Part shown: piece after piece, positions 1-64,000 of the stretch
Layout of the letters: each line of letters begins with the position of its first letter
Numbering within the stretch: the first letter of the stretch is position 1
DNA from: Aquificota bacterium
Lineage (GTDB): Bacteria; Aquificota; Aquificia; Aquificales; Aquificaceae
NCBI GenBank assembly: GCA_018771605.1
Contig: CP076324.1
Span: 744,001 to 808,000, forward strand
Length of the DNA: 64,000 nucleotides
Direction of reading: 5' to 3'
Made by a program: the position numbers and the translations under genes
Notes under the pieces: model-generated
What the model saw: the letters and a program-made list of their open reading frames with translations, nothing else
The model's database searches: none
What the model was told of the DNA's origin: nothing

Positions 1-898
1 CTATAAGCTCCAAGCCAAAGCGCCTGTCTGGCTTGTCCGACCCATACCTCTCCATAGCCTCCCTGTAAGGCATCCTATCAAAGGGTCTTTTTAGCTCTAT
101 GCCTAAAAGCTCCTTAAACAGTGTAGCTATTAGCCTTTCACTGAAGGCCATCACATCCTCTTCATCCACAAAGGACATCTCAAAGTCTATTTGGGTAAAC
201 TCGGGCTGGCGGTCTGCTCTTAGGTCCTCATCCCTTAAGCATTTCACTATTTGAAAGTACCTGTCAAAGCCAGCCACCATAAGGATCTGTTTGAAAAGCT
301 GGGGAGATTGGGGAAGGGCGTAGAACTTGCCCGGATGAAGCCTTGAAGGAACCAAAAAGTCCCTCGCACCCTCCGGCGTGGATTTGGTAAGGAAGGGAGT
401 TTCTATCTCCACAAAGCCCTCTTCCACAAAGACCTTTCTTGCAACCTGATAGGCCCTGTGGCGGAAGAGAAGGTTTTCTTTCATGCTTTCCCTTCTTAGG
501 TCAAGGTAGCGGTAGCGAAGCTTGGTCTCTTCTGAGATAGGTGTTTCTTCATCTATGGGGAAGGGTGGCACTTCGGAGGTGTTTAAAATCTCAAGCTCCT
601 CTATAACAACTTCATAGTAGCCCGTTTTTAGCTTTTGGTTTTCTGTGCCAGGTGGTCTTCTCCTTACCTTGCCCCTTATGGCCACCACATACTCGGACTT
701 TAAAGAGTCTGCAAGGTCATAGACCTTTGGATTGTCCTTCTCCTCTACCACGCACTGTACTATGCCCTCTCTGTCTCTTAGGTCAATGAATATAACACCA
801 CCATGGTTCCTTATCCTATGCACCCATCCGTTTAAAATAACCTCTTTGTTTAAGTCCTCTTCCGAGATGTGTCCGCAGTACTTTGTGCGCTTAAGCAT
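1..898 (-). CDS. aspS: Aspartyl-tRNA synthetase, N-terminal part (cut by window edge)
   Basis: Class II aminoacyl-tRNA synthetase that charges tRNA-Asp (or tRNA-Asp/Asn) in the cytoplasm. About 299 N-terminal residues are present; the C-terminal half runs off the left edge. The N-terminus ([16 protein letters not shown]) leads into the OB-fold anticodon-binding domain ([20 protein letters not shown]). It is followed by class II motif 2 around [19 protein letters not shown]. The sequence stops inside the region leading to the bacterial insertion domain. The ATG at 898-896 has no Shine-Dalgarno but has a TAAAAT box 8 bases upstream. The gene lies directly downstream of gatA on the same strand. 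That pairing is functionally coherent if the enzyme is non-discriminating and feeds GatCAB, which cannot be tested from this fragment. Confidence 0.95.
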
Positions 899-906
899 AA
901 CGGAAT

Positions 907-912
907 ATTTTA
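907..912 (-). promoter_or_regulatory. Probable -10 box of aspS (leaderless arrangement)
   Basis: TAAAAT on the minus strand ends 8 bases before the aspS ATG. There is no room for a ribosome-binding site if transcription starts the usual 6-8 bases after the -10. No convincing -35 is visible. Confidence 0.45.
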
Positions 913-919
913 CCAAAGC

Positions 920-2359
920 TTACAAAAGAGGCTCCATCTCATAGTGTTTATAAACCTGTTCCCACCAGTAGGAGACTCTAAGTAAGGAGGCCTCATCAAA
1001 GGCTTTACCTATAAGCTGTCCGCCCACCGGCAGGTTGTTGGACATGCCTATAGGAATGGATATGCCCGGAAGTCCTGCCAAATTTACACTTACTGTGAAA
1101 ACATCTGAAAGGTACATGGCTATGGGATCATCCGTCTTTTCTCCAAAGCGGAAGGCCACCGTTGGTGAGGTGGGAGTGGCTATAAGGTCTACCCTTTCAA
1201 AGGCCTTTTCAAAGTCTTGGGCTATGAGCCTTCTTACCCTCATGGCCTTAAGGTAATAGGCATCATAATAGCCCGCAGAGAGGGCAAATGTGCCAAGGAG
1301 TATCCTTCTCTTTACCTCAGGCCCAAAGCCCTCGTCCCTTGTCTTGGAGTACATATCTATAAGGTCTTGGTACTTCTCCGTTCTGTAGCCAAACCTCACA
1401 CCATCATAGCGGGCAAGGTTGGAAGATGCCTCGGAGGGGGCTATTATATAGTAGCAAGGTATGGCGTATTTCACATGAGGGAGGGAGATCTCCTCTATGT
1501 AAGCTCCTTCCTTTTCCATCTCCTTTAAAAAGCCTTCAAAGGCCCTTTTGACACCTTCCTCCACACCATCCTCCATAAACTCCTTTACTATGCCAACCCT
1601 CAGACCCTTTATATCCTTGCCAAGCTCCTGTGTGAACTTGGGAACTTCCCTTTTACTGCTTGTGGAATCCCTCGGGTCATGCCCGGAGATTACTTCCATA
1701 ATGAGGGCTATATCCTCCGTCTTTCTTGCAAAGGGACCTATCTGGTCAAGGGAGGAGGCAAAAGCTACAAGGCCATAACGGGATACTCTACCGTAGGTAG
1801 GCTTTAGGCCTATAACACCGCAGAAGCTGGCAGGCTGGCGAATAGAACCTCCCGTATCAGAACCCAAGGAAAGGGGTGCAGACCTTACCGCCACAGCCAC
1901 CGCAGAGCCACCGGAGGATCCACCGGGCACCCTCTCAAGGTCCCATGGATTCCTTGTCTTAAAAAAGGCAGAATACTCGGTGGAGGATCCCATGGCAAAC
2001 TCGTCCATGTTGGTCTTTCCCACTATAAGGGCTCCAGCCCTCCTTAGCCTTTCTATAACTGTGGCATCGTAGGGAGATATATAGCTTTGGAGTATCTTTG
2101 AGGCGCATGTGGTAGGATAGCCTTTTACGTTTATATTATCCTTTATAGCTACTGGAATGCCCAAAAGAGGCTTGTCTTCTGAAAGGTCTATTCTTTCCGC
2201 TTCTTTTAAAACCTCCTCATAGAGGGGTGTGATGTAGGCCTTTACCTTTTCTTCTGTTTGAGAAAACCTCTCATAGAAGCTTTCAAGCACTTCTTTGGGA
2301 TGCACTTCCCTTTTCTTTATGAGGTTTACAAGCTCATAGGCGGACTTTTTCCAAAGCAT
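920..2359 (-). CDS. gatA: Glutamyl-tRNA(Gln)/aspartyl-tRNA(Asn) amidotransferase subunit A
   Basis: Amidase subunit of GatCAB. It releases ammonia from glutamine so that misacylated Glu-tRNA(Gln) or Asp-tRNA(Asn) can be amidated. The 479-residue length is normal. The amidase-signature triad is visible: Lys73 in VAIKDN, cis-Ser148 in PGGSSGGS and nucleophile Ser172 in [11 protein letters not shown]. gatB and gatC are not in this window, so the complex is encoded at dispersed loci, as is usual in Aquificales. The ATG at 2359 faces a divergent methyltransferase gene only 17 bases away. aspS follows on the same strand after a 21-base gap. Confidence 0.97.
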
Positions 2360-2376
2360 AGTTTATAGTTTAACAT
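2360..2376. promoter_or_regulatory. 17-bp divergent promoter region of gatA and a methyltransferase
   Basis: Only 17 AT-rich bases separate the two divergent ATG codons. On the plus strand TATAGT (2364-2369) lies 7 bases before the methyltransferase ATG. On the minus strand TATAAA/TTAAAC sequences can serve gatA. Neither gene has room for a ribosome-binding site, so both mRNAs are probably leaderless, or each starts inside the opposite gene. Confidence 0.45.
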
Positions 2377-3024
2377 ATGAAGGTTTTTGACCTTTATGCC
2401 AAAAGGTATGACCTTTGGTACGATTTGCCCTTTGGAAGTTCTGTCTTTCCTCTGGAGGTTGAGTGTTTAAAGAGGTGTGGTCCGGTGGAGAGTCCTTCCC
2501 TTGAGGTGGGTGTGGGCAGTGGAAGGTTTGCCAAGGCTTTGAATGTGGATGTGGGCGTGGATATTTCTTTTGAGCTTTTGAAGATGGCAAAAGGCAGAGG
2601 CCTAAATGTTCTTATGGCAAGGGCTGAGGAGCTTCCTTTCAAGGACGGAAGTTTTAAAAGCATCTTTATGATAGTTTCCCTTTGCTTTTTTGAAGACCCG
2701 CCGAAGGCCCTTAGGTCCGCAAGAAGGGTGATAAGGGAGGATGGGAAGCTCTTTTTGGGCCTTGTGCTGTCCGATAGTCCTTGGGCTAAGTTTTACATAA
2801 AGAAGGCAAAGGAAGGACATCCCCTATATTCTCATGCCAAGTTTTACAGCTTTTGGGAGATAAGTAATATGCTAAAAGAGGCAGGCTTTGAACTAAAAGA
2901 GGTCTTTAGCACCCTCTTTGAAGAGCCACAGGATCAAAGACCTGTAAAAAACAGGGAGATAAGTAAAGGCTTTCATCCAGAAGGGGGCTTTTTCTGTATG
3001 GTGGCTGAAGCAATTAAGGCTTAA
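2377..3024 (+). CDS. Class I SAM-dependent methyltransferase (Methyltransf_11 type)
   Basis: 215-residue Rossmann-fold methyltransferase. Motif I is LEVGVGSGRFAKAL near residues 42-55, followed by an acidic strand end (VGVDISFELL) and a post-motif region (FKSIFMIVSLCFFEDP). The architecture resembles UbiE and other small-molecule methyltransferases; the substrate cannot be read from sequence. The start ATG lies 17 bases from divergent gatA. The 3' end shares a TTAA with the convergent DUF3137 gene, so both stop codons overlap by 4 bases. No pathway partner is adjacent, and the function beyond SAM-dependent methyl transfer is unknown. Confidence 0.85.
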   Translation: MKVFDLYAKRYDLWYDLPFGSSVFPLEVECLKRCGPVESPSLEVGVGSGRFAKALNVDVGVDISFELLKMAKGRGLNVLMARAEELPFKDGSFKSIFMIVSLCFFEDPPKALRSARRVIREDGKLFLGLVLSDSPWAKFYIKKAKEGHPLYSHAKFYSFWEISNMLKEAGFELKEVFSTLFEEPQDQRPVKNREISKGFHPEGGFFCMVAEAIKA

Positions 3025-3989
3025 GTCTTTCCCCATATCCTTCTGTTGAGGTTTAGGTCGTCCACCACATCATAAAAGGCTTTTACCCTCCAGTAGGTAA
3101 TCCACATACGATTGTAGTCTATGGCACTAAACAGTGAAGGTTCAAGAAGGTCCTTTCTAAAGTCTATGGCTATAAAGATGTAGGAGTCTATGAAAGATAT
3201 TCTTATGTCCTTTGCTCCCGCCTCTTTAAACCTGTTCCAAAGCTCCACCAGTCTTCTCATAAGACTTGTAGAAAGTATGTATCGCGATTCTACTTGGTCT
3301 TCACCGTATACATTAAACAAGCTTTCAAACTCTGGGTCCTCCAGCTTTATAGGCTTAAGGTTCCTTAAGGTAGAGCTAAAGAGCTTATCAAACCAGCTTA
3401 TACCTTCCGAATTTGGAAATACTACCACCTTAGTGTTAAAGTTTTTGTTAAAATCCGCCACAAAAAGCACACCTCTAAATATGGTGTACCATCTTGTTTC
3501 CGTTTGTGTTCTGCCTTGACTATCTGTATAGGTGTGTGTTTCTTTATGTTCTGCATGCACTTGGCTAAAGGCTACAGAGGTTAAACCTATATTCCCTTTT
3601 ATTAGGTCGCTACCGGTATATCTATTCACGCTCTCCTTTGTTTCAAAAAGTAGGCTTTTCTTAAAGACCTCAAAGGGCAGATACTCTTTTGGCTTATACT
3701 CCAAGGAAGGGTCAAGAAATTTGATTATCTTATCTATAACTTGCGACTTAAACCTACTTTTAAAGCCGCTAAGGAAAAAGCCAGCCAAGGAAAAGTATAT
3801 TATCAAACCCAGTATGATAAAAAATAAAGAGTAAGAAGCATCAGCAAAGTAAGAGAAAACAACAAATAGACCAAACATTAAGAATAGAAAACCAAAAATG
3901 GACCAGGATAGAATCTTTTTTCTCTCCTTTTCCAGATTATCAACCGCAGGTTTTAGCTCTTGGTTATAAAACTCTTCAAAACTTTTCAT
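3021..3989 (-). CDS. DUF3137 membrane protein
   Basis: 322-residue protein with a charged N-terminal helix (residues 1-25) and two closely spaced membrane segments (about 28-50 and 55-75). A long soluble part includes a short GRTQTETRW-type stretch. This is the layout of the DUF3137 (Galanin-like) family, often encoded next to LemA, as here: LemA lies 5 bases upstream on the same strand. The role is unknown; the pairing suggests a joint envelope function. The start ATG at 3989 has no strong Shine-Dalgarno, and translation may be coupled to lemA. Confidence 0.8.
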   Translation of the reverse strand: MKSFEEFYNQELKPAVDNLEKERKKILSWSIFGFLFLMFGLFVVFSYFADASYSLFFIILGLIIYFSLAGFFLSGFKSRFKSQVIDKIIKFLDPSLEYKPKEYLPFEVFKKSLLFETKESVNRYTGSDLIKGNIGLTSVAFSQVHAEHKETHTYTDSQGRTQTETRWYTIFRGVLFVADFNKNFNTKVVVFPNSEGISWFDKLFSSTLRNLKPIKLEDPEFESLFNVYGEDQVESRYILSTSLMRRLVELWNRFKEAGAKDIRISFIDSYIFIAIDFRKDLLEPSLFSAIDYNRMWITYWRVKAFYDVVDDLNLNRRIWGKT

Positions 3990-3994
3990 CTGCT

Positions 3995-4555
3995 TTAATC
4001 TTTAAAGAGTTCTTTTATGTTTGGTTTTTCTCTTTCTTCCTCTGGTATTTGGTACCATTCGTAGAATTTAAAGCCGAAAAGGTTGGCTATAAGGTTATAG
4101 GGTATGCTTTGTATGGTGGTGTTGTAGTCAGTTATTACCGCACTAAGGGCACGCCTTGCGGCGGATAGCTGTTCTTCCACCTCGTTCAATGCCGCCTGTA
4201 GCTGTAAGAAGTTTTGGCTTGCCTTTAGGTCTGGGTAATTTTCCGCTACCACTACTATATTCCTTAAAAGTCCGCTTATCTCCCTGTCTATCCTTTCCCT
4301 CTCTTGCAAAGATAGGCTTCCACTTATAGCCTTTGTCCTAAGCTCTGTCAGCTGGTTCAAAAGACTTTTTTCGTATTCCATATACTGCTTTACCGTAGCC
4401 ACCAGGTTCGGTATGAGGTCATAGCGTTTCTTCAGTAAGGCGTCAATGCTGGAGAGCACGTTGTTTATCTCGTTCCTCTTCCTTACAAGGCTGTTATAAG
4501 CCAATACAAGGAACAGCAAAGGTAGTAGAACTATAGCTAAAATAAGATATTCCAT
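3995..4555 (-). CDS. lemA: LemA family protein
   Basis: 186 residues. An N-terminal transmembrane segment (YLILAIVLLPLLFLVLAY) is followed by the conserved LemA start NSLVRKRNEINNVLSSIDALLKKRYDLIPNL and a long coiled-coil-rich helical domain with AENYPDLKASQNFLQLQ near residues 105-120. LemA proteins sit in the inner membrane with the helical bundle outside; their role is poorly defined. The start is supported by a GGAGGGTGG Shine-Dalgarno 5-10 bases upstream. It forms a two-gene operon with the DUF3137 gene. Confidence 0.93.
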   Translation of the reverse strand: MEYLILAIVLLPLLFLVLAYNSLVRKRNEINNVLSSIDALLKKRYDLIPNLVATVKQYMEYEKSLLNQLTELRTKAISGSLSLQERERIDREISGLLRNIVVVAENYPDLKASQNFLQLQAALNEVEEQLSAARRALSAVITDYNTTIQSIPYNLIANLFGFKFYEWYQIPEEEREKPNIKELFKD

Positions 4556-4600
4556 CTTCCACCCTCCTACCTTACTTATATTTTACACCATATTTAGCCC

Positions 4601-4628
4601 TTGAAATTTGATAAAACTTGACTAAAAT
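4601..4628 (+). promoter_or_regulatory. Probable sigma-70-type promoter of dnaJ-hspR
   Basis: TTGAAA (4601-4606), a 16-base spacer, then TAAAAT (4623-4628). The -10 ends 8 bases before the dnaJ ATG, so the message is probably leaderless. CTTGA occurs twice here (at about 4600 and 4617). A full HAIR operator for HspR (CTTGAGT-N7-ACTCAAG) is not present. Confidence 0.5.
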
Positions 4629-4636
4629 CTATTTAC

Positions 4637-5779
4637 ATGGCTAACTCAACCAAAAGGGATTACTATGAAATACTTGGAGTGCCAAGGAATGCCACCCAAG
4701 AGGAGATAAAGAAGGCTTACCGCAGGCTTGCCAGAAAGTATCACCCAGACTTTAACAAAGATCCAGAGGCTCAAGAGAAGTTCAAAGAGATAAACGAGGC
4801 CTACCAGGTGCTCTCAGACCCAGAAAAGAGGAAGCTTTACGACCAATATGGCCATGCAGCCTTCTCTGCCCAACCCGGAGGCCAAGAGTATCAAGAGGTG
4901 GTCTTTCAAAACATAGGAGACCTCTTTGAAGAGGTGTTTAAGGGCTTTGGCTTTGAGGATATCTTTGAAAGGGCCACAAGGGGTAGGAGAAGGGAGCAAA
5001 GAAGGCCTATAAAGGGAGAGGATATATACTACACCGTAGAGCTAAGCTTAGAGGAGGCCTTTAGAGGCACGGTGGTGAGCATACCCTTGGTGAGAGAGGT
5101 AGCATGCGATGCCTGTGGTGGAAGGGGCTACGATGTTAATAAGGGTGAAAGGGTATGTCCCACCTGCGGTGGAAGGGGCGAGGTAATTCAAAGGCAGTTC
5201 TTCATAACCATATCTCAGACCTGTCCTACCTGTGGTGGTGAAGGTGTTATAAGAGAAGCTTGTCCAAAATGTAGGGGCAGAGGCACCATACCCCAAAGGG
5301 AGGAGGTAAAGGTGAGAATACCGCCAGGCGTGGATACTGGAAGCAAAATAAAGGCGGAGGGCAAGGGCCATGCGGGTAGGTTTGGAGGTCCTCCGGGAGA
5401 CCTTATAATAACCGTAAAGGTAAAGCCACATCCTATCTTTGAAAGAAGGGGCAACAACCTTTATGTGGATGCCTACATAAAGATAACAGAGGCCATGCTT
5501 GGCACAGAGATAGAAGTACCTACCCTTGAAGGTGGGAGAGTCAAAGTAAAAGTGCCTGCAGGAGTGCAGGAGGGAGAAACTATAAGGGTGGAAGGCTATG
5601 GCATGTCAAGGCTTATGTCGGATGGAAGAGGAGACCTTTTTGTAAGAATTCACATAGATATTCCAAAGCTTGGCTTTTTTGAAAAATTCTTTGGAGATGG
5701 TAAAAGGATAAAACAGCTCCTTGAGGAGCTTGACAAACTCCTACCAGAACCAAAACGGATAAGGGAGAGGCAGACATGA
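4637..5779 (+). CDS. dnaJ: Chaperone DnaJ
   Basis: 380-residue type I J-protein that stimulates DnaK ATPase and binds unfolded proteins. The J domain (7-75) contains HPD at 36-38. A short G/F-rich region follows, then four CxxCxGxG zinc-binding repeats ([32 protein letters not shown]) at about 150-215, then the C-terminal substrate-binding and dimerisation domains. The stop codon overlaps the start of a MerR-type hspR gene, an arrangement found when HspR controls chaperone genes. The J-to-zinc linker is acidic and contains [17 protein letters not shown]. Confidence 0.97.
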
Positions 5780-6156
5780 AGAAGACAAAGCTTTATACCA
5801 TAGGTGTAGTAGCCAGTATGTTTAATATACATCCACAAACGCTTAGACTATATGAGAAAGAAGGGCTTATAAAACCTACCAGAAGCAAAGGAAGGACAAG
5901 GTATTACACAGAGGAGGACCTACAAAGGCTTGAGTTTATACTAACGCTAAGCAGAAACCTCGGTGTGAACCTTGCCGGCATAGATATTATCCTTAGGATG
6001 AAAGAGCAGATAGAGGAGCTTGAGGCACAAATTCAAAAGCTCATTGAGTTTATACAAAAGGAGTTCGCAGAGGTTTATCAAAAGGATGAAAATATAAAGT
6101 CCATAGTCCTTTCAGAAAGAAAGGACCTTTTAAAGATAATAAAGAAGCAACAATAA
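5776..6156 (+). CDS. hspR: MerR-family heat-shock repressor HspR
   Basis: 126 residues. An N-terminal MerR winged helix ([49 protein letters not shown]) is followed by a coiled coil (about 75-110) for dimerisation. HspR represses chaperone operons and is usually DnaK-dependent. The match to HspR rather than metal-sensing MerR rests on the dnaJ-hspR ATGA overlap and on the absence of C-terminal cysteines. The expected operator is not recognisable upstream of dnaJ, so either the target lies elsewhere or the site has diverged. Confidence 0.88.
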
Positions 6157-6196
6157 CACTATAAAGCAGACTTATAAACTCCATAACTAGTTTTTA

Positions 6197-6224
6197 TTGA
6201 GTTACAAAAAAGATTAAGTATCAT
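6197..6224 (+). promoter_or_regulatory. Probable promoter of the small membrane protein gene
   Basis: TTGAGT (6197-6202), 16 bases, TATCAT (6219-6224). It is followed by AAGGAGGT at about 6232-6239 before the ATG at 6246. This is one of few classical leader-containing starts in the window. Confidence 0.4.
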
Positions 6225-6245
6225 TTACAATAAGGAGGTATTGCC

Positions 6246-6668
6246 ATGGTTATAAAAGGAGTTAACTTTTGGAGCTTCCTCTTTGCAAGTCAGATGGGTG
6301 GCTATGCTATGGTTTTATTAGATGAGGTTTATGCCAAATGGTTTGGATTGTTTGGCCTTTTCCCAGGAATTAGGGACCCAGCCTGGTTTATACACCATCA
6401 GATTGATTCTACCCTTTTTGCCATTCCTTTAGTCCTTCCCTTTATCTGGAACAAGATTCCCGGCCCTGGCCTTGTTAAGGGTATAATTTACGGGATAGCA
6501 TGGCATATATTTGTGGTTATTGTCTCCTTGATAGGCGGTGCAGGCGGTGCGGAGTGGTTCCAAAAGCCTATGAGCGCCAGTGCTCAAATATCTTTGGTCA
6601 TACTACACATAGTTTGGGGTGGAATAACGGGCTTTTTGTATAACCCATCGCAGGAGGGTAGGGAGTAA
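6246..6668 (+). CDS. Hypothetical four-helix membrane protein
   Basis: 140 residues with about four hydrophobic segments: 9-28, 53-68, 79-101 and 115-133. The loops carry conserved-looking GLFPGIRDPAWFIHHQIDS and GGAGGAEWF. No family was recognised with certainty. A strong AAGGAGGT ribosome-binding site and a promoter upstream argue for a real, well-translated gene. It lies 10 bases before the KhtT-like regulator and may be co-transcribed with the antiporter, but nothing in the sequence proves a shared function. Signal-peptide status is unclear; the first helix may be a membrane anchor. Confidence 0.75.
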   Translation: MVIKGVNFWSFLFASQMGGYAMVLLDEVYAKWFGLFGLFPGIRDPAWFIHHQIDSTLFAIPLVLPFIWNKIPGPGLVKGIIYGIAWHIFVVIVSLIGGAGGAEWFQKPMSASAQISLVILHIVWGGITGFLYNPSQEGRE

Positions 6669-6678
6669 AATATACTTT

Positions 6679-7167
6679 ATGGAAATTAGAGAAACAGACC
6701 TACCGGGCATAGGCAAAAAGTATTCTATAAGGTTAAGGGAGGGGAGAGATCTTGTTTTGGTTATTTACAACACGGGCAAAAGAGAAATATATCTTATGGA
6801 GGAGGAAGAAGAGGCAAGCTGTGTTTTTAGCCTGACGGAAGAAGAGGCAAAAGAGCTTGGATTTTTGGTGGCTGGGGCGGTTTATCAACCCATAAAGGCG
6901 GAAAAGATGGAGCTTATATTAAAGGAAGTGGTGATGGAATGGGTGAAGGTGGAAAGTGGTTCAAACCTTATAAACAAAACCATAGCAGAGCTTCAGATAA
7001 GGAGAACTACGGGTGTATCGGTAATAGCCATAGATAGGAAGGGAAAGATAATACCAAGCCCAGACCCTTATAAGGAAAGAATAGAATTAGGGGATATACT
7101 TATAGTGGTAGGTACAAGGCCACAGATAAACCACTTCTTGGAACTCTGCGGAAGGTGTAGCACATAG
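6679..7167 (+). CDS. KhtT-like regulatory subunit of a cation/proton antiporter (RCK_C/TrkA-C domain)
   Basis: 162 residues. The N-terminal half has MEIRETDLPGIGKKYSIR, typical of KhtT-type proteins. The C-terminal half is a TrkA-C domain (about 85-158: LINKTIAELQIRRTTGVSVIAIDRKGKIIPSPDP, IELGDILIVVGT). Such subunits gate K+ or Na+/H+ antiporters and bind a ligand such as c-di-AMP in relatives; the ligand here is unknown. The stop codon is followed after one base by the ATG of the transporter gene, so translation is probably coupled. Confidence 0.85.
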   Translation: MEIRETDLPGIGKKYSIRLREGRDLVLVIYNTGKREIYLMEEEEEASCVFSLTEEEAKELGFLVAGAVYQPIKAEKMELILKEVVMEWVKVESGSNLINKTIAELQIRRTTGVSVIAIDRKGKIIPSPDPYKERIELGDILIVVGTRPQINHFLELCGRCST

Positions 7168-7168
7168 A

Positions 7169-8339
7169 ATGCATAGCCCACAGGATTTTATATTGGCTGG
7201 CAGTGTTTTCCTACTATTGTTTTTTTGCTGCCTTCTTACTTTCAAGGTTTAAAGTGCCTTATATTCTTTCTTTTATACTGGCTGGGCTTATTGGTAAGCT
7301 TATCTTCCCCACTAAAATACAAGAAACATTTACCATCTTTGAACACTTAGCTATAGTACTCCTCTTCTTTTTTATAGGTCTTGAGTATTCCTTTGAAAGG
7401 CTCATAGGGATGAAAAGGCTTTTAAAGCCAGGCATTATAGACTTTCTTTTTAACTTTTTACCCGCCTTTGGCCTTTCCTATCTATTTACACAAAACTTCC
7501 TGTTTTCTTTAGCAGTAGGCGCCATAATTTATCCAAGTAGCACAGCCATAACTGCCAAGCTTCTTATGGACTACAAAAGGCTTGTAAATCCAGAGGCAGA
7601 GTTTTTGATAGGTGTTCTTATATTTGAAGATTTAATTAGCATTATCCTTCTTTCCCTTATTACAGGCTTTACCTTAAAAGGCAGTCCAGATGCTGTAGGG
7701 CTTATAAGAGGTTTGTTAGCTTTGCTTCTTGTGCTAATTCTCTTATACATTGGGAAGGGATTATCCGAAAGGTTTTTTAGTTATATGGATAGAAAAATGG
7801 AAGAAGATCTTGTTCCCTTTTTTGTTCTTGGCTTTTTGCTTGTATCTTCCGGAATTAGTCTAAGCTTTGGTCTATCAGATGCACTCATCGCTTTTATGCT
7901 TGGTGTTATTGTTCCAGAAAATAGTAGGGTTTTTGGAATTATAGAAAAATCTCTTTCTGAGCTGAAAGATCTATCTGTAGGTGTTTTCTTTTTCATGTTT
8001 ACCTTTAATTCCAAGCTAAGCTTTGATTTTAACCCTTGGTTTTTCATAATTATTGTTTTTCTTTCTATAATTACCAAGTTTTTATCCACTTACTGGGGGG
8101 CTCACCTTTATGACATTGGGAATAGAGCTGCTCTTAGAGCTTCCTTGTCTTTCTTACAAAGGGGTGAGTTCTCTGTAATATTCGCCAGCTTTTATGAACC
8201 AGCACAATCCATGGCCTTTCTTCTTGTTCTTATAACAACCCTATTGGGAAGCTTTAGCTTCATCTTGGCTCCAGACATCTCTCTAAGGGTCTTCCCGAGG
8301 AAAGAGAAAAAAGTGCCTCCTCTAGTTCCTCCTTCTTAG
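7169..8339 (+). CDS. KhtU/CPA2-type cation:proton antiporter, apparent frameshift at a T7 run
   Basis: Integral membrane antiporter with about 11-12 helices. The conserved N-terminus MHSPQDFILAGSVFLLLF is encoded from the ATG at 7169. The rest of the protein (AAFLLSRFKVPYILSFILAGL onward) lies in the +1 frame. The two join exactly at seven Ts (7220-7226); with six Ts the frame is continuous. Otherwise translation would have to begin at a GTG at 7203 and lose the first helix and its Shine-Dalgarno context. Core family features are present: FIGLEYSFERL, PSSTAITAKLL, FEDLISIILLSLITG and FLQRGEFSVIFAS. The last 80 bases overlap the convergent acyltransferase gene. The frameshift may be a sequencing error, slippage or phase variation. 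Confidence 0.82.
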
Positions 8340-8913
8340 AATCTGTGGTATCCTCTGGAAGTACCCATATGGGATGGCCTATCCTTACCTTGGCTTTTGA
8401 AAAGGGGAGTGGAATGGTAAATTTATCCCAAGTATTAAGCTTAATGCACCAGTCAAAGCTAACATACACAGGAATTATAGGTATTCCAGATTTTTGCGCC
8501 AAAAGTATTATGCCGGGTTTGACTTTTCCATAGGGGCCCTTTGGGCCATCCACTGTTATAGCTACCGTTTGGCCTTCTTTTAAAACTCTTAAAAGCTTTA
8601 AAAACCCAGCGCTCCCACCCTTCTGGGGTTTTCCCTCCTCTGTGGAGCCCCTTATAACCCTATAGCCAAGGCTAAGCAAAAATTTTTCTGCAATATCTCC
8701 ATCTCTAAACCTGCTTACCAAAGCATATATGCCTCTGTCTATACCAAGCATGGCCACGCCAAGGGCATTACCATGCAAAAGGGCTATTATTTTTCCTTTG
8801 TAAAGCTCATAGTCTATCCTTTTGTCCCATCTTATGGTTTTATGGATAAGCCTTATGAGAAAAGCCACAAAAGGAACTAAAAGAAGGGAAGTGTTATGTT
8901 TTAACTTCTTCAT
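8260..8913 (-). CDS. DUF374 lysophospholipid acyltransferase-like protein
   Basis: 217 residues. It belongs to the LPLAT-like DUF374 family: an N-terminal hydrophobic segment (10-24), the HGNA catalytic-type motif in IIALLHGNALG, GYRVIRGSTEEGK, VAITVDGPKGPYGKVKPGIILLAQKSGIPIIPVYV, then a basic C-terminus. Homologues are proposed to acylate glycerolipids or lipid A precursors. The gene overlaps the upstream M23 peptidase gene (ATGA) and is the last of the long minus-strand operon that starts with nickel uptake. The C-terminal 27 codons overlap the convergent antiporter gene. Confidence 0.82.
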   Translation of the reverse strand: MKKLKHNTSLLLVPFVAFLIRLIHKTIRWDKRIDYELYKGKIIALLHGNALGVAMLGIDRGIYALVSRFRDGDIAEKFLLSLGYRVIRGSTEEGKPQKGGSAGFLKLLRVLKEGQTVAITVDGPKGPYGKVKPGIILLAQKSGIPIIPVYVSFDWCIKLNTWDKFTIPLPFSKAKVRIGHPIWVLPEDTTDSKKEELEEALFSLSSGRPLERCLEPR

Positions 8914-10229
8914 CTTGCTTCAAATACAGAAATAATGCTGTTCTTTACCCATTTGGGATCTAGCCATTCAATTGGATTTACCTCATAGCCCTGTACTACT
9001 ATACCAAAGTGAAGATGGTCTCCCAAAGCAAAGCCTGTATTCCCAGTCCTTCCTATTATCTCACCCTTTTTTACAAACTGTCCTTCCTTTACGCTTATCT
9101 CCGAAAGATGCCCATAAAGGCTCATAAGGCCCATGCCATGGTCAATGATTATTGTATTTCCATATATGCCAAGACTTCCGGTAAAGACTACCACGCCCGA
9201 GTTGGAAGCTGGCACAGGCGCCCTTTCTACAGAGGCAAAATCAAAGCCCATATGCCTGCTTTCGCTTACCTTCTCCCCGTTGTAATAATAGTGCCTTATA
9301 TCTCCATAGGTGGCGAAGACCTTGCTGTTTGGCAGTTGCAAAAAGGCACCTTCCCAAAGGACCCTTGGCTCGCTCCTTTTGCCTATCTCTTCTACCTTTT
9401 TGACATCCCTTGAACGCCAAACCTCATTCACCCTTTTAAAGGCCTCAAGGGGTGTAAGACCCTTTCCTTCATCCTTCAAAAGGGGATATACCGCTCTGTT
9501 TATAAAGTTATCGTCTATGTTTATCTTGTCTTCCTTAAAGCTTACTTGCTTTATGTTTAGCTTAAGGCCCTGTGATGTGGAATTGCCTGCCTTATCTGTA
9601 GCATACAGGATAAAGGGTATTCCTTCTCTATCAAGCCTTACGGGCAAAAGCCCAAAGTAATAGCCTTCGCCCATAGGGTATAGGTTATACCTTTCTTCTC
9701 CTTGCACTACATAAACCTGCGCTTCTTCTCCAACCTTTACCTTTAGAGCAAAGGTGCCACCAAGTGATGGGTATGGAGTGTAAGAAATCACATCCAACTT
9801 TGGTGGTACTGTATCTACCAAAGCCTTAAGATGGTACGTCCGGCTCCTAAATATACCAGAAGAAACCTCCAAAAGTAAGTTTGCCTCACCGTCTTTTAAA
9901 CCTATATCCTTCGCTTTTAGCTTAAAAGAAAGCTCTTGCTGAGGCTCCAAAAAAACCGCTTTGTAAATTTCTTTCTTTTGATCCTTTTCTTCTATGTACA
10001 GTTTTATTTCTTTTATCGGCCTGTTTAGTTTTAAATGGTATGTCTTTTCAAGGGGTATAAGGGAAAGATCTCTTAGACTTTCCTCTGAAACCTGAGGCCT
10101 CAGGCCCAAGGAAAGGAACAGGAGATAAAAGGCGATAAAAAACAAAGCAAATATGGCAAGCCTTCTTATAAGCCTTACAAAGCCAAGCCTCCTTTCCCTT
10201 TTTTCCTCAAGCCTGTAGCGGTATCTCAT
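8910..10229 (-). CDS. M23-family (LytM) metallopeptidase, membrane-anchored
   Basis: 439 residues. A short basic N-terminus and one transmembrane helix (about 24-46) are followed by a beta-rich middle (50-300). The C-terminal peptidase_M23 domain has zinc ligands in SRHMGFDFAS (HxxxD) and GDHLHFG (HxH), plus DHGMGLMSLYGHLS. It presumably cuts peptidoglycan crosslinks in the periplasm, or acts as a scaffold. The start overlaps the prmA stop by 4 bases and the end overlaps the DUF374 start by 4 bases, so it is translationally coupled to both. Confidence 0.9.
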   Translation of the reverse strand: MRYRYRLEEKRERRLGFVRLIRRLAIFALFFIAFYLLFLSLGLRPQVSEESLRDLSLIPLEKTYHLKLNRPIKEIKLYIEEKDQKKEIYKAVFLEPQQELSFKLKAKDIGLKDGEANLLLEVSSGIFRSRTYHLKALVDTVPPKLDVISYTPYPSLGGTFALKVKVGEEAQVYVVQGEERYNLYPMGEGYYFGLLPVRLDREGIPFILYATDKAGNSTSQGLKLNIKQVSFKEDKINIDDNFINRAVYPLLKDEGKGLTPLEAFKRVNEVWRSRDVKKVEEIGKRSEPRVLWEGAFLQLPNSKVFATYGDIRHYYYNGEKVSESRHMGFDFASVERAPVPASNSGVVVFTGSLGIYGNTIIIDHGMGLMSLYGHLSEISVKEGQFVKKGEIIGRTGNTGFALGDHLHFGIVVQGYEVNPIEWLDPKWVKNSIISVFEAR

Positions 10230-10948
10230 CTTTTGACCACCACACCATACCAGTTTTCCAGCCTTTTAATTTTAGCAGGTTTAACATCAAGCATCTTTAA
10301 AAACTCCTTTAGCTCTTCTTTTCCATATATGCCGGAGAAGATGGCCACCCTTTTAAAGAGGTTTTTAAGATATTTTAGCTCCCTTTTGAATATCTCCAGC
10401 TCAAGGTTTGCCACCAGAAGGTCAAAGGCCTCTTTTATGTCCTTTGGCTCTGCCTGAAGGCACTCTATATCTACACAGTTTTCTTTGCTATTGTGTATGC
10501 ACTCTTCTGTGGCCTGTGGGTCTATATCAATGGCCAAAACCCTGCTGGCTCCAAGCCTTTTTCCTGCTATAGCCAGAATACCTGTGCCAGTGCCTACATC
10601 CAAAAGAGACCAGTCCTCCTTTAAAAACTCCTGCATAAGATAAAGGCATAGCTTGGTAGTAGGGTGCAAACCCGTGCCAAAGGCCACACCCTGCCTTATT
10701 ACCACAGGCTTTATCCAAGAGGGTAAAACCATAATATCCTTTACTTTCACAGGCCTAAAGGCCTTCTGAGGTGGTATAACTTCAACTTCTAAAACTTCCA
10801 AAGGCTCAAGACCCTCAATGGGTTCATAAAGGGCAAACTCTACAAAGGATTCACCCTCGGAAAGTACCTCCACGCCTCTTCCGTAATCAATTAAAAACTG
10901 ATAAAAGTCCTCTGGCGAAAGCTTATAGACATACTTTTTATAGTGCAT
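10226..10948 (-). CDS. prmA: Ribosomal protein L11 methyltransferase
   Basis: 240 residues, shorter than the roughly 290 of E. coli PrmA. It keeps the substrate-recognition N-terminus in reduced form. The catalytic domain has GVAFGTGLHPTTKLCL, motif I LLDVGTGTGILAIAGKRLG, and VLAIDIDPQATEECIHNS. The usual NI at motif IV appears as VANLELEIF. PrmA trimethylates L11 on the 50S subunit. The start overlaps the 3' end of the cbiO gene by 11 bases. The gene is therefore expressed from the nickel-uptake operon, a functionally unrelated partner. Confidence 0.9.
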   Translation of the reverse strand: MHYKKYVYKLSPEDFYQFLIDYGRGVEVLSEGESFVEFALYEPIEGLEPLEVLEVEVIPPQKAFRPVKVKDIMVLPSWIKPVVIRQGVAFGTGLHPTTKLCLYLMQEFLKEDWSLLDVGTGTGILAIAGKRLGASRVLAIDIDPQATEECIHNSKENCVDIECLQAEPKDIKEAFDLLVANLELEIFKRELKYLKNLFKRVAIFSGIYGKEELKEFLKMLDVKPAKIKRLENWYGVVVKR

Positions 10949-11690
10949 CCCTTCTATTATATATTGTGCCTCTCCACAATAGTCCAGCCTTTATAAGCAT
11001 ATCCTTGTCCTCCAAAAGGTCTTTCATCTCTCCATAGTATAGGATTGTGTGATCCTCTCCGAGGACCAAAAGCTTATTTCCAAGGTCTTGCACAAGGTTG
11101 AGGTTGTTTGTAGCCACAAGGCTGGTAATCTCCATATCCCAAAGTAGCTCTATCAACAATTGGGTAGTTTTGGAGTCCAAATTGGCCGTTGGCTCATCAA
11201 GGAGAAGCACCTTAGGCCTTAGGACAAGCAGGCATGCAAGGCAGAGCCTCTGTTTTTGGCCTCCGCTTAGTTCATAGGGTGGCCTGTTGAGGAAGGGCAT
11301 AAGGTCAAGCCTTTCGGCCCAGTAATGCACCTCTTCTTTTATCATCTTCTCCTCCATCCCCAACTGTCTTAGGCCAAAGGCTATCTCATCGTAAACGGTA
11401 GGATTAAAAAGCATCACCTCCGGGTTTTGAAAGAGTAATACCACTTCTTTCCTAAACCATCTGTTTATATTTTTATCCCTCAGAGTCTTTTCCTTTATCT
11501 CTATGTCCTTGTAAAAGTATGCGCCTTTTTTAGGAAAGATGAGGCCGTTTAGTATCTTCAAAAGGGTGGTCTTCCCAGAGCCGTTTGGGCCAAGTAAAAC
11601 AACCCTATCACCTTCAAAGATTTTAAAGCTTATATCCCTTAAAACATCCTCTCCGTTGTAGCTGTAATAGATATCCCTCAGCTCAATCAT
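10938..11690 (-). CDS. cbiO: Nickel/cobalt ECF-type transporter ATP-binding subunit
   Basis: 250-residue ABC ATPase. Walker A is GPNGSGKTT near residue 36, the Q-loop is LFQNPEVMLFNP, the signature is LSGGQKQRL and Walker B is VLLLDEPTANLD. It energises uptake of Ni2+ or Co2+ by the CbiM/CbiQ membrane module. The gene context (next to [NiFe] hydrogenase, with NikK/NikL-like partners) points to nickel. It overlaps cbiQ by 8 bases. A lone ATPase is normal for this family, in which it forms homodimers. Confidence 0.92.
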   Translation of the reverse strand: MIELRDIYYSYNGEDVLRDISFKIFEGDRVVLLGPNGSGKTTLLKILNGLIFPKKGAYFYKDIEIKEKTLRDKNINRWFRKEVVLLFQNPEVMLFNPTVYDEIAFGLRQLGMEEKMIKEEVHYWAERLDLMPFLNRPPYELSGGQKQRLCLACLLVLRPKVLLLDEPTANLDSKTTQLLIELLWDMEITSLVATNNLNLVQDLGNKLLVLGEDHTILYYGEMKDLLEDKDMLIKAGLLWRGTIYNRRDAL

Positions 11691-12234
11691 TATAAAACCC
11701 CCTTGACCTCATGGCCTCCTGGACTTCCCTTGATGTATTTATAGACTTTTCAAAAAAGAAAAGGGACAACCTTTTTGTAAAGGCTACAAGAGTTTTCCTT
11801 TCGGGTTTTTGTAAGGTCCTACTCCTTATGGCATCTTTGAAGTCCTTTAAAAGTCTATTGTAAGTTATGGCATTGCCAACAGCCATAACAAGCAAAAAGC
11901 TTAAAGTCTTTGAAAAATCAAAGGCCCTATAAAGGTTAACCATCCTTAAAAATATAAAGGTGAGAAGGCTAAGGTCAAAGGACCTAAGGTTTATCATTAG
12001 AAAGTAATCAAGGGCTTTTTGGTTAAAAAGAAGATAGGAAAAGGATATGAAAAAGCTAAAAAGGAAAAAGGAGAAGAAGGCATGTTTTAAAAGCTTTAGC
12101 TTTCTCTCTATGGGGGACAGTATCAAAAACACAAGCAAAAGGACTAAAGCTATCAAAAGCGTGTAAATATGGCTGGAAAAGGACAGGTATAAGAGGCAAA
12201 ACAAGTATAAAAGCAGTAATAACTTATCCCTCAT
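11683..12234 (-). CDS. cbiQ: Nickel/cobalt ECF-type transporter transmembrane subunit CbiQ
   Basis: 183 residues, shorter than usual CbiQ (about 225). It has four to five hydrophobic stretches (5-40, 48-75, 85-105, 115-135). The C-terminal coupling region contains an AxxxRG-like box (REVQEAMRSRGF) that contacts the ATPase. It lies between cbiM and cbiO with 4-base and 8-base overlaps. It is the low-similarity member of the transporter, identified by position plus the AMRSRG box. Confidence 0.88.
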   Translation of the reverse strand: MRDKLLLLLYLFCLLYLSFSSHIYTLLIALVLLLVFLILSPIERKLKLLKHAFFSFFLFSFFISFSYLLFNQKALDYFLMINLRSFDLSLLTFIFLRMVNLYRAFDFSKTLSFLLVMAVGNAITYNRLLKDFKDAIRSRTLQKPERKTLVAFTKRLSLFFFEKSINTSREVQEAMRSRGFYND

Positions 12235-12866
12235 ATCCTATCCCTCAAGGCCCTAACAATTATTATGGTGAGTATGCCCTCTCCTATGCCCACAAGGATA
12301 TGTGGGAAAAGCACGGCGGGAAGGACCAAAGATAGCTTGAAAGGGAAGTAAAGGGGCTTTCCAAAGGGGTCTTTGAACAGGTAGGGATGTATGCCAAGCA
12401 CAAGGGCTACAGCAAAGGCAGACATTAAGGTTGATAAAAAGCCAGAAAGGAAAAGGGAGGCTTTATCCTCAAGGTATCTTTTGGCGATGAGATAGGTATA
12501 GTAGGCACAAAGGCTTCCTAAAAAGGCTATGGATAGGGAGTTTATGGGAAAGCTTGTTATACCACCTTCTCCAAAGATGGTAGCCTGTAGGAAAAGGACC
12601 AAGGATATGGAGAGGAAGGCTGTCCATGGGCCAAAGAGTAAAGAAAGGCTTGCCACACCAAGGCCATGCACGGAAGTGCCACCGGGCAAAGGTATGGCTA
12701 TGGACATGATGATAAAAGAGAAGGCAGACAGGGATGCCAAATAGGGTATCGTTTCCTCTTTTAGGTTCTTTTTAAACCTCTTGAAGGCATAAAACAAAAG
12801 GCCTATATCTACAAGGTAGGCTGGTATGTAGACCTGCGGAGCCAAAAAGCCATCGGGTATATGCAT
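12231..12866 (-). CDS. cbiM: Nickel/cobalt transporter substrate-binding membrane subunit CbiM
   Basis: 211 residues. The N-terminus MHIPDGFLAP is the CbiM/NikM hallmark; the Met1 amino group and His2 coordinate the metal. About six or seven hydrophobic segments follow, with PLPGGTSVHGLGVASLSLLFGPW and AFALALVLGIH-type helices. An AGGAGGC Shine-Dalgarno sits upstream of the ATG at 12866, confirming the start. The order DUF4198 protein, small accessory protein, outer-membrane barrel, CbiM, CbiQ, CbiO resembles nickel-specific NikMN-KL-QO systems rather than cobalamin loci; no cobalamin genes are near. Confidence 0.95.
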   Translation of the reverse strand: MHIPDGFLAPQVYIPAYLVDIGLLFYAFKRFKKNLKEETIPYLASLSAFSFIIMSIAIPLPGGTSVHGLGVASLSLLFGPWTAFLSISLVLFLQATIFGEGGITSFPINSLSIAFLGSLCAYYTYLIAKRYLEDKASLFLSGFLSTLMSAFAVALVLGIHPYLFKDPFGKPLYFPFKLSLVLPAVLFPHILVGIGEGILTIIIVRALRDRI

Positions 12867-12875
12867 GCAAGCCTC

Positions 12876-13904
12876 CTAAAAAAGGGTGGAAAGGGTAAGG
12901 ATAAGCCTGTAGCTTTCCTTGCCTTCTGAACCTTGCTGTTGGCCTTCTTCATTTAGCCTCTTCCATAGGGGGACCTTTATGCCGGCACCAAGGGACATGC
13001 TTTTGTAATAAAGCCTGATTCCACCCACTCCGTAGAGTATGCTACCACCAGAAGCACTCTGTTTGACTCCATCCTCCTTGTCTCTTTGATTATGTTGAAA
13101 ATTGGCCTCCAAGAGTGCATCCAAACGTAGTTTTCTATCCATGTCTTCATAAAACCTGTAGGCCAAGGCCGTATTTAGTCGGAACTCATCGCCAAACTTG
13201 TATTTTTTCCTTCTTCCATCTTCTGTGTAGTTATAGGTGTGTTCAAAGAACTTTATGTAGTTTGTGTCAAAAACAAAGGTAAGCCTTGGAAATCTGACAA
13301 GCTGTTTTGTTGCCGTAAATCCCAGTGTTATGGAAGGCTTGCCAAAGCCTGTGGACATATCGGGTTCAAATTCTCCCTTTGGATCCCTTGACCTGTCATA
13401 CTTGTTAGGGTTGCCCGTTGGTAAAGATATACCACCGTATAGGGTAAAATGCCAGTCCATAAGGTCATCAAGGCTTTCCTGTCTTGGAACAAGCTTAAAG
13501 CCTTTATCGTACTTAAAGCCAAAGACAGCCATGAGGGATAGGTCCGCAAAGCCCGAGTTGGTGTAGGAATAAAAGCCACCATCCTTTGACTTTATCTCCT
13601 TTTTTGTGTAGTAAGGGAGGAAAAGGTAGAGGGAGAGCCATGGCCTTAGACCATAGCCTATGCCGTAGGTCCAAAAGTGATAGCTGTCCTTTTGGTCTGG
13701 AAACTCTGAAAAGCTGTACCTTTTCCATTTGACATGGTCAAGCTTAAGGTAGAGGAGCCATTTACCTTCTGGAATGGTGGCAGAGCTTGAGGTTTCAAGG
13801 GGTGCGCCAGGGCCTTCCAAACCAACGCTACCCAAAGAGGCAACGCCATGGTGAGCAAAAGAAAGGCCTACAGCTAAGGTAGATACTACCAGCACCTTTT
13901 TCAT
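12876..13904 (-). CDS. Putative outer-membrane beta-barrel protein of the nickel operon
   Basis: 342 residues. A Sec signal peptide (MKKVLVVSTLAVGLSFA) is followed by an HH pair at the mature start and then alternating amphipathic strands rich in Y, W, F and G. The sequence ends in Phe (ILTLSTLF), the usual terminal residue of outer-membrane barrels. The pattern (YGIGYGLRPWLSLYLFLPYY, FGKPSITLGFTAT) resembles transporter-like barrels of the phenol-degradation MetA type. It lies 10 bases upstream of cbiM and overlaps the preceding accessory gene, so a role in passing Ni2+ across the outer membrane is a reasonable inference. No family assignment is certain. Confidence 0.72.
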   Translation of the reverse strand: MKKVLVVSTLAVGLSFAHHGVASLGSVGLEGPGAPLETSSSATIPEGKWLLYLKLDHVKWKRYSFSEFPDQKDSYHFWTYGIGYGLRPWLSLYLFLPYYTKKEIKSKDGGFYSYTNSGFADLSLMAVFGFKYDKGFKLVPRQESLDDLMDWHFTLYGGISLPTGNPNKYDRSRDPKGEFEPDMSTGFGKPSITLGFTATKQLVRFPRLTFVFDTNYIKFFEHTYNYTEDGRRKKYKFGDEFRLNTALAYRFYEDMDRKLRLDALLEANFQHNQRDKEDGVKQSASGGSILYGVGGIRLYYKSMSLGAGIKVPLWKRLNEEGQQQGSEGKESYRLILTLSTLF

Positions 13905-14317
13905 CCTTTTGCCCTCTTAAGGTATACCTTCCAAAGTCCAAACATGCCCAAAAGCCATCCTAAGCCTGCCAACACCCTTCCATACCTCTCCAAGAGGTTC
14001 TTCTCCTCCTTAAGGCCCTTCTCCTCAAAGCTTATCTTTACCTGCGCACCATGGCCGTCCTCTGAGTAGGTTATAACCGTCCATAAACCCCCTTCTCTTG
14101 GACAGAAAACCACCCTCCCAAGGGCATCCGTCCTACCTATCTGGAAGGGTGCCCTTTCCCCCTCCTTATACACCTTGTACTCCTCATAAGAGAACTTGCT
14201 ACCATCTGGAAAGAAAAAGCTGACCACCACACAGTTCCCTTCTCTATGTATGGTGTGTTCAAGGTCATGGGCAAAGAGAAGGGCAAAGCTTAGTAAGACG
14301 CCGGCAAAAAACATCAT
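13901..14317 (-). CDS. Periplasmic NikL-like accessory protein of nickel transport
   Basis: 138 residues. A signal peptide or N-terminal anchor (2-16) is followed by a His/Asp-containing start of the mature chain (AHDLEHTIHREGN), a small beta domain (20-95: VVSFFFPDGSKFSYEEYKVY, GRTDALGRVVFCPREGGLWTV), and a C-terminal transmembrane helix (about 112-132) with a basic tail. This is the shape of NikL, the membrane-anchored partner in NikMN-KLQO systems. It overlaps both neighbours by 4 bases. The specific name is inference from domain shape and operon position. Confidence 0.65.
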   Translation of the reverse strand: MMFFAGVLLSFALLFAHDLEHTIHREGNCVVVSFFFPDGSKFSYEEYKVYKEGERAPFQIGRTDALGRVVFCPREGGLWTVITYSEDGHGAQVKISFEEKGLKEEKNLLERYGRVLAGLGWLLGMFGLWKVYLKRAKG

Positions 14318-14994
14318 CTTACCTCAAAGATAAGGCTTGTGCTTTTAATGATGTAATCCGCCTTTATGCCATCCGCCCTTTCTTTTATGGAAGTGCTTAT
14401 CCTTTGAAGGCCCTTTCCCTTTATCCTTACGTTTATACCACCGTCTTCCTCCGTTGTGCCAACAACGTGGTTGTTATGAAGGACCACCACACCTTTAACA
14501 GGCTTTCCCCTGTAATAAACCCTAAGCCTTACCTTATCATATAGCTTAAGGTTAAAAGGGTCTTCCAAAGGCACTATCTCAAGGTCTTCCGTTAGGGGCC
14601 TTTTGAAGGCCTCCGACCACTCCTCTATCCTTTTTACACTTTCATAAGAGAGCCAACTTTCCAAAGGGCTTTCCACCCTATCCTTTGGTAGGTTTTTAAG
14701 ACCTTGCACTCCTTTGGTCCAATAGCCTGTGGAAAAAAGCACATAATAGGCGGAGCAAGCCATAGGAAAGGAAAAGGGATAGTCCTCCTTTATGGCCACT
14801 TTCATCCCATTCCCTTCCTTATTAAAGCAAAGAGCCTTTAACACGTTTTCTGTCTTGTATTTTATGAACTTTTCCTCTCCTGGCTTTGGCTCAAGATGGC
14901 CATAATAAAGCACCATTTTACCCTCTCTTTTTTCCAGCCAAAGGTCATGGGCAAGGCAGAGGGAAAAGATTAGCAAGAAAATTAAAGCTATCAT
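14314..14994 (-). CDS. DUF4198 protein, NikK-like nickel-transport accessory
   Basis: 226 residues. A signal peptide (MIALIFLLIFSLCLA) is followed immediately by HDLWLEKREGKMVLYYGH, the DUF4198 opening with conserved His near the mature N-terminus. A C-terminal beta domain follows (VRLRVYYRGKPVKGVVVLHNNHVVGTTEEDGGINVRI). DUF4198/NikK proteins are periplasmic and associate with Ni/Co ECF transporters; the mature amino terminus plus His may carry metal. It is the first gene of the operon, with a GCAGGAGGG Shine-Dalgarno and a strong promoter containing a palindromic operator. Confidence 0.78.
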   Translation of the reverse strand: MIALIFLLIFSLCLAHDLWLEKREGKMVLYYGHLEPKPGEEKFIKYKTENVLKALCFNKEGNGMKVAIKEDYPFSFPMACSAYYVLFSTGYWTKGVQGLKNLPKDRVESPLESWLSYESVKRIEEWSEAFKRPLTEDLEIVPLEDPFNLKLYDKVRLRVYYRGKPVKGVVVLHNNHVVGTTEEDGGINVRIKGKGLQRISTSIKERADGIKADYIIKSTSLIFEVR

Positions 14995-15015
14995 AAAAGC
15001 CCTCCTGCAGGGAAA

Positions 15016-15044
15016 ATATTAATGAATAATTGTTCAATTGTCAA
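15016..15044 (-). promoter_or_regulatory. Promoter of the nickel-uptake operon
   Basis: On the minus strand, TTGACA (15044-15039), a 17-base spacer and TAATAT (15021-15016), a near-consensus sigma-70-type promoter. The 14-bp palindrome at 15023-15036 fills the spacer, the classic position for a repressor. Confidence 0.7.
15023..15036. promoter_or_regulatory. Palindromic operator, copy 1 (nickel-uptake operon)
   Basis: TGAATAATTGTTCA, one mismatch from the perfect palindrome TGAATAATTATTCA found before hypB. It lies between -35 and -10, so binding would block RNA polymerase. Confidence 0.65.
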
Positions 15045-15073
15045 GCTGTTTTAAAGGAAGAGGACCATAAGAC

Positions 15074-15096
15074 TTTCTTATAGGTCCTATAAGAAA
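15074..15096. promoter_or_regulatory. Perfect 11-bp-arm inverted repeat upstream of the hya promoter
   Basis: TTTCTTATAGG, a single T, then CCTATAAGAAA. It is centred at 15085, about 55 bases before the probable hya transcription start and about 60 bases upstream of the nickel promoter on the other side. The position suits an activator of hydrogenase expression. No other copy was noticed in the window. Confidence 0.5.
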
Positions 15097-15103
15097 TTCA
15101 TCG

Positions 15104-15133
15104 TTGACACATGGAAAGGGTCTATGCTAAGCT
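15104..15133 (+). promoter_or_regulatory. Probable promoter of the hya hydrogenase operon
   Basis: TTGACA (15104-15109), an 18-base spacer and TAAGCT (15128-15133). The weak -10 fits an activated promoter. Palindromic operator copy 2 lies right after the predicted start point. Confidence 0.5.
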
Positions 15134-15139
15134 AAATTA

Positions 15140-15153
15140 TGAATTAATATTCA
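15140..15153. promoter_or_regulatory. Palindromic operator, copy 2 (hya operon)
   Basis: TGAATTAATATTCA shares both TGAAT...ATTCA arms with the other copies. It ends a few bases before the AAGGAGGTG ribosome-binding site of hyaA, at about +1 to +14. Confidence 0.6.
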
Positions 15154-15171
15154 ATCAAGGAGGTGCCAACT

Positions 15172-16218
15172 ATGGAGACCTTTTGGGAGACCTTTAAGAG
15201 GCACGGCGTAAGCCGGAGGGACTTTTTGAGGTTTGCCACAGCCATAACCGGCCTTATGGGCCTTTCACCCTCCATGATACCGGAGGTGGTAAGGGCCTTG
15301 GAGACAAAGCCCAGAGTTCCTGTTTTGTGGATACATGGGCTTGAATGCACATGCTGTTCTGAGTCCTTCATAAGGTCCGCAACCCCCCTTGCCTCCGATG
15401 TATTGCTTTCCATGATATCCCTTGAGTACGATGATACCCTATCCGCCGCCGCAGGCGATGCCATAGAAAGACATAGAGAGGAAATCATGAAAAAGTATTG
15501 GGGGAACTATATCCTCGCCGTTGAGGGAAATCCACCTTTGGGTGAGGATGGAATGTACTGCATAATAGGTGGAAAGCCCTTCTTGGAGAACCTTAAGGAA
15601 ACGGCAAAGGGGGCCAAGGCTGTAATTGCTTGGGGATCTTGTGCAAGCTGGGGATGTGTGCAGGCTGCAAAGCCAAACCCAACCACCGCAGTCCCTATAC
15701 ACAAGGTTATAACGGACAAGCCCATAATAAAGGTCCCCGGATGCCCACCCATAGCGGAGGTTATGACGGGTGTTATCATGCACCTTGCCCTTTTTGATAG
15801 CATACCACCTCTGGACTCTCAAGGTAGGCCAAAGCAGTTTTATGGAAACAGGATACACGACACATGCTACAGGAGGGCCTTCTTTAATGCGGGTCAGTTT
15901 GTGGAAAGGTTTGACGATGATGGAGCCAAAAAGGGCTGGTGCCTATATAAAGTAGGATGCAGAGGTCCAACCACCTATAACTCCTGCGGTAATATACGCT
16001 GGTACAATGGTCTCTCTTATCCCATACAGGCTGGCCATGGTTGCATAGGCTGTGCGGAAGAGAACTTCTGGGACAACGGGCCCTTCTACGAAAGGCTTAC
16101 CAACATACCAGTGCCAAAGGTGGAAGCAAGCCCAGATAAGGTGGGTGCCACCCTTGCAGCTGCGGCAGCTGCAGGTGCTGTTGCCCATGGTATTTTGTCC
16201 AAAGTAAGAAACAAATAA
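15172..16218 (+). CDS. hyaA: [NiFe] hydrogenase small subunit, O2-tolerant group 1 type, Tat-exported
   Basis: About 348 residues from the ATG at 15172, preceded by AAGGAGGTG; an in-frame GTG at 15163 overlaps that site and is rejected. A Tat signal ([10 protein letters not shown]) exports the folded heterodimer. Iron-sulfur ligands include [10 protein letters not shown] and [13 protein letters not shown]. These carry the two extra cysteines (C-T-C-C and GCV) that replace glycines in ordinary enzymes and make the six-Cys [4Fe-3S] proximal cluster of O2-tolerant hydrogenases. The C-terminus has [11 protein letters not shown] and an Ala-rich hydrophobic tail with His ([12 protein letters not shown]), the membrane anchor near the cytochrome. 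It is the first gene of a hyaABCDEF-like operon. Confidence 0.96.
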
Positions 16219-16233
16219 AAGGAGGTGATAGAC

Positions 16234-18135
16234 ATGGCAAGGGTTGTAGTTGACCCAGTAACAAGGATTGAGGGGCACCTAAGGATTGAGATCATAGTGG
16301 ATGAAAAAACCGGTAAGGTGGTGGATGCCCTTTCCTCCGGCACCATGTGGAGAGGCATTGAGCTAATATTGAGAGGAAGGGACCCAAGGGATGCTTGGGC
16401 TTTTGCCCAAAGGATATGCGGTGTTTGTACCTCTATCCATGCCTTGGCATCGGTAAGGTGCATAGAGGATGCCCTTGATATTCAAATCCCCAAGAATGCC
16501 AACTACATAAGGAACATAATGCATGGGTCTTTGCAGGTTCATGACCACCTTGTACACTTTTACCACCTTCATGCCCTTGACTGGGTATCCCCCATAGAGG
16601 CCCTAAAGGCTGACCCAGTTCAGACGGCAGTTTTACAAAACCAGCTTCTTGAAAAATACGGTGCCATTGGAGACCTCTTGCCAGACCCCATAGGGCATAG
16701 AGCCTATCCAAAGAAGTTCCCAAAGGCAACTCCCGGCTACTTTAGAGCCTTCCAGGAGAAGATAAAGAAGATAGTGGAAAGTGGACAGCTTGGCATATTT
16801 GCAGCCCATTGGTGGGACCATCCAGACTACAAGCTACTACCACCAGAGGTACACCTTATGGCTGTGGCCCACTACCTTAACATGCTTGATGTCCAAAGGG
16901 AGCTATTTATACCACAAGTTGTCTTTGGAGGTAAAAACCCACACCCCCACTATCTGGTAGGAGGCATGACTTGCTCCATATCTTTTAACGATATGAACGC
17001 ACCCATAAACGCAGAAAGGCTTGCGGTGGTTGAAGACTCCATATACACACAAGTGGAGTCCGTAAACCTATTCTACCTTGTGGACCTCCTTGCCATAGGA
17101 CATATATACGTGCAAAAAGGACAAACCTACGGAGGAGGCCTTGCAAAGAAAAGGGTCCTTGGCTACGGAGAGTTTCCCGATGAACCTTACAAAGGAATAA
17201 AGACGGGAGATTATCACACCAAGATACTTTACCATTGCAACGGTGTGGTGGAAGACTTTGCGGAGGGTGTGGAAAAGGCCAAATACTATCCTCTTGTAGG
17301 CAAGGACTTTGCAGACCCCAACGTAATACAGGAGTTTGTGGCCCACTCCTGGTATAAGTACCCAGACGAAAGCAAGGGCCTCCATCCCTGGGATGGTATT
17401 ACAGAGCCTCATTATACAGGACCAAAGGAAGGAACAAAGACCAATTGGAAGTACCTTGATGAGAAGGGCAAATATTCATGGATAAAGTCTCCAAGGTGGA
17501 GAGGAAAGCCCTGCGAAGTGGGTCCCTTGGCAAGGTATATAGTGACCTACACTGCCGTAAAGCAAGGACATATAAAGCCCTCTTGGATGGATGAGATGGT
17601 GGTAAGACAGATAGACTTTGTTTCTAAGGTGCTGGAGTTGCCACCCCATGTATGGCTTCCTACAACGGTGGGAAGGACTGCCGCAAGGGGCTTGGAGGCC
17701 CAGCTTGGAGCTGCGGCAAACCTCTACTTCCTCAAAAAGCTCTACGATAACATAAAGGCTGGAGATACATCCGTCGCTAACATGGAAAAGTGGGACCCCT
17801 CCACATGGCCCAAAGAGGCAAAGGGTGTGGGAATTGCGGATGCCCCAAGAGGTTCCTTGGGACACTGGGTCATCATAAAAGATGGCAAGATAGCCAACTA
17901 CCAATGCGTGGTTCCTACCACATGGAACGGCGGTGCAAGGGACCCCATGGGCGGACAGGGAGCCTTTGAAGAATGTATGAAGGACACACCCGTTAAGGTT
18001 ATAGACAAGCCCCTTGAAGTTCTCAGAGGCATACACTCCTTTGACCCATGCCTTGCATGCTCTACCCATGTTTATGATACGGAAGGAAGGGAGATAGTGG
18101 AGGTAAAGGTTCAAGGAGCTCAAGCTTGCTACTAA
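16234..18135 (+). CDS. hyaB: [NiFe] hydrogenase large subunit, membrane uptake type
   Basis: About 633 residues from the ATG at 16234 (AAAGGAGGT upstream; the GTG at 16225 lies within that site). It carries the Ni-Fe(CN)2CO centre. Ligand motif L1 is RICGVCTSIH and L2 is DPCLACSTH near the C-terminus, followed by a 21-residue tail (VYDTEG...QACY). Protease HyaD removes this tail after nickel insertion. VTRIEGHLRIE marks the N-terminus. It takes electrons from H2 and passes them through HyaA to the cytochrome b and quinone pool. It sits between the small-subunit and cytochrome genes in the usual order. Confidence 0.97.
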   Translation: MARVVVDPVTRIEGHLRIEIIVDEKTGKVVDALSSGTMWRGIELILRGRDPRDAWAFAQRICGVCTSIHALASVRCIEDALDIQIPKNANYIRNIMHGSLQVHDHLVHFYHLHALDWVSPIEALKADPVQTAVLQNQLLEKYGAIGDLLPDPIGHRAYPKKFPKATPGYFRAFQEKIKKIVESGQLGIFAAHWWDHPDYKLLPPEVHLMAVAHYLNMLDVQRELFIPQVVFGGKNPHPHYLVGGMTCSISFNDMNAPINAERLAVVEDSIYTQVESVNLFYLVDLLAIGHIYVQKGQTYGGGLAKKRVLGYGEFPDEPYKGIKTGDYHTKILYHCNGVVEDFAEGVEKAKYYPLVGKDFADPNVIQEFVAHSWYKYPDESKGLHPWDGITEPHYTGPKEGTKTNWKYLDEKGKYSWIKSPRWRGKPCEVGPLARYIVTYTAVKQGHIKPSWMDEMVVRQIDFVSKVLELPPHVWLPTTVGRTAARGLEAQLGAAANLYFLKKLYDNIKAGDTSVANMEKWDPSTWPKEAKGVGIADAPRGSLGHWVIIKDGKIANYQCVVPTTWNGGARDPMGGQGAFEECMKDTPVKVIDKPLEVLRGIHSFDPCLACSTHVYDTEGREIVEVKVQGAQACY

Positions 18136-18149
18136 AGGAGGTATAAACC

Positions 18150-18851
18150 ATGGAAGTCAAAAGGATTTATGTTTTTAGCCCAGGCCTTAGGCTTTGGCAC
18201 TGGGTAAACTTCCTTTCCATCCTTACCCTTTTTATAACAGGCCTTTACATAGGCAACCCCTTCTTTTTAGGACCTACGGGCTACGAGGCCACCTATGCCT
18301 ACGATAAGGGAATAACCATGGACTTTATAAGGAAGGTCCATTTCATAGCAGGCTATGTGTTCCTATCGGGCTTTATCTTCAGGGTCATAATAGCACTCTT
18401 TAGCAAAAGGGACAGGATATTCATTCCACCTCTCTGGAGAAGGGATTACTGGATAGGGCTAAAAGAGGTGACGCTAAAGTATGCCCTTATTATGAAGGAC
18501 AAGGAGGGAAGCGAGTACATAAGGAACGCATGCGCAAGGACTGTATACCCACTTGTCTACCTTCTTTTTCTCTTTATGATAATCACAGGTTTTGCCATGT
18601 ACGGCATGTCTAAGCCCGATGGCTTTTGGGCTTCTCTCTTTGGATGGGTCATATGGTTCCTTGGTGGTGAGTTCATGGCGCACATGTGGCACCATTGGGT
18701 AGCTTGGATCATAATAGTGTTTGCCATACTCCATGTCTACTTTGTCATCAGAGAGGAGATGATAAAGAGAAATGGCGAGCTTACTTCTATGTTTAACGGC
18801 TATAAGGTCTTTGAAAAGGATCCTGTGGATGTGGAGGATATAAAGGGATGA
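18150..18851 (+). CDS. hyaC: Ni/Fe-hydrogenase b-type cytochrome subunit
   Basis: 233 residues, four transmembrane helices (about 20-40, 63-83, 130-150, 185-203). Haem-ligand histidines lie in LRLWHWVNF, VHFIAGYVFL and HMWHHWVAW. It anchors the hydrogenase dimer on the periplasmic face and transfers electrons to the quinone. An AAAGGAGGT site precedes the ATG. The stop overlaps the hyaD start by 4 bases. Confidence 0.94.
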   Translation: MEVKRIYVFSPGLRLWHWVNFLSILTLFITGLYIGNPFFLGPTGYEATYAYDKGITMDFIRKVHFIAGYVFLSGFIFRVIIALFSKRDRIFIPPLWRRDYWIGLKEVTLKYALIMKDKEGSEYIRNACARTVYPLVYLLFLFMIITGFAMYGMSKPDGFWASLFGWVIWFLGGEFMAHMWHHWVAWIIIVFAILHVYFVIREEMIKRNGELTSMFNGYKVFEKDPVDVEDIKG

Positions 18852-19357
18852 AGATAGCCGTCTTGGGTGTGGGAAACGTGCTGTTGTCCGATGAGGGCTT
18901 GGGAGTAAGGGTGGTGGAAGAGATAAGGAAGAGGTATAGTCTTCCGGAGGAGGTGCTCTTGATAGACGGTGGCACCTTGGGAATAGACCTACTTTACTTC
19001 TTGGAGGGTGTGGAGAGGCTTTTGGTGGTGGATGCTGTGCTGGGGGGCTTGCCCCCGGGCTCTCTTTACAAATTCAAAGGTGAGGAGGTCTTGACCTACT
19101 TTAAGAGTAGAAAGCTTTCTGCCCATGATATAGGCATTCAAGAGGTGCTTGCCTTGGCGGATTTAACAGATAGGCTTCCTAAGGAGATAGTGGTCTTGGG
19201 CTTGGAGCCAGAGAGCTTTGAGATTTCTTTGGACCTTTCTCCCTCTGTAAAAAATAATTTAGACAGGCTTATTGAGGAGGTCATAAAACAGCTCAAAGAG
19301 TGGAATGTGGAGGTAAGAGATGAGGCGGGTGAGCCTTTTGGAGCTTCAAGCCCTTAA
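18848..19357 (+). CDS. hyaD: Hydrogenase maturation endopeptidase
   Basis: 169 residues. HyaD/HupD/HycI family: the N-terminal VLGVGNVLLSDEGLGVRVVEE carries the first acidic metal ligand, then LIDGGTLGIDLLYFLEG, VVDAVLGG and SAHDIGIQEVLALA with a conserved His. It removes the C-terminal extension of HyaB once nickel is in place. It starts within the hyaC stop (ATGA). The last 38 bases overlap the next gene, which starts in another frame. Confidence 0.94.
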   Translation: MKIAVLGVGNVLLSDEGLGVRVVEEIRKRYSLPEEVLLIDGGTLGIDLLYFLEGVERLLVVDAVLGGLPPGSLYKFKGEEVLTYFKSRKLSAHDIGIQEVLALADLTDRLPKEIVVLGLEPESFEISLDLSPSVKNNLDRLIEEVIKQLKEWNVEVRDEAGEPFGASSP

Positions 19358-19631
19358 GGAAGAGAAAGGGGATTTCATACTATATGTGAGGTCGGACAGG
19401 GCAAGGGAGAGGATAAGGGAGGTCTTTGATACGGATGTGGTGGTGCCAGAACTGGAAAAGAGCTTTAGGCTGGATTTTTTCTCCATAAATGCGGATGAGG
19501 AGCCAGATGTGCTAAAGGAGTTTCCCCTCCCTTCCCTCATACTTTTCAAGGATGGGAAAGTTGTTCATGTGCTAAGGGGTATAAAAAATTGGAACGAGTA
19601 TGTAAAAGCCATAACGGAGACCTACTTTTAG
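19320..19631 (+). CDS. hyaE: HyaE/HupG-like thioredoxin-fold hydrogenase accessory protein
   Basis: 103 residues predicted to adopt a thioredoxin-like fold (FILYVRSD, FSINADEEPDVLKEFPLPSLILFKDGKVVHVLRGIKN with the cis-Pro LPS). It lacks a CxxC redox pair. This fits HyaE/HupG chaperones, which bind the small-subunit Tat signal and help stop premature export. The start ATG lies inside hyaD (38-base overlap). Position five in the operon matches E. coli hyaE. Confidence 0.75.
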   Translation: MRRVSLLELQALKEEKGDFILYVRSDRARERIREVFDTDVVVPELEKSFRLDFFSINADEEPDVLKEFPLPSLILFKDGKVVHVLRGIKNWNEYVKAITETYF

Positions 19632-19641
19632 GAGGATTGGC

Positions 19642-20058
19642 ATGCTTATGAACGCTCCCGCTTTACTCAATGAGATCTTACAGGCTCTAAAGGACCTCTA
19701 CGAAAAAGGAGAAGAACACATCATATACTCCAACAAGGTGCCCATAACGGAGGAAGACAGAATAGCCATACTGGATGTTTTGGGGGAGGGTCAAATAAAG
19801 ATAACGCTGAACTCTAAAAGTCAAAGGGTGGAGTGGAGGGAGACAGGTATATATGGAGTGTGGATAGGTGTATTCTACGATAGGGACAACAAGCCCATTC
19901 TGGAGACTGTAGAGATAAGCTACTTTCCAAAATTGGCCTCTGCGCAAAGGGAGGATGTGCAAGAGTCTATAAATGTCTTGGAAGAGAGGATAAGGGCGCT
20001 TCTTAGCCCTCTTGAGGCTGAAAGAGTGCCTGACCAAGAGAGAGGCCCCCATCCGTAG
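19642..20058 (+). CDS. hyaF: HyaF/HupH-like hydrogenase expression protein, short form
   Basis: 138 residues, about half the length of E. coli HyaF (285). It matches the C-terminal HupH domain: DVLGEGQIKITLNS, VEWRETGIYGVWIGVFYD and VEISYFPKLA. HupH/HyaF proteins assist small-subunit cluster assembly under oxygen. The N-terminal domain of the longer relatives is absent. A GGAGG site precedes the ATG. The 3' end overlaps convergent hypF by 56 bases, encoding the charged tail after about residue 120. Confidence 0.8.
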   Translation: MLMNAPALLNEILQALKDLYEKGEEHIIYSNKVPITEEDRIAILDVLGEGQIKITLNSKSQRVEWRETGIYGVWIGVFYDRDNKPILETVEISYFPKLASAQREDVQESINVLEERIRALLSPLEAERVPDQERGPHP

Positions 20059-22243
20059 GTGGCACCCTCTGATGTGTATAGACCTTAAAGCCTTCCGCCT
20101 CCAAAAGCTCCTTTATCTTGCTTACAAGGGGGTCGTTCTGCATCACACCTCCAGAGAGGCATACCCTTTCCATGCCCAACTCCTTTGCCACATGCAGGCA
20201 TACATGGGCCAAAGTGTTTATAAACCTTGATGGAATCTTTTCCCTTTCCCTGTCCTTTATGATCGCCTCAAGCATGGGCCTCCAGTCTATCTGCCTTTTT
20301 TCCAAGGCGTAGGGGTAGTGGTCCTTTACAAGGGGGTCGTAGAGGTCCTCAAGCATCATGGCGCCTTGGCCCTCATAAGAGACCACTTGCCTTAGCCCTA
20401 TCAAAGAGGCCACCGCATCAAAAAGCCTTCCCACAGAGCTGGAATAGGGTGAGTTTATCCCCTTGGACCATGCTATGTATAGGTTTTTTAAATCTTCTTC
20501 CCTGAAGGACCTTACAGGCTCTAAGGACATGCCTGTGGCATCCTCTCTGTAGAGTTCAAAGAGTAGGGATAGGGCAACCCTCCTTGGCTCCTTTACAGCC
20601 CTCTCACCGCCTATTAGCCTAAAGGGTCTAAAGTAAAAGGCCCTTTCATAGCCTTTGTAATCGCACACTAAAAACTCACCACCCCAAAGGCTTCCGTCCT
20701 CACCATAGCCCGTTCCATCCCAAGCTATGCCAAGCACCTTTCCTTCTATCCCCCTTTCTCCCATGCAGGAAAGCACATGGGCAAAGTGGTGCTGGACCTG
20801 AAGGAGTGGAATGCCTTTCCTCTGAGAAAACTCCTTTGCCCACCTTGTGGTCTCATACCTGGGGTGTAGGTCGCACACCAAAAGCTCTGGCTCAAACTCA
20901 TACAGGCTCATGAGGTCAAAGACCATATCCTCAAAGCTTTTTAATGTTTCTATGTTCTCTATGTCTCCCACATGTTGGCTTAGTATTACCATGTCTTCAA
21001 AGCCTATGGCAAAGGTGTTCTTTAGCATGCCCCCAAGGGCCAAAACCTTCCTTTTTAACTTAAAGGGTAGCCTTATGGGCATAGGTGTATAGCCCCTAGA
21101 CCTCCTTATGGGTGTGGGCAAACCACCTATGACTTTGACCACAGAGTCGTCGCACCTCCTTTTTATATCCCTGTTGTGGAGAAGCAAAAGGTCTGCCAAG
21201 GGACTTAGCCTCTCTATGGCCTCTTGGTTGTCCTTTACTATGGGCTCATCCGAGAGATTGCCAGAGGTGGCCACCACTGGAAAGTCCAAAGAGTGCAAGA
21301 TTATATGGTGTAGGGGTGAATAGGGCAAAAAGGCTCCTATCCTTTTGAGGCCTGGGGCCACAGAGGGCGCAAGCCCTCCCTTACTCCTTATAAGCACAAT
21401 GGGCCTCTCTGGAGACAAAAGCAAAGCCTTTTCAAGCTCCGTTGGCTCCGCATAAAGGAGTAGCTGTTCCATATCCCTGAACATGACCGCAAAGGGCTTT
21501 TCTTTTCTTCTTTTCCTCTCCCTCAAGGTTCTCACCGGCTCCTCCCTTGTGGCATCACACATAAGATGAAAACCTCCTATGCCCTTGACTGCCACAATCT
21601 TTCCCTCTTTTAAAGCCTGCAGGGTGGCCTCTATGCTTTTTTCTCCCTCCGCCAAAAGCTCTCCATCCTTTGTAATCAGGCTAAGGCTTGGACCGCAGGA
21701 TGGGCATGCAATGGGCTGGGCATGGAACCTTCTGTCCCTTGGGTCCTCATACTCTTTTTTACACTGAGGACACATGGGAAAGGCCTTCATTGTGGTGTTT
21801 GGCCTATCGTAGGGAAGCCTTTCAATGATGGTAAACCTTGGACCGCAGTAGGTGCAGTTTATAAAGGGATACATATACCTTCTGTCCTTTGGGTCAAAAA
21901 GCTCTTTGAGACACCACTGGCATGTGGCTATGTCGGGCAGTATGAGAACCTCCTTTTTTCCTTCCTCCTTGCTTTCCCTTATCTCAAAATCCTCATAGCC
22001 TACCTCTTCCAAGTATTCTATCTCTTGAGAGTATATGTGGGCCAAGGGTGGCTTTTCTGTTTGAAGCCTAAGGAGGAACTCCTCCAAAAGTTGCACCTTT
22101 CCTTCCACCTCTATCTCCACACCGGAGGAATTGTTTATGACCCAACCCCTAAGGCCCAAATCCTTTGCAAGCCTGTAGACAAAGGGCCTAAAGCCCACAC
22201 CTTGAACGGCTCCCTTAAGCCTTACCCTTAACCTCATCCTCAC
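20003..22243 (-). CDS. hypF: Carbamoyltransferase HypF
   Basis: 746 residues, full length. Domains in order: acylphosphatase (1-90, VQGVGFRPFVYRLA), two zinc-finger segments (CQWCLKELFD, CTYCGPRF, CPQCKKEYED, CPSCGPSL at 105-190), a YrdC-like adenylating domain (200-380, KGIGGFHLMCDA, ATSGNLSDEP) and a kinase/carbamoyltransferase domain (VQHHFAHVLSCM, GIAWDGTGYGEDG, CLSGGVMQN). It uses carbamoyl phosphate and ATP to supply the thiocarboxamide that HypE turns into the cyanide ligand. The start may be ATG 22243 or 22237; both overlap hypA. Confidence 0.97.
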   Translation of the reverse strand: MRMRLRVRLKGAVQGVGFRPFVYRLAKDLGLRGWVINNSSGVEIEVEGKVQLLEEFLLRLQTEKPPLAHIYSQEIEYLEEVGYEDFEIRESKEEGKKEVLILPDIATCQWCLKELFDPKDRRYMYPFINCTYCGPRFTIIERLPYDRPNTTMKAFPMCPQCKKEYEDPRDRRFHAQPIACPSCGPSLSLITKDGELLAEGEKSIEATLQALKEGKIVAVKGIGGFHLMCDATREEPVRTLRERKRRKEKPFAVMFRDMEQLLLYAEPTELEKALLLSPERPIVLIRSKGGLAPSVAPGLKRIGAFLPYSPLHHIILHSLDFPVVATSGNLSDEPIVKDNQEAIERLSPLADLLLLHNRDIKRRCDDSVVKVIGGLPTPIRRSRGYTPMPIRLPFKLKRKVLALGGMLKNTFAIGFEDMVILSQHVGDIENIETLKSFEDMVFDLMSLYEFEPELLVCDLHPRYETTRWAKEFSQRKGIPLLQVQHHFAHVLSCMGERGIEGKVLGIAWDGTGYGEDGSLWGGEFLVCDYKGYERAFYFRPFRLIGGERAVKEPRRVALSLLFELYREDATGMSLEPVRSFREEDLKNLYIAWSKGINSPYSSSVGRLFDAVASLIGLRQVVSYEGQGAMMLEDLYDPLVKDHYPYALEKRQIDWRPMLEAIIKDREREKIPSRFINTLAHVCLHVAKELGMERVCLSGGVMQNDPLVSKIKELLEAEGFKVYTHQRVPPTDGGLSLGQALFQPQEG

Positions 22244-22583
22244 ATTCCAATTCCAAACTCTTCAAAAGCAAGTCCTGTCCACCTTTTATATGGGTCTTCA
22301 AAGACCCACAGGCTGGACACAAGAGGTTTAGCTCCTCCTTTTCGTATTCCCTTTTGCAGTCCTCACACCAAAGCCTTAGCTTTTCTATCTCCAAAACAAT
22401 CTCCGCCTTTTCCGCAATGGTCCCTTCCTTAAAGGTGTTAAAGGCAAGCTCCAAAAGGTGAGGCTCCACACCGGATAGCACACCCACCAAAAGCTCCACC
22501 CTTAACACCTTTTGCGCCTTGTGCCTTTTTGCCTCCTCTTCTATTACCTCCAAAAGGCTTTGGACTATGGAAAACTCATGCAT
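22215..22583 (-). CDS. hypA: Hydrogenase nickel incorporation protein HypA
   Basis: 122 residues. It starts MHEFSIV, with nickel-binding Met1-His2. The C-terminal zinc site has CEDC and CPAC. HypA delivers nickel to the large subunit with HypB. It overlaps hypF by 29 bases and touches the hypE stop (1-base overlap). Confidence 0.95.
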   Translation of the reverse strand: MHEFSIVQSLLEVIEEEAKRHKAQKVLRVELLVGVLSGVEPHLLELAFNTFKEGTIAEKAEIVLEIEKLRLWCEDCKREYEKEELNLLCPACGSLKTHIKGGQDLLLKSLELECEDEVKGKA

Positions 22584-23584
22584 CAGCAGATCCTTGGTAA
22601 AAGCTCTCCCATGGGTGGTTCAAGGAACCTTTTTGTCCCATAAGGAGTCTTCAGTATGACCGATGGCCTCCCTTCAGGCCTTATGGCGTAGCCTATGATG
22701 CTTGCCTCCTCTCCCTTAGGATGTTCCTTTAAGACCTTAAGGGCCTTCTCTGCCTCCTCTCCCTTCACTGCAAAGACTATCCTGCCCTCACAGGCAAGGT
22801 GGTATGGCTCAAGGCCCAAAAATTCACATATACCAAGCACCTCCTCTCTGATTGGCACCTTCTCCTCCTCCACCAAAAAGGAAACTTGAGAGGCCATAGC
22901 CCACTCGTGAAGCACGGCCGAAAGGCCTCCCCTGGTTGGGTCCCTCATGGCATGGATTTCCACACCACTCCTTAGCATGTGTTCCACCAGGTCCCAGAGT
23001 GGTTCGCAGTCGCTCCCAAAGCCCTCTCCAAAGTAAAAACCTTCCCTTTCTGCCAGCACACAGGCGCCATGGTCTCCTATTGGTCCGGATACAATTACGG
23101 CATCCCCTTCCCTTATGTTCCTACAGGAGAGGCCCTCATAGACCACCTTCCCTATGCCGGAAGTGGTAATAAAAAGGTCCTCACCCCTGCCGGATGGTAT
23201 GACCTTTGTATCACCAGCCACTATGAGAACTCCCGCCTCCCTTGCCGTCCTTGCCATGCTTTCCACTATCTTTTCTAAGTCCTCGTAAGGAAAGCCCTCC
23301 TCTATCACAAAGGCCACAGAGAGGTAAAGGGGCCTTGCACCCATTACCGAAAGGTCGTTTATGGTGCCAGCCACCGCCAGCTTCCCTATGTCTCCACCCC
23401 TAAAGAACAGGGGCTTTACCGTAAAGGCATCGGTGGTAAAGGCCACCTTTGAACCCACCTCAAGCAAGGCAGAATCCTCAAGGGAAGAGAGTATGGGGTT
23501 GTTAAAATGCTTTAGAAAAAGCTCTCTTATAAGCCTCCAGGTCTCTTCTCCACCACCACCTTCAGAAAGCCTTATCCTCTTCAT
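22583..23584 (-). CDS. hypE: Carbamoyl dehydratase HypE
   Basis: 333 residues, AIR-synthase-like fold. It starts RIRLSEGGGGEETWRLI and includes AFTTDAFTVKPLFFRGGDIGKLAVAGTINDL, IVAGDTKVI, MRDPTRGGLSAVLHEWA, and the C-terminal PRIC whose Cys carries the thiocarboxamide/thiocyanate. It supplies the CN ligand for the Fe of both hydrogenases. hypC and hypD, which scaffold the ligand, are not in this window. Confidence 0.96.
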   Translation of the reverse strand: MKRIRLSEGGGGEETWRLIRELFLKHFNNPILSSLEDSALLEVGSKVAFTTDAFTVKPLFFRGGDIGKLAVAGTINDLSVMGARPLYLSVAFVIEEGFPYEDLEKIVESMARTAREAGVLIVAGDTKVIPSGRGEDLFITTSGIGKVVYEGLSCRNIREGDAVIVSGPIGDHGACVLAEREGFYFGEGFGSDCEPLWDLVEHMLRSGVEIHAMRDPTRGGLSAVLHEWAMASQVSFLVEEEKVPIREEVLGICEFLGLEPYHLACEGRIVFAVKGEEAEKALKVLKEHPKGEEASIIGYAIRPEGRPSVILKTPYGTKRFLEPPMGELLPRIC

Positions 23585-23593
23585 CTTAGCACC

Positions 23594-24901
23594 TCAATGG
23601 GTTGTGCATACAGAACACAGGTCAAAGCTTCTTAGTATCATCTGGGCATGAACTTCCTTTTTTAGGCCCAAAAGGGCCCTTTCTGCCACCCCATAAAACC
23701 TTTCACACCTTGGCCCAAGGTTCCACTGGGATGGTGTAATTATTAAATAGCTATCTATAATGCCCTTCTTTATCCTTATCCTGTGGATAAGCGTCCCCCT
23801 TGCTGCCTCCACAGCGCCATAGCCCAAGCCATTGACCTCTAAGGGAGGCCTTTTTATACTTGAGGACCTATCTTGTAAGACTTCCTTTAACTCTTCCGTC
23901 CAATCCTCTATCTTCTTTGCCACAGTCCAAACCTCCAAAAGCCTTGCAAAAACCCTTACCACAAAGGAGTCCTTCAATTCTTTATGCATTGCCTTTATAA
24001 TGGGTGTGCCCGCCAAGAGCTGTCTGGAGAGGGGTCCAGTCTCAAAGGGTAAGCCCCTGTACCTTACAGGCCTTGCCCTTGTGTATTCTGGTGCTTCCAT
24101 CTCCTCCACACAGCCAAACTTTAACCTGCCATGAACCATCCTCTTCATGTAGTATCCAGAAGGGCCATAGAGGCTTGCAAAGCTTATAAACCTATCGTAG
24201 GACCTTCCAGCCTCCAAAAGGTCTTCCCTTTCGCAAACCTCAAGAAAAATAGCCATATCACCCTTAACATCCCTCCAGCTACCCTTATAAAGCCACTGGT
24301 TAAACTCTCCCTCTTCCATACCCACCACAAGCTTGAGGAAGAAGTCCTTGAGGGCCAAAAGGGTCTGTTTTAAAGATACTATGTCCTTGGGTGTGGGTTG
24401 TGATGTTATACCGCCAGGTATGGCGTAAGAGGCGTGGGGCCATTGTCCGGAGAAGAGGGCTATGGCCTTGGTTATGCTTGATGCCACCTCTATGGCCTCT
24501 TTCCATCTTTTGCCAACAAAGGGCCCATAAAGGTCCCGTAGGCTGTTTTCTATGAGGACAAGGTCTGGCATGAGGAACAGATAGAACCATTTGATATGGT
24601 TTTGGAGGACCTCAAGGCTTTGGGTTATGTTTCTAACAAGCTCCGCCTTTTTGGTAGGACTTATATCAAGGGCATCCTCTATGGCCTTTGCAGAGGCCAT
24701 AAGGTGGGCATGTCCGCATATACCACACACCCTTGGTGTTATAACCAAGGCATCCATATAGGGCCTGCCTACAAGCACCCTCTCTATACCCCTTGTGGAG
24801 GGGATGTTTATCCTTGCATCCGCCACCTCTCCATCCTTCCAAAAAAGCTCAAGCCTTGCCTCGCCTTCAACCCTTGGAAGACTTATACCTTCAACCCTCA
24901 T
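23594..24901 (-). CDS. Cytosolic [NiFe] hydrogenase large subunit without C-terminal extension (group 2-like)
   Basis: 435 residues, much shorter than HyaB. The L1 motif is RVCGICGHAHLMAS near 58-70. L2 is DLCSVCTTH, and the stop codon follows the His directly. There is no tail for a maturation protease to remove, so folding control must differ from HyaB. The N-terminus LPRVEGEARLEL replaces the usual VTRIEGH. Absence of an extension is known for H2-sensing HoxC/HupV enzymes; an Aquifex-type group 2 enzyme is the alternative. It overlaps the small-subunit stop and lies within the hyp operon. Confidence 0.9.
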   Translation of the reverse strand: MRVEGISLPRVEGEARLELFWKDGEVADARINIPSTRGIERVLVGRPYMDALVITPRVCGICGHAHLMASAKAIEDALDISPTKKAELVRNITQSLEVLQNHIKWFYLFLMPDLVLIENSLRDLYGPFVGKRWKEAIEVASSITKAIALFSGQWPHASYAIPGGITSQPTPKDIVSLKQTLLALKDFFLKLVVGMEEGEFNQWLYKGSWRDVKGDMAIFLEVCEREDLLEAGRSYDRFISFASLYGPSGYYMKRMVHGRLKFGCVEEMEAPEYTRARPVRYRGLPFETGPLSRQLLAGTPIIKAMHKELKDSFVVRVFARLLEVWTVAKKIEDWTEELKEVLQDRSSSIKRPPLEVNGLGYGAVEAARGTLIHRIRIKKGIIDSYLIITPSQWNLGPRCERFYGVAERALLGLKKEVHAQMILRSFDLCSVCTTH

Positions 24902-25748
24902 CCTTTAACCTATCGGGTGCAAACATCTTTGCTACGCCGGAGAGCATTATGTAGCCCCTCTTGGAAACACCTATGGGGAGCTCCGCCGGTATGCCAGCAT
25001 ATTGCTTTGTCTCCCACAGACCTATGCGTGGGAAGTCATACTCGGTGCATCCAAAGCAAGGAGTTCCCGCCCTTGTCTTTGAATTAACACCGTTCCAAAG
25101 GATTTGATTGCAAGAACTGTAGCTAAGGGGCCCTCTACAGCCAAAGTGATAAAAAAGGCATCCCTTTTTTGAACCAAGCTCCTCGGCCTCCACCTTCCAT
25201 TCAAAGTATTCGTTCCTTGTGCATCCCCAATGGGTAAGGGAGGAGTAAAAGGCAAGGGGCCTGCCCCATTGGTCAAGCTCCGGCCTTATGCCCTCCGCAA
25301 GCATAAGCATGGTCGTCGCTATCCATTCTGGGTGGGCCGGACACCCAGAGAGGTTAATAACGGGCAAGCCTCCCTTTGAGAGGAAATCACCGCCCAAAAG
25401 GCCACCCCTTTCCTTAAACCTATAAGAAAGGCCACAGATATTTTGGTCCGAAAGGGCTGGTATGTTGCCATACACGGCGCAGTTGCCAACGGCCATAACA
25501 AAAAGGGCCCTCTGGCATAGCCTTTTTATCTCCTCATCATCACACCTTACCGCACCCTCAAGCACCAAAAGGTCTATGTCTTCTCCTGTCTCAAGAACTC
25601 TTTCTATTACTCTATCTTGGGCTTCCAAAGAAAGGGAAGGATGGTATATAAAGTCCACACTCTTTAAAAGGCTTTCCCAGTTTTCATAGTTGAGGAAGGA
25701 ATGTGTGTTGCCACAGCAAGACAATCTCTGTATCCACAAAACTCTCAT
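24891..25748 (-). CDS. Cytosolic [NiFe] hydrogenase small subunit (group 2-like)
   Basis: 285 residues with no Tat signal and no membrane tail, so cytoplasmic. The proximal-cluster entry reads RLSCCGNTHSFLN, with an Asn where CxxC would place the second Cys; this resembles the SGNT-type motif of cyanobacterial-type uptake enzymes. Other ligands are VGNCAVYGNIP, LSGCPAHPEW, THWGCTRN, KGCLFYHFGCRGP, SSCNQILWN and CFGCTEYDF. No kinase or transcription factor gene is adjacent, so sensing is unproven. The 5' end overlaps the hypB stop by 4 bases. Confidence 0.9.
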   Translation of the reverse strand: MRVLWIQRLSCCGNTHSFLNYENWESLLKSVDFIYHPSLSLEAQDRVIERVLETGEDIDLLVLEGAVRCDDEEIKRLCQRALFVMAVGNCAVYGNIPALSDQNICGLSYRFKERGGLLGGDFLSKGGLPVINLSGCPAHPEWIATTMLMLAEGIRPELDQWGRPLAFYSSLTHWGCTRNEYFEWKVEAEELGSKKGCLFYHFGCRGPLSYSSCNQILWNGVNSKTRAGTPCFGCTEYDFPRIGLWETKQYAGIPAELPIGVSKRGYIMLSGVAKMFAPDRLKDEG

Positions 25749-26455
25749 ACCAAAGCCCTCTTATAGGCCCTTACCTTAAACCTTATATAATCCAGCCAGT
25801 CTTCCATGCCCTCTCCCGTCTTTGCAGAAAGCCTTATTATGTCCATATGGGGGTTTACCTTCCTTGCGGAGTTTATAGCCCTTTCTATGCTAAAGTCCAC
25901 AAAGGGAAGGAGGTCTATCTTTGTTATAACCATAAGCTGTGCGCCTTTGAACATAACCGGGTACTTCTCGGGCTTGTCATCACCCTCCACCACGGAGAGG
26001 AGGACCACGTTCATGTGAGCCCCCACATCGTAGCTTGCTGGGCATACAAGGTTTCCCACATTTTCTATAAAGACAAGGTCAAGCTCCTCAAGGGGAAGGT
26101 CATGTATGCCCTTATGCACCATGAAGGCGTCAAGGTGGCAGGCAGAGCCGGTGCTTATCTGAACCGCTGGCGCACCCTTGGCCCTTATCCTCTGAGCATC
26201 CCTGTCCGTTTCCAAGTCCCCCTCTATAACACCTATCCTTAAATCCTTCATAAGCTCTATGGTCCTCTCTAAAAGGCTTGTTTTCCCGGCACCCGGTGAG
26301 GACATGAGGTTTATGGCAAAGACGCCATGCTCTTCAAAGTGCTTTCTATTTTCCTCCGCCTGATGGTCGTTCTTTTCAAGGACCTTTTTAAAGATGGCAA
26401 CTTCTTTGTGTGTATCCTCCTTATGGTTTATGGAGCATCCGCACTCCTCACACAT
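25745..26455 (-). CDS. hypB: Hydrogenase nickel incorporation GTPase HypB
   Basis: About 236 residues from the ATG at 26455. GGAGGTGG lies just upstream and overlaps the alternative GTG at 26461, so ATG is preferred. An N-terminal CEECGC high-affinity metal site is followed by a G domain with Walker A SSPGAGKTSLLE, EGDLETDRD, IENVGNLVCPA and NKID-equivalent ITKIDLLP. HypB uses GTP hydrolysis to load Ni2+ with HypA. There is no polyhistidine stretch beyond a single INHKED. It is the first gene of the operon that runs to hypF, with a palindromic operator in its leader. Confidence 0.96.
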   Translation of the reverse strand: MCEECGCSINHKEDTHKEVAIFKKVLEKNDHQAEENRKHFEEHGVFAINLMSSPGAGKTSLLERTIELMKDLRIGVIEGDLETDRDAQRIRAKGAPAVQISTGSACHLDAFMVHKGIHDLPLEELDLVFIENVGNLVCPASYDVGAHMNVVLLSVVEGDDKPEKYPVMFKGAQLMVITKIDLLPFVDFSIERAINSARKVNPHMDIIRLSAKTGEGMEDWLDYIRFKVRAYKRALV

Positions 26456-26465
26456 GGCCACCTCC

Positions 26466-26479
26466 TGAATAATTATTCA
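26466..26479. promoter_or_regulatory. Palindromic operator, copy 3 (hypB operon), perfect palindrome
   Basis: TGAATAATTATTCA is fully self-complementary. It lies between the hypB -10 box and the ribosome-binding site, at about +1 to +15 of the predicted transcript. Confidence 0.7.
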
Positions 26480-26487
26480 CCTAAATT

Positions 26488-26515
26488 AATATAGGCTACT
26501 ACCTCCTTTTTGCAA
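26488..26515 (-). promoter_or_regulatory. Probable promoter of the hypB operon
   Basis: On the minus strand, TTGCAA (26515-26510), a 16-base spacer and TATATT (26493-26488), placed directly upstream of operator copy 3. Confidence 0.5.
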
Positions 26516-26564
26516 GCCACGTGCAAAAAAATATTTGAGACAAAAGATAGGGCTTAGTGCTTTT

Positions 26565-26621
26565 TACCCCCCGGAGAAGGGGGGTAGGAGGAGGTGAGCC
26601 ATGGGGGATCGCTGGGATTAG
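26565..26621 (+). other. GC-rich hairpin plus six-codon mini-ORF upstream of dapF
   Basis: TACCCCCC (26565-26572), loop GGAGAA, GGGGGGTA (26579-26586): an 8-bp perfect stem with a GNRA-like loop. It is followed by AGGAGGAGGTGAGCC and an ATG at 26601 opening only MGDRWD before TAG (26619-26621). It is not followed by a T-run on either strand, so it is not a standard terminator. It may be a leader element, a relic of a repeat or a small RNA. Confidence 0.4.
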
Positions 26622-26623
26622 AG

Positions 26624-26629
26624 TATAAT
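26624..26629 (+). promoter_or_regulatory. -10 box of dapF (leaderless arrangement)
   Basis: Perfect TATAAT, 8 bases before the dapF ATG. No good -35 at the expected distance. Confidence 0.5.
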
Positions 26630-26637
26630 AATATAGC

Positions 26638-27483
26638 ATGGAATTTGCAAAATTGCAAGGGTCCGGAAACGATTTTATAGTAATAGACAACAGGGATGGA
26701 AAGGTAGATAAGTTAATTGAAAAGCTTGGCATTTCAATAAAAGACTTTGTAGTAAGGCTTTGTGCTTTCCATACGGGCATAGGTGCGGACGGTTTAATAC
26801 TCATAGAAAACCCAGAAAACAAAGAAAACCATTTTAAGTGGAAGTTCTTCAACTCCGATGGCTCTGTGGCGGAGATGTGTGGCAATGGTTCAAGGTGTGC
26901 GGTGAGGTTTGCCTACGAAAAGGGTATAGTTGGAGAGGAGGTAAGGTTTGAAACCTTAGCTGGGCTTATAAGAGCTTGGGTGCTTGAAGGAGGGAGAAGG
27001 GTAAAGGTGCAACTTACCAAGCCCTTTGGCTACAAGGATGTAGCCCTTGAGGTGGACGGGCAAAGGATAGAGGGAAGCTTTATAAACACGGGCGTGCCAC
27101 ATTTTGTGGCGGTTGTGCAGAACTTGGATAGCTTGGATGTTAAAAAGCTTGGAAGGGCCATAAGGTTTCACAAGGAGTTTGAACCAAAGGGAACCAACGT
27201 AAACTTTATAGAACCTATAAGTGAGATGGCCATAAGGATAAGGACCTACGAGCGTGGTGTGGAGGCCGAAACACTTGCCTGCGGGACTGGCGCCACAGCC
27301 AGCGCCATAGTGGCCTACAAAAAGGGCCTTGTGAAAGAAAGGCCTGTGGAAGTTTATACAAAGAGTGGCGAACTATTGAGGATAGACTTTGACCAAGGCT
27401 TTGAAGAGGTCTTCCTTGAAGGTGGTGTTTGTAAGGTTTTTGAAGGCATTTTTACAGAAGAGGCCCTTCTTTGTATGAGATAG
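26638..27483 (+). CDS. dapF: Diaminopimelate epimerase
   Basis: 281 residues. It converts LL- to meso-diaminopimelate for lysine and peptidoglycan synthesis in the cytoplasm. The two catalytic cysteines are visible: Cys81 in MCGNGSRC and Cys215 in LACGTGATAS. The N-terminus MEFAKLQGSGNDFIVID is the conserved start of the family, which confirms the ATG even though no Shine-Dalgarno exists. The length is normal. ispH follows after 39 bases with its own -10 box. Confidence 0.97.
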   Translation: MEFAKLQGSGNDFIVIDNRDGKVDKLIEKLGISIKDFVVRLCAFHTGIGADGLILIENPENKENHFKWKFFNSDGSVAEMCGNGSRCAVRFAYEKGIVGEEVRFETLAGLIRAWVLEGGRRVKVQLTKPFGYKDVALEVDGQRIEGSFINTGVPHFVAVVQNLDSLDVKKLGRAIRFHKEFEPKGTNVNFIEPISEMAIRIRTYERGVEAETLACGTGATASAIVAYKKGLVKERPVEVYTKSGELLRIDFDQGFEEVFLEGGVCKVFEGIFTEEALLCMR

Positions 27484-27510
27484 CTCAAGGTCAATAGACT
27501 TTAAAGGTTC

Positions 27511-27516
27511 TATAAT
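27511..27516 (+). promoter_or_regulatory. -10 box of ispH (leaderless arrangement)
   Basis: Perfect TATAAT ending 6 bases before the ispH ATG; no ribosome-binding site is possible in between. Confidence 0.5.
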
Positions 27517-27522
27517 CTTCCT

Positions 27523-28374
27523 ATGCCTGAGATAATAATAGCGGAACATGCGGGCTTTTGCTTTGGAGTAAAAAGGGCCATAAGCCTTGCGGAAGAAGCC
27601 CTAAGGGATGGTCAAAAGGTCTTTAGCATGGGTCCCCTCATACACAACCCACAGGAGGTGAAAAGGCTTGAGGAGAAGGGCCTTGTGCTTCTCAAAGACG
27701 AGAACCATCTAAAAGAGGGCCATAGGGTGCTTATCCGTTCCCATGGCATTCCACCCCAAAAGGAAAGGGAACTCCTTTCAAAAGGTGTGAAAATAATTGA
27801 TGCCACATGTCCCTACGTCAAGGCGGTGCATTCTGCAGTTATAAGGCTTTGCCAAGAGGGCTACTTTGTGGTTTTGGTAGGAGAGAAGAACCATCCCGAG
27901 GTGATAGGCACCCTTGGGTATTTGCAAGAGTGCGGCGGCAAAGGAATAGTGGTAGAGAACAAAGAGGACCTCAAGGAAGCTCTTGGAAAGGAAAGGGTGG
28001 GCGTGGTGGCCCAAACCACCCAAAAGGAGCAGTTTTTCAAAGAAGTGGTGGGAGAGCTTGCCCTGTGGGTAAAGGAATTAAAAGTAATAAATACCATATG
28101 CAACGCTACATCCGAAAGGCAGGAGGATGTTTATAGCCTTGCGCCCAGGGTGGATGTGATGGTCATAATAGGCGGTAAAAACAGTGGAAACACAAGAAGG
28201 CTTTATGAGATAGCCAAAAGCCTAAACCCCAACAGCTACCATGTGGAAACCGCAGAAGAGCTAAAAGAGGAGTGGTTCAAAGGCGCCCAAAGGGTAGGCA
28301 TAACGGCAGGTGCCTCTACCCCCGATTGGATAATAAGGGAGGTGGTGGAAAGGATAAGGGCTTTGACTGTATAA
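27523..28374 (+). CDS. ispH: 4-hydroxy-3-methylbut-2-enyl diphosphate reductase
   Basis: 283 residues. The last enzyme of the MEP isoprenoid pathway; it reduces HMBPP to IPP/DMAPP with a [4Fe-4S] cluster. Cluster cysteines are Cys13 (AGFCFG), one in DATCPYVK (about 95) and one in NTICNAT (about 190). SHGIPP and GGKNSGNT are also conserved. The terminal TAA lies inside a 23-bp sequence that is repeated 236 bases downstream on the far side of a palindromic element. Confidence 0.97.
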   Translation: MPEIIIAEHAGFCFGVKRAISLAEEALRDGQKVFSMGPLIHNPQEVKRLEEKGLVLLKDENHLKEGHRVLIRSHGIPPQKERELLSKGVKIIDATCPYVKAVHSAVIRLCQEGYFVVLVGEKNHPEVIGTLGYLQECGGKGIVVENKEDLKEALGKERVGVVAQTTQKEQFFKEVVGELALWVKELKVINTICNATSERQEDVYSLAPRVDVMVIIGGKNSGNTRRLYEIAKSLNPNSYHVETAEELKEEWFKGAQRVGITAGASTPDWIIREVVERIRALTV

Positions 28375-28384
28375 TTAAATCTAT
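28362..28384 (+). repeat. 23-bp direct repeat, left copy (candidate target-site duplication)
   Basis: TTTGACTGTATAATTAAAT followed by CTAT; identical to 28598-28620. It contains the ispH stop codon (TAA of GTA-TAA) and a TATAAT. Confidence 0.8.
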
Positions 28385-28597
28385 ACGTGGGGTGAGAAAT
28401 TCATCCTTTGTAGTGGCAGGTTTTAAACCTGCCAAATTATAAAACATCAGGCGGGTTCAAGACCCGCCACTACTTTTGGATTTTTTATTAGTAGTTGCAC
28501 GGCATGCCGTGCTTCTACATTTCTTGTCTCATTTATTTTTTGCAAGAAGGTATGATGGTATCCCAGCTTCTTAATTAATTTCTCACCCGGCGTGTGT
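28385..28597 (+). mobile_element. Non-coding palindromic MITE-like element, 213 bp
   Basis: The left end is ACGTGGGGTGAGAAATT. The right end, read on the minus strand, is ACGCCGGGTGAGAAATT (15 of 17 identical) preceded by ACAC. The interior holds three nested palindromes. The first is GGCAGGTTT-T-AAACCTGCC (28415-28433). The second is GGCGGGT-TCAAG-ACCCGCC (28450-28468). These two are joined by GTAGTGGC/GCCACTAC. The third is the perfect GCACGGCATGCCGTGC (28497-28512) flanked by GTAG/CTAC. There is no ORF. It is bordered by 23-bp direct repeats, and partial relatives occur near 40879 and 42024. Confidence 0.7.
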
Positions 28598-28620
28598 TTT
28601 GACTGTATAATTAAATCTAT
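28598..28620 (+). repeat. 23-bp direct repeat, right copy (candidate target-site duplication)
   Basis: Identical to 28362-28384. This copy supplies the -10 box and the first two bases of the start codon of the thioredoxin-fold gene. Confidence 0.8.
28606..28611 (+). promoter_or_regulatory. -10 box of the thioredoxin-fold gene (leaderless arrangement)
   Basis: TATAAT ending 7 bases before the ATG at 28619, inside the right 23-bp repeat. Confidence 0.5.
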
Positions 28621-29116
28621 GAGATGGTTTTTCTTTTTGCTTTTTGTTTTTAGCTTTTCCTTTTCACAAGACCTCTACACAGAGTTTATAAAATCCCAAG
28701 TAAAAGAGATACCCCTAAACAAGGCCATAGTGGTAGGGAAGGGAAAAAATGAACTCATCAGCTTTATAAACCCCGACTGCGGGCATTGTAGGAAGGAGTG
28801 GAAGGCCCTAAGGCCCCATTTGGACAAGGTCAAGATATACGTGTTTTTACTGCCCTTTAAAACCTTTCCGGAGAGCTATGCAAAGTCCAACTACATAGCC
28901 TGTTCAAAGGACAAGTTAAAGGCCCTTGATGAGGTCCTCTCTGGAAAGTTTGACGGAAGGCCTCCCCTTGTAAAAGACTGCCCTCTTGTGCAAGAACACA
29001 TAAAGGTGGCGGAAAAGTTAAACGTGCAAGGCACGCCCTACAACATAATCCTTAAAAATTACAAGGTAATAGAAGGCTATAGCCCAGCCCTTCTTAAAGA
29101 GCTTGGTATTCAATGA
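28619..29116 (+). CDS. Periplasmic thioredoxin-fold disulfide protein (DsbC/DsbG/DsbA-like)
   Basis: 165 residues from the ATG at 28619. An upstream in-frame GTG at 28592 would begin inside the mobile element and spoil the signal peptide, so it is rejected. The signal peptide is MRWFFFLLFVFSFSFSQ. The catalytic CGHC sits in NPDCGHCRKEW near residues 55-62, with a cis-Pro in VQGTPYNI (about 140). It lacks the DsbC dimerisation domain. It probably oxidises or isomerises disulfides in exported proteins. The stop overlaps the next gene by 4 bases. Confidence 0.85.
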   Translation: MRWFFFLLFVFSFSFSQDLYTEFIKSQVKEIPLNKAIVVGKGKNELISFINPDCGHCRKEWKALRPHLDKVKIYVFLLPFKTFPESYAKSNYIACSKDKLKALDEVLSGKFDGRPPLVKDCPLVQEHIKVAEKLNVQGTPYNIILKNYKVIEGYSPALLKELGIQ

Positions 29117-29643
29117 TAGTGGTTGTAATGGGCCTTTCTGGTTCTGGTAAGTCCTTTTTGGCAAGCCTTTTACACGAAGAGTTCGGTTTTGAATGGATAA
29201 GGAGCGACCAGGTAAGGAAGGAGCTGGCGGGTATAGAAGCAAGCCAAAGGGTAAAGGTACCCTACGGGGAAGGTATATACTCTCAAGAGTGGACTCAAAG
29301 GGTCTATAAGGAGATGGTAAGAAGGGCAAAGGAGAAGGCAGAGGAGGGAAAGGATGTGGTCTTGGATGCCACCTTTCTTGAAGAGTGGCAAAGGAGCTTG
29401 GTAAAAGAGGAGTTCAAAGATGCTCTTTTTCTTTTGGCCTTTGCCCAAGAGGAGGAGATAATAAGGAGGTTAAAAAGCAGGAAAGATATATCTGATGCGG
29501 ACATAGAGGTTTATCTAAAACAAAAGGAGAGGTTTGTGCCACCAGCGTATGCCATCCCAATAGATACTCAAAGGTCCAAGGAGGAGCTTAAGGCTGTCCT
29601 GCTGGAGCTACTCCAAGGTTATGGATGGAAAGGCACTCAATAG
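29113..29643 (+). CDS. P-loop kinase-like ATPase (AAA_33 type)
   Basis: 176 residues. Walker A is GLSGSGKSFL (8-17). A conserved SDQVRKELAG and VVLDATFLEEWQR resemble the AAA_33 / zeta-toxin-like small-molecule kinase group. The substrate is unknown. It is translationally coupled to the thioredoxin-fold gene (ATGA). Its last 56 bases overlap the convergent protease gene. There is no antitoxin neighbour, so a toxin role is not supported. Confidence 0.8.
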   Translation: MIVVVMGLSGSGKSFLASLLHEEFGFEWIRSDQVRKELAGIEASQRVKVPYGEGIYSQEWTQRVYKEMVRRAKEKAEEGKDVVLDATFLEEWQRSLVKEEFKDALFLLAFAQEEEIIRRLKSRKDISDADIEVYLKQKERFVPPAYAIPIDTQRSKEELKAVLLELLQGYGWKGTQ

Positions 29644-30697
29644 ACTTATTTAAAAAATCGCCATTGGTCAGCTTACAATCTGGGCTCAATCCCTTATCGC
29701 TGGTTATAGTTTCTCCACTTGGTAGTTTCATCTCAAAAGTGACAAGCCTTAGGACATGACCGCAAGGGTCAAGAGGGTATAAATTGCTTCCCACATACTT
29801 TCCAACTGTGTTTTCTCCAACTATAATAGCTTTTGCGTGTCTTTTCAAAAGCACGGCCACAAGCTCGGCAGCGGAAGCAGTTTGCTTGCTAACCAAAATA
29901 ACCATAGGCTTGTTTAATCCTTCCTTGTTTTTAAACTGGTATACACCGAAGTTTCTATCCCTACCCTCCAAATAGAACATCACACCCTCTCCACCAACCA
30001 GCATATCCACTATACCCTTTGCTACGGAAATTAGACCACCACCGTTGTCTCTAAGGTCCAAAAGTAATACATCAAAACCCTCTTGTTTTAATTCTTCCAA
30101 GGCCTTTTCAAAGGCTCCAAGGGCAGGCTGGGTAAAGTTATTTATCTTTACATAGCCCACCCTAAGCTCCCCATACCTTAATACCTTTACATCCTCCACA
30201 ACAGGAACTTCAAACTCTCCCTTTACCACTTCAACTTCTTTAAAAAATCCCTCCCTTATAAGCTCAACCTTTATGATTTCACCCCTCTTTGCCTCTGTTA
30301 AAACCTTTCTCCATAGGCTTTTGTCCATAACACCGTTAATGGAAATGATAAGGTCTCCCTCCTTTATGCCGTATTTTTCCGCCGGCGAGTTTTTAAAAAC
30401 TCTAACCACATATCCTTTATCATCCCATCTTATACCCAAGCCCAGCATCTTGGAAGAGGAATACCATAGCCTTTCATCCTCTTGCTTTGTTATGGCACTC
30501 CAACGGTCTCCTATCTTCCTTAGGTATTGGATTAGCTCCTGCTCATCCTTCCACTGTATGTCTTTTATTTTGTCCCACCAAAGATAGTGTCTTTCCATCA
30601 AAGATTTTATGTTTTTTAAAAGCTCTTCCTTTGGGCAGTCCTCCCCTCCCAAGGCTACACGAAAGAGTAAAAGGATAAGGATAAGGGGCGCACCCAT
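29588..30697 (-). CDS. S41 C-terminal processing peptidase with PDZ domain
   Basis: 369 residues from the ATG at 30697, chosen because it begins the signal peptide MGAPLILILLLFRVALG; the longer reading adds 29 unlikely residues. A helical N-terminus (to about 70) is followed by a PDZ domain (LGIRWDDKGYVVRVFKNSPAEKYGIKEGDLIISINGV) and the S41 core with LRDNGGG, the catalytic Ser in SKQTASAAELVA and Lys in GENTVGK. It presumably trims periplasmic proteins. It has a single substrate-facing PDZ, as in Ctp proteases. Confidence 0.9.
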   Translation of the reverse strand: MGAPLILILLLFRVALGGEDCPKEELLKNIKSLMERHYLWWDKIKDIQWKDEQELIQYLRKIGDRWSAITKQEDERLWYSSSKMLGLGIRWDDKGYVVRVFKNSPAEKYGIKEGDLIISINGVMDKSLWRKVLTEAKRGEIIKVELIREGFFKEVEVVKGEFEVPVVEDVKVLRYGELRVGYVKINNFTQPALGAFEKALEELKQEGFDVLLLDLRDNGGGLISVAKGIVDMLVGGEGVMFYLEGRDRNFGVYQFKNKEGLNKPMVILVSKQTASAAELVAVLLKRHAKAIIVGENTVGKYVGSNLYPLDPCGHVLRLVTFEMKLPSGETITSDKGLSPDCKLTNGDFLNKSIECLSIHNLGVAPAGQP

Positions 30698-30709
30698 AAA
30701 CGTATAAAA

Positions 30710-30715
30710 ATTATA
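30710..30715 (-). promoter_or_regulatory. -10 box of the S41 peptidase gene
   Basis: TATAAT on the minus strand, 12 bases before the ATG at 30697; very short or no leader. It lies in the 20-base gap after tadA. Confidence 0.4.
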
Positions 30716-30717
30716 CA

Positions 30718-31155
30718 CTATCGCAAGCCCTTGAAAAACTCCTTTATTAAAAGGCTTGCTTCTTCCACCGGAAAGTACTCCCACCTTACCCTGTGGTTAA
30801 AGCACTCCTCATCCAATAGGTTAAACCTACTCATAACCGCACCATATTTTTCATCAGGGGCAAAAAAGATTACTTTCTCTACCCTTGAAAGCACCAAGGC
30901 ATAAGCACACATGGGGCATGGCTCCAGACTAACATAGACCTCACAACCATAGAGGTATTTACTATCAAGAGCTTTCGTGGCCTCTCTTATGGCAAGCATC
31001 TCCGCATGAGCTGTAGGGTCCTTTAGTTCTTGTACTCTATTGTGCGCCTTTGCAACCACTTGCCCCTCTTTTACAACAACGCACCCTACTGGCACCTCCC
31101 CCTTTTGAAAGGCCTTTTTTGCCTCTTCCATACAAATCCTTACGCTGTCTTTCAC
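30718..31155 (-). CDS. tadA: tRNA-specific adenosine deaminase
   Basis: 145 residues, CDA fold. The zinc site is HAE at 50-52 and PCPMC at 80-83, with catalytic Glu52. It converts A34 to inosine in tRNA-Arg(ACG). The start overlaps the upstream JAMM gene by 4 bases. A nucleoside deaminase with another substrate is possible but less likely, given KGEVPVGCVVV and the exact TadA spacing. Confidence 0.9.
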   Translation of the reverse strand: MKDSVRICMEEAKKAFQKGEVPVGCVVVKEGQVVAKAHNRVQELKDPTAHAEMLAIREATKALDSKYLYGCEVYVSLEPCPMCAYALVLSRVEKVIFFAPDEKYGAVMSRFNLLDEECFNHRVRWEYFPVEEASLLIKEFFKGLR

Positions 31156-31571
31156 CTTCCAAATATTAAAATCTCTTCTTCTACAAACTTGCCATCAATT
31201 AGCTCCCAGCTTCTGTAAGATACCACCTTACCCTTGCTTACAGAAAGTATTATGTAGGACCAGCCTTCAAAAGCTCTATCTTGGTCAAACTGGGAAGGCC
31301 TATCGGGATGGTCTGGATGGGAGTGGTATACACCCACTATTTCAAGGCCAAACTCCTTTGCCTTCTTTTCAGCCTTTAAATAGTCCTCTGGAGCTATCTC
31401 ATACCTGTCGTGCTTCCTGTCTGGGTTTGCGTTTGGTGTTTCAAAGGCTCCAAAAACAGTCCTAAGAGGCCCTTCCACCCTTCCCAAAAGTAGCCCGCAG
31501 GTTTCATAAGGATAATCCCTTTCGGCTTGTTCTATTATTTTTCTGAGTGCAGATTCTTTTATTCTAAGCAT
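31152..31571 (-). CDS. JAMM/MPN-domain metalloprotease (Mov34/M67 family)
   Basis: 139 residues. The JAMM zinc motif is visible as VYHSHPDHPDRPSQFDQDRA (HxHx10D-type, about 80-100), with an upstream catalytic Glu (YETCGLLLG). Bacterial members cleave C-terminal extensions from sulfur-carrier proteins (ThiS/CysO-like) or act in molybdopterin or cysteine pathways. No carrier gene is adjacent, so the substrate is unknown. It lies 2 bases after asd and overlaps tadA. Confidence 0.85.
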   Translation of the reverse strand: MLRIKESALRKIIEQAERDYPYETCGLLLGRVEGPLRTVFGAFETPNANPDRKHDRYEIAPEDYLKAEKKAKEFGLEIVGVYHSHPDHPDRPSQFDQDRAFEGWSYIILSVSKGKVVSYRSWELIDGKFVEEEILIFGR

Positions 31572-31573
31572 GT

Positions 31574-32590
31574 TTAAACCAAGGCGTATTGATGTAGAAG
31601 CTCTGCTATCTGTACTGCGTTAGTGGCTGCGCCCTTGCGTATGTTGTCCGCCACCACCCACATGGAAAGCCCGGGTTCAAAGGCAAGGTCCCTTCTTATC
31701 CTTCCCACAAAAACCTCATCCTTTCCTGCCACCTCTATGGCAATGGGGTATGCCCTTTCTTCTGGATCATCTACCACAACCACACCCTTTGCCTTCTTTA
31801 GAATCTCCCTTGCCTCCTCCGGAGATAACTCTCCCTTCAGCTTTACGCTTATGGCCTCCGAATGTCCATAAAAAACTGGTACCCTCACGCATGTGGCAGA
31901 GACCCTTATCTCTGGGTCGTGAAGCATCTTTCTTGTCTCATTTAGCATCTTCATCTCTTCCTTTGTGTAGCCGTTTTCTGTGAAAACATCTATCTGTGGT
32001 ATGACGTTAAAGGCTATCCTTTTTGGTAGATTTTTGGCCTCCGGCATCTCTTTCCCTTCACACCAGGCTTTTACCTGTTCTTCAAGTTCCCTTATGGCCT
32101 TTGCACCTGCACCAGAAACGGACTGATAGGTGGAAACTACTATGTGGGATATGCCCACCGCATCGTATATGGGCTTTAGAGCCACAAGCATCTGTATGGT
32201 GGAGCAGTTGGGATTAGCTATTATGCCCTTATGTTCTTTTACATCCTCCGGGTTTACCTCTGGTACCACAAGGGGCACCTCTGGGTCAAGCCTCCAGGCG
32301 GAAGAGTTATCTATTACCACTGCACCATCGGAGGCAAACTTGGGAGCATATTCTTTGCTGATGGAAGAACCTGCGGAAAAGAGGGCTATATCTATACCAG
32401 AAAAGCTACTGGCCTTGTTTAGAGCTTGGACTTTTATCCTCTCTCCCTTAAAGGTTAGTTCAATGCCTTCTGACCTTTCTGAGGCAAAGAGATAAAGCTC
32501 ATCCACGGGGAAGTTCCTCTCTTCCAATACTTTGAGAAAGGCTCTTCCCACTTCTCCAGTGGCGCCTACTATTGCTACCCTGTATCCCAT
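31574..32590 (-). CDS. asd: Aspartate-semialdehyde dehydrogenase
   Basis: 338 residues. It reduces aspartyl phosphate to the semialdehyde for lysine, threonine and methionine. The NADP-binding start is VAIVGATGEVGRAFLKVL. The catalytic Cys129 is in ANPNCSTIQ, a substrate-binding region is QSVSGAGAKA, and VRVPVFYGHSEAI follows. It is divergent from mutS with 42 bases between starts. It heads an asd-JAMM-tadA operon. Confidence 0.97.
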   Translation of the reverse strand: MGYRVAIVGATGEVGRAFLKVLEERNFPVDELYLFASERSEGIELTFKGERIKVQALNKASSFSGIDIALFSAGSSISKEYAPKFASDGAVVIDNSSAWRLDPEVPLVVPEVNPEDVKEHKGIIANPNCSTIQMLVALKPIYDAVGISHIVVSTYQSVSGAGAKAIRELEEQVKAWCEGKEMPEAKNLPKRIAFNVIPQIDVFTENGYTKEEMKMLNETRKMLHDPEIRVSATCVRVPVFYGHSEAISVKLKGELSPEEAREILKKAKGVVVVDDPEERAYPIAIEVAGKDEVFVGRIRRDLAFEPGLSMWVVADNIRKGAATNAVQIAELLHQYALV

Positions 32591-32632
32591 GGGTATAAAT
32601 TATAAGACAGTAGAATATCCTTGGGGTGTGTT

Positions 32633-35158
32633 ATGAGCGAAGACCTAACACCAATGCTTTCCCAATACCACCACTTTAAAAAGCAGTATCCAGACTGCCT
32701 TCTCCTCTTTAGGCTTGGGGACTTTTATGAGCTTTTCTATGAGGATGCGGAGGTAGGTTCAAGGGAGCTGGGTCTTGTGCTCACCTCCAGGCCTGCAGGA
32801 AAGGGCAAAGAAAGAATTCCCATGTGCGGAGTGCCTTACCACTCTGCCAGCTCTTACATATCAAGGCTTGTGGCAAAGGGCTACAAGCTTGCCATATGCG
32901 AACAGTTGGAGGATGCCTCCCAAGCCAAGGGCCTTGTAAGGAGGGATGTGATAAGGGTCATCACACCCGGCACCTACTTTGAAAAAGAGGCCTGCGGGCT
33001 TGTGGGCCTTGTAAGGAGGGGAAAGGAGCACCTATGTGCCTATCTAAACCCAGCCACGGGCGAGTTTGTAGGCGGTAGCTTTGACCTACGGGGTGCCAAA
33101 GAGTTCATCCTCAAGTTTTCACCAAGGGAGCTTTTGCTTCCAAAGGACCTTGACTTTGAAATAAAGGAGATGGAGGTCTTTATAAGCAGGCTGGAGGAAG
33201 AGTTCTTTGAGGAGGGGCTAAGGGCATTAAAGGAGGAAATGAACATATACAGCGCTAAGGGCCTTGGCTTTGAAAAGGAAGAGGACCTTTTGCCCTTTGG
33301 TGCCTTGTACCTTTACCTTAAGAGGACTCAGAAGTCCTTTTTGCCCTATTTGAGAAGGCCAAGGCCTTATGGAAGTGAGGGCTATGTGCGTATAGACTAC
33401 AGGACGGCCAGAGGCCTTGAGCTTTTGGAGTCCTACGATGGATCTGAGAGGTATTCCCTCTTTGGTGTGATAAACAGGACCCTGACGGGTATGGGAAGGA
33501 GAAGGCTAAGGTTTCATATATTGCACCCCTTCAGAGACAAAGAGACAATAGAAAGAGTCCAAGAGGCTGTGGAGGACCTAATAGACAAAAGGGAGCTTCT
33601 GAGGTCCATAAGAGAGAGCCTTGAGAACATGCCAGACCTTGAAAGGCTCATAAGCAGGATAAGCGGAGGACTTTCCACGCCAAAGGACCTTGTGCATATC
33701 AAGAAAACCCTATACGCCATTGAGAACTTGAAGGCTATCCTCTCTTCTGCGAAGGCATCCATGCTGAAAGAAATAGGCCAAGGCCTGCTTGAGCTAAAGG
33801 AGCTGAGGGAGGACATAGAGAGGACCCTTGTGGATGACCCACCCCTTCACCTCAAAGAGGGAGGCCTTATAAAGGAGGGTGTGGACCCAGAGCTTGACCA
33901 GCTAAGATACTACAGGGACAACGCCCAAAGGCTTATAGAGGAGTATGAAGAAAGGCTAAAGAGGGAGACGGGCATACAGAGTCTAAAGATAGGCTACAAC
34001 AGGGTGATGGGCTACTACATAGAGGTGACAAAGCCCAACCTCAAGTATGTGCCAGACTACTTCAGAAGAAGACAGACCCTCTCCAATGCGGAGCGCTTCA
34101 CCACCGATTACCTTCAAGAATTGGAAGATAAGATCCTTTCCTCTCAAAGCAAGATAAACAACCTTGAGTATGAGCTCTTTTTAGCCCTCAGGGAAAGGGT
34201 TTTAAAGAGGCTTGAGGAGCTTGCGGAGAACGCAAGGCTTTTGGGCTTGCTTGACTACCTTCAAAGCCTTGCCACCATAGCCCTTGATAAGGGATGGGTA
34301 AAGTCAAAGCTTGTAGAAGACAAGGTGCTTTACATAGAGGAGGGGAGGCATCCGGTAATTGAGGAGTTTGTAAGGCCCTACTGCCCAAACCCAACCAAAT
34401 TGGGCGAGGAGAACCTTGTCCTTATCATTACAGGGCCCAACATGGCTGGAAAATCCAGCTACATAAGGCAGGTGGCCATCCTCACCATCTTAGCCCACAT
34501 GGGATCTTTCTTGCCCTGCTCTTCCGCCACTACAGGCTTAGTTTCGTCCATCCATGCCCGCATAGGCTCTGGAGACATCCTTGCCCTTGGTGTCTCCACC
34601 TTTATGAACGAGATGCTGGAAGTTTCCAGTATCCTTAACAATGCAGATTCAAGGAGCCTTATAGTGCTTGATGAGGTGGGGAGGGGCACATCCACCTACG
34701 ATGGCATAGCCATAAGCAGGGCAATAATAGAGTATATATTGGATAACATAAGGGCCAGGACCCTTGTGGCCACCCACTTCCTTGAGCTCACAGAGATAGA
34801 AAGGAAAGGTGTTAAAAACTACCACATGGCCATAAGCAAGGAGGGAGAGGAGATAAACTTCCTATACCTTTTGAAGCCCGGAAGGGCGGAGGGTAGCTTT
34901 GGTGTAAAGGTGGCCCAAAAGGCAGGACTGCCTAAAGAGGTCATAAGAAGGGCAGAAGAACTCCTAATGGACCTCAAGGCTTCAAAGAGCCTGCCTGTGC
35001 TAGAAAGGGTCTATACGGAAAGCTTAAAGGAAGAAGAAAAACAGATATTGGAAGAGCTAGCCCAGCTGGACATAGCCAACCTCACACCCCTTCAAGCCCT
35101 CCTGAAGCTGGCAAGTTTGAAGGAGAGGCTTATGGAGATAAGGAAGGTAGGAAAATGA
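32633..35158 (+). CDS. mutS: DNA mismatch repair ATPase MutS
   Basis: About 841 residues from the ATG at 32633; an in-frame TTG at 32621 lacks support. The mismatch-reading motif F31-Y-E33 sits in LGDFYELF. Connector, core and clamp domains follow, then the ABC ATPase with Walker [28 protein letters not shown] and [11 protein letters not shown], then a C-terminal helical tail. The FYE motif marks the mismatch-repair MutS1 type, not MutS2. The 3' end overlaps the next gene (ATGA). Confidence 0.97.
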
Positions 35159-35796
35159 AAGAGGAGGTAAGGGAGGGCTTAGAAGAGAAGGGTGAGTTTG
35201 GCAGGTTGCTAAGGTATACCATTGGAGGGTATGTCGGTGGGCTTTCCCTCGGGGCTTTGCTGGATTTTCTAGGCTATCAGCACAACCCTGTTGGAGAATG
35301 GGCAGTTCGCACCCTTTCGGGAGAGGGAGAGAGCATCTTTGAAGGGGTTTATGCCTTACGTCAGAGGCTTAGTGGCGTAGCAGGGTCTATGGCAGAGGCC
35401 TACGGATGGGGCAAGTTTTTGGGAATGACCTTCCCATGGTTTATTGATTGGGGAAGTCGTCTCTTTGGTATAAACGTTTATGGAGTGGAAGGCTTTTACA
35501 TTCCATACTTTTATGCACTCAGCGACCAGATAGGAGCCAACATATCTGGGTTTATCTATCTTTACAGAAAGGAAGGATCTTTGTTAAAGGCCATAAGCCA
35601 GTATATTCGTCATCCGGTGATGCTTACCAGTCTATTGATTATTTTGATTGTTCCAATAGGATTGCTTATAGCCCGCCTTATAGGCTTTAGCCCAACCACA
35701 CAGGTCTATACGGCCTTAGAAACGATTGTGGCAAATCTTTGCTGGCTTCCCCCTTTAGTGGGATGGCTGAAGGAAAGACTTGATGCTAAAATATAA
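35155..35796 (+). CDS. Hypothetical membrane protein coupled to mutS
   Basis: 213 residues with hydrophobic segments at about 22-42, 160-182 and 192-207. Between them is a long soluble or amphipathic part rich in aromatic residues and Gly ([39 protein letters not shown]). No family was recognised. It starts inside the mutS stop (ATGA), and its own stop lies in the carB -10 region. Coupling to mutS may be simple compaction rather than a repair role. Confidence 0.7.
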
Positions 35797-35797
35797 A
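35787..35797 (+). promoter_or_regulatory. Candidate -10 boxes of carB (leaderless arrangement)
   Basis: TAAAAT (35787-35792) overlapping TATAAA (35792-35797), 5-10 bases before the carB ATG and spanning the stop codon of the preceding gene. Confidence 0.35.
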
Positions 35798-35802
35798 CCT
35801 TA

Positions 35803-37395
35803 ATGAAAAAGGTTCTAATCCTAGGCAGTGGTCCCAATAGGATAGGTCAGGGTATTGAGTTTGATTATGCCTGCGTTCATGCCGTCTTTGCGCTAAAGGA
35901 GCAGGGTATAAGGACCATAATGTTAAACTGCAATCCGGAGACGGTCTCCACCGATTACGATACGGCCGATGCCCTCTACTTTGAGCCCATAGTGCTTGAA
36001 AACGTCTTGGAGGTGATACGCAGGGAGAAGCCCGACGGTGTCTTTTTGCAGTTTGGAGGCCAAACGCCTCTAAAACTTTCCTTGCCTCTTAAAAACCTTG
36101 GTATAAACATCCTTGGCACACCACCAGAAAGCATAGACATGGCCGAAGACAGAGAACTCTTCAGAAACCTCATAAACTCTCTTAACATAAAACAGCCACC
36201 CAGCGGGACAGCAAGGACAAAAGAAGAAGCTTTAAAGATAGCGCAGGAGCTTGGCTATCCTGTGCTTGTGAGGCCCTCTTATGTGCTTGGTGGTAGGGCA
36301 ATGAGGATCGTTTACGATGAGGAGGAGCTTTTGAAGTACCTTGAGGAGGCTGTAAGCGTTAGCTACGAGAGGCCCATACTCATAGACAAGTACCTATCCG
36401 ACAGCGTGGAGGTGGATGTGGATGCCATTGGAGACGGTGAAGATTACCTCATAGGTGCGGTAATGGAGCATATAGAAGAGGCTGGAGTCCATTCGGGAGA
36501 CAGCGCCGCCAGCATACCACCCTACACCCTTTCAAAAGATGTGGTAGAAGAGATAAAAAGGCAGTCAAAGCTTATAGCAAAGGCACTAAAGGTAAAAGGC
36601 CTTGTAAACTTGCAGTTTGCGGTAAAGGATGGAGAAGTTTATGTGCTGGAGGTAAACCCAAGGGCATCAAGGACTGTGCCCTTTGTGAGCAAGACCATTG
36701 GCTACCCCCTTGCCAAGCTATCGGCCCTTATTGGCATAGGCAAGAGGCTAAGGGAGCTTGTGCCAGAGGTCTTTGAAAGGCTATCTCAAGGGAGGGCCCA
36801 CTTTGCCAGCGACTTTATGCCGGCGGACAAAAACATATACTCGGTCAAAGAAGTAGTCTTTCCTTGGAACAGGTTTCCAGAAGAGGACCCGGTGCTTGGC
36901 CCAGAGATGAAAAGTACCGGTGAGGTGATGGGTATTGCGGAAGACTTTGGCCTAGCCTACTATAAGGCACAGCTCGCAGCAGGAAGCAGGCTACCCCTAA
37001 AAGGTAGAGTGTTCATAAGCGTGGCAGACAGGGACAAGCCAAAAATAGTGGACTTGGTAAAGGGCTTTTTGGAGCTTGGCTTTGAGGTGTATGCCACAAG
37101 CGGCACTTATAGATTTTTGAAGGATCAAAGCCTTGACGTAAAGCATGTGCTAAAGGTGTCCGAGGGAAGGCCCAACGTGGTGGATATGATAAAGAACCAG
37201 GAGATAGACCTAATAATAAACACGCCCACGGGAAGAAAGGAAAGGGGTGATGCATACCATATAAGGAGGTCTGCAGTCCAGTATAAGGTTCCTTACACCA
37301 CTACAGTGCGTGGTGGCTATGCCATGCTTTTGGCCATAAGAAGCTATCTAAACAACGGGGGAAGGCTAAAGGTGTATGCCTTGCAGGATCTATGA
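35803..37395 (+). CDS. carB: Carbamoyl-phosphate synthase large chain, C-terminal half encoded as a separate gene
   Basis: 530 residues, against about 1070 for an ordinary CarB. It matches only the C-terminal half: SGPNRIGQGIEFDYACVHA, MLNCNPETVSTDYD, an ATP-grasp domain (115-330, VLVRPSYVLGGRAM, LEVNPRASRTVPF), and an MGS-like regulatory domain from about 400 (VFISVADRDKP, VYATSGTYRFL, IINTPTGRKERGDAYHIRRSA). This half phosphorylates carbamate. The N-terminal bicarbonate-phosphorylating half must lie elsewhere, as in Aquifex aeolicus, which has two CarB genes. The ATG start is family-typical. Confidence 0.96.
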   Translation: MKKVLILGSGPNRIGQGIEFDYACVHAVFALKEQGIRTIMLNCNPETVSTDYDTADALYFEPIVLENVLEVIRREKPDGVFLQFGGQTPLKLSLPLKNLGINILGTPPESIDMAEDRELFRNLINSLNIKQPPSGTARTKEEALKIAQELGYPVLVRPSYVLGGRAMRIVYDEEELLKYLEEAVSVSYERPILIDKYLSDSVEVDVDAIGDGEDYLIGAVMEHIEEAGVHSGDSAASIPPYTLSKDVVEEIKRQSKLIAKALKVKGLVNLQFAVKDGEVYVLEVNPRASRTVPFVSKTIGYPLAKLSALIGIGKRLRELVPEVFERLSQGRAHFASDFMPADKNIYSVKEVVFPWNRFPEEDPVLGPEMKSTGEVMGIAEDFGLAYYKAQLAAGSRLPLKGRVFISVADRDKPKIVDLVKGFLELGFEVYATSGTYRFLKDQSLDVKHVLKVSEGRPNVVDMIKNQEIDLIINTPTGRKERGDAYHIRRSAVQYKVPYTTTVRGGYAMLLAIRSYLNNGGRLKVYALQDL

Positions 37396-37916
37396 AGATA
37401 GTCATCACTGGCGAGCCGGGTGTGGGTAAGACTACCCTTATAAAAAGGCTTGTAAAGGCCTTGGGAGACAAGGCCATAGGCTTTTGGACGGAAGAAGTAA
37501 GGGACCCAAAGACAAAAAAGCGCACTGGCTTTAGAATAATAACCACGGAAGGCAAAAAGTTGCTCTTTGCCAGCAAGACCTTTACATCAAAGCACCTTGT
37601 AGGGTCCTATGGTGTGAATGTGGGGAGGTTTGAAAGCTTGGCACTGCCCATACTCCAAAAGGCTCTATCGGAAAGAAAGATAGTGATAGTGGATGAGGTG
37701 GGTAAGATGGAGCTTTTCTCCAAGCCTTTCAAAGAGCTGATAAGACGGATCATTTACGACCCTACCAAAAGCTTTGTCATCACCATACCCATAAGGGATG
37801 TGGACCCCCTTGTGGCGGAGATAAGGAGGCTGAGGGGTGCGGTGCTTTTGGAGATAACCAAAGAAAACAGGGATAGCTTGCTAGAGGATGTCCTATACCT
37901 TTTAGAAAGTGCTTGA
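37392..37916 (+). CDS. THEP1-type nucleoside-triphosphatase
   Basis: 174 residues. Walker A is GEPGVGKTTLIKRL (7-20), FWTEEVRDPKTKKRTGF is the family hallmark, and Walker B is IVIVDEVGKMELFSKPF. THEP1 proteins hydrolyse NTPs; Aquifex has a well-studied member. The biological role is unknown. It overlaps the carB stop by 4 bases. Confidence 0.9.
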   Translation: MKIVITGEPGVGKTTLIKRLVKALGDKAIGFWTEEVRDPKTKKRTGFRIITTEGKKLLFASKTFTSKHLVGSYGVNVGRFESLALPILQKALSERKIVIVDEVGKMELFSKPFKELIRRIIYDPTKSFVITIPIRDVDPLVAEIRRLRGAVLLEITKENRDSLLEDVLYLLESA

Positions 37917-37960
37917 CTTTTATAAGAACTGTCATAAATTGTTAAGCAAGCGGAGGGGTA

Positions 37961-39358
37961 ATGAAGGGTGAAGGTGTGAATTTAATATTGCCTTTGGGGT
38001 GTGGCTCACAATTAACGCCTTGCTTTTCTAATGTGGCCCAAGGGGAGGACTTTTTATCCATACTGTTTGGAGTTATGGAAGAAGAGGGAAGTGATAAGAT
38101 AAGCGACAACAAAAAACAGGAGGTTCTTATTACATCCTTTGTGAATGTTCCAAATACCATTCCACCTTTTAAGGTTGATGCTCCTTTAGAGTTCAAACAG
38201 CAAGGTGTTGTAATTAATACTAAAGAAAACACCTCTCAAGGAACTACGGTTCAAAAAGAGACAAAATTATTTGTAGACAATGGAGAGTTTATAAAACTTC
38301 CTGAGGTACAACAGGATGGTCTAGAGTATGCTTTAGCCTTTGAAAAGGCTGAAGTGTCCGAGGAAGTCCTTAGCTTTAGAAGTGATAAAAGTAATAAGGT
38401 AATCACGGAAGAGTTTAGGTTGGTACATGAAAATACCAGTTTAAAGGAAATGGAAAACATTCAAACTACCAGCTTGGATAAGGGAGGTAAAAAGCCTATT
38501 ACAAATAACACAAAAATAGCACACCTGTTAAATCCTATGGGGGTGGAAGGTTCATATATAAAAGATAAAAGTAACCAAGGCACTTTTAATCAAAAAGGTG
38601 GTAATGAGGCTTTTATAAACACTAAAGAACCAGAGCAAGCTATCAGACCGAAAGAGTCATATCTTTTAGAACCTTTTAAAAACCCAGAGCCTACAGCTCC
38701 AAAGGAATTTTTAAAACCTTTACAACCTTTTCAAAAAATGCAACTTGATAGCAAAGATATACCACTTGAAAATAAAACAGTAGAACAGAAGGTTTCTCAT
38801 AAGGATGCTGTCCAGAGCCTGATCTTGGAAGATATATCACAAAAGGATACCTTAACACTCTTTAAAGAAAACGCACCTACATGGGAAGAGCATCAAAAGG
38901 TAAAAAGTGAATATAAGGAAGAGAGGTTTATGGATGACCTAACGCTTCATAACCCTGTACGTAAAGAAGAAGCAACACCTATTAAACAAGAGGATACAAA
39001 GATAGAATCTGTAAGAAGGCATGAGCCCATTATAAACCACGAGCCAAAGCAGATAAGCATAAAGCTTGATGAGGCATTTCTAAAGCTCAACCTTCTTGGA
39101 GACAAGCTCAGGCTTTCCATAAACCTTAAAGAAGAGGCCTACAGACAGCCTACAGAGTTTGAGGTTCAAAGGCTTGTGCAATCACTGCAAAATCTTGGTC
39201 TTAACCTTGAGGTTTTGAAGCTAAACGGTAGCATGCTCTACTATAGCGACCAAAGACAGAATAAGAGGGAAGATAGAGAAAGGGGCTTTTTAAGCGCTGT
39301 AAGTGAAGGAAACAAAGTTAGTAAGGAAGAAAAGAAGAGCTTTAGCCTATATCTTTAA
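37961..39358 (+). CDS. FliK-like flagellar hook-length control protein (tentative)
   Basis: 465 residues. The first 350 are low-complexity, highly charged and probably disordered (many K, E, Q, N, T). The last 110 form a compact domain: ISIKLDEAFLKLNLLGDKLRLSINLKEE, then TEFEVQRLVQSLQNLGLNLEVLKLNGSML. This resembles the C-terminal Flg_hook domain of FliK. A GGAGGGG site precedes the ATG. No other flagellar gene is in the window. Codon use is more AT-rich than its neighbours. It could instead be an unrelated secreted or structural protein. It overlaps secD at a shared TTAA. Confidence 0.5.
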   Translation: MKGEGVNLILPLGCGSQLTPCFSNVAQGEDFLSILFGVMEEEGSDKISDNKKQEVLITSFVNVPNTIPPFKVDAPLEFKQQGVVINTKENTSQGTTVQKETKLFVDNGEFIKLPEVQQDGLEYALAFEKAEVSEEVLSFRSDKSNKVITEEFRLVHENTSLKEMENIQTTSLDKGGKKPITNNTKIAHLLNPMGVEGSYIKDKSNQGTFNQKGGNEAFINTKEPEQAIRPKESYLLEPFKNPEPTAPKEFLKPLQPFQKMQLDSKDIPLENKTVEQKVSHKDAVQSLILEDISQKDTLTLFKENAPTWEEHQKVKSEYKEERFMDDLTLHNPVRKEEATPIKQEDTKIESVRRHEPIINHEPKQISIKLDEAFLKLNLLGDKLRLSINLKEEAYRQPTEFEVQRLVQSLQNLGLNLEVLKLNGSMLYYSDQRQNKREDRERGFLSAVSEGNKVSKEEKKSFSLYL

Positions 39359-40848
39359 ACTTTAAAGATCTTTAGCTTGCTCAAAAGCTCAAGGAATACT
39401 TTGGCAAAATACACGTTGGAGACAAAGGAGGCTATGGTGCCTATGGTAAGGGTGGTGGCAAAGCCCTTTACGGGACCACTGCCAAACTGAAAGAGAATGA
39501 GGGCTGCAACCAGCAGGGTTATGTGGGTATCCCACACGGCGCTTAAGGTTCTTCTGTAGCCAAGCTCTATTGCCTTTCTTACACTGTTGCCAAGCCTTAG
39601 TTCTTCCTTTACCCTTTCAAAGATTAGCACGTTGGAGTCTACTGCAATGCCCATGTTTAGGATTATGCCCGCAATGCCGGGCAGTGTTAAAGTTCCACCA
39701 AGAAGCACCAAGCCAGCCCAAAGCATGAGGGTGTTAAGGAGTATGGAAAGGGTGGCTGTTATGCCAGAGGTTTTGTACCTAAATATGAGTAAAAGCACAA
39801 GAAGGACAAAGCCTATTATACCAGCTCTTATGCCTTGCTCTATGGCGTCCCTACCGAGGGAAGGACCAACCACCGTCTCTTGGAGAAATTCTACCTTTGT
39901 AGGCAATGCTCCAGCCCTTAGCACAATGGCAAGCTCCTTTGCCTCCTCTGGTGTAAAGTTTCCGCTTATCTGGCCCCTATCGCTTATCTTACTTCTTATC
40001 ACCGGTGCAGAGATGACCCTTTTATCAAGCACTATGGCAAGCCTTCTTCCTATGTTCTTTTCCGTAGCCTCCGAAAAGGCCTGAGAGCCTTTGTCTGTGA
40101 GTTCAAAACCCACCGCCGGCATGCCAAACTCATCGGTAGTAACATAAGCCGTCTTAAGGTCCGCTCCGGTTATGACAGGCACCTTTTCCACCAAAAACCA
40201 TTCAACACCCTTTTGGTCTGGAAGAAGCTCATAGTCCCTTGTTAGCTTCTCTTGCAAGGCTTCCTTTGGACCAGAGTCTACAACCAATTTTAGCTCTAAG
40301 AGGGCTGTCCTACCCACTATGGACTTGGCCTTTTTTATGTCCAAAACGCCGGGAAGCTCCACCAATATCCTATCGGAACCTATGCGTGTTATAACAGGCT
40401 GTACCACACCAAGCTCATCAATCCTTTTCCTCAAAACCTCTATGGTCTGCGTAAGCACTCCGTTTTTTAGCTGTTCTATTTCAGACTCCTTTAGCCTTAA
40501 GATCACCTCACCTTTTTGCCTAACTATCTCAAACCTTGGAAAATCCTTTTCCAAAAGGGCAGAAAGCTTAGCATAATCACTCTCTTCTAAGAGTTCAATC
40601 CTTATCCCATCTTTTTGAGGCACTACATCAAGCACCTTTATATCTCCCTTCTCCCTTATCTTCCTTTCTATATCTTTGGCATACCTTTCATACTCCTGCT
40701 CAAGGCTATAGTTTATGTCTGGCTGTATTACCATAGATATACCGCCCTTTAAGTCAAGCCCAAGGTTTATAGGCTTTAGGAGGACTATTGCAATAGAAAT
40801 GCTTGTCAAAACAAGCAATAGAATAAGGTTTAGTCTAAGGTCCTTCAT
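39355..40848 (-). CDS. secD: Protein translocase subunit SecD
   Basis: 497 residues. Transmembrane helix 1 (8-26) is followed by the conserved LGLDLKGGISMVIQPD, a long periplasmic P1 domain (40-320: GVVQPVITRIGSDRILVELPG, GPSLGRDAIEQGIRAG), and five more helices (about 325-485: TLTLPGIAGIILNMGIAVDSNVLIFERVKEEL). It uses the proton gradient to pull exported proteins after SecA. secF is not adjacent, which is unusual because secD-secF are commonly paired. A TAAAAT lies 12 bases upstream of the ATG. Confidence 0.96.
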   Translation of the reverse strand: MKDLRLNLILLLVLTSISIAIVLLKPINLGLDLKGGISMVIQPDINYSLEQEYERYAKDIERKIREKGDIKVLDVVPQKDGIRIELLEESDYAKLSALLEKDFPRFEIVRQKGEVILRLKESEIEQLKNGVLTQTIEVLRKRIDELGVVQPVITRIGSDRILVELPGVLDIKKAKSIVGRTALLELKLVVDSGPKEALQEKLTRDYELLPDQKGVEWFLVEKVPVITGADLKTAYVTTDEFGMPAVGFELTDKGSQAFSEATEKNIGRRLAIVLDKRVISAPVIRSKISDRGQISGNFTPEEAKELAIVLRAGALPTKVEFLQETVVGPSLGRDAIEQGIRAGIIGFVLLVLLLIFRYKTSGITATLSILLNTLMLWAGLVLLGGTLTLPGIAGIILNMGIAVDSNVLIFERVKEELRLGNSVRKAIELGYRRTLSAVWDTHITLLVAALILFQFGSGPVKGFATTLTIGTIASFVSNVYFAKVFLELLSKLKIFKV

Positions 40849-40878
40849 GTATGGGTAATTATTTTACATTAAAAACAC

Positions 40879-40954
40879 ACGTGGGGTGAGAAATTAAAGC
40901 CAGTAGGCTTCCTATAAGTTGTTTTTAAATGTAGTGGCACGCTGACGCATGTCT
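40879..40954 (+). repeat. Partial copy of the palindromic MITE-like element (left end)
   Basis: ACGTGGGGTGAGAAATT (40879-40895) matches the left end of the 28385 element exactly over 17 bases. About 35 bases on, GTAGTGGCACGCTGACGC (40931-40948) resembles its GTAG-GCACGGC unit. The palindromes and right end are missing, so this is a decayed or truncated copy. Confidence 0.6.
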
Positions 40955-40983
40955 ATTACAATAATAATGAGGAGGATAAGCCA

Positions 40984-41115
40984 ATGGCCACCTTTGAACA
41001 TCTAAAAGATATCCATAAATTACTTCTCAAACTATCTGAGAAATTCCCAGAATTTTTCCCAAGGGGATTTGGTGGAGTAGAATGGATAGAGGATAAGGAG
41101 TGGGTGGAAGAGTAG
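40984..41115 (+). CDS. Small hypothetical protein, 43 residues
   Basis: ATG at 40984 with GAGGAGG 8 bases upstream and a TAG at 41113. The product is mostly helical and acidic: MATFEHLKDIHKLLLKLSEK, then a FPEFFPRGFGGVEWIEDKEW stretch. The strong ribosome-binding site favours a real start. However, the downstream sequence continues plausibly in another frame with a HELLH motif, so this may be the front of a frameshifted gene. No homologue recognised. It lies between two repeat fragments. Confidence 0.45.
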   Translation: MATFEHLKDIHKLLLKLSEKFPEFFPRGFGGVEWIEDKEWVEE

Positions 41116-41245
41116 AAGAAAAAGGAAGATAAAGAAAGGGCAACCGCTTGAGTTTCAGGAAGAGATATCAATACAAGTATTAATGCACGAGCTTCTACAC
41201 ACGAGGGTAAAGAAAAAACAAAAACATTTAATATGTATACTATAG
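41105..41245 (+). pseudogene. Possible frameshifted tail with a HExxH motif
   Basis: In the +1 frame relative to the preceding 43-residue ORF, about 46 codons stay open (RRKRKIKKGQPLEFQEEI, then SIQVLMHELLHTRVKKK) to a TAG at 41243. MHELLH (from 41183) fits a zinc-protease HExxH. The frame has no start of its own. It is best read as the remnant of a gene whose 5' part is the 43-residue ORF, but it is too short to name. Confidence 0.3.
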
Positions 41246-41589
41246 GTGTTATAGAAATGCTTACAGAATTTACCGCAAGACATTTTTATGATAAGCTTTT
41301 GAAGGTCTTAGGTGGATCCGCAAGGCACAAGGCAGATATAATTAAAAAGGGCTATGGGTATGCTGGATCAGTGGCGGATTTTAGGAAGATACTTTCAGAA
41401 GTTGGGATAGATGAAAAAAAGTTTACGGAGGAGGTTTTTGAGTTGATAGGAGAGGATAAGGATAAATTCCTTAGCGGTTTAGTGGAGCTATTGGAAAAGA
41501 AAACAGGGAAAAGTTCTTTCTACTTTTACAATAGAATTGGTGAGATTATTAACAAACACGCAAAAGGCTATGACTGGGGCAAATATTAA
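41233..41589 (+). CDS. Hypothetical protein
   Basis: 118 residues (or 110 from a second ATG at 41257). Helical, soluble and charged: LTEFTARHFYDKLLKVLGG, SVADFRKILSEVGIDEKKFTEEVFELI, LVELLEKKTGKSSFYF. No family was recognised and there is no clear ribosome-binding site. It ends in a TTAA shared with the convergent hypothetical gene. It lies in the accessory patch between repeat fragments at 40879 and 42024, which suggests recent acquisition. Confidence 0.55.
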   Translation: MYTIGVIEMLTEFTARHFYDKLLKVLGGSARHKADIIKKGYGYAGSVADFRKILSEVGIDEKKFTEEVFELIGEDKDKFLSGLVELLEKKTGKSSFYFYNRIGEIINKHAKGYDWGKY

Positions 41590-41975
41590 TCAGGCGGAGG
41601 AGATAGAAGACCAGAACCAAGCAAAAAGTATTCTACTACCAAGCGACCTCTCCCGCCAGTCACATAGTTTACAAGCTCCCCCCACTCTTTCATATCATCG
41701 TCCCCAAAAAAGAAATCCCTGTATAAAATTGCATACTTCTTAGGTGTTTCTGGAAGCATGTCAAAGTATTTTTTGGCAAACTCCTTGTCCCTTCTGTTTA
41801 ACCCCAATATGTAAAGGTCAGAAATCCTTTCCAAAGGCGTGGTGCTTTGAATATACTCTTCCTTTGTGGGGACTTTTAGATTATACTTCTCTCTCACTTC
41901 TTTCGGCATCCCAGGATAAAACCAATCTAACAACTCCTCCTCGCTCATATAATCATAAATGGTCTCCTCTTGCAC
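41586..41975 (-). CDS. Hypothetical acidic protein
   Basis: 129 residues, acidic and rich in E, D, Y and L: MSEEELLDWFYPGMPKEVREKYNLKVPTKEEY, then a helical section (ISDLYILGLNRRDKEFAKKYFDMLPETPKKYAIL) and a hydrophobic end (LVVEYFLLGSGLL). No family recognised, no membrane segment certain. The start has AGGAGGC upstream on the minus strand. It is convergent with, and possibly functionally paired to, the 118-residue ORF. Confidence 0.55.
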   Translation of the reverse strand: MQEETIYDYMSEEELLDWFYPGMPKEVREKYNLKVPTKEEYIQSTTPLERISDLYILGLNRRDKEFAKKYFDMLPETPKKYAILYRDFFFGDDDMKEWGELVNYVTGGRGRLVVEYFLLGSGLLSPPPD

Positions 41976-42023
41976 GTGTAGGCCTCCTTGTTATAAATTT
42001 AATGATCATCCATTATATGCTGA

Positions 42024-42061
42024 GTGAGAAATTCATTCTTCGTAGTGGCAAGTTTTAAACC
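42024..42061 (+). repeat. Fragment of the palindromic MITE-like element
   Basis: 38 bases beginning GTGAGAAATTCATTCTTCG align with 28392-28429 with three mismatches, covering the end of the terminal repeat and the first half of palindrome 1 (to TTTTAAACC). The remainder of the element is absent. It directly precedes the broken glycosyltransferase gene. Confidence 0.65.
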
Positions 42062-42089
42062 GTGTGTATGATAAAATTACATACGTAGC

Positions 42090-43427
42090 ATGAACATTAC
42101 ACTTCTCATTGTGCTTGCTCTTTTAAGCCTTATGCCAAACCTTTCCAAGTATCCTTTTAAAGGAGAAGAATCGCTCCGCACTATCGTAGCTTTTGAAATG
42201 TGGTATTCAAAAAGCTATTTCCAGCCTACTTTTCTTGGCGAGCCATATTTCAATAAACCTCCCCTCTTCAACTGGCTTATAATAGCTTACTCCCATACCT
42301 TCCCGTGGAGTGAGATAACAGGAAGGGCTGTAAGCTTGACTTTTCTATTTTTAACCACCTTAGCCGTAGGCCTTTTTTCTTATAACTTATTTAAGAAGGT
42401 TAATCTATCTCTCCTTTCTTCCTTAATATTCCTCACCTTTGGCAACGTGCTTTTCTTTTATGGGTACTTGGCGGAGATTGATATAACCTTTACCTTTTTT
42501 GTCTTTGGTGGTATGATTTCCCTTTACCTTTGGCAAAGGGGCGCCTTTTCTTGGGCCATCCTGTCTGGCATTATCTTTGGCCTTTCTGCCCTTCTCAAGG
42601 GCCTTCCTGCCTACGCCTTCCTTACGCTTTCCCTCCTTGCCTTTGCCATATACAACTGGAATCTAAAAGCCCTATTAAATAAAGGGACGGCGCTTATCTA
42701 CCTTATCTCCCTAGTTATTCCCTTACTTTGGCTACTTCAAACTCCAGAACCTCTTGAATATTTAAAAAACCTCTGGAGAGAGTCCTTTAGCAGGGTGGAA
42801 GGGGACTTTTCAAGGCTAAAGCATATGCTTATCTATCCTTTGATCAACTTTAAGGACCTTTTGCCATGGAGCCTTATCTTTTTCCTTTCTTTATATTCCC
42901 TAAGAAGGTAGTTAAACATTCCTTCTGAGATAAAACTCCTTTTTCTTCTTTTCTTTATAAACTACATACCCTACTGGATTTCTAATGCGGCGGGAAGGTA
43001 TATACTACCACTCTATCCCATACTGGCCCTCCTTTTTTCTTACTACATTCATCAAGCTATGAAAAAGGAGGCTATCAAAAGATTAGTTCTTGGCTTGTTG
43101 ATAACCACCATAGCCTTAAGGTTTGTTTATGGCTTTGTCTTTTTTAGCTATGAAGAAAACAGACCAAACTCAAGGAAGGGAATAGCCAAAGACATGGCTA
43201 CCCTTATAGACTTAAGAAAGGGTATAGCCTGTGAATGCCCGGAAGAAAAATCCATATGCTTATACTTAGGAATATGGAAGGGTGAGCCACTAAAAAGGCT
43301 AAGCAAAAACCCCACGGCGGATTACATCATAAGTTGCAATAAAAGCTTAGGTAAAGTTATCAAGGAATATGACCTAAAGAATAGAAAGGTCTACCTTGAG
43401 GCATCCTCTGGTGGTTTAAATTATTAA
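42090..43427 (+). pseudogene. ArnT/PMT-like membrane glycosyltransferase interrupted by an in-frame amber codon
   Basis: One continuous frame of 445 sense-length codons is broken only by TAG at 42909-42911 (codon 274, after SLYSLRR). The first part has the family signatures: a luminal loop FKGEESLRTIVAFEMW, KPPLFNWLIIAYSHTF, and many membrane helices. The part after TAG continues the same protein in the same frame: LLFLLFFINYIPYWISNAAGRYILPLYPILALLFSYY, the typical RY-LP-YP region. Such enzymes use polyprenyl-phosphate sugars to modify lipid A or proteins. Possibilities are a recent nonsense mutation, a sequencing error or readthrough. Residues after about 340 are a soluble tail. Confidence 0.8.
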
Positions 43428-43430
43428 AAC

Positions 43431-44477
43431 ATGGATATAAAGCCGGAAGATATCTACACCTTAGAAGAGAGAATTTTGGTGGATATTAGGAGTCCATCCG
43501 AATACGAGGAGTTTCATATACCGGGAGCCATTAACATACCTATCTTTGAAGATGAGGAAAAAAGGCTCATAGGCCTTGTGTATAGGAGCGAAGGAGTAGA
43601 GAAGGCAAAAGAGCTTGGCTATGAAATAGCTTGGAAAAAGCTACAAAGCCTTCTTGAAAGGTTTAAAAAACTCAAAAGGGATTATAAAAATGTAGTAGTC
43701 TATTGCTGGAGGGGAGGGCTAAGAAGCCAAGAGCTTTGCAGAGTGCTAAGGTCTATGGGCATTGAGGTCCTAAGACTTGAAGGGGGCTATAGGGCTTACA
43801 GGGAGTTTATCCTAAGGGACATGGAGAGGCTTTTGGAGGGTAAAACTTTTTTGGTGCTTACTGGCAAAACTGGTGTGGGAAAGACAAGGCTTCTTAGAAG
43901 GCTAAAGGAGGAAGGCTACCCTGTTATAGACCTTGAGGCCCTTGCGCAACATAGGGGGTCTGTCTTTGGAAGGGTTGGCATAAAGAAGAGGATAAGCCAA
44001 AAGATGTTTGACGCATTGCTCTATGAGGAGCTAAAAAGGATAAACTCTGACCTTTTGATAGTTGAGGATGAGAGCAGGGTGATAGGAAATATACACATAC
44101 CGGATAGCTTATGGAATAAAAAGGAACAAGGTTTTTTCTTGGAGATAGAAACAAGCCTTGAAAGAAGGCTAAAAAACATCATAGAAGAATACACTGCCTT
44201 TGAGGGCTGGCAGGAGGAGGTAAAAAGTTCCATAGGAAAGATAAGAAAATACCTTGGAGAGGAAAAATACAAAAATGCTATAAGTATGCTGGAAGAAGGA
44301 AGGATAGAGGACCTTGCCCTCTTTTTGATGACCGAATACTACGACAAGGCCTATAAGCTTAACAAGAGTGCCTTTTTAAAGCTATACTGCTCCAATGAGG
44401 AGGAGTGCTTGAGTAAGATAAAAGAAGTATACTCAAGCCTTCTTAAGGAAGGGGTAATTTCTAAGCTTGGCGGGTAG
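43431..44477 (+). CDS. mnmH: tRNA 2-selenouridine synthase
   Basis: 348 residues. The N-terminal rhodanese domain has the catalytic Cys92 in YCWRGGLRSQ, the MnmH/SelU signature. The C-terminal P-loop domain has LTGKTGVGKTRLLRRL (about 140-155) and VIDLEALAQHRGSVFG. The enzyme replaces sulfur of 2-thiouridine at tRNA position 34 with selenium, using selenophosphate, via a geranyl intermediate in characterised members. selD is not in this window. The 3' end overlaps gcvT by 45 bases. Confidence 0.93.
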   Translation: MDIKPEDIYTLEERILVDIRSPSEYEEFHIPGAINIPIFEDEEKRLIGLVYRSEGVEKAKELGYEIAWKKLQSLLERFKKLKRDYKNVVVYCWRGGLRSQELCRVLRSMGIEVLRLEGGYRAYREFILRDMERLLEGKTFLVLTGKTGVGKTRLLRRLKEEGYPVIDLEALAQHRGSVFGRVGIKKRISQKMFDALLYEELKRINSDLLIVEDESRVIGNIHIPDSLWNKKEQGFFLEIETSLERRLKNIIEEYTAFEGWQEEVKSSIGKIRKYLGEEKYKNAISMLEEGRIEDLALFLMTEYYDKAYKLNKSAFLKLYCSNEEECLSKIKEVYSSLLKEGVISKLGG

Positions 44478-45452
44478 CCTTTTACCTCTTACTTCAAGCT
44501 CCACCTCAAGGCCCTCTTGCCTAAGGTTGACATCCACAAAGCACAAGGCTATACCCCTCTGAAGGGTGGGAGAGTAAGTGCCACTACTTACATACCCTAT
44601 GGGCTCATCCTTATAAAAGACCCTATAGCCCTCCCTTGGCACACCCCTCTGTAGTAGCTCCAAACCAAAAAGCCTTTTCTTTATTTCCTTTTTTAAAAGC
44701 TCCTCTTTGCCCAAAAAATCTTTTTCAAGGCTCACGTACCTGTCCAAGTTTGCTTCAAAGGGTGTTATATCCTCGGAGATCTCATGGCCATAGAGGGGCA
44801 TGCCAGCCTCAATTCTTAGCACATCCCTTGCACCAAGCCCGCAAGGAGTGCAAACCTTTACCAGTTTTTCAAAAAGCTCAATCCCTTTTGAAGCCTCCGC
44901 ATACACTTCAAAGCCATCCTCTCCCGTGTAGCCAGTCCTTGATACGATGATGCCGTCAAAGACCTCAAAGTGATAATACCTTATGCTTTCCACTGGGAAA
45001 AACTCCTTTAGCACTTCCACAGCCCTTGGGCCTTGAAGGGCAAACTGCACAGTCTTATGGCTTATATCTTCCACCTTAATCCCTTCTTCTTTAAACCATT
45101 CACACACCTTCTCCTTATTTACCGCATTCACACAAAGGAAAAATTCATCTTCGGAAAGCCTATATATAGTTATGTCATCCCTTATGCCACCCCTTCGGTT
45201 CATAAGGAGATTGTATTGGACCCTTTTGGGCTTTAGCTTGGCTATGCTTCTTGAAGTGATATATTCAAGCTTTTCAAGACTGTCTTTTATCAAAAGCCTT
45301 CCCATGTGGGATATGTCAAAGATGCCACAATCTTCCCTTACAGAAAGCACCTCCTTAGAAATGGATGAATACTCTACTGGCATCTCCCAGCCTGCAAACT
45401 CTGTAAACTTGGCTCCAAGGCTTTTGTGCAGATTGTACAAGGGCGTCTTCAT
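44433..45452 (-). CDS. gcvT: Aminomethyltransferase, glycine cleavage T protein
   Basis: 339 residues. It starts MKTPLYNLHKSLGAKFTEFAGWEMPVEYSSI, typical for GcvT. The catalytic region is SHMGRLLIKD, a folate-binding region is RTGYTGEDGFEVY, and the C-terminal barrel contains PIGYVSSGTYSPTLQRGIAL. It transfers the aminomethyl carbon to tetrahydrofolate. Its ATG is 16 bases from divergent lptF. Confidence 0.96.
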   Translation of the reverse strand: MKTPLYNLHKSLGAKFTEFAGWEMPVEYSSISKEVLSVREDCGIFDISHMGRLLIKDSLEKLEYITSRSIAKLKPKRVQYNLLMNRRGGIRDDITIYRLSEDEFFLCVNAVNKEKVCEWFKEEGIKVEDISHKTVQFALQGPRAVEVLKEFFPVESIRYYHFEVFDGIIVSRTGYTGEDGFEVYAEASKGIELFEKLVKVCTPCGLGARDVLRIEAGMPLYGHEISEDITPFEANLDRYVSLEKDFLGKEELLKKEIKKRLFGLELLQRGVPREGYRVFYKDEPIGYVSSGTYSPTLQRGIALCFVDVNLRQEGLEVELEVRGKRLPAKLRNYPFLKKA

Positions 45453-45453
45453 A

Positions 45454-45465
45454 TTAAAATTTTAA
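45454..45465. promoter_or_regulatory. Shared palindromic -10 element of divergent gcvT and LptF/G gene
   Basis: TTAAAATTTTAA is perfectly palindromic. Its plus-strand TAAAAT (45455-45460) ends 8 bases before the lptF ATG (45469). Its minus-strand TAAAAT (45464-45459) ends 6 bases before the gcvT ATG (45452). TTGTAC (45433-45438) is a possible plus-strand -35 with a 16-base spacer. Confidence 0.55.
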
Positions 45466-45468
45466 CCT

Positions 45469-46527
45469 ATGCTTGCCAGATACATGCTTTTGAACTACAC
45501 AAAAACCTTTTTCATCATACTTTTTGTGCTTTTTGGCCTTCTGTATTTTTATCTTATTGGTGAAGTTTTTACAGTCTTTAAGCAAAAAAGTATTAAGATA
45601 TTTTTGTCTTACACATTTAACCTTTTACCATTGGTCTTTTTTTATATAAGCGCCTTTGTAAGCGGTTTAGCTCTAATCCTATTCCTTAGAAGGCTCATAC
45701 AGAAAAAGATGGACCTTTTGACCCAGAGCTTTGGTATATCTCCTTTGAGCTTTTCTTTTTCTATCATAGTTTTTTCCCTATTTCTCTTCCTTGTTAATCT
45801 TATAGGGTCTTACGAACTTTATGCAGAAAATCAAAAAAGGTTATACGTAATAGAGAAGGAATATAGGAAAGCCAAAGAATTGGAAAAGGGGATAATAAGA
45901 GGCCTTTGGCTCTTGGAAGAAAAAAATGGAGAAAAAGGCTTTTATAACTTTGAACTTATAGACCTATCCACTGGAAATGTTTATGGTTTTTACTACCTTA
46001 AGGTGGCGGAAGGCTCCATAAAGGAGTTAATAGTGGCACAAAGGGGGCTGTGGAGGGGAGAAAACATAGAATTGAAGGAAGCGAAAATAAAAAATCTATT
46101 TACGGGTGAGGAGTATGTAAAGGATATAAGGGTCCATTATATTGACCTTTCCCAAATAAGACCTCTTGCCGAAAGGCCAGAACACCTATCTATGAAAAGT
46201 CTATTTATGCTTAGCTTGATAGGTGAAAAGATAGGTATAAACCAACGGTATTACCTTTATGAGGTCTTGAGGCGTGTGCTTACAGCCCTTCTTCCCATCT
46301 TTATAACCATAAGCATAAGCTGGATGTGTTTGAGGTGGCGACGCCTTAGCTTTTCTCTTTTGGGCCTAATAGTCCTATTTTCCTACCACTGGCTTTCTTT
46401 GAACCTAATAAAATCCTTTGTGGAAAACACCAGCGTAAGCCTTACACTTCTTTCCTTCATCTATGCACCTTTGCCTCTACTTTCTCTAAAAGGACTTTAC
46501 GATCTGGGCAAAGGATTCAGGGTCTAA
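45469..46527 (+). CDS. LptF/LptG-family lipopolysaccharide export permease
   Basis: 352 residues. Six transmembrane helices in two groups of three (about 10-30, 48-68, 95-115; 262-282, 290-310, 325-345). A periplasmic jellyroll domain lies in between. The N-terminus MLARYMLLNYTKTFFIILFVLFGLLYFYLIGE is the YjgP/YjgQ type. With LptB it extracts lipopolysaccharide from the inner membrane. Whether it is F or G cannot be settled; no partner is adjacent. The 3' end overlaps tpiA by 42 bases. Confidence 0.9.
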   Translation: MLARYMLLNYTKTFFIILFVLFGLLYFYLIGEVFTVFKQKSIKIFLSYTFNLLPLVFFYISAFVSGLALILFLRRLIQKKMDLLTQSFGISPLSFSFSIIVFSLFLFLVNLIGSYELYAENQKRLYVIEKEYRKAKELEKGIIRGLWLLEEKNGEKGFYNFELIDLSTGNVYGFYYLKVAEGSIKELIVAQRGLWRGENIELKEAKIKNLFTGEEYVKDIRVHYIDLSQIRPLAERPEHLSMKSLFMLSLIGEKIGINQRYYLYEVLRRVLTALLPIFITISISWMCLRWRRLSFSLLGLIVLFSYHWLSLNLIKSFVENTSVSLTLLSFIYAPLPLLSLKGLYDLGKGFRV

Positions 46528-47226
46528 GCTGGCTCCGCCCACCAGTAGCCCATCCACGTCCTTCATCTTCATAAAATCTGGTGCATTATTCGGGTTTACA
46601 CTTCCACCGTATAGAACTCTTGGCTTTCCAGCATGCTGTGGGTTTATGCTATAAAGTAGGTCCTTTATAAAGGCATGCACAAGCTGGGCATCCTCTGGCG
46701 TGGCTGGGTTTCCCGTGCCTATGGCCCAAACGGGCTCATAAGCTATGTCTATGCTGTCTGTGTAGGCCTCTATGCCCGAAAGGGCAAGCCTTATTTGAGT
46801 TTCTATAACCTTAAAGGTAAGCCCTGCCTCCCTCTCTTCTATCCTCTCTCCCACGCACAGTATGGGTCTTATACCTGCCTTCAAACAGGCCGTTAGCTTT
46901 TTGTTTATAAGCTCGTCCGACTCTCCAAAGATCCATCTTCTTTCCGAGTGGCCCACTATCACGTAGGAGACTCCAAGCTCCTTTAACATATCCAAAGATA
47001 TCTCACCGGTGAAGGCCCCCTTTGGCTCAAAGTGGCAGTTTTGGGCTCCAAGCTTTACCTTTTTTTCCTTTAGCATCTCACTTGCCACGCATAGAGAAGT
47101 GAAAGGCGGGCAAAGAAGAATTTCCCTGTCTTCTATTCCCTCCACAAGGGGCAAAAACCTTTGTATGTATTCCTTGGTTTGAGATGGTGTTAAGTTCATC
47201 TTCCAGTTGGCGGATATGAGTTTCAT
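46486..47226 (-). CDS. tpiA: Triosephosphate isomerase
   Basis: 246 residues from the ATG at 47226, where the family start MKLISANWKMNLT begins; the longer frame upstream adds 20 residues without support. TIM barrel with the electrophilic His in VIVGHSERR, the catalytic Glu in IAYEPVWAIGTG and the phosphate loop GGSVNPNNA. Used in glycolysis/gluconeogenesis. TATAAT lies 6 bases before the ATG. Confidence 0.97.
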   Translation of the reverse strand: MKLISANWKMNLTPSQTKEYIQRFLPLVEGIEDREILLCPPFTSLCVASEMLKEKKVKLGAQNCHFEPKGAFTGEISLDMLKELGVSYVIVGHSERRWIFGESDELINKKLTACLKAGIRPILCVGERIEEREAGLTFKVIETQIRLALSGIEAYTDSIDIAYEPVWAIGTGNPATPEDAQLVHAFIKDLLYSINPQHAGKPRVLYGGSVNPNNAPDFMKMKDVDGLLVGGASLDPESFAQIVKSF

Positions 47227-47232
47227 CGGATA

Positions 47233-47238
47233 ATTATA
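47233..47238 (-). promoter_or_regulatory. -10 box of tpiA (leaderless arrangement)
   Basis: TATAAT on the minus strand (47238-47233) ending 6 bases before the tpiA ATG and overlapping the end of the DUF2851 gene. Confidence 0.5.
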
Positions 47239-48004
47239 ACATATTTTCTTCTGAATTTTTAAGCTTGTGTAAAAGGTGTAAGCCAAAGTATGCCTTAACA
47301 GACCTTACAAGTTTATCGTATTTTTCTCCTATCTGAAGTCTAAAACTTTTTGTTATGGAGTTTTCGGATAGTGGTGGATGGAGCTGAAAAAGCCTTTCTA
47401 AAAAACTGGTATGTTCCTTTTTACCTTCAAGATAAGCCAAATAAAAGGGTAGAATAATATTAAAAAACATCTCTCTTTTTCTTAAAATGCCTATACCTTT
47501 AAAATCCATTATTCTATTTACGCATTGCCTTGCCTTTTCTGGAGTATCAACCAGCTCTTTTTCTTCTCTTGTTATCTTTGTCAAAAAATACTCAACCAAA
47601 CTGGGCAAACTTTCTGCCAACAACACAGAAATTCCTTTTATCCTTCTATCTGGGTAATTTGCCGGACGTATGTTCTTAAAATTCCATACACTTTTATCCA
47701 TCTTCAAGGAAAGGTCAAAGCCTTCCAAAGAACCTTCTCTTAGCTCTATAAAACCAGCACGGTGTAGCAAAGCCTTTTCTATCTTTTCCCTTTCTTTTAG
47801 CTTTTTTATCTCTTTAAAAGGTGTTATCAGCGCAAGCTCCAAAAATTGTGTTTTATTTTTTGGATAACCCAAAGAAAGCATTATTTCTCTATACAAGGCT
47901 TCATCTGCCTCTGCAATCCTAAGGAGATTTTTCATCCTTTGTATTTTCGTCTTAAGCCACCTTTCTCCAAGCTTTTCCAAAAGGCTTGCATCAATGTTTT
48001 TCAT
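47234..48004 (-). CDS. DUF2851-like protein, C-terminal part only
   Basis: 256 residues. The sequence begins (LLEKLGERWLKTKIQRMKNLL) where the middle of typical DUF2851 proteins (about 400-430 residues) would be, and carries YREIMLSLGYPKNKTQFLELALITP and NIRPANYPDRRIKGIS. The N-terminal 150-170 residues of the family are absent. The ATG overlaps the TGA of an 18-codon fragment of another gene, so a deletion junction is likely. Its function is unknown even in intact form. Confidence 0.6.
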   Translation of the reverse strand: MKNIDASLLEKLGERWLKTKIQRMKNLLRIAEADEALYREIMLSLGYPKNKTQFLELALITPFKEIKKLKEREKIEKALLHRAGFIELREGSLEGFDLSLKMDKSVWNFKNIRPANYPDRRIKGISVLLAESLPSLVEYFLTKITREEKELVDTPEKARQCVNRIMDFKGIGILRKREMFFNIILPFYLAYLEGKKEHTSFLERLFQLHPPLSENSITKSFRLQIGEKYDKLVRSVKAYFGLHLLHKLKNSEENML

Positions 48005-48057
48005 AAGTATTCATCACGCCATGATGTTTTAAATTCAATATTCTGAGATTCTTTCAT
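48001..48057 (-). pseudogene. N-terminal fossil of an AlbA_2-domain protein
   Basis: Directly after the methyltransferase gene (3-base gap), ATG at 48057 opens MKESQNIEFKTSWRDEYL and then TGA. This stretch is the characteristic start of AlbA_2 (Schlafen-like) DNA-binding proteins, often found in defence loci and helicase-like regulators. The rest of the gene is missing, and the DUF2851 remnant begins at the same point. Confidence 0.55.
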
Positions 48058-48060
48058 ATC

Positions 48061-51000
48061 TCACACACTCCTTGCCTTCTCCAATCTATTTTTGACCAAT
48101 TCCGCCACCGCCCAGTAAACCTCTTTTCTTTCTTCTTCTGTTAATCCTAAGGCATCAAAGACAATATCATCAAGGGCTTTTCTGTCTGGTAATGGATTTG
48201 GCTCTTGCTCACGGATGGGTTTATTCGGGTCAAAGCCAAGTTCTTTGAAGATGGAGTGGATTTCTCTACTTAAAATCTTTAAAATACTATCTTCTGGCGT
48301 TCTTATAAATAAAGGATTTAATAAAAATACTCTTTCTAGTTCCCTTTCATAAATATTTAAAGCTCCTAATCCTTCAATAATACCTTCTACCTCCCAAAAC
48401 ATTACTTGCAACGTGCTATTCATTACAAGTGCAGTTTGTAAGGATAAATCTTTATTTTTTAGAATTATTTTGTAAAATCTTTTAAATAACACTCTGGCCT
48501 TGTTATAATACACAATAAATCTACTATTAAACGTCCTACCTACAGCAAGATCGGGAACATGTCGCGAATTTCCTTTAGGATTCACACCATACTCAATAAT
48601 ATAAGGGTTGTCATTATCTATAAGAATTTTTGTAAGGTCTTGGGTTGAAAAGATTATCTTTGTTTTAGGAAAATTAGGCTTTACGTTATTATCATGAATA
48701 TATCCTTCAATTTTTGCAATATCCCCCAACCTCACCAATTTTCCTTTCCCTTTTTCCAAAATCTTAAAATAAATCTCTGGTGCCCTTAGGTATTTCCCGC
48801 CCCATTTATTGCCAACATAAACAAGCTCTTCTGGCTTACTATATCCTATCAAGCCCTCTTCTTCTGGAATTTCACTGCCTTCAAGCAAAAGCTCCCTTTT
48901 TGACTTTGGAAACACCCTAAAATCCTCATCATCAAAAACAGGCTCTTTTATGCTTTCAAGCCTCTTTATTACTTCTGCATTTACCACTTCCTCAAAGGGC
49001 TTTTTAAAGGCTACAAACTTAACCGTATAATCATCCAGCTCCTCTTTTGGTCTTTGAATCAAAACAATCACCGTATTTACATCTGCCTGCTTAAAGGAAC
49101 GCTTCCGCAGGTTATCAATGATATAAATTGGTCGCATTCTTTTGAGTAAAAACTCCTGAAGCCCCGCTCCATATCCCACATCAAGCCAAGAGTTGGAGTT
49201 TATAAAGCAAAATATTCCACCTTCTCTCAAGAGAGAAAGCCCATGATAGTAAAAATATACATAAAGGTCGCTCTTTTTGTCTATCTTAACATTCTTCCAA
49301 ATACTTTTTACAGAACTTTCCAACCTATCCTTATATTCCTTTTTCAGTTTTTTCCATTCTTCTTCTGTGTATCTACTCTTATCTTCCAAGGGTGGGGCTA
49401 TCAACTCCTGCCTTACGTAGGGCGGGTTTCCAATTACAATATCAAATCCACCTTTTGTGGCAAAAACTTCTGCAAAATCAATCTCCCAAAGGAAATAATC
49501 CTTCCGTGTTTTATTCTCAATGTTTCTTAAAGCCTCTTCAAGCCTTTCCTTTTCCCTTTTAAGACTTTTAATCTCCTCTTCCTTCCTTTTCCCTTCCTTC
49601 TTATTAACCTCACCAAATAAGCCTTTACCCTCTTCTAATTTTTTATAAAACTCAGCCTGTTTAATTTCCTTTTCAAGCATCTCTATTTTTGCCTCAAGAA
49701 TCTCCTTTAAAATATTCCGCTCAAGCTCTTCAATTTCTTTTATCTCCCTTAAATCTGCGCTCACTTGTCCGGAGAAAAAGGCGTTCTTTTTATCAATTAG
49801 CTCTCTTATTTTTGCTTCTATTTTTGGAGATATGTATTTTTTGGGATTTTCTCCCCTTAGGCTTATTAGAATACCACCTATTTCTTCCACAAGAGAATCA
49901 CCCTGACGGATTTTGAAAGATAAGTTTGGCAAAAGGGGTTTGGTGTATATGTCCATGTATTTTTCTTCCGTTTCTATAACCAAAGATAGCCAAAGTCTTA
50001 GCTCTCCCACCATTACGGCCCAATCCTTTACTTCCACACCATATAAATTCTCTTTAATGATCTTTTGCTTTAGTGCATAGATATTCTCCTCCCTTCCTTC
50101 AATTTTCCTTGTAAGCTCAGAATGAAGCTCCACAAGTATATTCATCATACCCACAAGGAAAGAAGCAGAACCTACTGCAGGGTCAACTATTTTTACATCT
50201 TCTAAACTTTCCTTTATTGCCTTTGCCTCTTTTTCTGTTAGCTTTTCAACTCCATTATGCGGGTCAAAAATAAAGTCTATAAGCTTTTCCTTTTCAATGT
50301 CCGTTTGACTGGCAAGATACTCCACTAAGGAAAGCCTACACATAAAATCAATTTCTACCCTTGGAGTATAGAAAATACCACTTTCTCCCCTCTCTTCCTC
50401 CGCTATTAGAGACTCGTAGACCCTGCCAAGCATCTCTGGGTCCACAGCCACTTCCACATCCAAGGGCAAAGCCTCGTCAATGGTAAAGTTGAATACCTCC
50501 AAAAAGCCTTTTTTCTTATCCCTTTCGCTCAAATCTGGTTCAAAAAGCCACTCAAAAACGCTGTCTGGCACATGTGTAAATTCTTCATCAAGGTCGTTTT
50601 TCAAAAATAGCCCACCGTTAAGGTATGGCATAAGCCTAAAGGACTCTTGAATTTCTTCAGGAAGTCTTTTGTCTATAAGGCTGGACCTTTTATTAAAAGC
50701 ACCAAAGAATAGGCTTGAAAGCCATACAGAGTAAAAAGTATCCTTTTGGTTTGGATCTCTTTTGACATACTCCTTGTATTTATTCCATAGATTTCTCATA
50801 TAATTAGGGTCTTGCTCATAATCTTTCCACTTTAACCACTTTTTCCTTTGCAAAAAGTATATAAAGAGTATTCTTGAAAGAAGCTGTTGGGCAAAAGCAT
50901 AACGCCTTTTGTAGTCGGAACCCTCACCTAAGGACCTTACAATAACCTCCTTTATGGCATATCTGTATGCCTCAAAGAACTCCTCCGTTATTGGTTCAAC

Positions 51001-51561
51001 GCTAAAGGCTTCTTCTAAATCTTTAAGGGTAGGCCTTTTTCTATCGTCCTCCAATAGGGGCAAAAACCTTGACTGAGCCGTATGGCTCTTTTCTCCTTCA
51101 CCCACCAAAAAGGACCATCTTTTAGCGGGTGTAAACTCTTCCCTTGCAACCAGCTTACCAGATGGCGTAATCTCTTGCCTATAATCAAGCTTTACAAGGG
51201 AAAATCTCCAGCTTTTACTACCCTCTGCCACAAAGGCCACCAAGCCAGCACGGAAATTACCCTCCTTCAAATACCAAGCTACCAAGTTTCTTTGTAGCGC
51301 ACGTGCCCTCTCAAGGGTATTTTCATCCTTTAAATGAACAACCAGCAGGACTATTTTTTTGTTATCATCTTCGTATTTACCTATATGCCTTAAAGAATCT
51401 ACATAATTTCTAAACCTCTCTGGAATTTGACCGCCCTTATATTCTATGTTCTCTTCCTCATAGTCTTTTAGAAGATGTTTAAGGAATAAGGTGAATTTTC
51501 TGTTGTCAAAGGGTGATTCAAAACAACTTCTTATTAACTCCTTCGCCTGACCCCTTTCCAT
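48061..51561 (-). CDS. Eco57I-like DNA adenine methyltransferase, large multidomain (restriction-modification type)
   Basis: 1166 residues. An N-terminal module (1-170: IEYKGGQIPERFRNYVDSL, VAFVAEGSKSWRFSLVKLDY) may be nuclease-like or regulatory, but no certain PD-(D/E)xK site was found. The central part (200-430) is helical. The gamma-type N6-adenine methylase core has motif I DPAVGSASFLVG (about 465) and motif IV IGNPPYVRQE (about 715). A long coiled coil (600-690) lies between motifs. The C-terminal target-recognition domain (930-1100) resembles type I S/IIG TRDs. It is in one operon with the PLD-helicase, upstream by 47 bases. Probably defence. Confidence 0.85.
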   Translation of the reverse strand: MERGQAKELIRSCFESPFDNRKFTLFLKHLLKDYEEENIEYKGGQIPERFRNYVDSLRHIGKYEDDNKKIVLLVVHLKDENTLERARALQRNLVAWYLKEGNFRAGLVAFVAEGSKSWRFSLVKLDYRQEITPSGKLVAREEFTPAKRWSFLVGEGEKSHTAQSRFLPLLEDDRKRPTLKDLEEAFSVEPITEEFFEAYRYAIKEVIVRSLGEGSDYKRRYAFAQQLLSRILFIYFLQRKKWLKWKDYEQDPNYMRNLWNKYKEYVKRDPNQKDTFYSVWLSSLFFGAFNKRSSLIDKRLPEEIQESFRLMPYLNGGLFLKNDLDEEFTHVPDSVFEWLFEPDLSERDKKKGFLEVFNFTIDEALPLDVEVAVDPEMLGRVYESLIAEEERGESGIFYTPRVEIDFMCRLSLVEYLASQTDIEKEKLIDFIFDPHNGVEKLTEKEAKAIKESLEDVKIVDPAVGSASFLVGMMNILVELHSELTRKIEGREENIYALKQKIIKENLYGVEVKDWAVMVGELRLWLSLVIETEEKYMDIYTKPLLPNLSFKIRQGDSLVEEIGGILISLRGENPKKYISPKIEAKIRELIDKKNAFFSGQVSADLREIKEIEELERNILKEILEAKIEMLEKEIKQAEFYKKLEEGKGLFGEVNKKEGKRKEEEIKSLKREKERLEEALRNIENKTRKDYFLWEIDFAEVFATKGGFDIVIGNPPYVRQELIAPPLEDKSRYTEEEWKKLKKEYKDRLESSVKSIWKNVKIDKKSDLYVYFYYHGLSLLREGGIFCFINSNSWLDVGYGAGLQEFLLKRMRPIYIIDNLRKRSFKQADVNTVIVLIQRPKEELDDYTVKFVAFKKPFEEVVNAEVIKRLESIKEPVFDDEDFRVFPKSKRELLLEGSEIPEEEGLIGYSKPEELVYVGNKWGGKYLRAPEIYFKILEKGKGKLVRLGDIAKIEGYIHDNNVKPNFPKTKIIFSTQDLTKILIDNDNPYIIEYGVNPKGNSRHVPDLAVGRTFNSRFIVYYNKARVLFKRFYKIILKNKDLSLQTALVMNSTLQVMFWEVEGIIEGLGALNIYERELERVFLLNPLFIRTPEDSILKILSREIHSIFKELGFDPNKPIREQEPNPLPDRKALDDIVFDALGLTEEERKEVYWAVAELVKNRLEKARSV

Positions 51562-51608
51562 CCCTCGTTATATTTTATTAAAGTTTTTTAAATGTAAAGA
51601 CATGGCAC

Positions 51609-54600
51609 TCAAAGTAAGTATAAAGAGAGTATTACTTCCCCCCTTTCCTTCTCCATACGTTCTGCCTCTATGTAATGGCCTTTCAAAAGCTCTTCTGGTA
51701 TTTGGCTTTTCAGTATTCCAATCAGTTTAATCGGGTCCTCCAATATATCTTCCTTGTTTTCATCAATAGACTTTAATACCCTTTGGATGGTTCTCTTTGG
51801 CAATAGTCCTTCTTCAAGCCTGTTTATGACCAAATTTATATACTCTCTGTGCAGACCATCTGTAATTTTATCTTGGTTTGCTTTAAGCAAGTTTAATAAC
51901 CTTCTATTAGACCCTGTTATTCCGCTTTTAACTTCTAAAGATTCTTCATTGATTGCATCCTCAAAGGCTTTTATGTTCCTTTCAAGAAGTTCGTAATATT
52001 TTTGTAATGGTATTTCCTCACTCTTTTCGTTCTGTTGGCTTTCAAATATTTTTGCCGCAGTTAGAAAATCTACCTCTTTTACCTCTTTTCCGTCTGCTAA
52101 GAAAAACTTCATCAACTTACCTCTTCTAAAGAAGGTCAAAAGAGAACTGTGAGATGCTAAAGCCTCTATTGATGGAGAAAGAGCCTTTGCAGAACGGGCT
52201 TTTTTAGGTAAATTTTTTATCTTTTGGAATAGTGCTTCGTTGTTATTCTTTATATCTTCAATAATTCTCAAGTATTTTAGCTCACTTTCCTCCTCCTCTT
52301 CCTCTTCAGTTATGGTCTTTTTGGATAGAAGCTTATCAAACAGCTCGTGAGAAGATACGGGTTCACCCTCTGTTAGTATGGCAGAATCTCCACCAAGCAA
52401 AGTTAAAAAGGTTTCTACCTTGGACCGTGCTATGTTTGTAAGTTCAATTTCTGTGTCCGCTTGCTTGGTAGGGAAAAAGTTAAAGGTGTAGATTTTGTCA
52501 TGGGGTGTGTCTATGCGGTTTACCCTTCCTACCCTTTGCATAAGCCTTGTTGGGTTCCAAGGTATGTCGTAGTTTATAACTATGTTTGACCTGTGAAGGC
52601 TAACACCTTCAGAAAGCACATCTGTTGATATAAGTATTCTGTATTCATCCCTCTTTTCTCTTGCTTTTGCAGAAAAATTGTTTATAACATCCTCCATAAC
52701 TGAAGGAGAAGATTGGCCAGTGAACAAAAGAACCTTTCCTTCAATATGTTTGTCTTCTTCTATTTTTTCTGCCAGGTATTCTGCCGTTTCCTTTGATTCG
52801 GTAAATATGATTATTTTCCCCTTTTTCAAAAGCTGGTTTTCTTTTAGGTTTTTTAAAAGCTCCTCAAGCTTTGGGTCTCTTTTTAAAGAATCCCACATGG
52901 ATTTTATTCTTTTAAGTATATTAAGGTCCCACTCTAAATCCTTTCTAAATTCTGGAATGAAGTCTTCGCTGTTGTATCTTTCCGCTTTTCCTTCATCAAT
53001 CAACCTGTGGATTGCTTCATCATCTCCACTTTCCAAAAGCTCAAATATCTTGTTTATATACTTTTTACTGACATAGACCACACCATTATCATAGTGTTTT
53101 ATAAACTTCTCATAAGAATTGATAAACCTTTCAATGCTTTTTTTAAAAGCGTAAAAACTGCTCTCAAGCCTCTTTACAAGCAAAACTTTCATAAAGGATC
53201 CCATATTCCTCTGGGATTGAGCCTCCTGTTGTGATATATCACGCTTTAGGTAAAGCATGGGTGTATAACGTGCATACTTTAACTTTTTAGTTATAAGCTC
53301 TACAGTTTCCATAAAAACTTTATCCTCTTCGTCGTTTAACTTATAAAAGATCGGCTTTGGGTCTTCCACTTCTGGAAATTTTATGTTATTCCTTTTTAAA
53401 TCTTCTGCAAAATACTTTTCTATTTCGCTTCTTGTCCTTCTTACCATTATGTATTTCAAAACCTTGTCCCTAATTTCCTTAGCTACCTCCTTAGCTACCC
53501 TAAGATATTCATCATAATTTTCCTGACGGTCTACTTCATCAAGCCTCTTTTGTAGTCTTTTGAAAAATCTTTCAAGGTCTTTAATTCCCGGAATTGTGCT
53601 GTTTTTAGGGTTCTGGAACAGCTTTATCTGATTGAGAATGTCCAAAGGAGTGTTGTTATAAGGCGTAGCTGATACCAAAATTACCCTTTTGCCTCTACAT
53701 ATCTGCATAAGCTTTTCATAGCTTATGGTGCTTTCATTTCTAAACCTGTGCGATTCATCTATAACCACATTTTTATACTCTCTTCTTTTTATCTCTTCCA
53801 AGGCTTCGTCAAGCTTACCAGTAGATTCATAATATGCGGGTATGCCAAAGTCGCTAAAAACGTTGTACCAAGACCCGGGATTGTTCTTGTCAATAAGATT
53901 GGGCGGTGCTATAACAATAGTTCTTCCACCAAGCTGTTTTACAAGCATTGCTGTAATATAGGTTTTACCAAGTCCAACCACATCGGATATGAAGACTCCA
54001 CCATGCTCTTCTATTATCTTCTTTGCGTTTAAAACCGCCTGTTCTTGGTACTCAAGCCTTTTAAAATTGGTTGGTTCATACTCCTGGTAAATTCTTTCTA
54101 AGCCTTCCAGGTCCTCTTTAAAATATTCATAAAGGAATTTAAGATATAGCTCGTAGGGCGTGATATCTTCTTTTAACCATGTCCTTTCTTTTAAGGTTTG
54201 CACAAAGTCCTCCGTTACATCAACAGATTCTTTCCACAGCTCTTCAAACCTACTTTTTGCATATTCGTAGTCCGCACGGTCTTTTAACTCTACGTTGAAC
54301 TCAAGGTTATCTTCCAACCCAGACTCTGTAAAGTTGCTAGAACCAGTAATTACCCTTCCCACGTCCCTGTCCCCTTCCTTAAAGGTCATAATATAAACCT
54401 TTGCATGAAGCCTTCTGGAAGGGTGGGCTCTTATCTCCAGTTTTCCTTCCCTTATCCACTCAATAAACTTACGAACCCCCTCTTCCACTCTGAGATGGTC
54501 CTCCGACTGGCTCATATCCTCCTCTATGAACCTTTGAACCTCTTGCTTTACTTCCTTAACAGAAAGCAGGTCATAGGTCTTTTTGTCCACTCCCATGCCT

Positions 54601-54809
54601 ACAAGTATTCTTATCTTTTCCGTTTTCTCTAAGGCTTCCCAGAGGGCATAAAAACCGCTTATTCTAAAGTAAGCCACGATACAATCAAAGTATTTACAAT
54701 CCTTTATAAGCTGTTTAAATCTATCTTTTAAAGTTTTTCCTGGTTCATTAACTATAAAGGTTAAGTCCAGGACGCTCCCCACCATGGATAATATTGTATG
54801 ATAAACCAA
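51609..54809 (-). CDS. PLD-nuclease/SNF2-type helicase fusion
   Basis: 1066 residues. An N-terminal phospholipase-D-like nuclease domain (about 20-200) has one HKD-type motif (HAKVYIM followed by GSSNFTESGL). A SNF2 ATPase follows with Walker A DVVGLGKTYIT (near 285), DESHRFRN and VSATPYNN. The helicase C domain has STDVLSEGVSLHRSN and NPTRLMQRVGRVNRID. The C-terminal 250 residues are helical, with an acidic EEEEEESELK. The domains occur in DISARM-like and other defence helicases, but here with only a methyltransferase. The start shown, 'MVYHTILSMVG', may be too early; the second ATG (MVGSVLDLTFIVNEPG) is equally good. Confidence 0.85.
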   Translation of the reverse strand: MVYHTILSMVGSVLDLTFIVNEPGKTLKDRFKQLIKDCKYFDCIVAYFRISGFYALWEALEKTEKIRILVGMGVDKKTYDLLSVKEVKQEVQRFIEEDMSQSEDHLRVEEGVRKFIEWIREGKLEIRAHPSRRLHAKVYIMTFKEGDRDVGRVITGSSNFTESGLEDNLEFNVELKDRADYEYAKSRFEELWKESVDVTEDFVQTLKERTWLKEDITPYELYLKFLYEYFKEDLEGLERIYQEYEPTNFKRLEYQEQAVLNAKKIIEEHGGVFISDVVGLGKTYITAMLVKQLGGRTIVIAPPNLIDKNNPGSWYNVFSDFGIPAYYESTGKLDEALEEIKRREYKNVVIDESHRFRNESTISYEKLMQICRGKRVILVSATPYNNTPLDILNQIKLFQNPKNSTIPGIKDLERFFKRLQKRLDEVDRQENYDEYLRVAKEVAKEIRDKVLKYIMVRRTRSEIEKYFAEDLKRNNIKFPEVEDPKPIFYKLNDEEDKVFMETVELITKKLKYARYTPMLYLKRDISQQEAQSQRNMGSFMKVLLVKRLESSFYAFKKSIERFINSYEKFIKHYDNGVVYVSKKYINKIFELLESGDDEAIHRLIDEGKAERYNSEDFIPEFRKDLEWDLNILKRIKSMWDSLKRDPKLEELLKNLKENQLLKKGKIIIFTESKETAEYLAEKIEEDKHIEGKVLLFTGQSSPSVMEDVINNFSAKAREKRDEYRILISTDVLSEGVSLHRSNIVINYDIPWNPTRLMQRVGRVNRIDTPHDKIYTFNFFPTKQADTEIELTNIARSKVETFLTLLGGDSAILTEGEPVSSHELFDKLLSKKTITEEEEEEESELKYLRIIEDIKNNNEALFQKIKNLPKKARSAKALSPSIEALASHSSLLTFFRRGKLMKFFLADGKEVKEVDFLTAAKIFESQQNEKSEEIPLQKYYELLERNIKAFEDAINEESLEVKSGITGSNRRLLNLLKANQDKITDGLHREYINLVINRLEEGLLPKRTIQRVLKSIDENKEDILEDPIKLIGILKSQIPEELLKGHYIEAERMEKERGEVILSLYLL

Positions 54810-54810
54810 T

Positions 54811-55581
54811 TTACCTCAAAAACACATAGGCATAAAGCAGGCCAACTAATATTCTGTAGACTCCAAAGACAAAAAAGGAATGGTTTTTTAGAAAGTTAAG
54901 GAGGGTTTTTACACTCAAAAGGGCAAAGAAGAAGGCCGTTATAAAGCCTACAAAAAGGACTTGCCAATCTTGGAGGTTAAAGCTTTGATGGGATTTGTAA
55001 AGGTCGTAGCCTGTGGCTATTAGCATGGTGGGAACTGCCAAAAGGAAGGAAAACTCTGCAGCAGTCTTCCTGTTTAAGCCCATAAGCATACCACCTATTA
55101 TGGTGGCGCCAGAGCGGGAGACTCCCGGTATCATGGCAAGGCTCTGAAAGACTCCAATGGCGAAGGCCCTTGGATAGCTAAGGTCCCTTATATCTCCCAT
55201 ATAACAAAACCTCTCACAAAGCCTGTCTGCAAAAAGGAGGAAAAAGCCTCCCAAAACCAAGGCTATAACCACCACATGGTCGTTGCCTATAAGGTAGCCC
55301 TTTATGAACTTGTAAAGGCTAAAGCCCAAAAGACCTGTGGGCAAAAAGGCAGTGATGATTCTCTTCCAAAGCTCCACATCTTTTAAAAACCTTTGCCAGT
55401 ATAGGAAGAGGATCGCCATTATGGCTCCAAGCTGTATGGATATTTCAAAGCTTTTGGTAAAGCTATCCTGAGGTATGCCAAGTATATGGGCTGTGAGAAT
55501 AAGGTGGCCTGTGGAAGAGATGGGCAAGAACTCTGTTATTCCTTCTACTGCTCCCATAATAAAGGCATGTTTTATATCCAC
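54811..55581 (-). CDS. uppP: Undecaprenyl-diphosphatase
   Basis: 256 residues from a GTG at 55581, which is preceded by GGAGGT at the right distance; the longer upstream reading is rejected. The two BacA/UppP motifs are EGITEFLPISSTGH and PGVSRSGATI, in a seven- to eight-helix membrane protein. It recycles the lipid carrier for cell-wall synthesis. The GTG shares its G with the TAG of the upstream methyltransferase gene. Confidence 0.94.
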   Translation of the reverse strand: MDIKHAFIMGAVEGITEFLPISSTGHLILTAHILGIPQDSFTKSFEISIQLGAIMAILFLYWQRFLKDVELWKRIITAFLPTGLLGFSLYKFIKGYLIGNDHVVVIALVLGGFFLLFADRLCERFCYMGDIRDLSYPRAFAIGVFQSLAMIPGVSRSGATIIGGMLMGLNRKTAAEFSFLLAVPTMLIATGYDLYKSHQSFNLQDWQVLFVGFITAFFFALLSVKTLLNFLKNHSFFVFGVYRILVGLLYAYVFLR

Positions 55582-56756
55582 TATAGCACCTCCGCATATA
55601 TGCCCTTTAGATAAAGGGTGTTTGGCATCTGAAGTATCCAAGGATGGTCAAGGTCTTGGAAGCTCTCTCCCACTATCCTGAGCTGTCTTCTGGCGTCCTT
55701 GCCAGCGGACAGAAGGGTTTGCAAAAGGTGGTCCCTTGTGATGTGGAAGGAGCAAGAGTAGACTGCTAAATAGCCTCCGGGCCTGGTGAGCTGTATGCCT
55801 CTCAAAAATAGCTCCTTATAGCCCCTTAGGGCGTTTGGCACTGCCGCCTTGTTCTTTGCGAAAGATGGTGGGTCAATTACCACCACATCAAAGCTTTTGC
55901 CCTCGGAGAGAAGTTTTTTGAGTATATCAAAGACGTTTGCTTCTATCCATTCTATACCCGATATTTGGTTAAGCTCGGCATTCTTCTTTCCCATCTCAAG
56001 GGCTGGGCCGGAGATATCCACCGCCATAACCTTGCTTGCACCAGCCTTTTTCATGCTTAGGGCAAAGCCGCCCGTATGGCAAAAGAGGTCAAGGCATTCC
56101 GCACCGGGCTTTACAAAGCCTCTTATAAGCCTTCTTGCCTGCCTTTGGTCCAAGAAAAAGCCCGTCTTTTGCCCCTGTGGTATGTTTACAAAGAACTTAA
56201 GGTCATGCTCCCAGATGATGATCTCCTCTGGCACCTCTCCATAAATAACACCTTCCTTATTATCCATGCCTTCCACAGAAAGCACATACTCGCTCACCTT
56301 CTCATAAATGCCCTTGGGCTTAAGAAGGTCTATAAGGGCTGGTATAACCCAGTGCCTTAGCTTGTTCATCCCGTAGGTAGTAAACTCCACCACCGCATAC
56401 TCACCGTAAACATCCACTATAAGGCCCGGCAGAAGGTCTCCCTCTGAATGCACAAGCCTGTAGGCGTTGCTATCAAGGTATAGCCTTTTTCTGTATTCAA
56501 GGGCTTCTTTTAGTCTTTTTCTTATAAGCTCTTCCGTTATAGGCTCTTCCTTGTCAAAGGAGAGTATCCTTATGCTTATGTTGGCGGAGGGATTTATGTA
56601 TCCATAGCCCAAAAACTTGCCGCCGTAATCCCTGACTACTACTAGATCTCCCTTTTGTGGGCTTTTTGAATAGCCTATGATCTCAGGCCTATATACCCAA
56701 GGGAAAAAGCCCCTTATCTTGTCTTCTACTCCCGGCCTTACCCTTACCTGTATCAT
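55581..56756 (-). CDS. RlmI-like class I rRNA (cytosine-C5) methyltransferase
   Basis: 391 residues. An N-terminal PUA-like domain (1-75: VRPGVEDKIRGFFPWVYRPEI) is followed by a middle domain and a SAM-binding domain (DLFCHTGGFALSMKKAGASKVMAVDISG, VVIDPPSFAK, CSFHITRDHLL). This architecture is that of RlmI (YccW), which makes m5C1962 in 23S rRNA; the exact base here is inferred. FFLDQRQARRL is also conserved. It overlaps the DJ-1 gene by 4 bases. Confidence 0.88.
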   Translation of the reverse strand: MIQVRVRPGVEDKIRGFFPWVYRPEIIGYSKSPQKGDLVVVRDYGGKFLGYGYINPSANISIRILSFDKEEPITEELIRKRLKEALEYRKRLYLDSNAYRLVHSEGDLLPGLIVDVYGEYAVVEFTTYGMNKLRHWVIPALIDLLKPKGIYEKVSEYVLSVEGMDNKEGVIYGEVPEEIIIWEHDLKFFVNIPQGQKTGFFLDQRQARRLIRGFVKPGAECLDLFCHTGGFALSMKKAGASKVMAVDISGPALEMGKKNAELNQISGIEWIEANVFDILKKLLSEGKSFDVVVIDPPSFAKNKAAVPNALRGYKELFLRGIQLTRPGGYLAVYSCSFHITRDHLLQTLLSAGKDARRQLRIVGESFQDLDHPWILQMPNTLYLKGIYAEVL

Positions 56757-57304
56757 TGATAATTTACAAGCATCCTTTGAGCAACTTCCTTTGCCTTCTC
56801 TTTACCCACAAGCCTCTCTGCCAGCTTTAGGCCAAACTCAAGGGCTGTGCCAGGTCCTTGGCTTGTCACTATGTTCTCATCCTCCACCACAGGCTGGTTC
56901 ACAAAGTGGGCTGGCTTTATCTCCTCCACAAGGGAAGGATATACAGTGGCTTTTTTGCCCTCCAACACTCCAAACTTTGCCAAGGCTGTGGGTGCTGCGC
57001 ATATGGCACCTATGAGCTTTTTCTTTTCTTGCATGGCCTTTATGAGCCTTTCCACCCTTGGGTCTTGCTTTAGCCTTTCCACACCGCCCGCACCGCCGGG
57101 CAGTATTACCATATCAAGCTCTTCAGGGTTTAGGTTATCCACCGTAGTATCTGGCACTATCCTAACATTCCTTGCGCTCGCCACAGGCTCGGGAGTTAGC
57201 CCTGCTATGATAACTTCCACACCAGCACGTCTTAGCACATCAATAGGAGCTACAGCCTCTACCTCTTCAAAGCCTTCTGCCAATATGATGGCCACTTTTG
57301 CCAT
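56753..57304 (-). CDS. DJ-1/PfpI family protein
   Basis: 183 residues. Class I glutamine amidotransferase-like fold: VAIILAEGFEEVEAVAPIDVLRRAG, DMVILPGGAGGVERL and the nucleophile elbow GAICAAPTALAK with Cys near 98; the ligand Glu in AEGFEE. Members act as deglycases, chaperones or peptidases; which applies here is not decidable. It overlaps the rRNA methyltransferase gene and follows the ABC permease gene by 11 bases. Confidence 0.88.
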   Translation of the reverse strand: MAKVAIILAEGFEEVEAVAPIDVLRRAGVEVIIAGLTPEPVASARNVRIVPDTTVDNLNPEELDMVILPGGAGGVERLKQDPRVERLIKAMQEKKKLIGAICAAPTALAKFGVLEGKKATVYPSLVEEIKPAHFVNQPVVEDENIVTSQGPGTALEFGLKLAERLVGKEKAKEVAQRMLVNYQ

Positions 57305-57315
57305 GGCACTACCTC

Positions 57316-58290
57316 CTACCTTATTATCTCCCTCTCCCTTACCCTCGGGTCAATTATGGCCAAAAGTATGTCGGCAATCAGGTTGCCCACAAGTAGCATT
57401 ATAGTACCAATATATAGCCCACCCATCACAAGGAAAAGGTCTTGGGATAGCACAGCATCCAGCATAAGGGTTCCAAGCCCTGGCCAGCCCACTATTATCT
57501 CAATGAGGGCCGCACCGGAAAGCAGGCCAGCTATCTCATAGCCGATGAGGGTAGTAAAGGGGTTCATGGCGTTTTTGAGTATATGCTTTATCATAACCCA
57601 TTGGGAAACGCCTTTGGCCTTGAGCATTATCACCATAGGGCTGTTTTTTATTTCTATGACTGCACTTCTCATGAGCCTTATAAGGCCTGCAGAAGAGACA
57701 AGGGTAAGAGTTAGCACTGGCACAAACATATGGGCCAAAAGGTCTACTATCTTGCCAAAAAGGCTTAGCTCATGGAAGTTGGGGCTATGCACACCGCCCA
57801 CTGGCACATGGCCCGTTTTTGAGACCAAAAGAAGAACTATAAAAGCTAAGAAAAATGAAGGGAAAGACATAAAAGCATAGCTGTATAACCTTATTATCTT
57901 GTCTGGAAGCTTGCCCTCCTTTAGACCCGCCCAAAGGCCCAAGGGAACTGCAATGAACCATGAGAGTATGGTTGAAGTAAGAGTGAGAAGAAGAGTGTTT
58001 CCTATCCTCTCTCCTATAAGCTGGGATACGGGGGCATGGTACTGGAAGCTATAGCCAAGGTCAAAGGCCAAAGCGGAAGAGAGCCATTTAATATACTGCA
58101 CAAAAAAGTTTTGGTCCAAGCCATACTGTCTTTTTAATGCTTCTATGGTCTCCGGTGAAATCTGTGGGTTTAACCTTAGCTGGTCCAAGTAGTCTCCCGG
58201 CGCCAGCTTTATTATCAAGAAGGACAAAAAGGTAACGCCTATAAGCGTCAAAAAAGCCTGAAAGGTCCTATAAGCCAAAAACCAAAGCAT
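57316..58290 (-). CDS. Dipeptide/oligopeptide-type ABC transporter permease (DppB/OppB)
   Basis: 324 residues, six membrane helices. The N-terminus LAYRTFQAFLTLIGVTFLSFLIIKLAPGDYLDQLRLNPQISPE is characteristic. EAA loop: VMLKAKGVSQWVMIKHILKNAMNPFTTLIG. No binding protein, second permease or ATPase lies nearby, which is unusual; partners may be elsewhere. The substrate could be peptides or nickel complexes in other lineages; nothing here decides. The start overlaps the DUF1232 gene end by one base. Confidence 0.9.
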   Translation of the reverse strand: MLWFLAYRTFQAFLTLIGVTFLSFLIIKLAPGDYLDQLRLNPQISPETIEALKRQYGLDQNFFVQYIKWLSSALAFDLGYSFQYHAPVSQLIGERIGNTLLLTLTSTILSWFIAVPLGLWAGLKEGKLPDKIIRLYSYAFMSFPSFFLAFIVLLLVSKTGHVPVGGVHSPNFHELSLFGKIVDLLAHMFVPVLTLTLVSSAGLIRLMRSAVIEIKNSPMVIMLKAKGVSQWVMIKHILKNAMNPFTTLIGYEIAGLLSGAALIEIIVGWPGLGTLMLDAVLSQDLFLVMGGLYIGTIMLLVGNLIADILLAIIDPRVREREIIR

Positions 58291-58652
58291 TAGAAGTAAT
58301 TGGCTATAAAGTGCTTTACCTGTGAAAAGTACCTGTTTATCTCTTCCTTATGCTTATTCTTCACATATTTTAGCAATTTGTAGTCATCCCAATAGCCGAT
58401 AAGTGGTATTTTGTCCGGTATGGAGTCCCTATCCTCTATAAGGTAGAGGAGGGCAGATATGAAGTCCCTTTTGGCCTCTTCCTTTAGGTCAAACTCCTCA
58501 TCGGAGAGTATCCTCATAAGCATCTTGGCATCAAGGATAAGGTTCCTCACATACTCCATGGTGGGTGGAATACGGTTTAGCTTCTCCTCCAAAAGCCTCC
58601 TTAATTCCTTTATGCCAATATCCCTGTAGTACTTTCTGAGCTTCTCCTCCAT
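58290..58652 (-). CDS. YkvA/DUF1232-type protein
   Basis: 120 residues. The C-terminal part carries the YkvA signature: DFISALLYLIEDRDSIPDKIPLIGYWDDYKLLKYV. The N-terminal half is charged and helical. Function unknown; relatives are small membrane-associated proteins. It is immediately upstream of the ABC permease (1-base overlap) and downstream of nadB by 22 bases. Confidence 0.75.
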   Translation of the reverse strand: MEEKLRKYYRDIGIKELRRLLEEKLNRIPPTMEYVRNLILDAKMLMRILSDEEFDLKEEAKRDFISALLYLIEDRDSIPDKIPLIGYWDDYKLLKYVKNKHKEEINRYFSQVKHFIANYF

Positions 58653-58674
58653 GGGAGTTTTATTATAGCATTAC

Positions 58675-60177
58675 CTACGGCTCCAAACTATAAAAACTAT
58701 CCCTTCTAAACTCCTCTCTTTCGTGAGGGTAATCCACCCTATAATGCACTCCCCTGCTTTCCCTTCTCCGCAAAGCACAGGTAAGGGTTGCCAAAGCCAC
58801 AAGGCTTATGTCAAAAAGTTCTCTATTCTCCACCGTAGGCCTCCACTCCTTCCAGCTCTCAAGCCAGCTCTGTAGCCTACTTATGGCCTCTTTTAACCCC
58901 TCTTCTTCCCTCTCAAGGCCACAGTTTTCCCACATGAGCCTTCTTAGGTCCTTAAAGCCGTAAGGTGGGTCCATCTTTCCTTCCCTTCTATTCTCAAAGT
59001 GGCTTTCTTTAAACTTCAAAAAGCCTATATCACTACATACCTTATAGGCAGTCCTATAACCAAAGACCACACCCTCCAAAAGGGAGTTGGAGGCAAGCCT
59101 GTTGGCACCATGCACGCCAGTGCAGGCACATTCTCCAACCGCATAAAGGCCTGGTAAGGTGGTCCTTCCATAGTTATCTACCTCTATGCCACCGATAAAG
59201 TAATGGGAAGCTGGTGTGATGGGTATGGGCTGTCTTTCTGGGTCGTAGCCTTTTTCCCTTAGCATGGTGTATATGGTGGGAAACCTCTCTGAGAGCTTTA
59301 CACCCTTATGGATAAGTCCTCTTAGGTCTATGAATACCTCTTGTCCTTCCTTTATCTTTTTGTATATGGCCCTTGCCACCTCGTCCCTTGGCTTTAGCTC
59401 ATCCACAAACCTCTCACCCTTTTGGTCTATAAGCACTGCACCCTCACCCCTTACGGCCTCCGATATGAGTATGCTTGTGTTCTTTACCACCGTGGGGTGG
59501 AACTGCACAAACTCTGGGTTCATCAAGCTTAATCCCTTCCTCAAGGCTATTCCAAGGGCATCCCCCCTTACCTTCACTGGGTTGGAAGTATGTAAAAACA
59601 TGCTTGCTGCACCACCTGTGGCAAGCACAAGGACTGGAGTTCTTATGAGCTTTAACTCTCCATCGTTGTATATTAGCCCTTCAACCCTATCTTCTCCCAG
59701 AATCTCTTGAAGCTCTCCCATCAAAACCCTTATATTTAGTTCCTTTACCCTCCTCCAAAGGGCTTCGTATATAGCCCTGCCCGTGTAGTCCTTTACCTTA
59801 TAAACCCTTGGAAAGGAATGGCCCCCTTCTATGGTGGTCTCCTCGTCAAACTCCACACCCCACCTTTTTAAATCCATAAGCCTTTGAATGCCTTCATCCA
59901 CCAAAATCCTAAGACTTTCTTCTTTACACAGACCCCTTCCTGCCCTAAGTGTATCCAACATATGAAGGTAGGGACTGTCCTTTGGATGAAGGGCGCAGGC
60001 TATCCCACCTTGAGAATAATAGGTGTTCCCAATGCCCCTTGTCAAAATGATGGGTTCAAGGCCAAGCTCCTTTAAGACTATGGCCACAGTTAAGCCGGCT
60101 ATACCGCTACCGCATACAACTATATGGGCTTTTTCTGTGGGAAGCTTTGAAGTATCAAAGTCAAGAAAATACAGCAT
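58675..60177 (-). CDS. nadB: L-aspartate oxidase
   Basis: 500 residues. FAD-dependent oxidase of NAD synthesis, making iminoaspartate for NadA. The FAD-binding start is [18 protein letters not shown]. The succinate dehydrogenase-like catalytic region includes [34 protein letters not shown] and the ending [25 protein letters not shown]. The C-terminal helical bundle (410-490) is standard. Its start overlaps yvcK by 17 bases. Confidence 0.95.
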
Positions 60178-61138
60178 GCTTTTTGTATATTTCTACTATA
60201 AGGTCTGCAAGCCTTTTGGAATCGTGCCTTACAAAGTCTTCCTTTTCGCCTATTAGGTCTTCTGCATACACTTCAATACCCTCCTTTGCTATCTTGGCTA
60301 CATCGGGTATAACCGGCTCTTGTCTTTCCTTTATATACCTTCTTAAAATCTGGTCCGATGGCATTTTTGTGTTTACAATGGCTGCATCTATTCTATCTAT
60401 GCCGGTAATTTCTTTGAAAACCCTAATATGGTCATAGGCCGTAAAGTCATCTGTTTCTCCCGGTTGGGTCATTGCATTGACTATAAATATTCTAAGGGCT
60501 GGCGACCTTAATACTGCTTCCTTTATATCCTTTATAAGCAGGTTTGGTATAATGCTCGTGTAAAGACTTCCCGGACCAAAGACTATCACATCGGCCGATT
60601 CTATTTTGGCTATTGCATCAATGGGGGCCTTGGCATCCTCCGGTTCTATCCATATGCTTTCAATCTTTGCCTCTTTTGCCTTACCGTATTCCGTTATATC
60701 CTCTTCTCCACATATCTTTTCTCCATCGCTGAACTTTGCGCAAAGCTGTATGCTTTCAAGGGTTGCGGGTATGATCTCGCCCTTTGTTCTAAGTATCTGA
60801 GAGGCTATGTTTATGGCTTGCATAAAGCTCCCTGTTATCTCTGTAAGTGCCACAAGAAAAAGGTTTCCAAAGGCGTGCCCTTCAAGTTCTCCCCCCTTAA
60901 ACCTAAACTGGAAAAGTTCCCTTATTATGTCTTCGCTTTCCGAGAGGGCCACTATGCAGTTTCTTATATCTCCAGGTGCTGGAAGGTTATACACCTTTCT
61001 TAGCCTTCCAGTGCTTCCTCCGCTGTCTGCAACGGTAACTATGGCAGAAAGGTCCTGTATTTCTTTTCCAACCTTTTCCTTTAATCCCCTCAAGAGAGTA
61101 GAAAGACCTGTTCCTCCTCCTATGGCTACAAGCCTCAT
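60161..61138 (-). CDS. YvcK/CofD-like gluconeogenesis factor
   Basis: 325 residues. It starts [20 protein letters not shown], the UDP-sugar- or GTP-binding loop of the YvcK family. It continues with [38 protein letters not shown] and [17 protein letters not shown]. YvcK homologues bind UDP-GlcNAc and coordinate cell-wall and carbon metabolism. AAGGAGGT precedes the ATG. CofD of F420 synthesis is the alternative but has other partners. Confidence 0.9.
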
Positions 61139-61165
61139 TCATACCTCCTTGAAATCTTTTTAAGC

Positions 61166-61672
61166 ATGTATATTTTAAAACATATGGTTAAATTAAACCT
61201 AAAGGAACTTTTTAAAACAAGAAAAAAGTTTTCTCAAAACTATGTTTTTAAACCGGAAGATATTAAACTACCTCCAGACTTAGGAGAAATAAAAGAACCC
61301 ATATCTTTGTATGTGGAAATAACAAAAGAGAAGGGCGCCTATAAGGTTTATATGGAAATAGAGGGCTATGTGGTGCTTGAGTGTAGTAGGTGCCTTACCC
61401 TATACCATAAGGATATAGGTAAAAAAGAAGTGGTAAGGATAGAGCCATATCCCACAAAGGATGTTATATATCTAAGGCCTTCTGACTTGGAAGTCTCCTT
61501 CTATGAAGACGAAGAAGCTTTTGACCTGACTAATCTACTAAGAGAACAGATCATTTTAAGCATACCAACTAAGCCTCTATGCAGTCCAGACTGTATGACG
61601 GGCTTTGAAGTAAGCCTTAAGGAAGAAAGGCCCACCCTTGGAGACCTTCTCAAAAAGAGCAATGTGCTATAA
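61166..61672 (+). CDS. DUF177 (YceD) protein upstream of rpmF
   Basis: 168 residues (162 from the alternative ATG at 61184, which starts [10 protein letters not shown]). It contains the YceD signature C-x2-C type region [11 protein letters not shown], then [35 protein letters not shown]177 proteins assist 23S rRNA and are almost always encoded before rpmF, as here (35-base gap to L32). Confidence 0.88.
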
Positions 61673-61707
61673 TAGAAATCTCTTATAAAACCTGTGGAGG
61701 CGATAAG

Positions 61708-61893
61708 ATGGCTGTTCCTAAGAGAAAGACTTCAAAGTGGAGAAGAGACCAAAGAAGGGCTCAAAACTTCTTTTCCAAACTACGTGCCATGTCCTTGGCC
61801 ACTTGTCCAAACTGTGGCGAGCTTATGATGCCCCATAGGGCATGCCCTTACTGCGGATATTATAAGGGCAGGGAAGTTGTAAAAACTTCATGA
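61708..61893 (+). CDS. rpmF: 50S ribosomal protein L32
   Basis: 61 residues. [20 protein letters not shown] is the standard start, and the zinc ribbon has CPNCG and CPYCG with HRA between. A TGGAGGCG site precedes the ATG. The stop overlaps plsX by 4 bases, giving the common rpmF-plsX-fabH operon. Confidence 0.97.
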
Positions 61894-62897
61894 CAAGGAT
61901 AGCGGTTGACTGTATGGGGGGCGATTATGCCCCCGAGGAGATAGTAAAGGGTTGTCTTTTAGCCTATAAGGAATTGGGCCTTGAAAGCATATTGGTTGGA
62001 GACGAAGAAAGGATAAAAAGCATACTAAAGAGGGAGGGCTTTAAGGGAGAGCTGGAGGTGGTTCATGCACCAGAGGTCATCCAGATGAACGAGCCACCTT
62101 CCAACGTTTTAAAGAAAAAACAATCTTCCCTTTTTGTGGCTGGAAAGCTTGTAAGGGACGGGCTTGCCGATGGCTTGGTCTCCGCCGGAAATACGGGCGC
62201 AGTGCTTACAGTGGGTAAGTTTGTCATAGGGTCTATTGAGGACCTTGAGCGCCCGGCCATTGGTGTGGCACTTCCAAACCCAAAGGGAAGAACTGTGCTT
62301 ATTGATGTAGGTGCCAACGTGGACTGTAAGCCAAGGCATCTATTGCATTTTGCCGTAATAGGGCATACTTACGCCGAGGAGATACTGGGAATAAAGAATC
62401 CAAGGGTGGGAATCCTTAGCATAGGAGAGGAGGAAGGCAAGGGCAACGAGCTTGTAAAGGAAACCTATCCCCTTTTGAAGGCAAGCAAGCTAAACTTTAA
62501 GGGAAATGCGGAGGGAAGGGACATATACGCGGGCACCTTTGACGTTATAGTATGCGATGGCTTTGTGGGCAATGTTATACTAAAGGCAAGTGAAAGCCTT
62601 GGCTTTGCTGTGCTTCAGATGATAAAGGAGGAGGTGCAAAAGAGCCTTTTGGCAAAGATAGGGGCCTTGCTCATGAGGCCTGCCTTGAACAACTTCAAGA
62701 AGAAGGCAGACTTTACCGAGTATGGTGGCATACCCCTCCTTGGTGCCAAAAAGCCAGTCATAATAACCCATGGAAGGGCAAACGCCAAGGCCATAAAGAA
62801 TGCCATAAGGGTGGCCAACGAGTTTTTAACCCATCACTTCAACGAAAGGCTTTCTGAAAACCTTAAAAGATTATTGCCTCAAGAGGTAAAGGTCTGA
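61890..62897 (+). CDS. plsX: Phosphate acyltransferase PlsX
   Basis: 335 residues. It converts acyl-ACP to acyl-phosphate, the first step of phospholipid synthesis with PlsY. It starts [20 protein letters not shown], with [47 protein letters not shown] and [24 protein letters not shown]. Normal length. It shares an ATGA with rpmF and one base with fabH. Confidence 0.96.
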
Positions 62898-63823
62898 TGG
62901 GTATAAGCATAAAGGGTATGGGCCATTACACTCCAGAAAACCTTTTGACCAACTTTGACCTTGAGAAGATGGTGGATACATCCGACGAGTGGATAACCAC
63001 AAGGACCGGCATAAAGGAAAGAAGGATAGCAAAGGAAGAAAGCCTTGTTGATATGGCATACAGGGCAAGCCTTAGAGCCTTAGAGGATGCGAGCCTCTCC
63101 GTAGAGGATATTGATGTTATAATCCTTGCCACCCTCACGCCAGACCTTGGCTTTCCAGCCAGCGCATGCCTTTTGCAGGCAAGGCTTGGATGCCACAAGG
63201 CCTATGCCTTTGATATATCTGCCGCCTGTAGCGGATTTTTGTATGGCCTTGAGATAGCCAGCGCCCTACTAAGTTCTGGAAAGGCAAAAAACATCCTTTT
63301 GGTGGGCGCTGAAAAGCTATCTCAGATAGTAAACTGGACGGACAGGGCCACATGCGTCCTCTTTGGAGATGGTGCGGGTGCGGTGGTTCTCTCCTCCGAA
63401 GGGGAAGGGGAGCTTTTGGCGTCGGTCATGAGGTCTGACGGCAACTATTGGGAGATACTGTACGCCGAAAGGTGTGGCTATATAAACATGAAAGGAAAGG
63501 AGCTTTTTAAGCTGGCCGTGAGGGCCATGGCCGATGTATGTGAAGAAGTTATGCAAAGGGCTGGAGTTTCCAAAGAAGACATAGATTTGGTAGTTCCACA
63601 TCAGGCAAACATAAGGATCATGCAGGCCTTGGCCGAAAGGCTTGGTATTCCTATGGAAAAGGTCTATTCAAACATACACAAGTATGGAAATACGAGCGCC
63701 GCATCCATACCCATAGCCCTGTGCGAGGCCAAAGAGGAGGGAAGGCTAAAAAGGGGTAATATGGTCCTCCTTACTGCCATGGGTGGTGGCCTCACATGGG
63801 GGGCAAGCCTCTTGAGGTTCTAA
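62897..63823 (+). CDS. fabH: Beta-ketoacyl-[ACP] synthase III
   Basis: 308 residues. It starts fatty-acid synthesis by condensing an acyl-CoA with malonyl-ACP. The catalytic Cys111 is in FDISAACSGFLYG, the His in VVPHQANIRIM (about 237) and the Asn in YGNTSAASIP (about 267). EWITTRTGIKERRIA is the family start region. It is directly downstream of plsX in an operon. Confidence 0.96.
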   Translation: MGISIKGMGHYTPENLLTNFDLEKMVDTSDEWITTRTGIKERRIAKEESLVDMAYRASLRALEDASLSVEDIDVIILATLTPDLGFPASACLLQARLGCHKAYAFDISAACSGFLYGLEIASALLSSGKAKNILLVGAEKLSQIVNWTDRATCVLFGDGAGAVVLSSEGEGELLASVMRSDGNYWEILYAERCGYINMKGKELFKLAVRAMADVCEEVMQRAGVSKEDIDLVVPHQANIRIMQALAERLGIPMEKVYSNIHKYGNTSAASIPIALCEAKEEGRLKRGNMVLLTAMGGGLTWGASLLRF

Positions 63824-63824
63824 C

Positions 63825-64000
63825 TTGAGGTATGATGCTATAGTCGTAGGAGGAGGTCCGGCTGGGGCCTCTACAGCCTACCACCTCTCAAAGAAAGGCC
63901 TTAAAGTCCTTCTTGTGGAAAAGGAAAGGCTTCCAAGGTTTAAGCTTTGCGCCGGCTGTCTTTCTGCCAGAGCCTTAAAACTTCTTCCAGAAGGCTATGA
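63825..64000 (+). CDS. FAD-dependent oxidoreductase of the geranylgeranyl-reductase family, N-terminal part
   Basis: 58 codons to the right edge, starting at a TTG (63825-63827) one base after the fabH stop. The dinucleotide-binding motif is YDAIVVGGGPAGASTAYHL; it continues with VLLVEKERLPRFKLCAGCLS. The KLCAGCLS motif is typical of geranylgeranyl reductases, which saturate isoprenoid lipids, but the rest is missing. A start at a later codon would cut the Rossmann fold. Confidence 0.85.
   Translation, partial: MRYDAIVVGGGPAGASTAYHLSKKGLKVLLVEKERLPRFKLCAGCLSARALKLLPEGY

Follow-up and report, generated by a model that had tools for sequence, protein, structure and literature searches.

A MITE between ispH and a thioredoxin-like gene in an Aquificota bacterium, and a matching IS with long target duplications beside the IS982 family

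In a hot-spring bacterium, a MITE sits at the junction of ispH and a thioredoxin-like gene, where about 27 bp of target are duplicated. The question raised by this locus is how a mobile element could be accommodated at such a junction while the upstream gene kept its stop codon and the downstream gene its promoter sequence, and which enzyme could have produced a duplication of this length. The locus lies in a stretch of 64,000 nucleotides of the host chromosome, referred to here as the window, and its features are as follows:

27523..28374, forward strand: ispH (LytB) gene, 283 aa (ORF; Pfam LYTB, E 9.4e-100)
28358..28384, unstranded: left copy of the target duplication, 27 bp (exact 23 bp at 28362-28384)
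28370..28375, forward strand: TATAAT of the left copy, overlapping the ispH stop codon (from sequence)
28372-28374, forward strand: ispH stop codon TAA, within the left duplication copy and within the TATAAT at 28370-28375
28385..28593, unstranded: MITE, 209 bp, non-coding
28385..28401, forward strand: left terminal inverted repeat, ACGTGGGGTGAGAAATT
28410..28473, unstranded: internal hairpin with arms of 24 nt
28491..28518, unstranded: second internal palindrome, missing in shorter (~162-169 bp) copies
28577..28593, reverse strand: right terminal inverted repeat, ACGCCGGGTGAGAAATT, equal to an end of the 966-bp IS described below
28594..28620, unstranded: right copy of the target duplication, 27 bp (exact 23 bp at 28598-28620)
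28606..28611, forward strand: TATAAT (-10 box) of the right copy, 7 nt 5' of the downstream ATG (from sequence; conserved in sister genomes)
28619..29116, forward strand: downstream gene, thioredoxin-like, 165 aa, with the duplication edge inside its start codon (AT|G)

The direct repeats TTTGACTGTATAATTAAATCTAT at 28362-28384 and 28598-28620 are 100% identical, as the sequence-only reading had noted, and form the sole direct-repeat family within 28300-28700. Alignment of both copies extends to 27 bp with 25 identities and 2 mismatches, GTGT (28594-28597) being aligned with GGGC (28358-28361), and the duplication is therefore best read as 27 bp. The chance of a 23-bp identity is about 3.5e-14 for one given alignment, which, together with the recurrence of the same arrangement at many sites, argues that the repeats are not fortuitous. 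The inverted repeats at 28385-28404 and 28574-28593 are 85% complementary over 20 nt, and their positions delimit the element as 28385-28593. The 17-bp imperfect terminal inverted repeats described previously (ACGTGGGGTGAGAAATT / AATTTCTCACCCGGCGT) are retained, and the length of 213 bp is corrected to 209 bp, since the four bases 28594-28597 belong to the duplication.

The ispH stop lies in the left repeat, and the right repeat contains TATAAT and, at 28619-28620, the AT of the downstream ATG (28619-28621), exactly as read earlier. Because the duplicated piece holds both the -10 box and the AT of the start codon, both neighbours are intact in sequence; at this level ispH has kept its stop codon and the downstream gene its promoter sequence. 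The earlier wording that the duplication "saved" a promoter is appropriate in this sense, although a claim of activity goes beyond the retention of sequence. The -35 region would fall outside the duplication, and therefore the element now supplies that upstream sequence.

Sister genomes show the junction in its empty state. In six genomes of the same genus (L106, L107, L109, L110, L112 and L114), ispH adjoins the thioredoxin-like gene, the element is absent and the site is present in a single copy, as had been predicted for relatives lacking the element. The proposal that the ispH stop and the -10 box of the next gene were one sequence before insertion also holds, as both are fused (GTATAAT..ATG) most clearly in L106 (GTATAATTTTCCCCTATG), L112 (GTATAATCTTGAATATG) and L114, and more loosely in the others; L108 and L111 are also without the element and have a different junction. 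For the 383131 locus of the host chromosome, the counterpart in six sister species has a single copy of the site and no element between the adjoining genes, with a TAGAAT a few nt 5' of the ATG; at the 1043473 site the far flank is not syntenic in the empty-site comparison.

On the host chromosome (a single contig of 1.72 Mb), 19 elements of MITE size have paired ends, and fragments occur besides. The closest copies of the window MITE are 97-98% identical to it; further fragments of it lie in the window at 40861-40897 and 42024-42061. As single-stranded RNA the MITE folds far better than shuffles (z -9.3), and much of this foldability is due to the internal palindromes. An Rfam search gave nothing beyond sub-threshold chance matches, and a pattern search of the host genome found no simple palindromes with GTAGNGGC/GCCNCTAC arms. 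The element is short and non-coding, has terminal inverted repeats, occurs in many copies and shares its ends with an autonomous element, features by which its sequence is classified as a MITE. Bacterial MITEs are likewise short, non-coding, numerous and provided with terminal inverted repeats common to an autonomous IS; the window MITE differs from them in that the duplications are longer and the duplicated piece includes a promoter and a start codon.

The autonomous element is an IS of 966 bp outside the window, with the ends ACGCCG, of which 21 intact-ended copies with the same ends as the MITE are found in the host chromosome, in many cases with paired ends exactly 964 bp apart. The suggested search for a transposase with matching ends was therefore successful, and long duplications occur there too. 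Beyond the terminal repeats, the MITE and the IS have little in common, and therefore the MITE is not a simple internal-deletion derivative of the IS. In one IS copy (383386-386081), about 1.7 kb of additional DNA lies close to the 3' end of the transposase gene.

The IS has a single ORF encoding a 282-aa DDE transposase, whose residues D114, D215 and E240 are invariant in an alignment of nine Aquificota members. The host transposase itself has no match in Pfam and none in a PDB sequence search, and against the NCBIfam IS982 model it scores 28.2 bits, below the 130-bit cut-off. NF033520 is matched by all nine members of the alignment (best E 1.2e-12), and hhalign of this alignment against canonical IS982 transposases of related genomes gave 97.6% (E 3e-12) over 254 columns. 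An AlphaFold model of a single fragment (L081) reached a pLDDT of 42 and was set aside, and kinship with another transposase group in G036, G009 and G040 was dismissed, as there was no real similarity (probability 2.3%). Members of the IS982 family have AC ends, a length of 845-1282 bp and a transposase of about 290 aa, and the direct repeats of registered members span 2-10 bp (Fayad et al., 2020, PMC7335449). The 966-bp IS resembles them in its AC ends, its length of about 1 kb, its single ORF (about 290 aa), which begins roughly 100 bp into the element, and a DDE triad that can be aligned over the full length; it differs in its duplications of 18-38 bp as opposed to 2-10 bp, and in its 28 bits as opposed to 130. 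Judged from these alignments, the 282-aa transposase is a divergent sister of the IS982 family. Since neither the curated score nor the duplication length agrees with IS982, the IS, though homologous to IS982 and taken to behave like an element of that family, is classified as a new long-duplication variant beside it, not as a plain member. Transposase relatives in four genomes of other Aquificota are about 50% identical where aligned, and their ends are closely similar to those of the 966-bp IS (TTGAGTGAGAAATT in G097, G102 and G028; GGGTGAGAAAT in G099); the contig collection yielded no more than four partial relatives, all belonging to one MAG.

The duplication length is normally near fixed for a transposase family because of the geometry of the synaptic complex. 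Here, 30 IS and MITE sites, among them those of the relatives in G097, G102, G028 and G099, have duplications of 18-38 bp, mostly 23-28 bp; the duplications abutting IS ends measure 23-38 bp, and those of the relatives with the approximately 50% identical transposase 24-33 bp. In the host chromosome, clear duplications abut the ends of 14 of 21 IS copies, 7 of 19 paired-end MITEs and one composite pair. Long duplications are present at other copies too; against this stand the remaining 12 of the 19 MITEs, which have no clear flanking duplication, as could be due to decay, recombination or another route. The alternatives offered earlier for the unusual length were an atypical mobilising enzyme or another duplication route, and the former is supported, since the long duplication belongs to the matching-ended IS too. 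Canonical IS982 elements (~162 bits; L171-L175) coexist with the long-duplication branch on one contig of G097, and their duplications in this genome, read by eye, are about 5-15 bp. Given this range and the 2-10 bp of registered members, the long duplication is therefore a trait of this branch.

Long and variable duplications are already known from other families. IS1549 and IS1634 of the IS1634 family generate direct repeats of 8-514 bp on insertion (PMC2266710) and so share long repeats of variable length with the 966-bp IS, but, compared by description, this family was split off from IS4 and its elements measure 1500-2000 bp. For the IS1182 family, a work cited in PMC7335449 is given there as reporting direct repeats of 2-60 bp; it is a different family from the 966-bp IS, and the likeness in long repeats is one of description. 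The IS1202 family has a long-duplication subgroup with 16-28 bp, while another of its subgroups targets a specific class of chromosomal sites, and its members have a transposase of 394-507 aa and a length of more than 1.3 kb (PMC10132070). An IS1202 identity, first prompted by the 27-bp duplication, was ruled out by the lengths of 282 aa and 966 bp; the 16-28 bp range overlaps with that found here, which extends to 38 bp.

The insertion sites share features at their edges and in their centre. On both strands, AT|G read outward is the favoured edge sequence (A 0.90, T 0.77, G 0.58; 60 edges), and the motif is present on at least one side in 20 of 22 host-genome sites. By rough gene calling, 11 of the 22 host-genome duplications end inside a possible ORF start codon, which is completed by the G. 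TATAAT occurs on either strand in 15 of 29 duplications, compared with 6.5 in dinucleotide shuffles, none of 2000 of which reaches 15. It is central in 12 of 30 duplications as against 2.4-5.9% of noncoding AT-rich background windows (P 6e-8, binomial), a background taken from one 64-kb window with overlapping windows and matched by AT threshold, not by the full length distribution, so that the P values are indicative only. In the host genome, TATAAT commonly lies 6-9 nt 5' of an ATG, so that an element landing there duplicates the -10/start unit in full; this spacing, together with a -10-like box similarly close to the ATG at two loci across the genus, suggests leaderless mRNAs in this Aquificota lineage. 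A promoter at 383131-386107 received two insertions, which produced the order duplication-MITE-duplication-IS-duplication with three copies of the site and an interrupted IS, and both insertions have the same right-hand edge. In our reading, these features mark a new branch of IS982-like elements whose duplications are long and whose insertions fall over AT-rich -10/start-codon regions.

It is highly probable, in our view, that the window MITE was moved in trans by the 966-bp IS and that staggered joins at AT|G points 18-38 bp apart produced the long duplications. The observations underlying this are the shared ends, the long and variable duplications of both MITE and IS, the empty sites and the preferences at edge and centre; from them we infer catalysis in trans by the 282-aa transposase, a staggered-cut mechanism and a retained promoter function. 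The IS, with about 20 copies on the same chromosome, would supply the transposase, which would link the ends of the element to opposite strands of the target at two points only loosely coupled. Both points would prefer AT|G read outward, and they would straddle easily melted AT-rich DNA, often with a -10 box mid-way. Repair of the gaps left by the stagger would yield the long duplication, and the downstream gene would keep a complete -10 box and start, because one edge often falls inside the start codon, while the upstream gene would keep its end. For this sister group of IS982, a range of 18-38 bp combined with one AT|G preference common to both edges points to two strand transfers that are loosely coupled, and the duplication illustrates how, in a very compact genome, a mobile element can occupy promoters and yet leave them in place.

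A mobilising transposase other than that of the 966-bp IS is improbable: the interiors of MITE and IS are unmatched beyond the ends and the left ends of the MITEs vary (ACGTGG, ACGTTG, ACGCCG), but both elements share ends, the range of duplication lengths and the class of target, and they are inserted adjacently at one promoter. Still less probable is an origin of the flanking repeats by recombination, slippage or tandem duplication before insertion instead of by integration. Some copies have no repeats, the two members of one IS pair have a duplication in common on either side of an 18.5-kb segment, and a second pair has a re-used flank, so that recombination may act at the elements; however, at about 20 sites the repeats lie directly against the ends of the element, the consensus of the edges shows symmetry and relatives have a single site copy without a repeat, by which this origin is strongly disfavoured.

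Whether promoters are targeted as such is a separate matter. The IS might select just AT-rich DNA with AT|G edges, insertions elsewhere being harmful or lethal to the cell, and we give this account an even chance. Rough gene calling assigns about 95% of the window to coding sequence, which would leave surviving insertions only the short stretches between genes, where a TATAAT is often found 6-9 nt ahead of an ATG, and about 15% of motif-matched AT-rich edges in the background fall on start codons anyway. On the other hand, the central TATAAT in 12 of 30 duplications exceeds the 5.9% of the background matched for AT content, edges and noncoding position, and one promoter was hit twice with an identical right-hand edge; this enrichment and the double hit favour targeting over survivorship. 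More tentatively, the IS982-like branch might recognise -10 boxes with nearby start codons, possibly in a melted or polymerase-bound state, cut symmetrically around them at AT|G 18-38 bp apart and so insert between a gene and the neighbour upstream of it, which would amount to a built-in gene-sparing insertion that gives each side an intact promoter, start or stop.

Two arrangements of IS copies on the host chromosome were also observed. The IS at 1286538 is flanked by a 28-bp duplication that reappears in inverted orientation at the right flank of the IS at 427733, pointing to recombination among IS copies. At 160009-180442 (L130, L131 and L145), a segment of 18.5 kb lies between two like-oriented IS copies in the manner of a composite transposon. 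A single 27-bp duplication, ATGAGTTATATGTATAAGCCTTTATAC, is present at their outer sides alone, and the outer flanks had no match among the sister genomes searched. The segment carries a second aroA (74% to the copy at 519362), sulfate assimilation genes, TauE and a NiFe hydrogenase.

Follow-up and report, generated by a model that had tools for sequence, protein, structure and literature searches.

The window analysed here, a stretch of 64,000 nucleotides from a heat-loving bacterium of the Aquificota, contains an insertion between uppP and tpiA in the order uppP, the pair of a PLD-SNF2 helicase gene and a methyltransferase gene, a DUF2851 gene and tpiA. The following features were assigned:

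47234–54809, minus strand: three-gene cassette in the uppP–tpiA interval (empty sites in congeners, GC drop)
51609–54809, minus strand: PLD (HKD) nuclease and SNF2 helicase, 1066 aa, predicted restriction/translocation subunit
54234–54710, minus strand: PLD-like nuclease domain, aa 34–192 (Pfam PLDc_2, PF13091, 2.5e-12)
54333–54407, minus strand: PLD motif HxK...GSSN, aa 135–159, within the PLD domain
52500–54062, minus strand: SNF2-type motor, about aa 250–770 (PF04851 (ResIII), PF00176, PF00271 (Helicase_C))
51612–52202, minus strand: variable helicase C-terminal region, aa 870–1066 (9–21% identity to distant members over aa 901–1000)
48061–51561, minus strand: Eco57I-class N6-adenine methyltransferase/specificity subunit, 1166 aa, ATG start (PF07669, 5.4e-29)
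50962–51561, minus strand: N-terminal domain of the methyltransferase, about aa 1–200, putative helicase dock (identity tracks the helicase; breakpoint scan; AU tests)
49012–50931, minus strand: methyltransferase core, about aa 211–850 (D460-P-A-x-G-S, SAM site; N712-P-P-Y)
48232–48639, minus strand: target-recognition region, about aa 975–1110, hypervariable (identity drop against L041/L042/L065)
47234–48004, minus strand: DUF2851 protein (C-terminal half), 256 aa, associated third gene (PF11013, 2.9e-12)

The gap between uppP and tpiA measures 6–60 bp in eight congeners (G003, G004, G006, G008, G009, G010, G012 and G013), and the alignments to these empty sites pick up again on either flank of the 47234–54809 block. 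The GC content of this 7.6-kb block is 37.0% as compared to 44.0% for the window, and all remaining 7.6-kb stretches of the window have at least 40.6%, in agreement with the AT-richer patch that had been noticed beforehand. Neither a target-site duplication nor a mobility gene was found at the insertion, the direct repeats present there being imperfect and chance-like, and promoter and terminator scans of the cassette gave signals no better than those of shuffled sequence. The cassette is probably a small mobile element. The original prediction had described two very large minus-strand genes between tpiA and uppP. Both open reading frames (48061–51561 and 51609–54809) and the position of the insertion were recovered; however, the DUF2851 gene, which separates the methyltransferase gene from tpiA, had been overlooked. 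Since position 48001, at which the predicted system began, falls within this gene, the pair sits between uppP and DUF2851-tpiA, and three genes on the same strand are present instead of two. DUF2851 is found in 3 of 136 Aquificota genomes, in all three cases lying downstream of a methyltransferase gene of the family studied here, at a distance of about 2.1 kb or less, and also in an Omnitrophota locus (L041, 57% identity). The structure model of the protein was poor (pLDDT 45). We assume that DUF2851 is an accessory of the cassette.

The helicase gene starts with TTG, with an alternative ATG at codon 9. The predicted fusion of a PLD-like nuclease to a complete SNF2 helicase is evident from the matches to PLDc_2, ResIII/SNF2 and Helicase_C and from the intact motor motifs (Walker A K282, D351-E352-S-H354, S-A-T-P and Q758-R-x-G-R). 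The PLD residues H135, K137, N159 and E170 as well as K282, D351-E352 and Q758/R762 of the motor vary little or not at all across the family. The PADLOC profile C3a139 'HKD+Snf2' matches residues 19–869, covering the PLD and SNF2 domains (3.4e-54). No Pfam family could be assigned to residues 870–1066.

The methyltransferase matches Eco57I and N6_Mtase in Pfam; its motifs D460-P-A-x-G-S and N712-P-P-Y (49417–49428) show the same degree of conservation across the family. Most of its core is 50–90% identical to that of L041/L042/L065 and its tail (aa 1121–1166) 83–96%, whereas identity drops to 19–22% over aa 981–1050. An Eco57I-like adenine methylase with a recognition-like C-terminus, as originally proposed, is present. 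The AlphaFold model of the protein was weak (mean pLDDT 54.8, pTM 0.34), and a structure search with this model yielded only the known N6-methyltransferase class. A profile search of the PDB with the N-terminal domain gave a bromodomain as best match (E 0.2, attributable to chance), and Pfam gave no consistent family. The predicted order of secondary structure elements, alpha-beta-beta-beta-alpha-beta at low confidence, resembles the PD-(D/E)XK restriction-endonuclease fold, and on account of this topology some family members may retain a residual nuclease function in the domain. A conserved acidic nuclease triad was looked for in the N-terminal domain across the family and was not found, nor did Pfam reveal any nuclease family in the methyltransferase, which bears out the earlier view of a methylase without a certain nuclease site; the PLD-SNF2 protein carries the sole recognisable nuclease of the pair.

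These observations bear on the possibility that the methyltransferase works by itself as a Type IIG restriction enzyme, the helicase being a mere neighbour or helper. The PADLOC 'Type IIG' model PDLC03596 matches the window protein (1.4e-105, 352 bits) and covers another family member over its full length (967.7 bits), and the members on pSYSX and on viral contigs match PADLOC Type IIG models over their whole length. Membership in Type IIG was nevertheless rejected, as neither the search for an acidic triad in the N-terminal domain nor Pfam revealed a nuclease active site in the methyltransferase polypeptide, and such an enzyme acting alone would leave adjacency to and co-evolution with the helicase unexplained. 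We consider this alternative improbable.

The adjacency is common, although rare adjacency had been named in advance as an argument against the prediction. A methyltransferase gene lies on the same strand in 39 of 43 helicase loci from cellular genomes and plasmids, in 38 of them within 1.1 kb; three of the four exceptions are at contig ends, and the other is the single contig G013, where the helicase is shortened (1005 aa compared to 1077 aa in G006). Among 24 viral-contig loci, which were strong helicase matches picked by the helicase alone, 19 have a same-strand methyltransferase gene and two more a fragment. The pair occurs in Aquificota, Omnitrophota, Thermotogota, Deinococcota, Cyanobacteriota, Bacteroidota and Euryarchaeota, and the accessory genes differ from locus to locus. 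Genome comparison thus establishes the PLD-SNF2 helicase and the Eco57I-class methyltransferase as a conserved co-directional pair.

One part of the methyltransferase evolves with the helicase. The window helicase and the N-terminal domain group with the same six loci (SH-aLRT 100% and 99%), whereas the methyltransferase core groups with L041/L042/L043/L065 (SH-aLRT 100%); AU tests rejected the exchanged groupings (1e-52, 4e-5 and 7e-8), and a breakpoint scan placed the mosaic breakpoint near aa 190–210. The Mantel correlation with the helicase was r = 0.92 for the N-terminal domain and 0.70 for the core, with partial values of 0.83 versus 0.12. In an independent set of 19 viral loci the N-terminal domain again followed the helicase (r = 0.95; partial 0.78 versus 0.10 for the core), and the methyltransferase C-terminus gave r = 0.28. 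Three types of helicase and N-terminal domain, those of the window, of L041/L042 and of L043, share similar cores. Judged from these phylogenies and correlations, the first ~200 residues of the methyltransferase evolve with the helicase, and the core and the C-terminal recognition region are exchanged independently of it. By its co-evolution, the N-terminal segment looks like a helicase-docking module.

Changes of the recognition region are apparent in relatives. L061 and L063 share 92% identity in the helicase and mostly 85–98% in the methyltransferase, followed by 16–20% in the C-terminal specificity region. L112 and L121 carry an inverted spare recognition module beside a serine recombinase, with inverted repeats of 291 nt (98%) and 304 nt (88%); L116 is similar. 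In relatives, the recognition regions are thus exchanged or, apparently, invertible. The methyltransferase most likely provides target specificity for cutting besides self-marking. Self-marking had been foreseen in the original prediction and is retained in our reading; specificity for cutting and the N-terminal dock had not been anticipated.

Type ISP enzymes consist of one polypeptide with the nuclease at the N-terminus, and Type I enzymes have a separate HsdS subunit. Similar to Type I and Type ISP enzymes (LlaBIII, 4xqk), the pair would couple a motor and a nuclease to an N6-adenine methyltransferase with a recognition domain. CglI and NgoAVII also comprise an ATP-dependent endonuclease and a helicase-like ATPase encoded together with a methyltransferase, but there nuclease and ATPase are separate proteins of an R2H2 complex (PMC4267653, PMC5737866), whereas they form one chain in the cassette. 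SauUSI combines a PLD nuclease and an SF2 motor in one chain, dimerises via its nuclease domains and translocates and cuts in an ATP-driven manner; unlike the pair, it is a single-gene Type IV enzyme that recognises methylated sites through a domain of its own and has no partner methyltransferase (PMC7913695, PDB 7clg). The shared PLD-SF2 architecture would fit a SauUSI-like attack of the helicase on modified phage DNA, with the methyltransferase modulating or protecting; this seems improbable to a similar degree as a lone Type IIG enzyme, since Pfam identified no recognition domain in the helicase itself and the diversifying recognition regions belong to the methyltransferase.

DISARM class 1 (DrmD/DrmMI) and ARMADA likewise combine a SNF2/RapA-like helicase with a neighbouring PglX-like adenine methyltransferase (PMC12458937), and the pair gives profile matches to DrmD and DrmMI; however, PLD domain and helicase share one chain in the cassette, a YprA-like helicase/DUF1998 gene is absent at the locus, and DISARM class 1 was rejected because DrmA and DrmB (DUF1998) are absent among the cassette proteins and the scanned neighbouring open reading frames of the window. 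BREX was rejected because PglZ (PF08665) has no match in the whole genome; against BREX PglX, the methyltransferase scored 63.5 bits compared to a curated cut-off of 500. A BREX/Pgl-like exclusion, in which unmodified DNA would be kept from replicating by the methyltransferase and the motor, PLD cleavage being minor or conditional, would be in line with the scores that the methyltransferase reached with the PglX and DrmMI profiles and with the likeness of its weak model to BrxX structures. The absence of PglZ and the invariance of the PLD catalytic residues across distant members, which argues for selected cleavage, make this unlikely.

Type-2 BREX-Related systems (DUF499-centred, Hma-like) resemble the pair in an N-terminal HKD endonuclease domain on a Swi2/Snf2 helicase and an N6-methyltransferase, and an RM-like mode has been proposed for them (PMC12839542). 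Their defining components are a DUF499 ATPase and a DUF3780 protein; the cassette was found to have neither, and its methyltransferase matches Eco57I. DUF3780 was not among the Pfam matches of the cassette proteins, and membership was rejected as none of 738 open reading frames of pair loci is a DUF499 relative. The genome does hold a DUF499 locus 52 kb away, so that the cassette could be one piece of a larger system, related to DISARM or to Hma/BREX, with further parts encoded elsewhere; that locus, however, has its own partner open reading frames (905 aa and 1108 aa), and we regard this as very improbable. The earlier statement that the additional DISARM and BREX genes are missing was supported: PglZ, DrmA/B and DUF499 are not part of the locus.

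We therefore favour, with good though not full confidence, a mobile, ATP-dependent restriction-modification-like defence system based on the pair, with DUF2851 as an accessory. The C-terminal region of the methyltransferase would bind a specific sequence, and an adenine on self DNA would be marked. At an unmodified site, the N-terminal domain would hold the PLD-SNF2 protein, whose motor would then translocate at the expense of ATP; the DNA would be cut by two dimerised PLD domains. SauUSI (PMC7913695) offers a precedent for the chemistry of a PLD-coupled motor.

PADLOC lists the two proteins as unrelated single-gene entries (C3a139 'HKD+Snf2'; 'Type IIG' PDLC03596/PDLC03628), both family proteins matching these models, and a search of open-licence papers by domain names found none that names the pair. 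With about equal weight for and against, we propose an unnamed but widespread class of ATP-dependent R-M systems in which one adenine methyltransferase replaces HsdS and HsdM, its N-terminal domain is a dedicated PLD-SNF2 dock, and a replaced or inverted C-terminal recognition module brings a new specificity; public catalogues would hold the parts of this class separately, as 'Type IIG' enzymes on the one hand and orphan helicases on the other. If this is true, many 'single-protein Type IIG' genes and orphan helicases are halves of one system, and defence-gene catalogues as well as the reading of methylomes would change. The mosaic provides a testable map of the domain that couples marking to cutting, as a swap of the N-terminal domain should re-pair a methyltransferase with a different helicase, and the thermophile versions may suit structural work.

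Pfam searches bore out the original prediction of two large genes on the minus strand, one encoding a PLD-SNF2 protein and the other an N6-adenine methylase. The window occupies G000:C1:744001-808000 of the source genome (1.72 Mb), where these two are followed by a third gene:

51609-54809, minus strand: PLD nuclease (PF13091) and SNF2 motor in one protein
48061-51561, minus strand: Eco57I-class adenine methyltransferase
47234-48004, minus strand: DUF2851 protein, gene after the methyltransferase (match to family positions 144-353)

The helicase and methyltransferase genes are 47 bp apart, the methyltransferase and DUF2851 genes 56 bp. Catalytic residues of the PLD domain (H135, K137, N159, E170), the SNF2 motor (K282, D351, E352, Q758, R762) and the methyltransferase (D460-P-A-x-G-S, N712-P-P-Y) are intact and are kept in distant relatives. 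Since no conserved nuclease triad was found in the N-domain of the methyltransferase, the PLD domain is likely the only nuclease of the pair.

In a set of 43 loci with the helicase, drawn from Aquificota, other phyla and plasmids, a same-strand methyltransferase was present at 39 and lay within 1.1 kb of the helicase at 38; of the four remaining loci three lie at contig ends and one has a shortened helicase (L067, genome G013). Part of these loci had been picked via the methyltransferase, and a scan of viral contigs by helicase alone provides a less biased sample. Here, 19 of 24 strong matches (L108-L131) carried a methyltransferase of the family and two further ones a fragment. Rare adjacency, which would have spoken against the original prediction, was thus not what these loci showed. 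Relatives come from Omnitrophota, Thermotogota, Deinococcota, Cyanobacteriota, Bacteroidota and Euryarchaeota. Several viral-contig loci lie near phage-type genes, e.g. for lysozyme or a scaffold-like protein, and the pair therefore appears mobile. At one shared chromosomal site, two congeneric genomes, G023 (L052) and G030 (L058), harbour pairs from different lineages, the flanking genes being mostly 95-98% identical. The window's genome contains a second, diverged pair (L064 6042-12705; G000:C1:1160541-1167204). Small toxin-antitoxin-like genes separate helicase and methyltransferase at L073, L078, L080, L081, L084 and L091; SIR2-like, Fic, DUF3644 or AAA/OLD-like ATPase genes adjoin other pairs.

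The housekeeping genes uppP and tpiA are 6-60 bp apart in eight congeners and are parted in the window by a block of exactly the helicase, methyltransferase and DUF2851 genes (GC 37.0% versus 44.0% for the window). The predicted setting and AT-richness were therefore correct, but the count of two genes was not. A DUF2851 protein of this type is present in only 3 of 136 Aquificota genomes, and each time its gene lies downstream of a family methyltransferase, no more than about 2.1 kb away; in G010 this methyltransferase lies at a contig start, so that its helicase is out of view. The order helicase, methyltransferase, DUF2851 is repeated on an Omnitrophota contig (L041), where it is interrupted by one small gene. 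Because of this linkage and the content of the insertion, DUF2851 is best read as an associated component of the cassette.

The window methyltransferase is a mosaic with a switch point near residues 190-210. Its first ~200 residues cluster with L049, L050, L051, L052, L085 and L086 (99% support), as does the helicase (100%). The remainder clusters with L041, L042, L043 and L065 (100%), whose helicases, where present, are only 27-33% identical to that of the window. Exchanged groupings were rejected by likelihood tests. Across 37 loci, helicase identity correlated with N-domain identity at 0.92 (partial 0.83) and with core identity at 0.70 (partial 0.12); the values for 19 independent viral-contig loci were 0.95 (0.78) and 0.86 (0.10), and 0.28 for the methyltransferase C-terminus. 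Three helicase/N-domain types are therefore seen alongside similar cores. Binding of the helicase by the N-domain would account most simply for these patterns.

Comparison among relatives reveals that recognition regions have been exchanged. Residues 981-1050 of the window methyltransferase are 19-22% identical to relatives with a far more similar core, and identity to these relatives rises to 83-96% over the final 46 residues. The sister loci L061 and L063 (helicases 92% identical) have methyltransferases that are mostly 85-98% identical before falling to 16-20%; L091/L062, L064/L053 and L049/L052 drop likewise. C-termini can be alike across helicase lineages (80% for L052 and L058). Three viral-contig loci carry a second, inverted C-terminal module behind the methyltransferase, linked by long inverted repeats:

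L112, 11651-14121: inverted recognition cassette, repeats of 291 nt (98%)
L116, 11714-14282: inverted recognition cassette, repeats of about 100-110 nt (95-100%)
L121, 11652-14078: inverted recognition cassette, repeats of 304 nt (88%)

The cassettes of L112 and L121 were confirmed to contain a TaqI_C domain, and a resolvase-type (serine) recombinase adjoins each cassette (L112 by Pfam; L116 and L121 by sequence). In phase-variable Type I systems the recognition region is swapped by inversion. Inversion of these cassettes would do the same for the methyltransferase, and they likely represent phase-variable specificity; the window locus itself lacks an inverted spare cassette. Isolated C-terminal fragments at L071 (3615-3974) and L090 (2048-2494), about 88% identical over the last ~60 residues, and at L070 (3-563; 51% over 155 residues, beginning at the contig edge) are apparently remnants or spare modules. 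Two Thermales plasmids (L072 4380-7995, L075 3837-7167) encode the core and the recognition domain of the methyltransferase in separate genes, an arrangement resembling the HsdM/HsdS split.

In PADLOC, the helicase goes under the label 'HKD+Snf2' (C3a139) and the methyltransferase under 'Type IIG'; the model PDLC03596 covers a family member end to end. Membership of the window pair in DISARM, BREX or Hma/BREX-related systems was rejected on the features tested, in keeping with the prediction that the extra genes needed by DISARM and BREX are missing here. In the literature, the Type-2 BREX-Related system comes closest in architecture; DUF499 and DUF3780 are its defining components (PMC12839542). 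The window's genome does have a DUF499 gene elsewhere, 52 kb from the pair (L107 4472-13045; G000:C1:850471-859044); together with its two partner ORFs of 905 and 1108 aa, which run in the same direction, it looks like a complete Hma/BREX-related locus. Among open-licence literature we found no paper naming the PLD-SNF2/methyltransferase pair.

Comparative sequence analysis thus shows a conserved pair with intact catalytic sites, co-inheritance of N-domain and helicase, and exchanged recognition regions. SauUSI cuts DNA by ATP-driven translocation and PLD-domain dimerisation (PMC7913695). We propose that the methyltransferase would methylate a specific motif and shield self DNA; at an unmodified site it would place the PLD-SNF2 protein through its N-domain, and ATP-driven translocation with PLD-domain dimerisation, as in SauUSI, would then cut the DNA.
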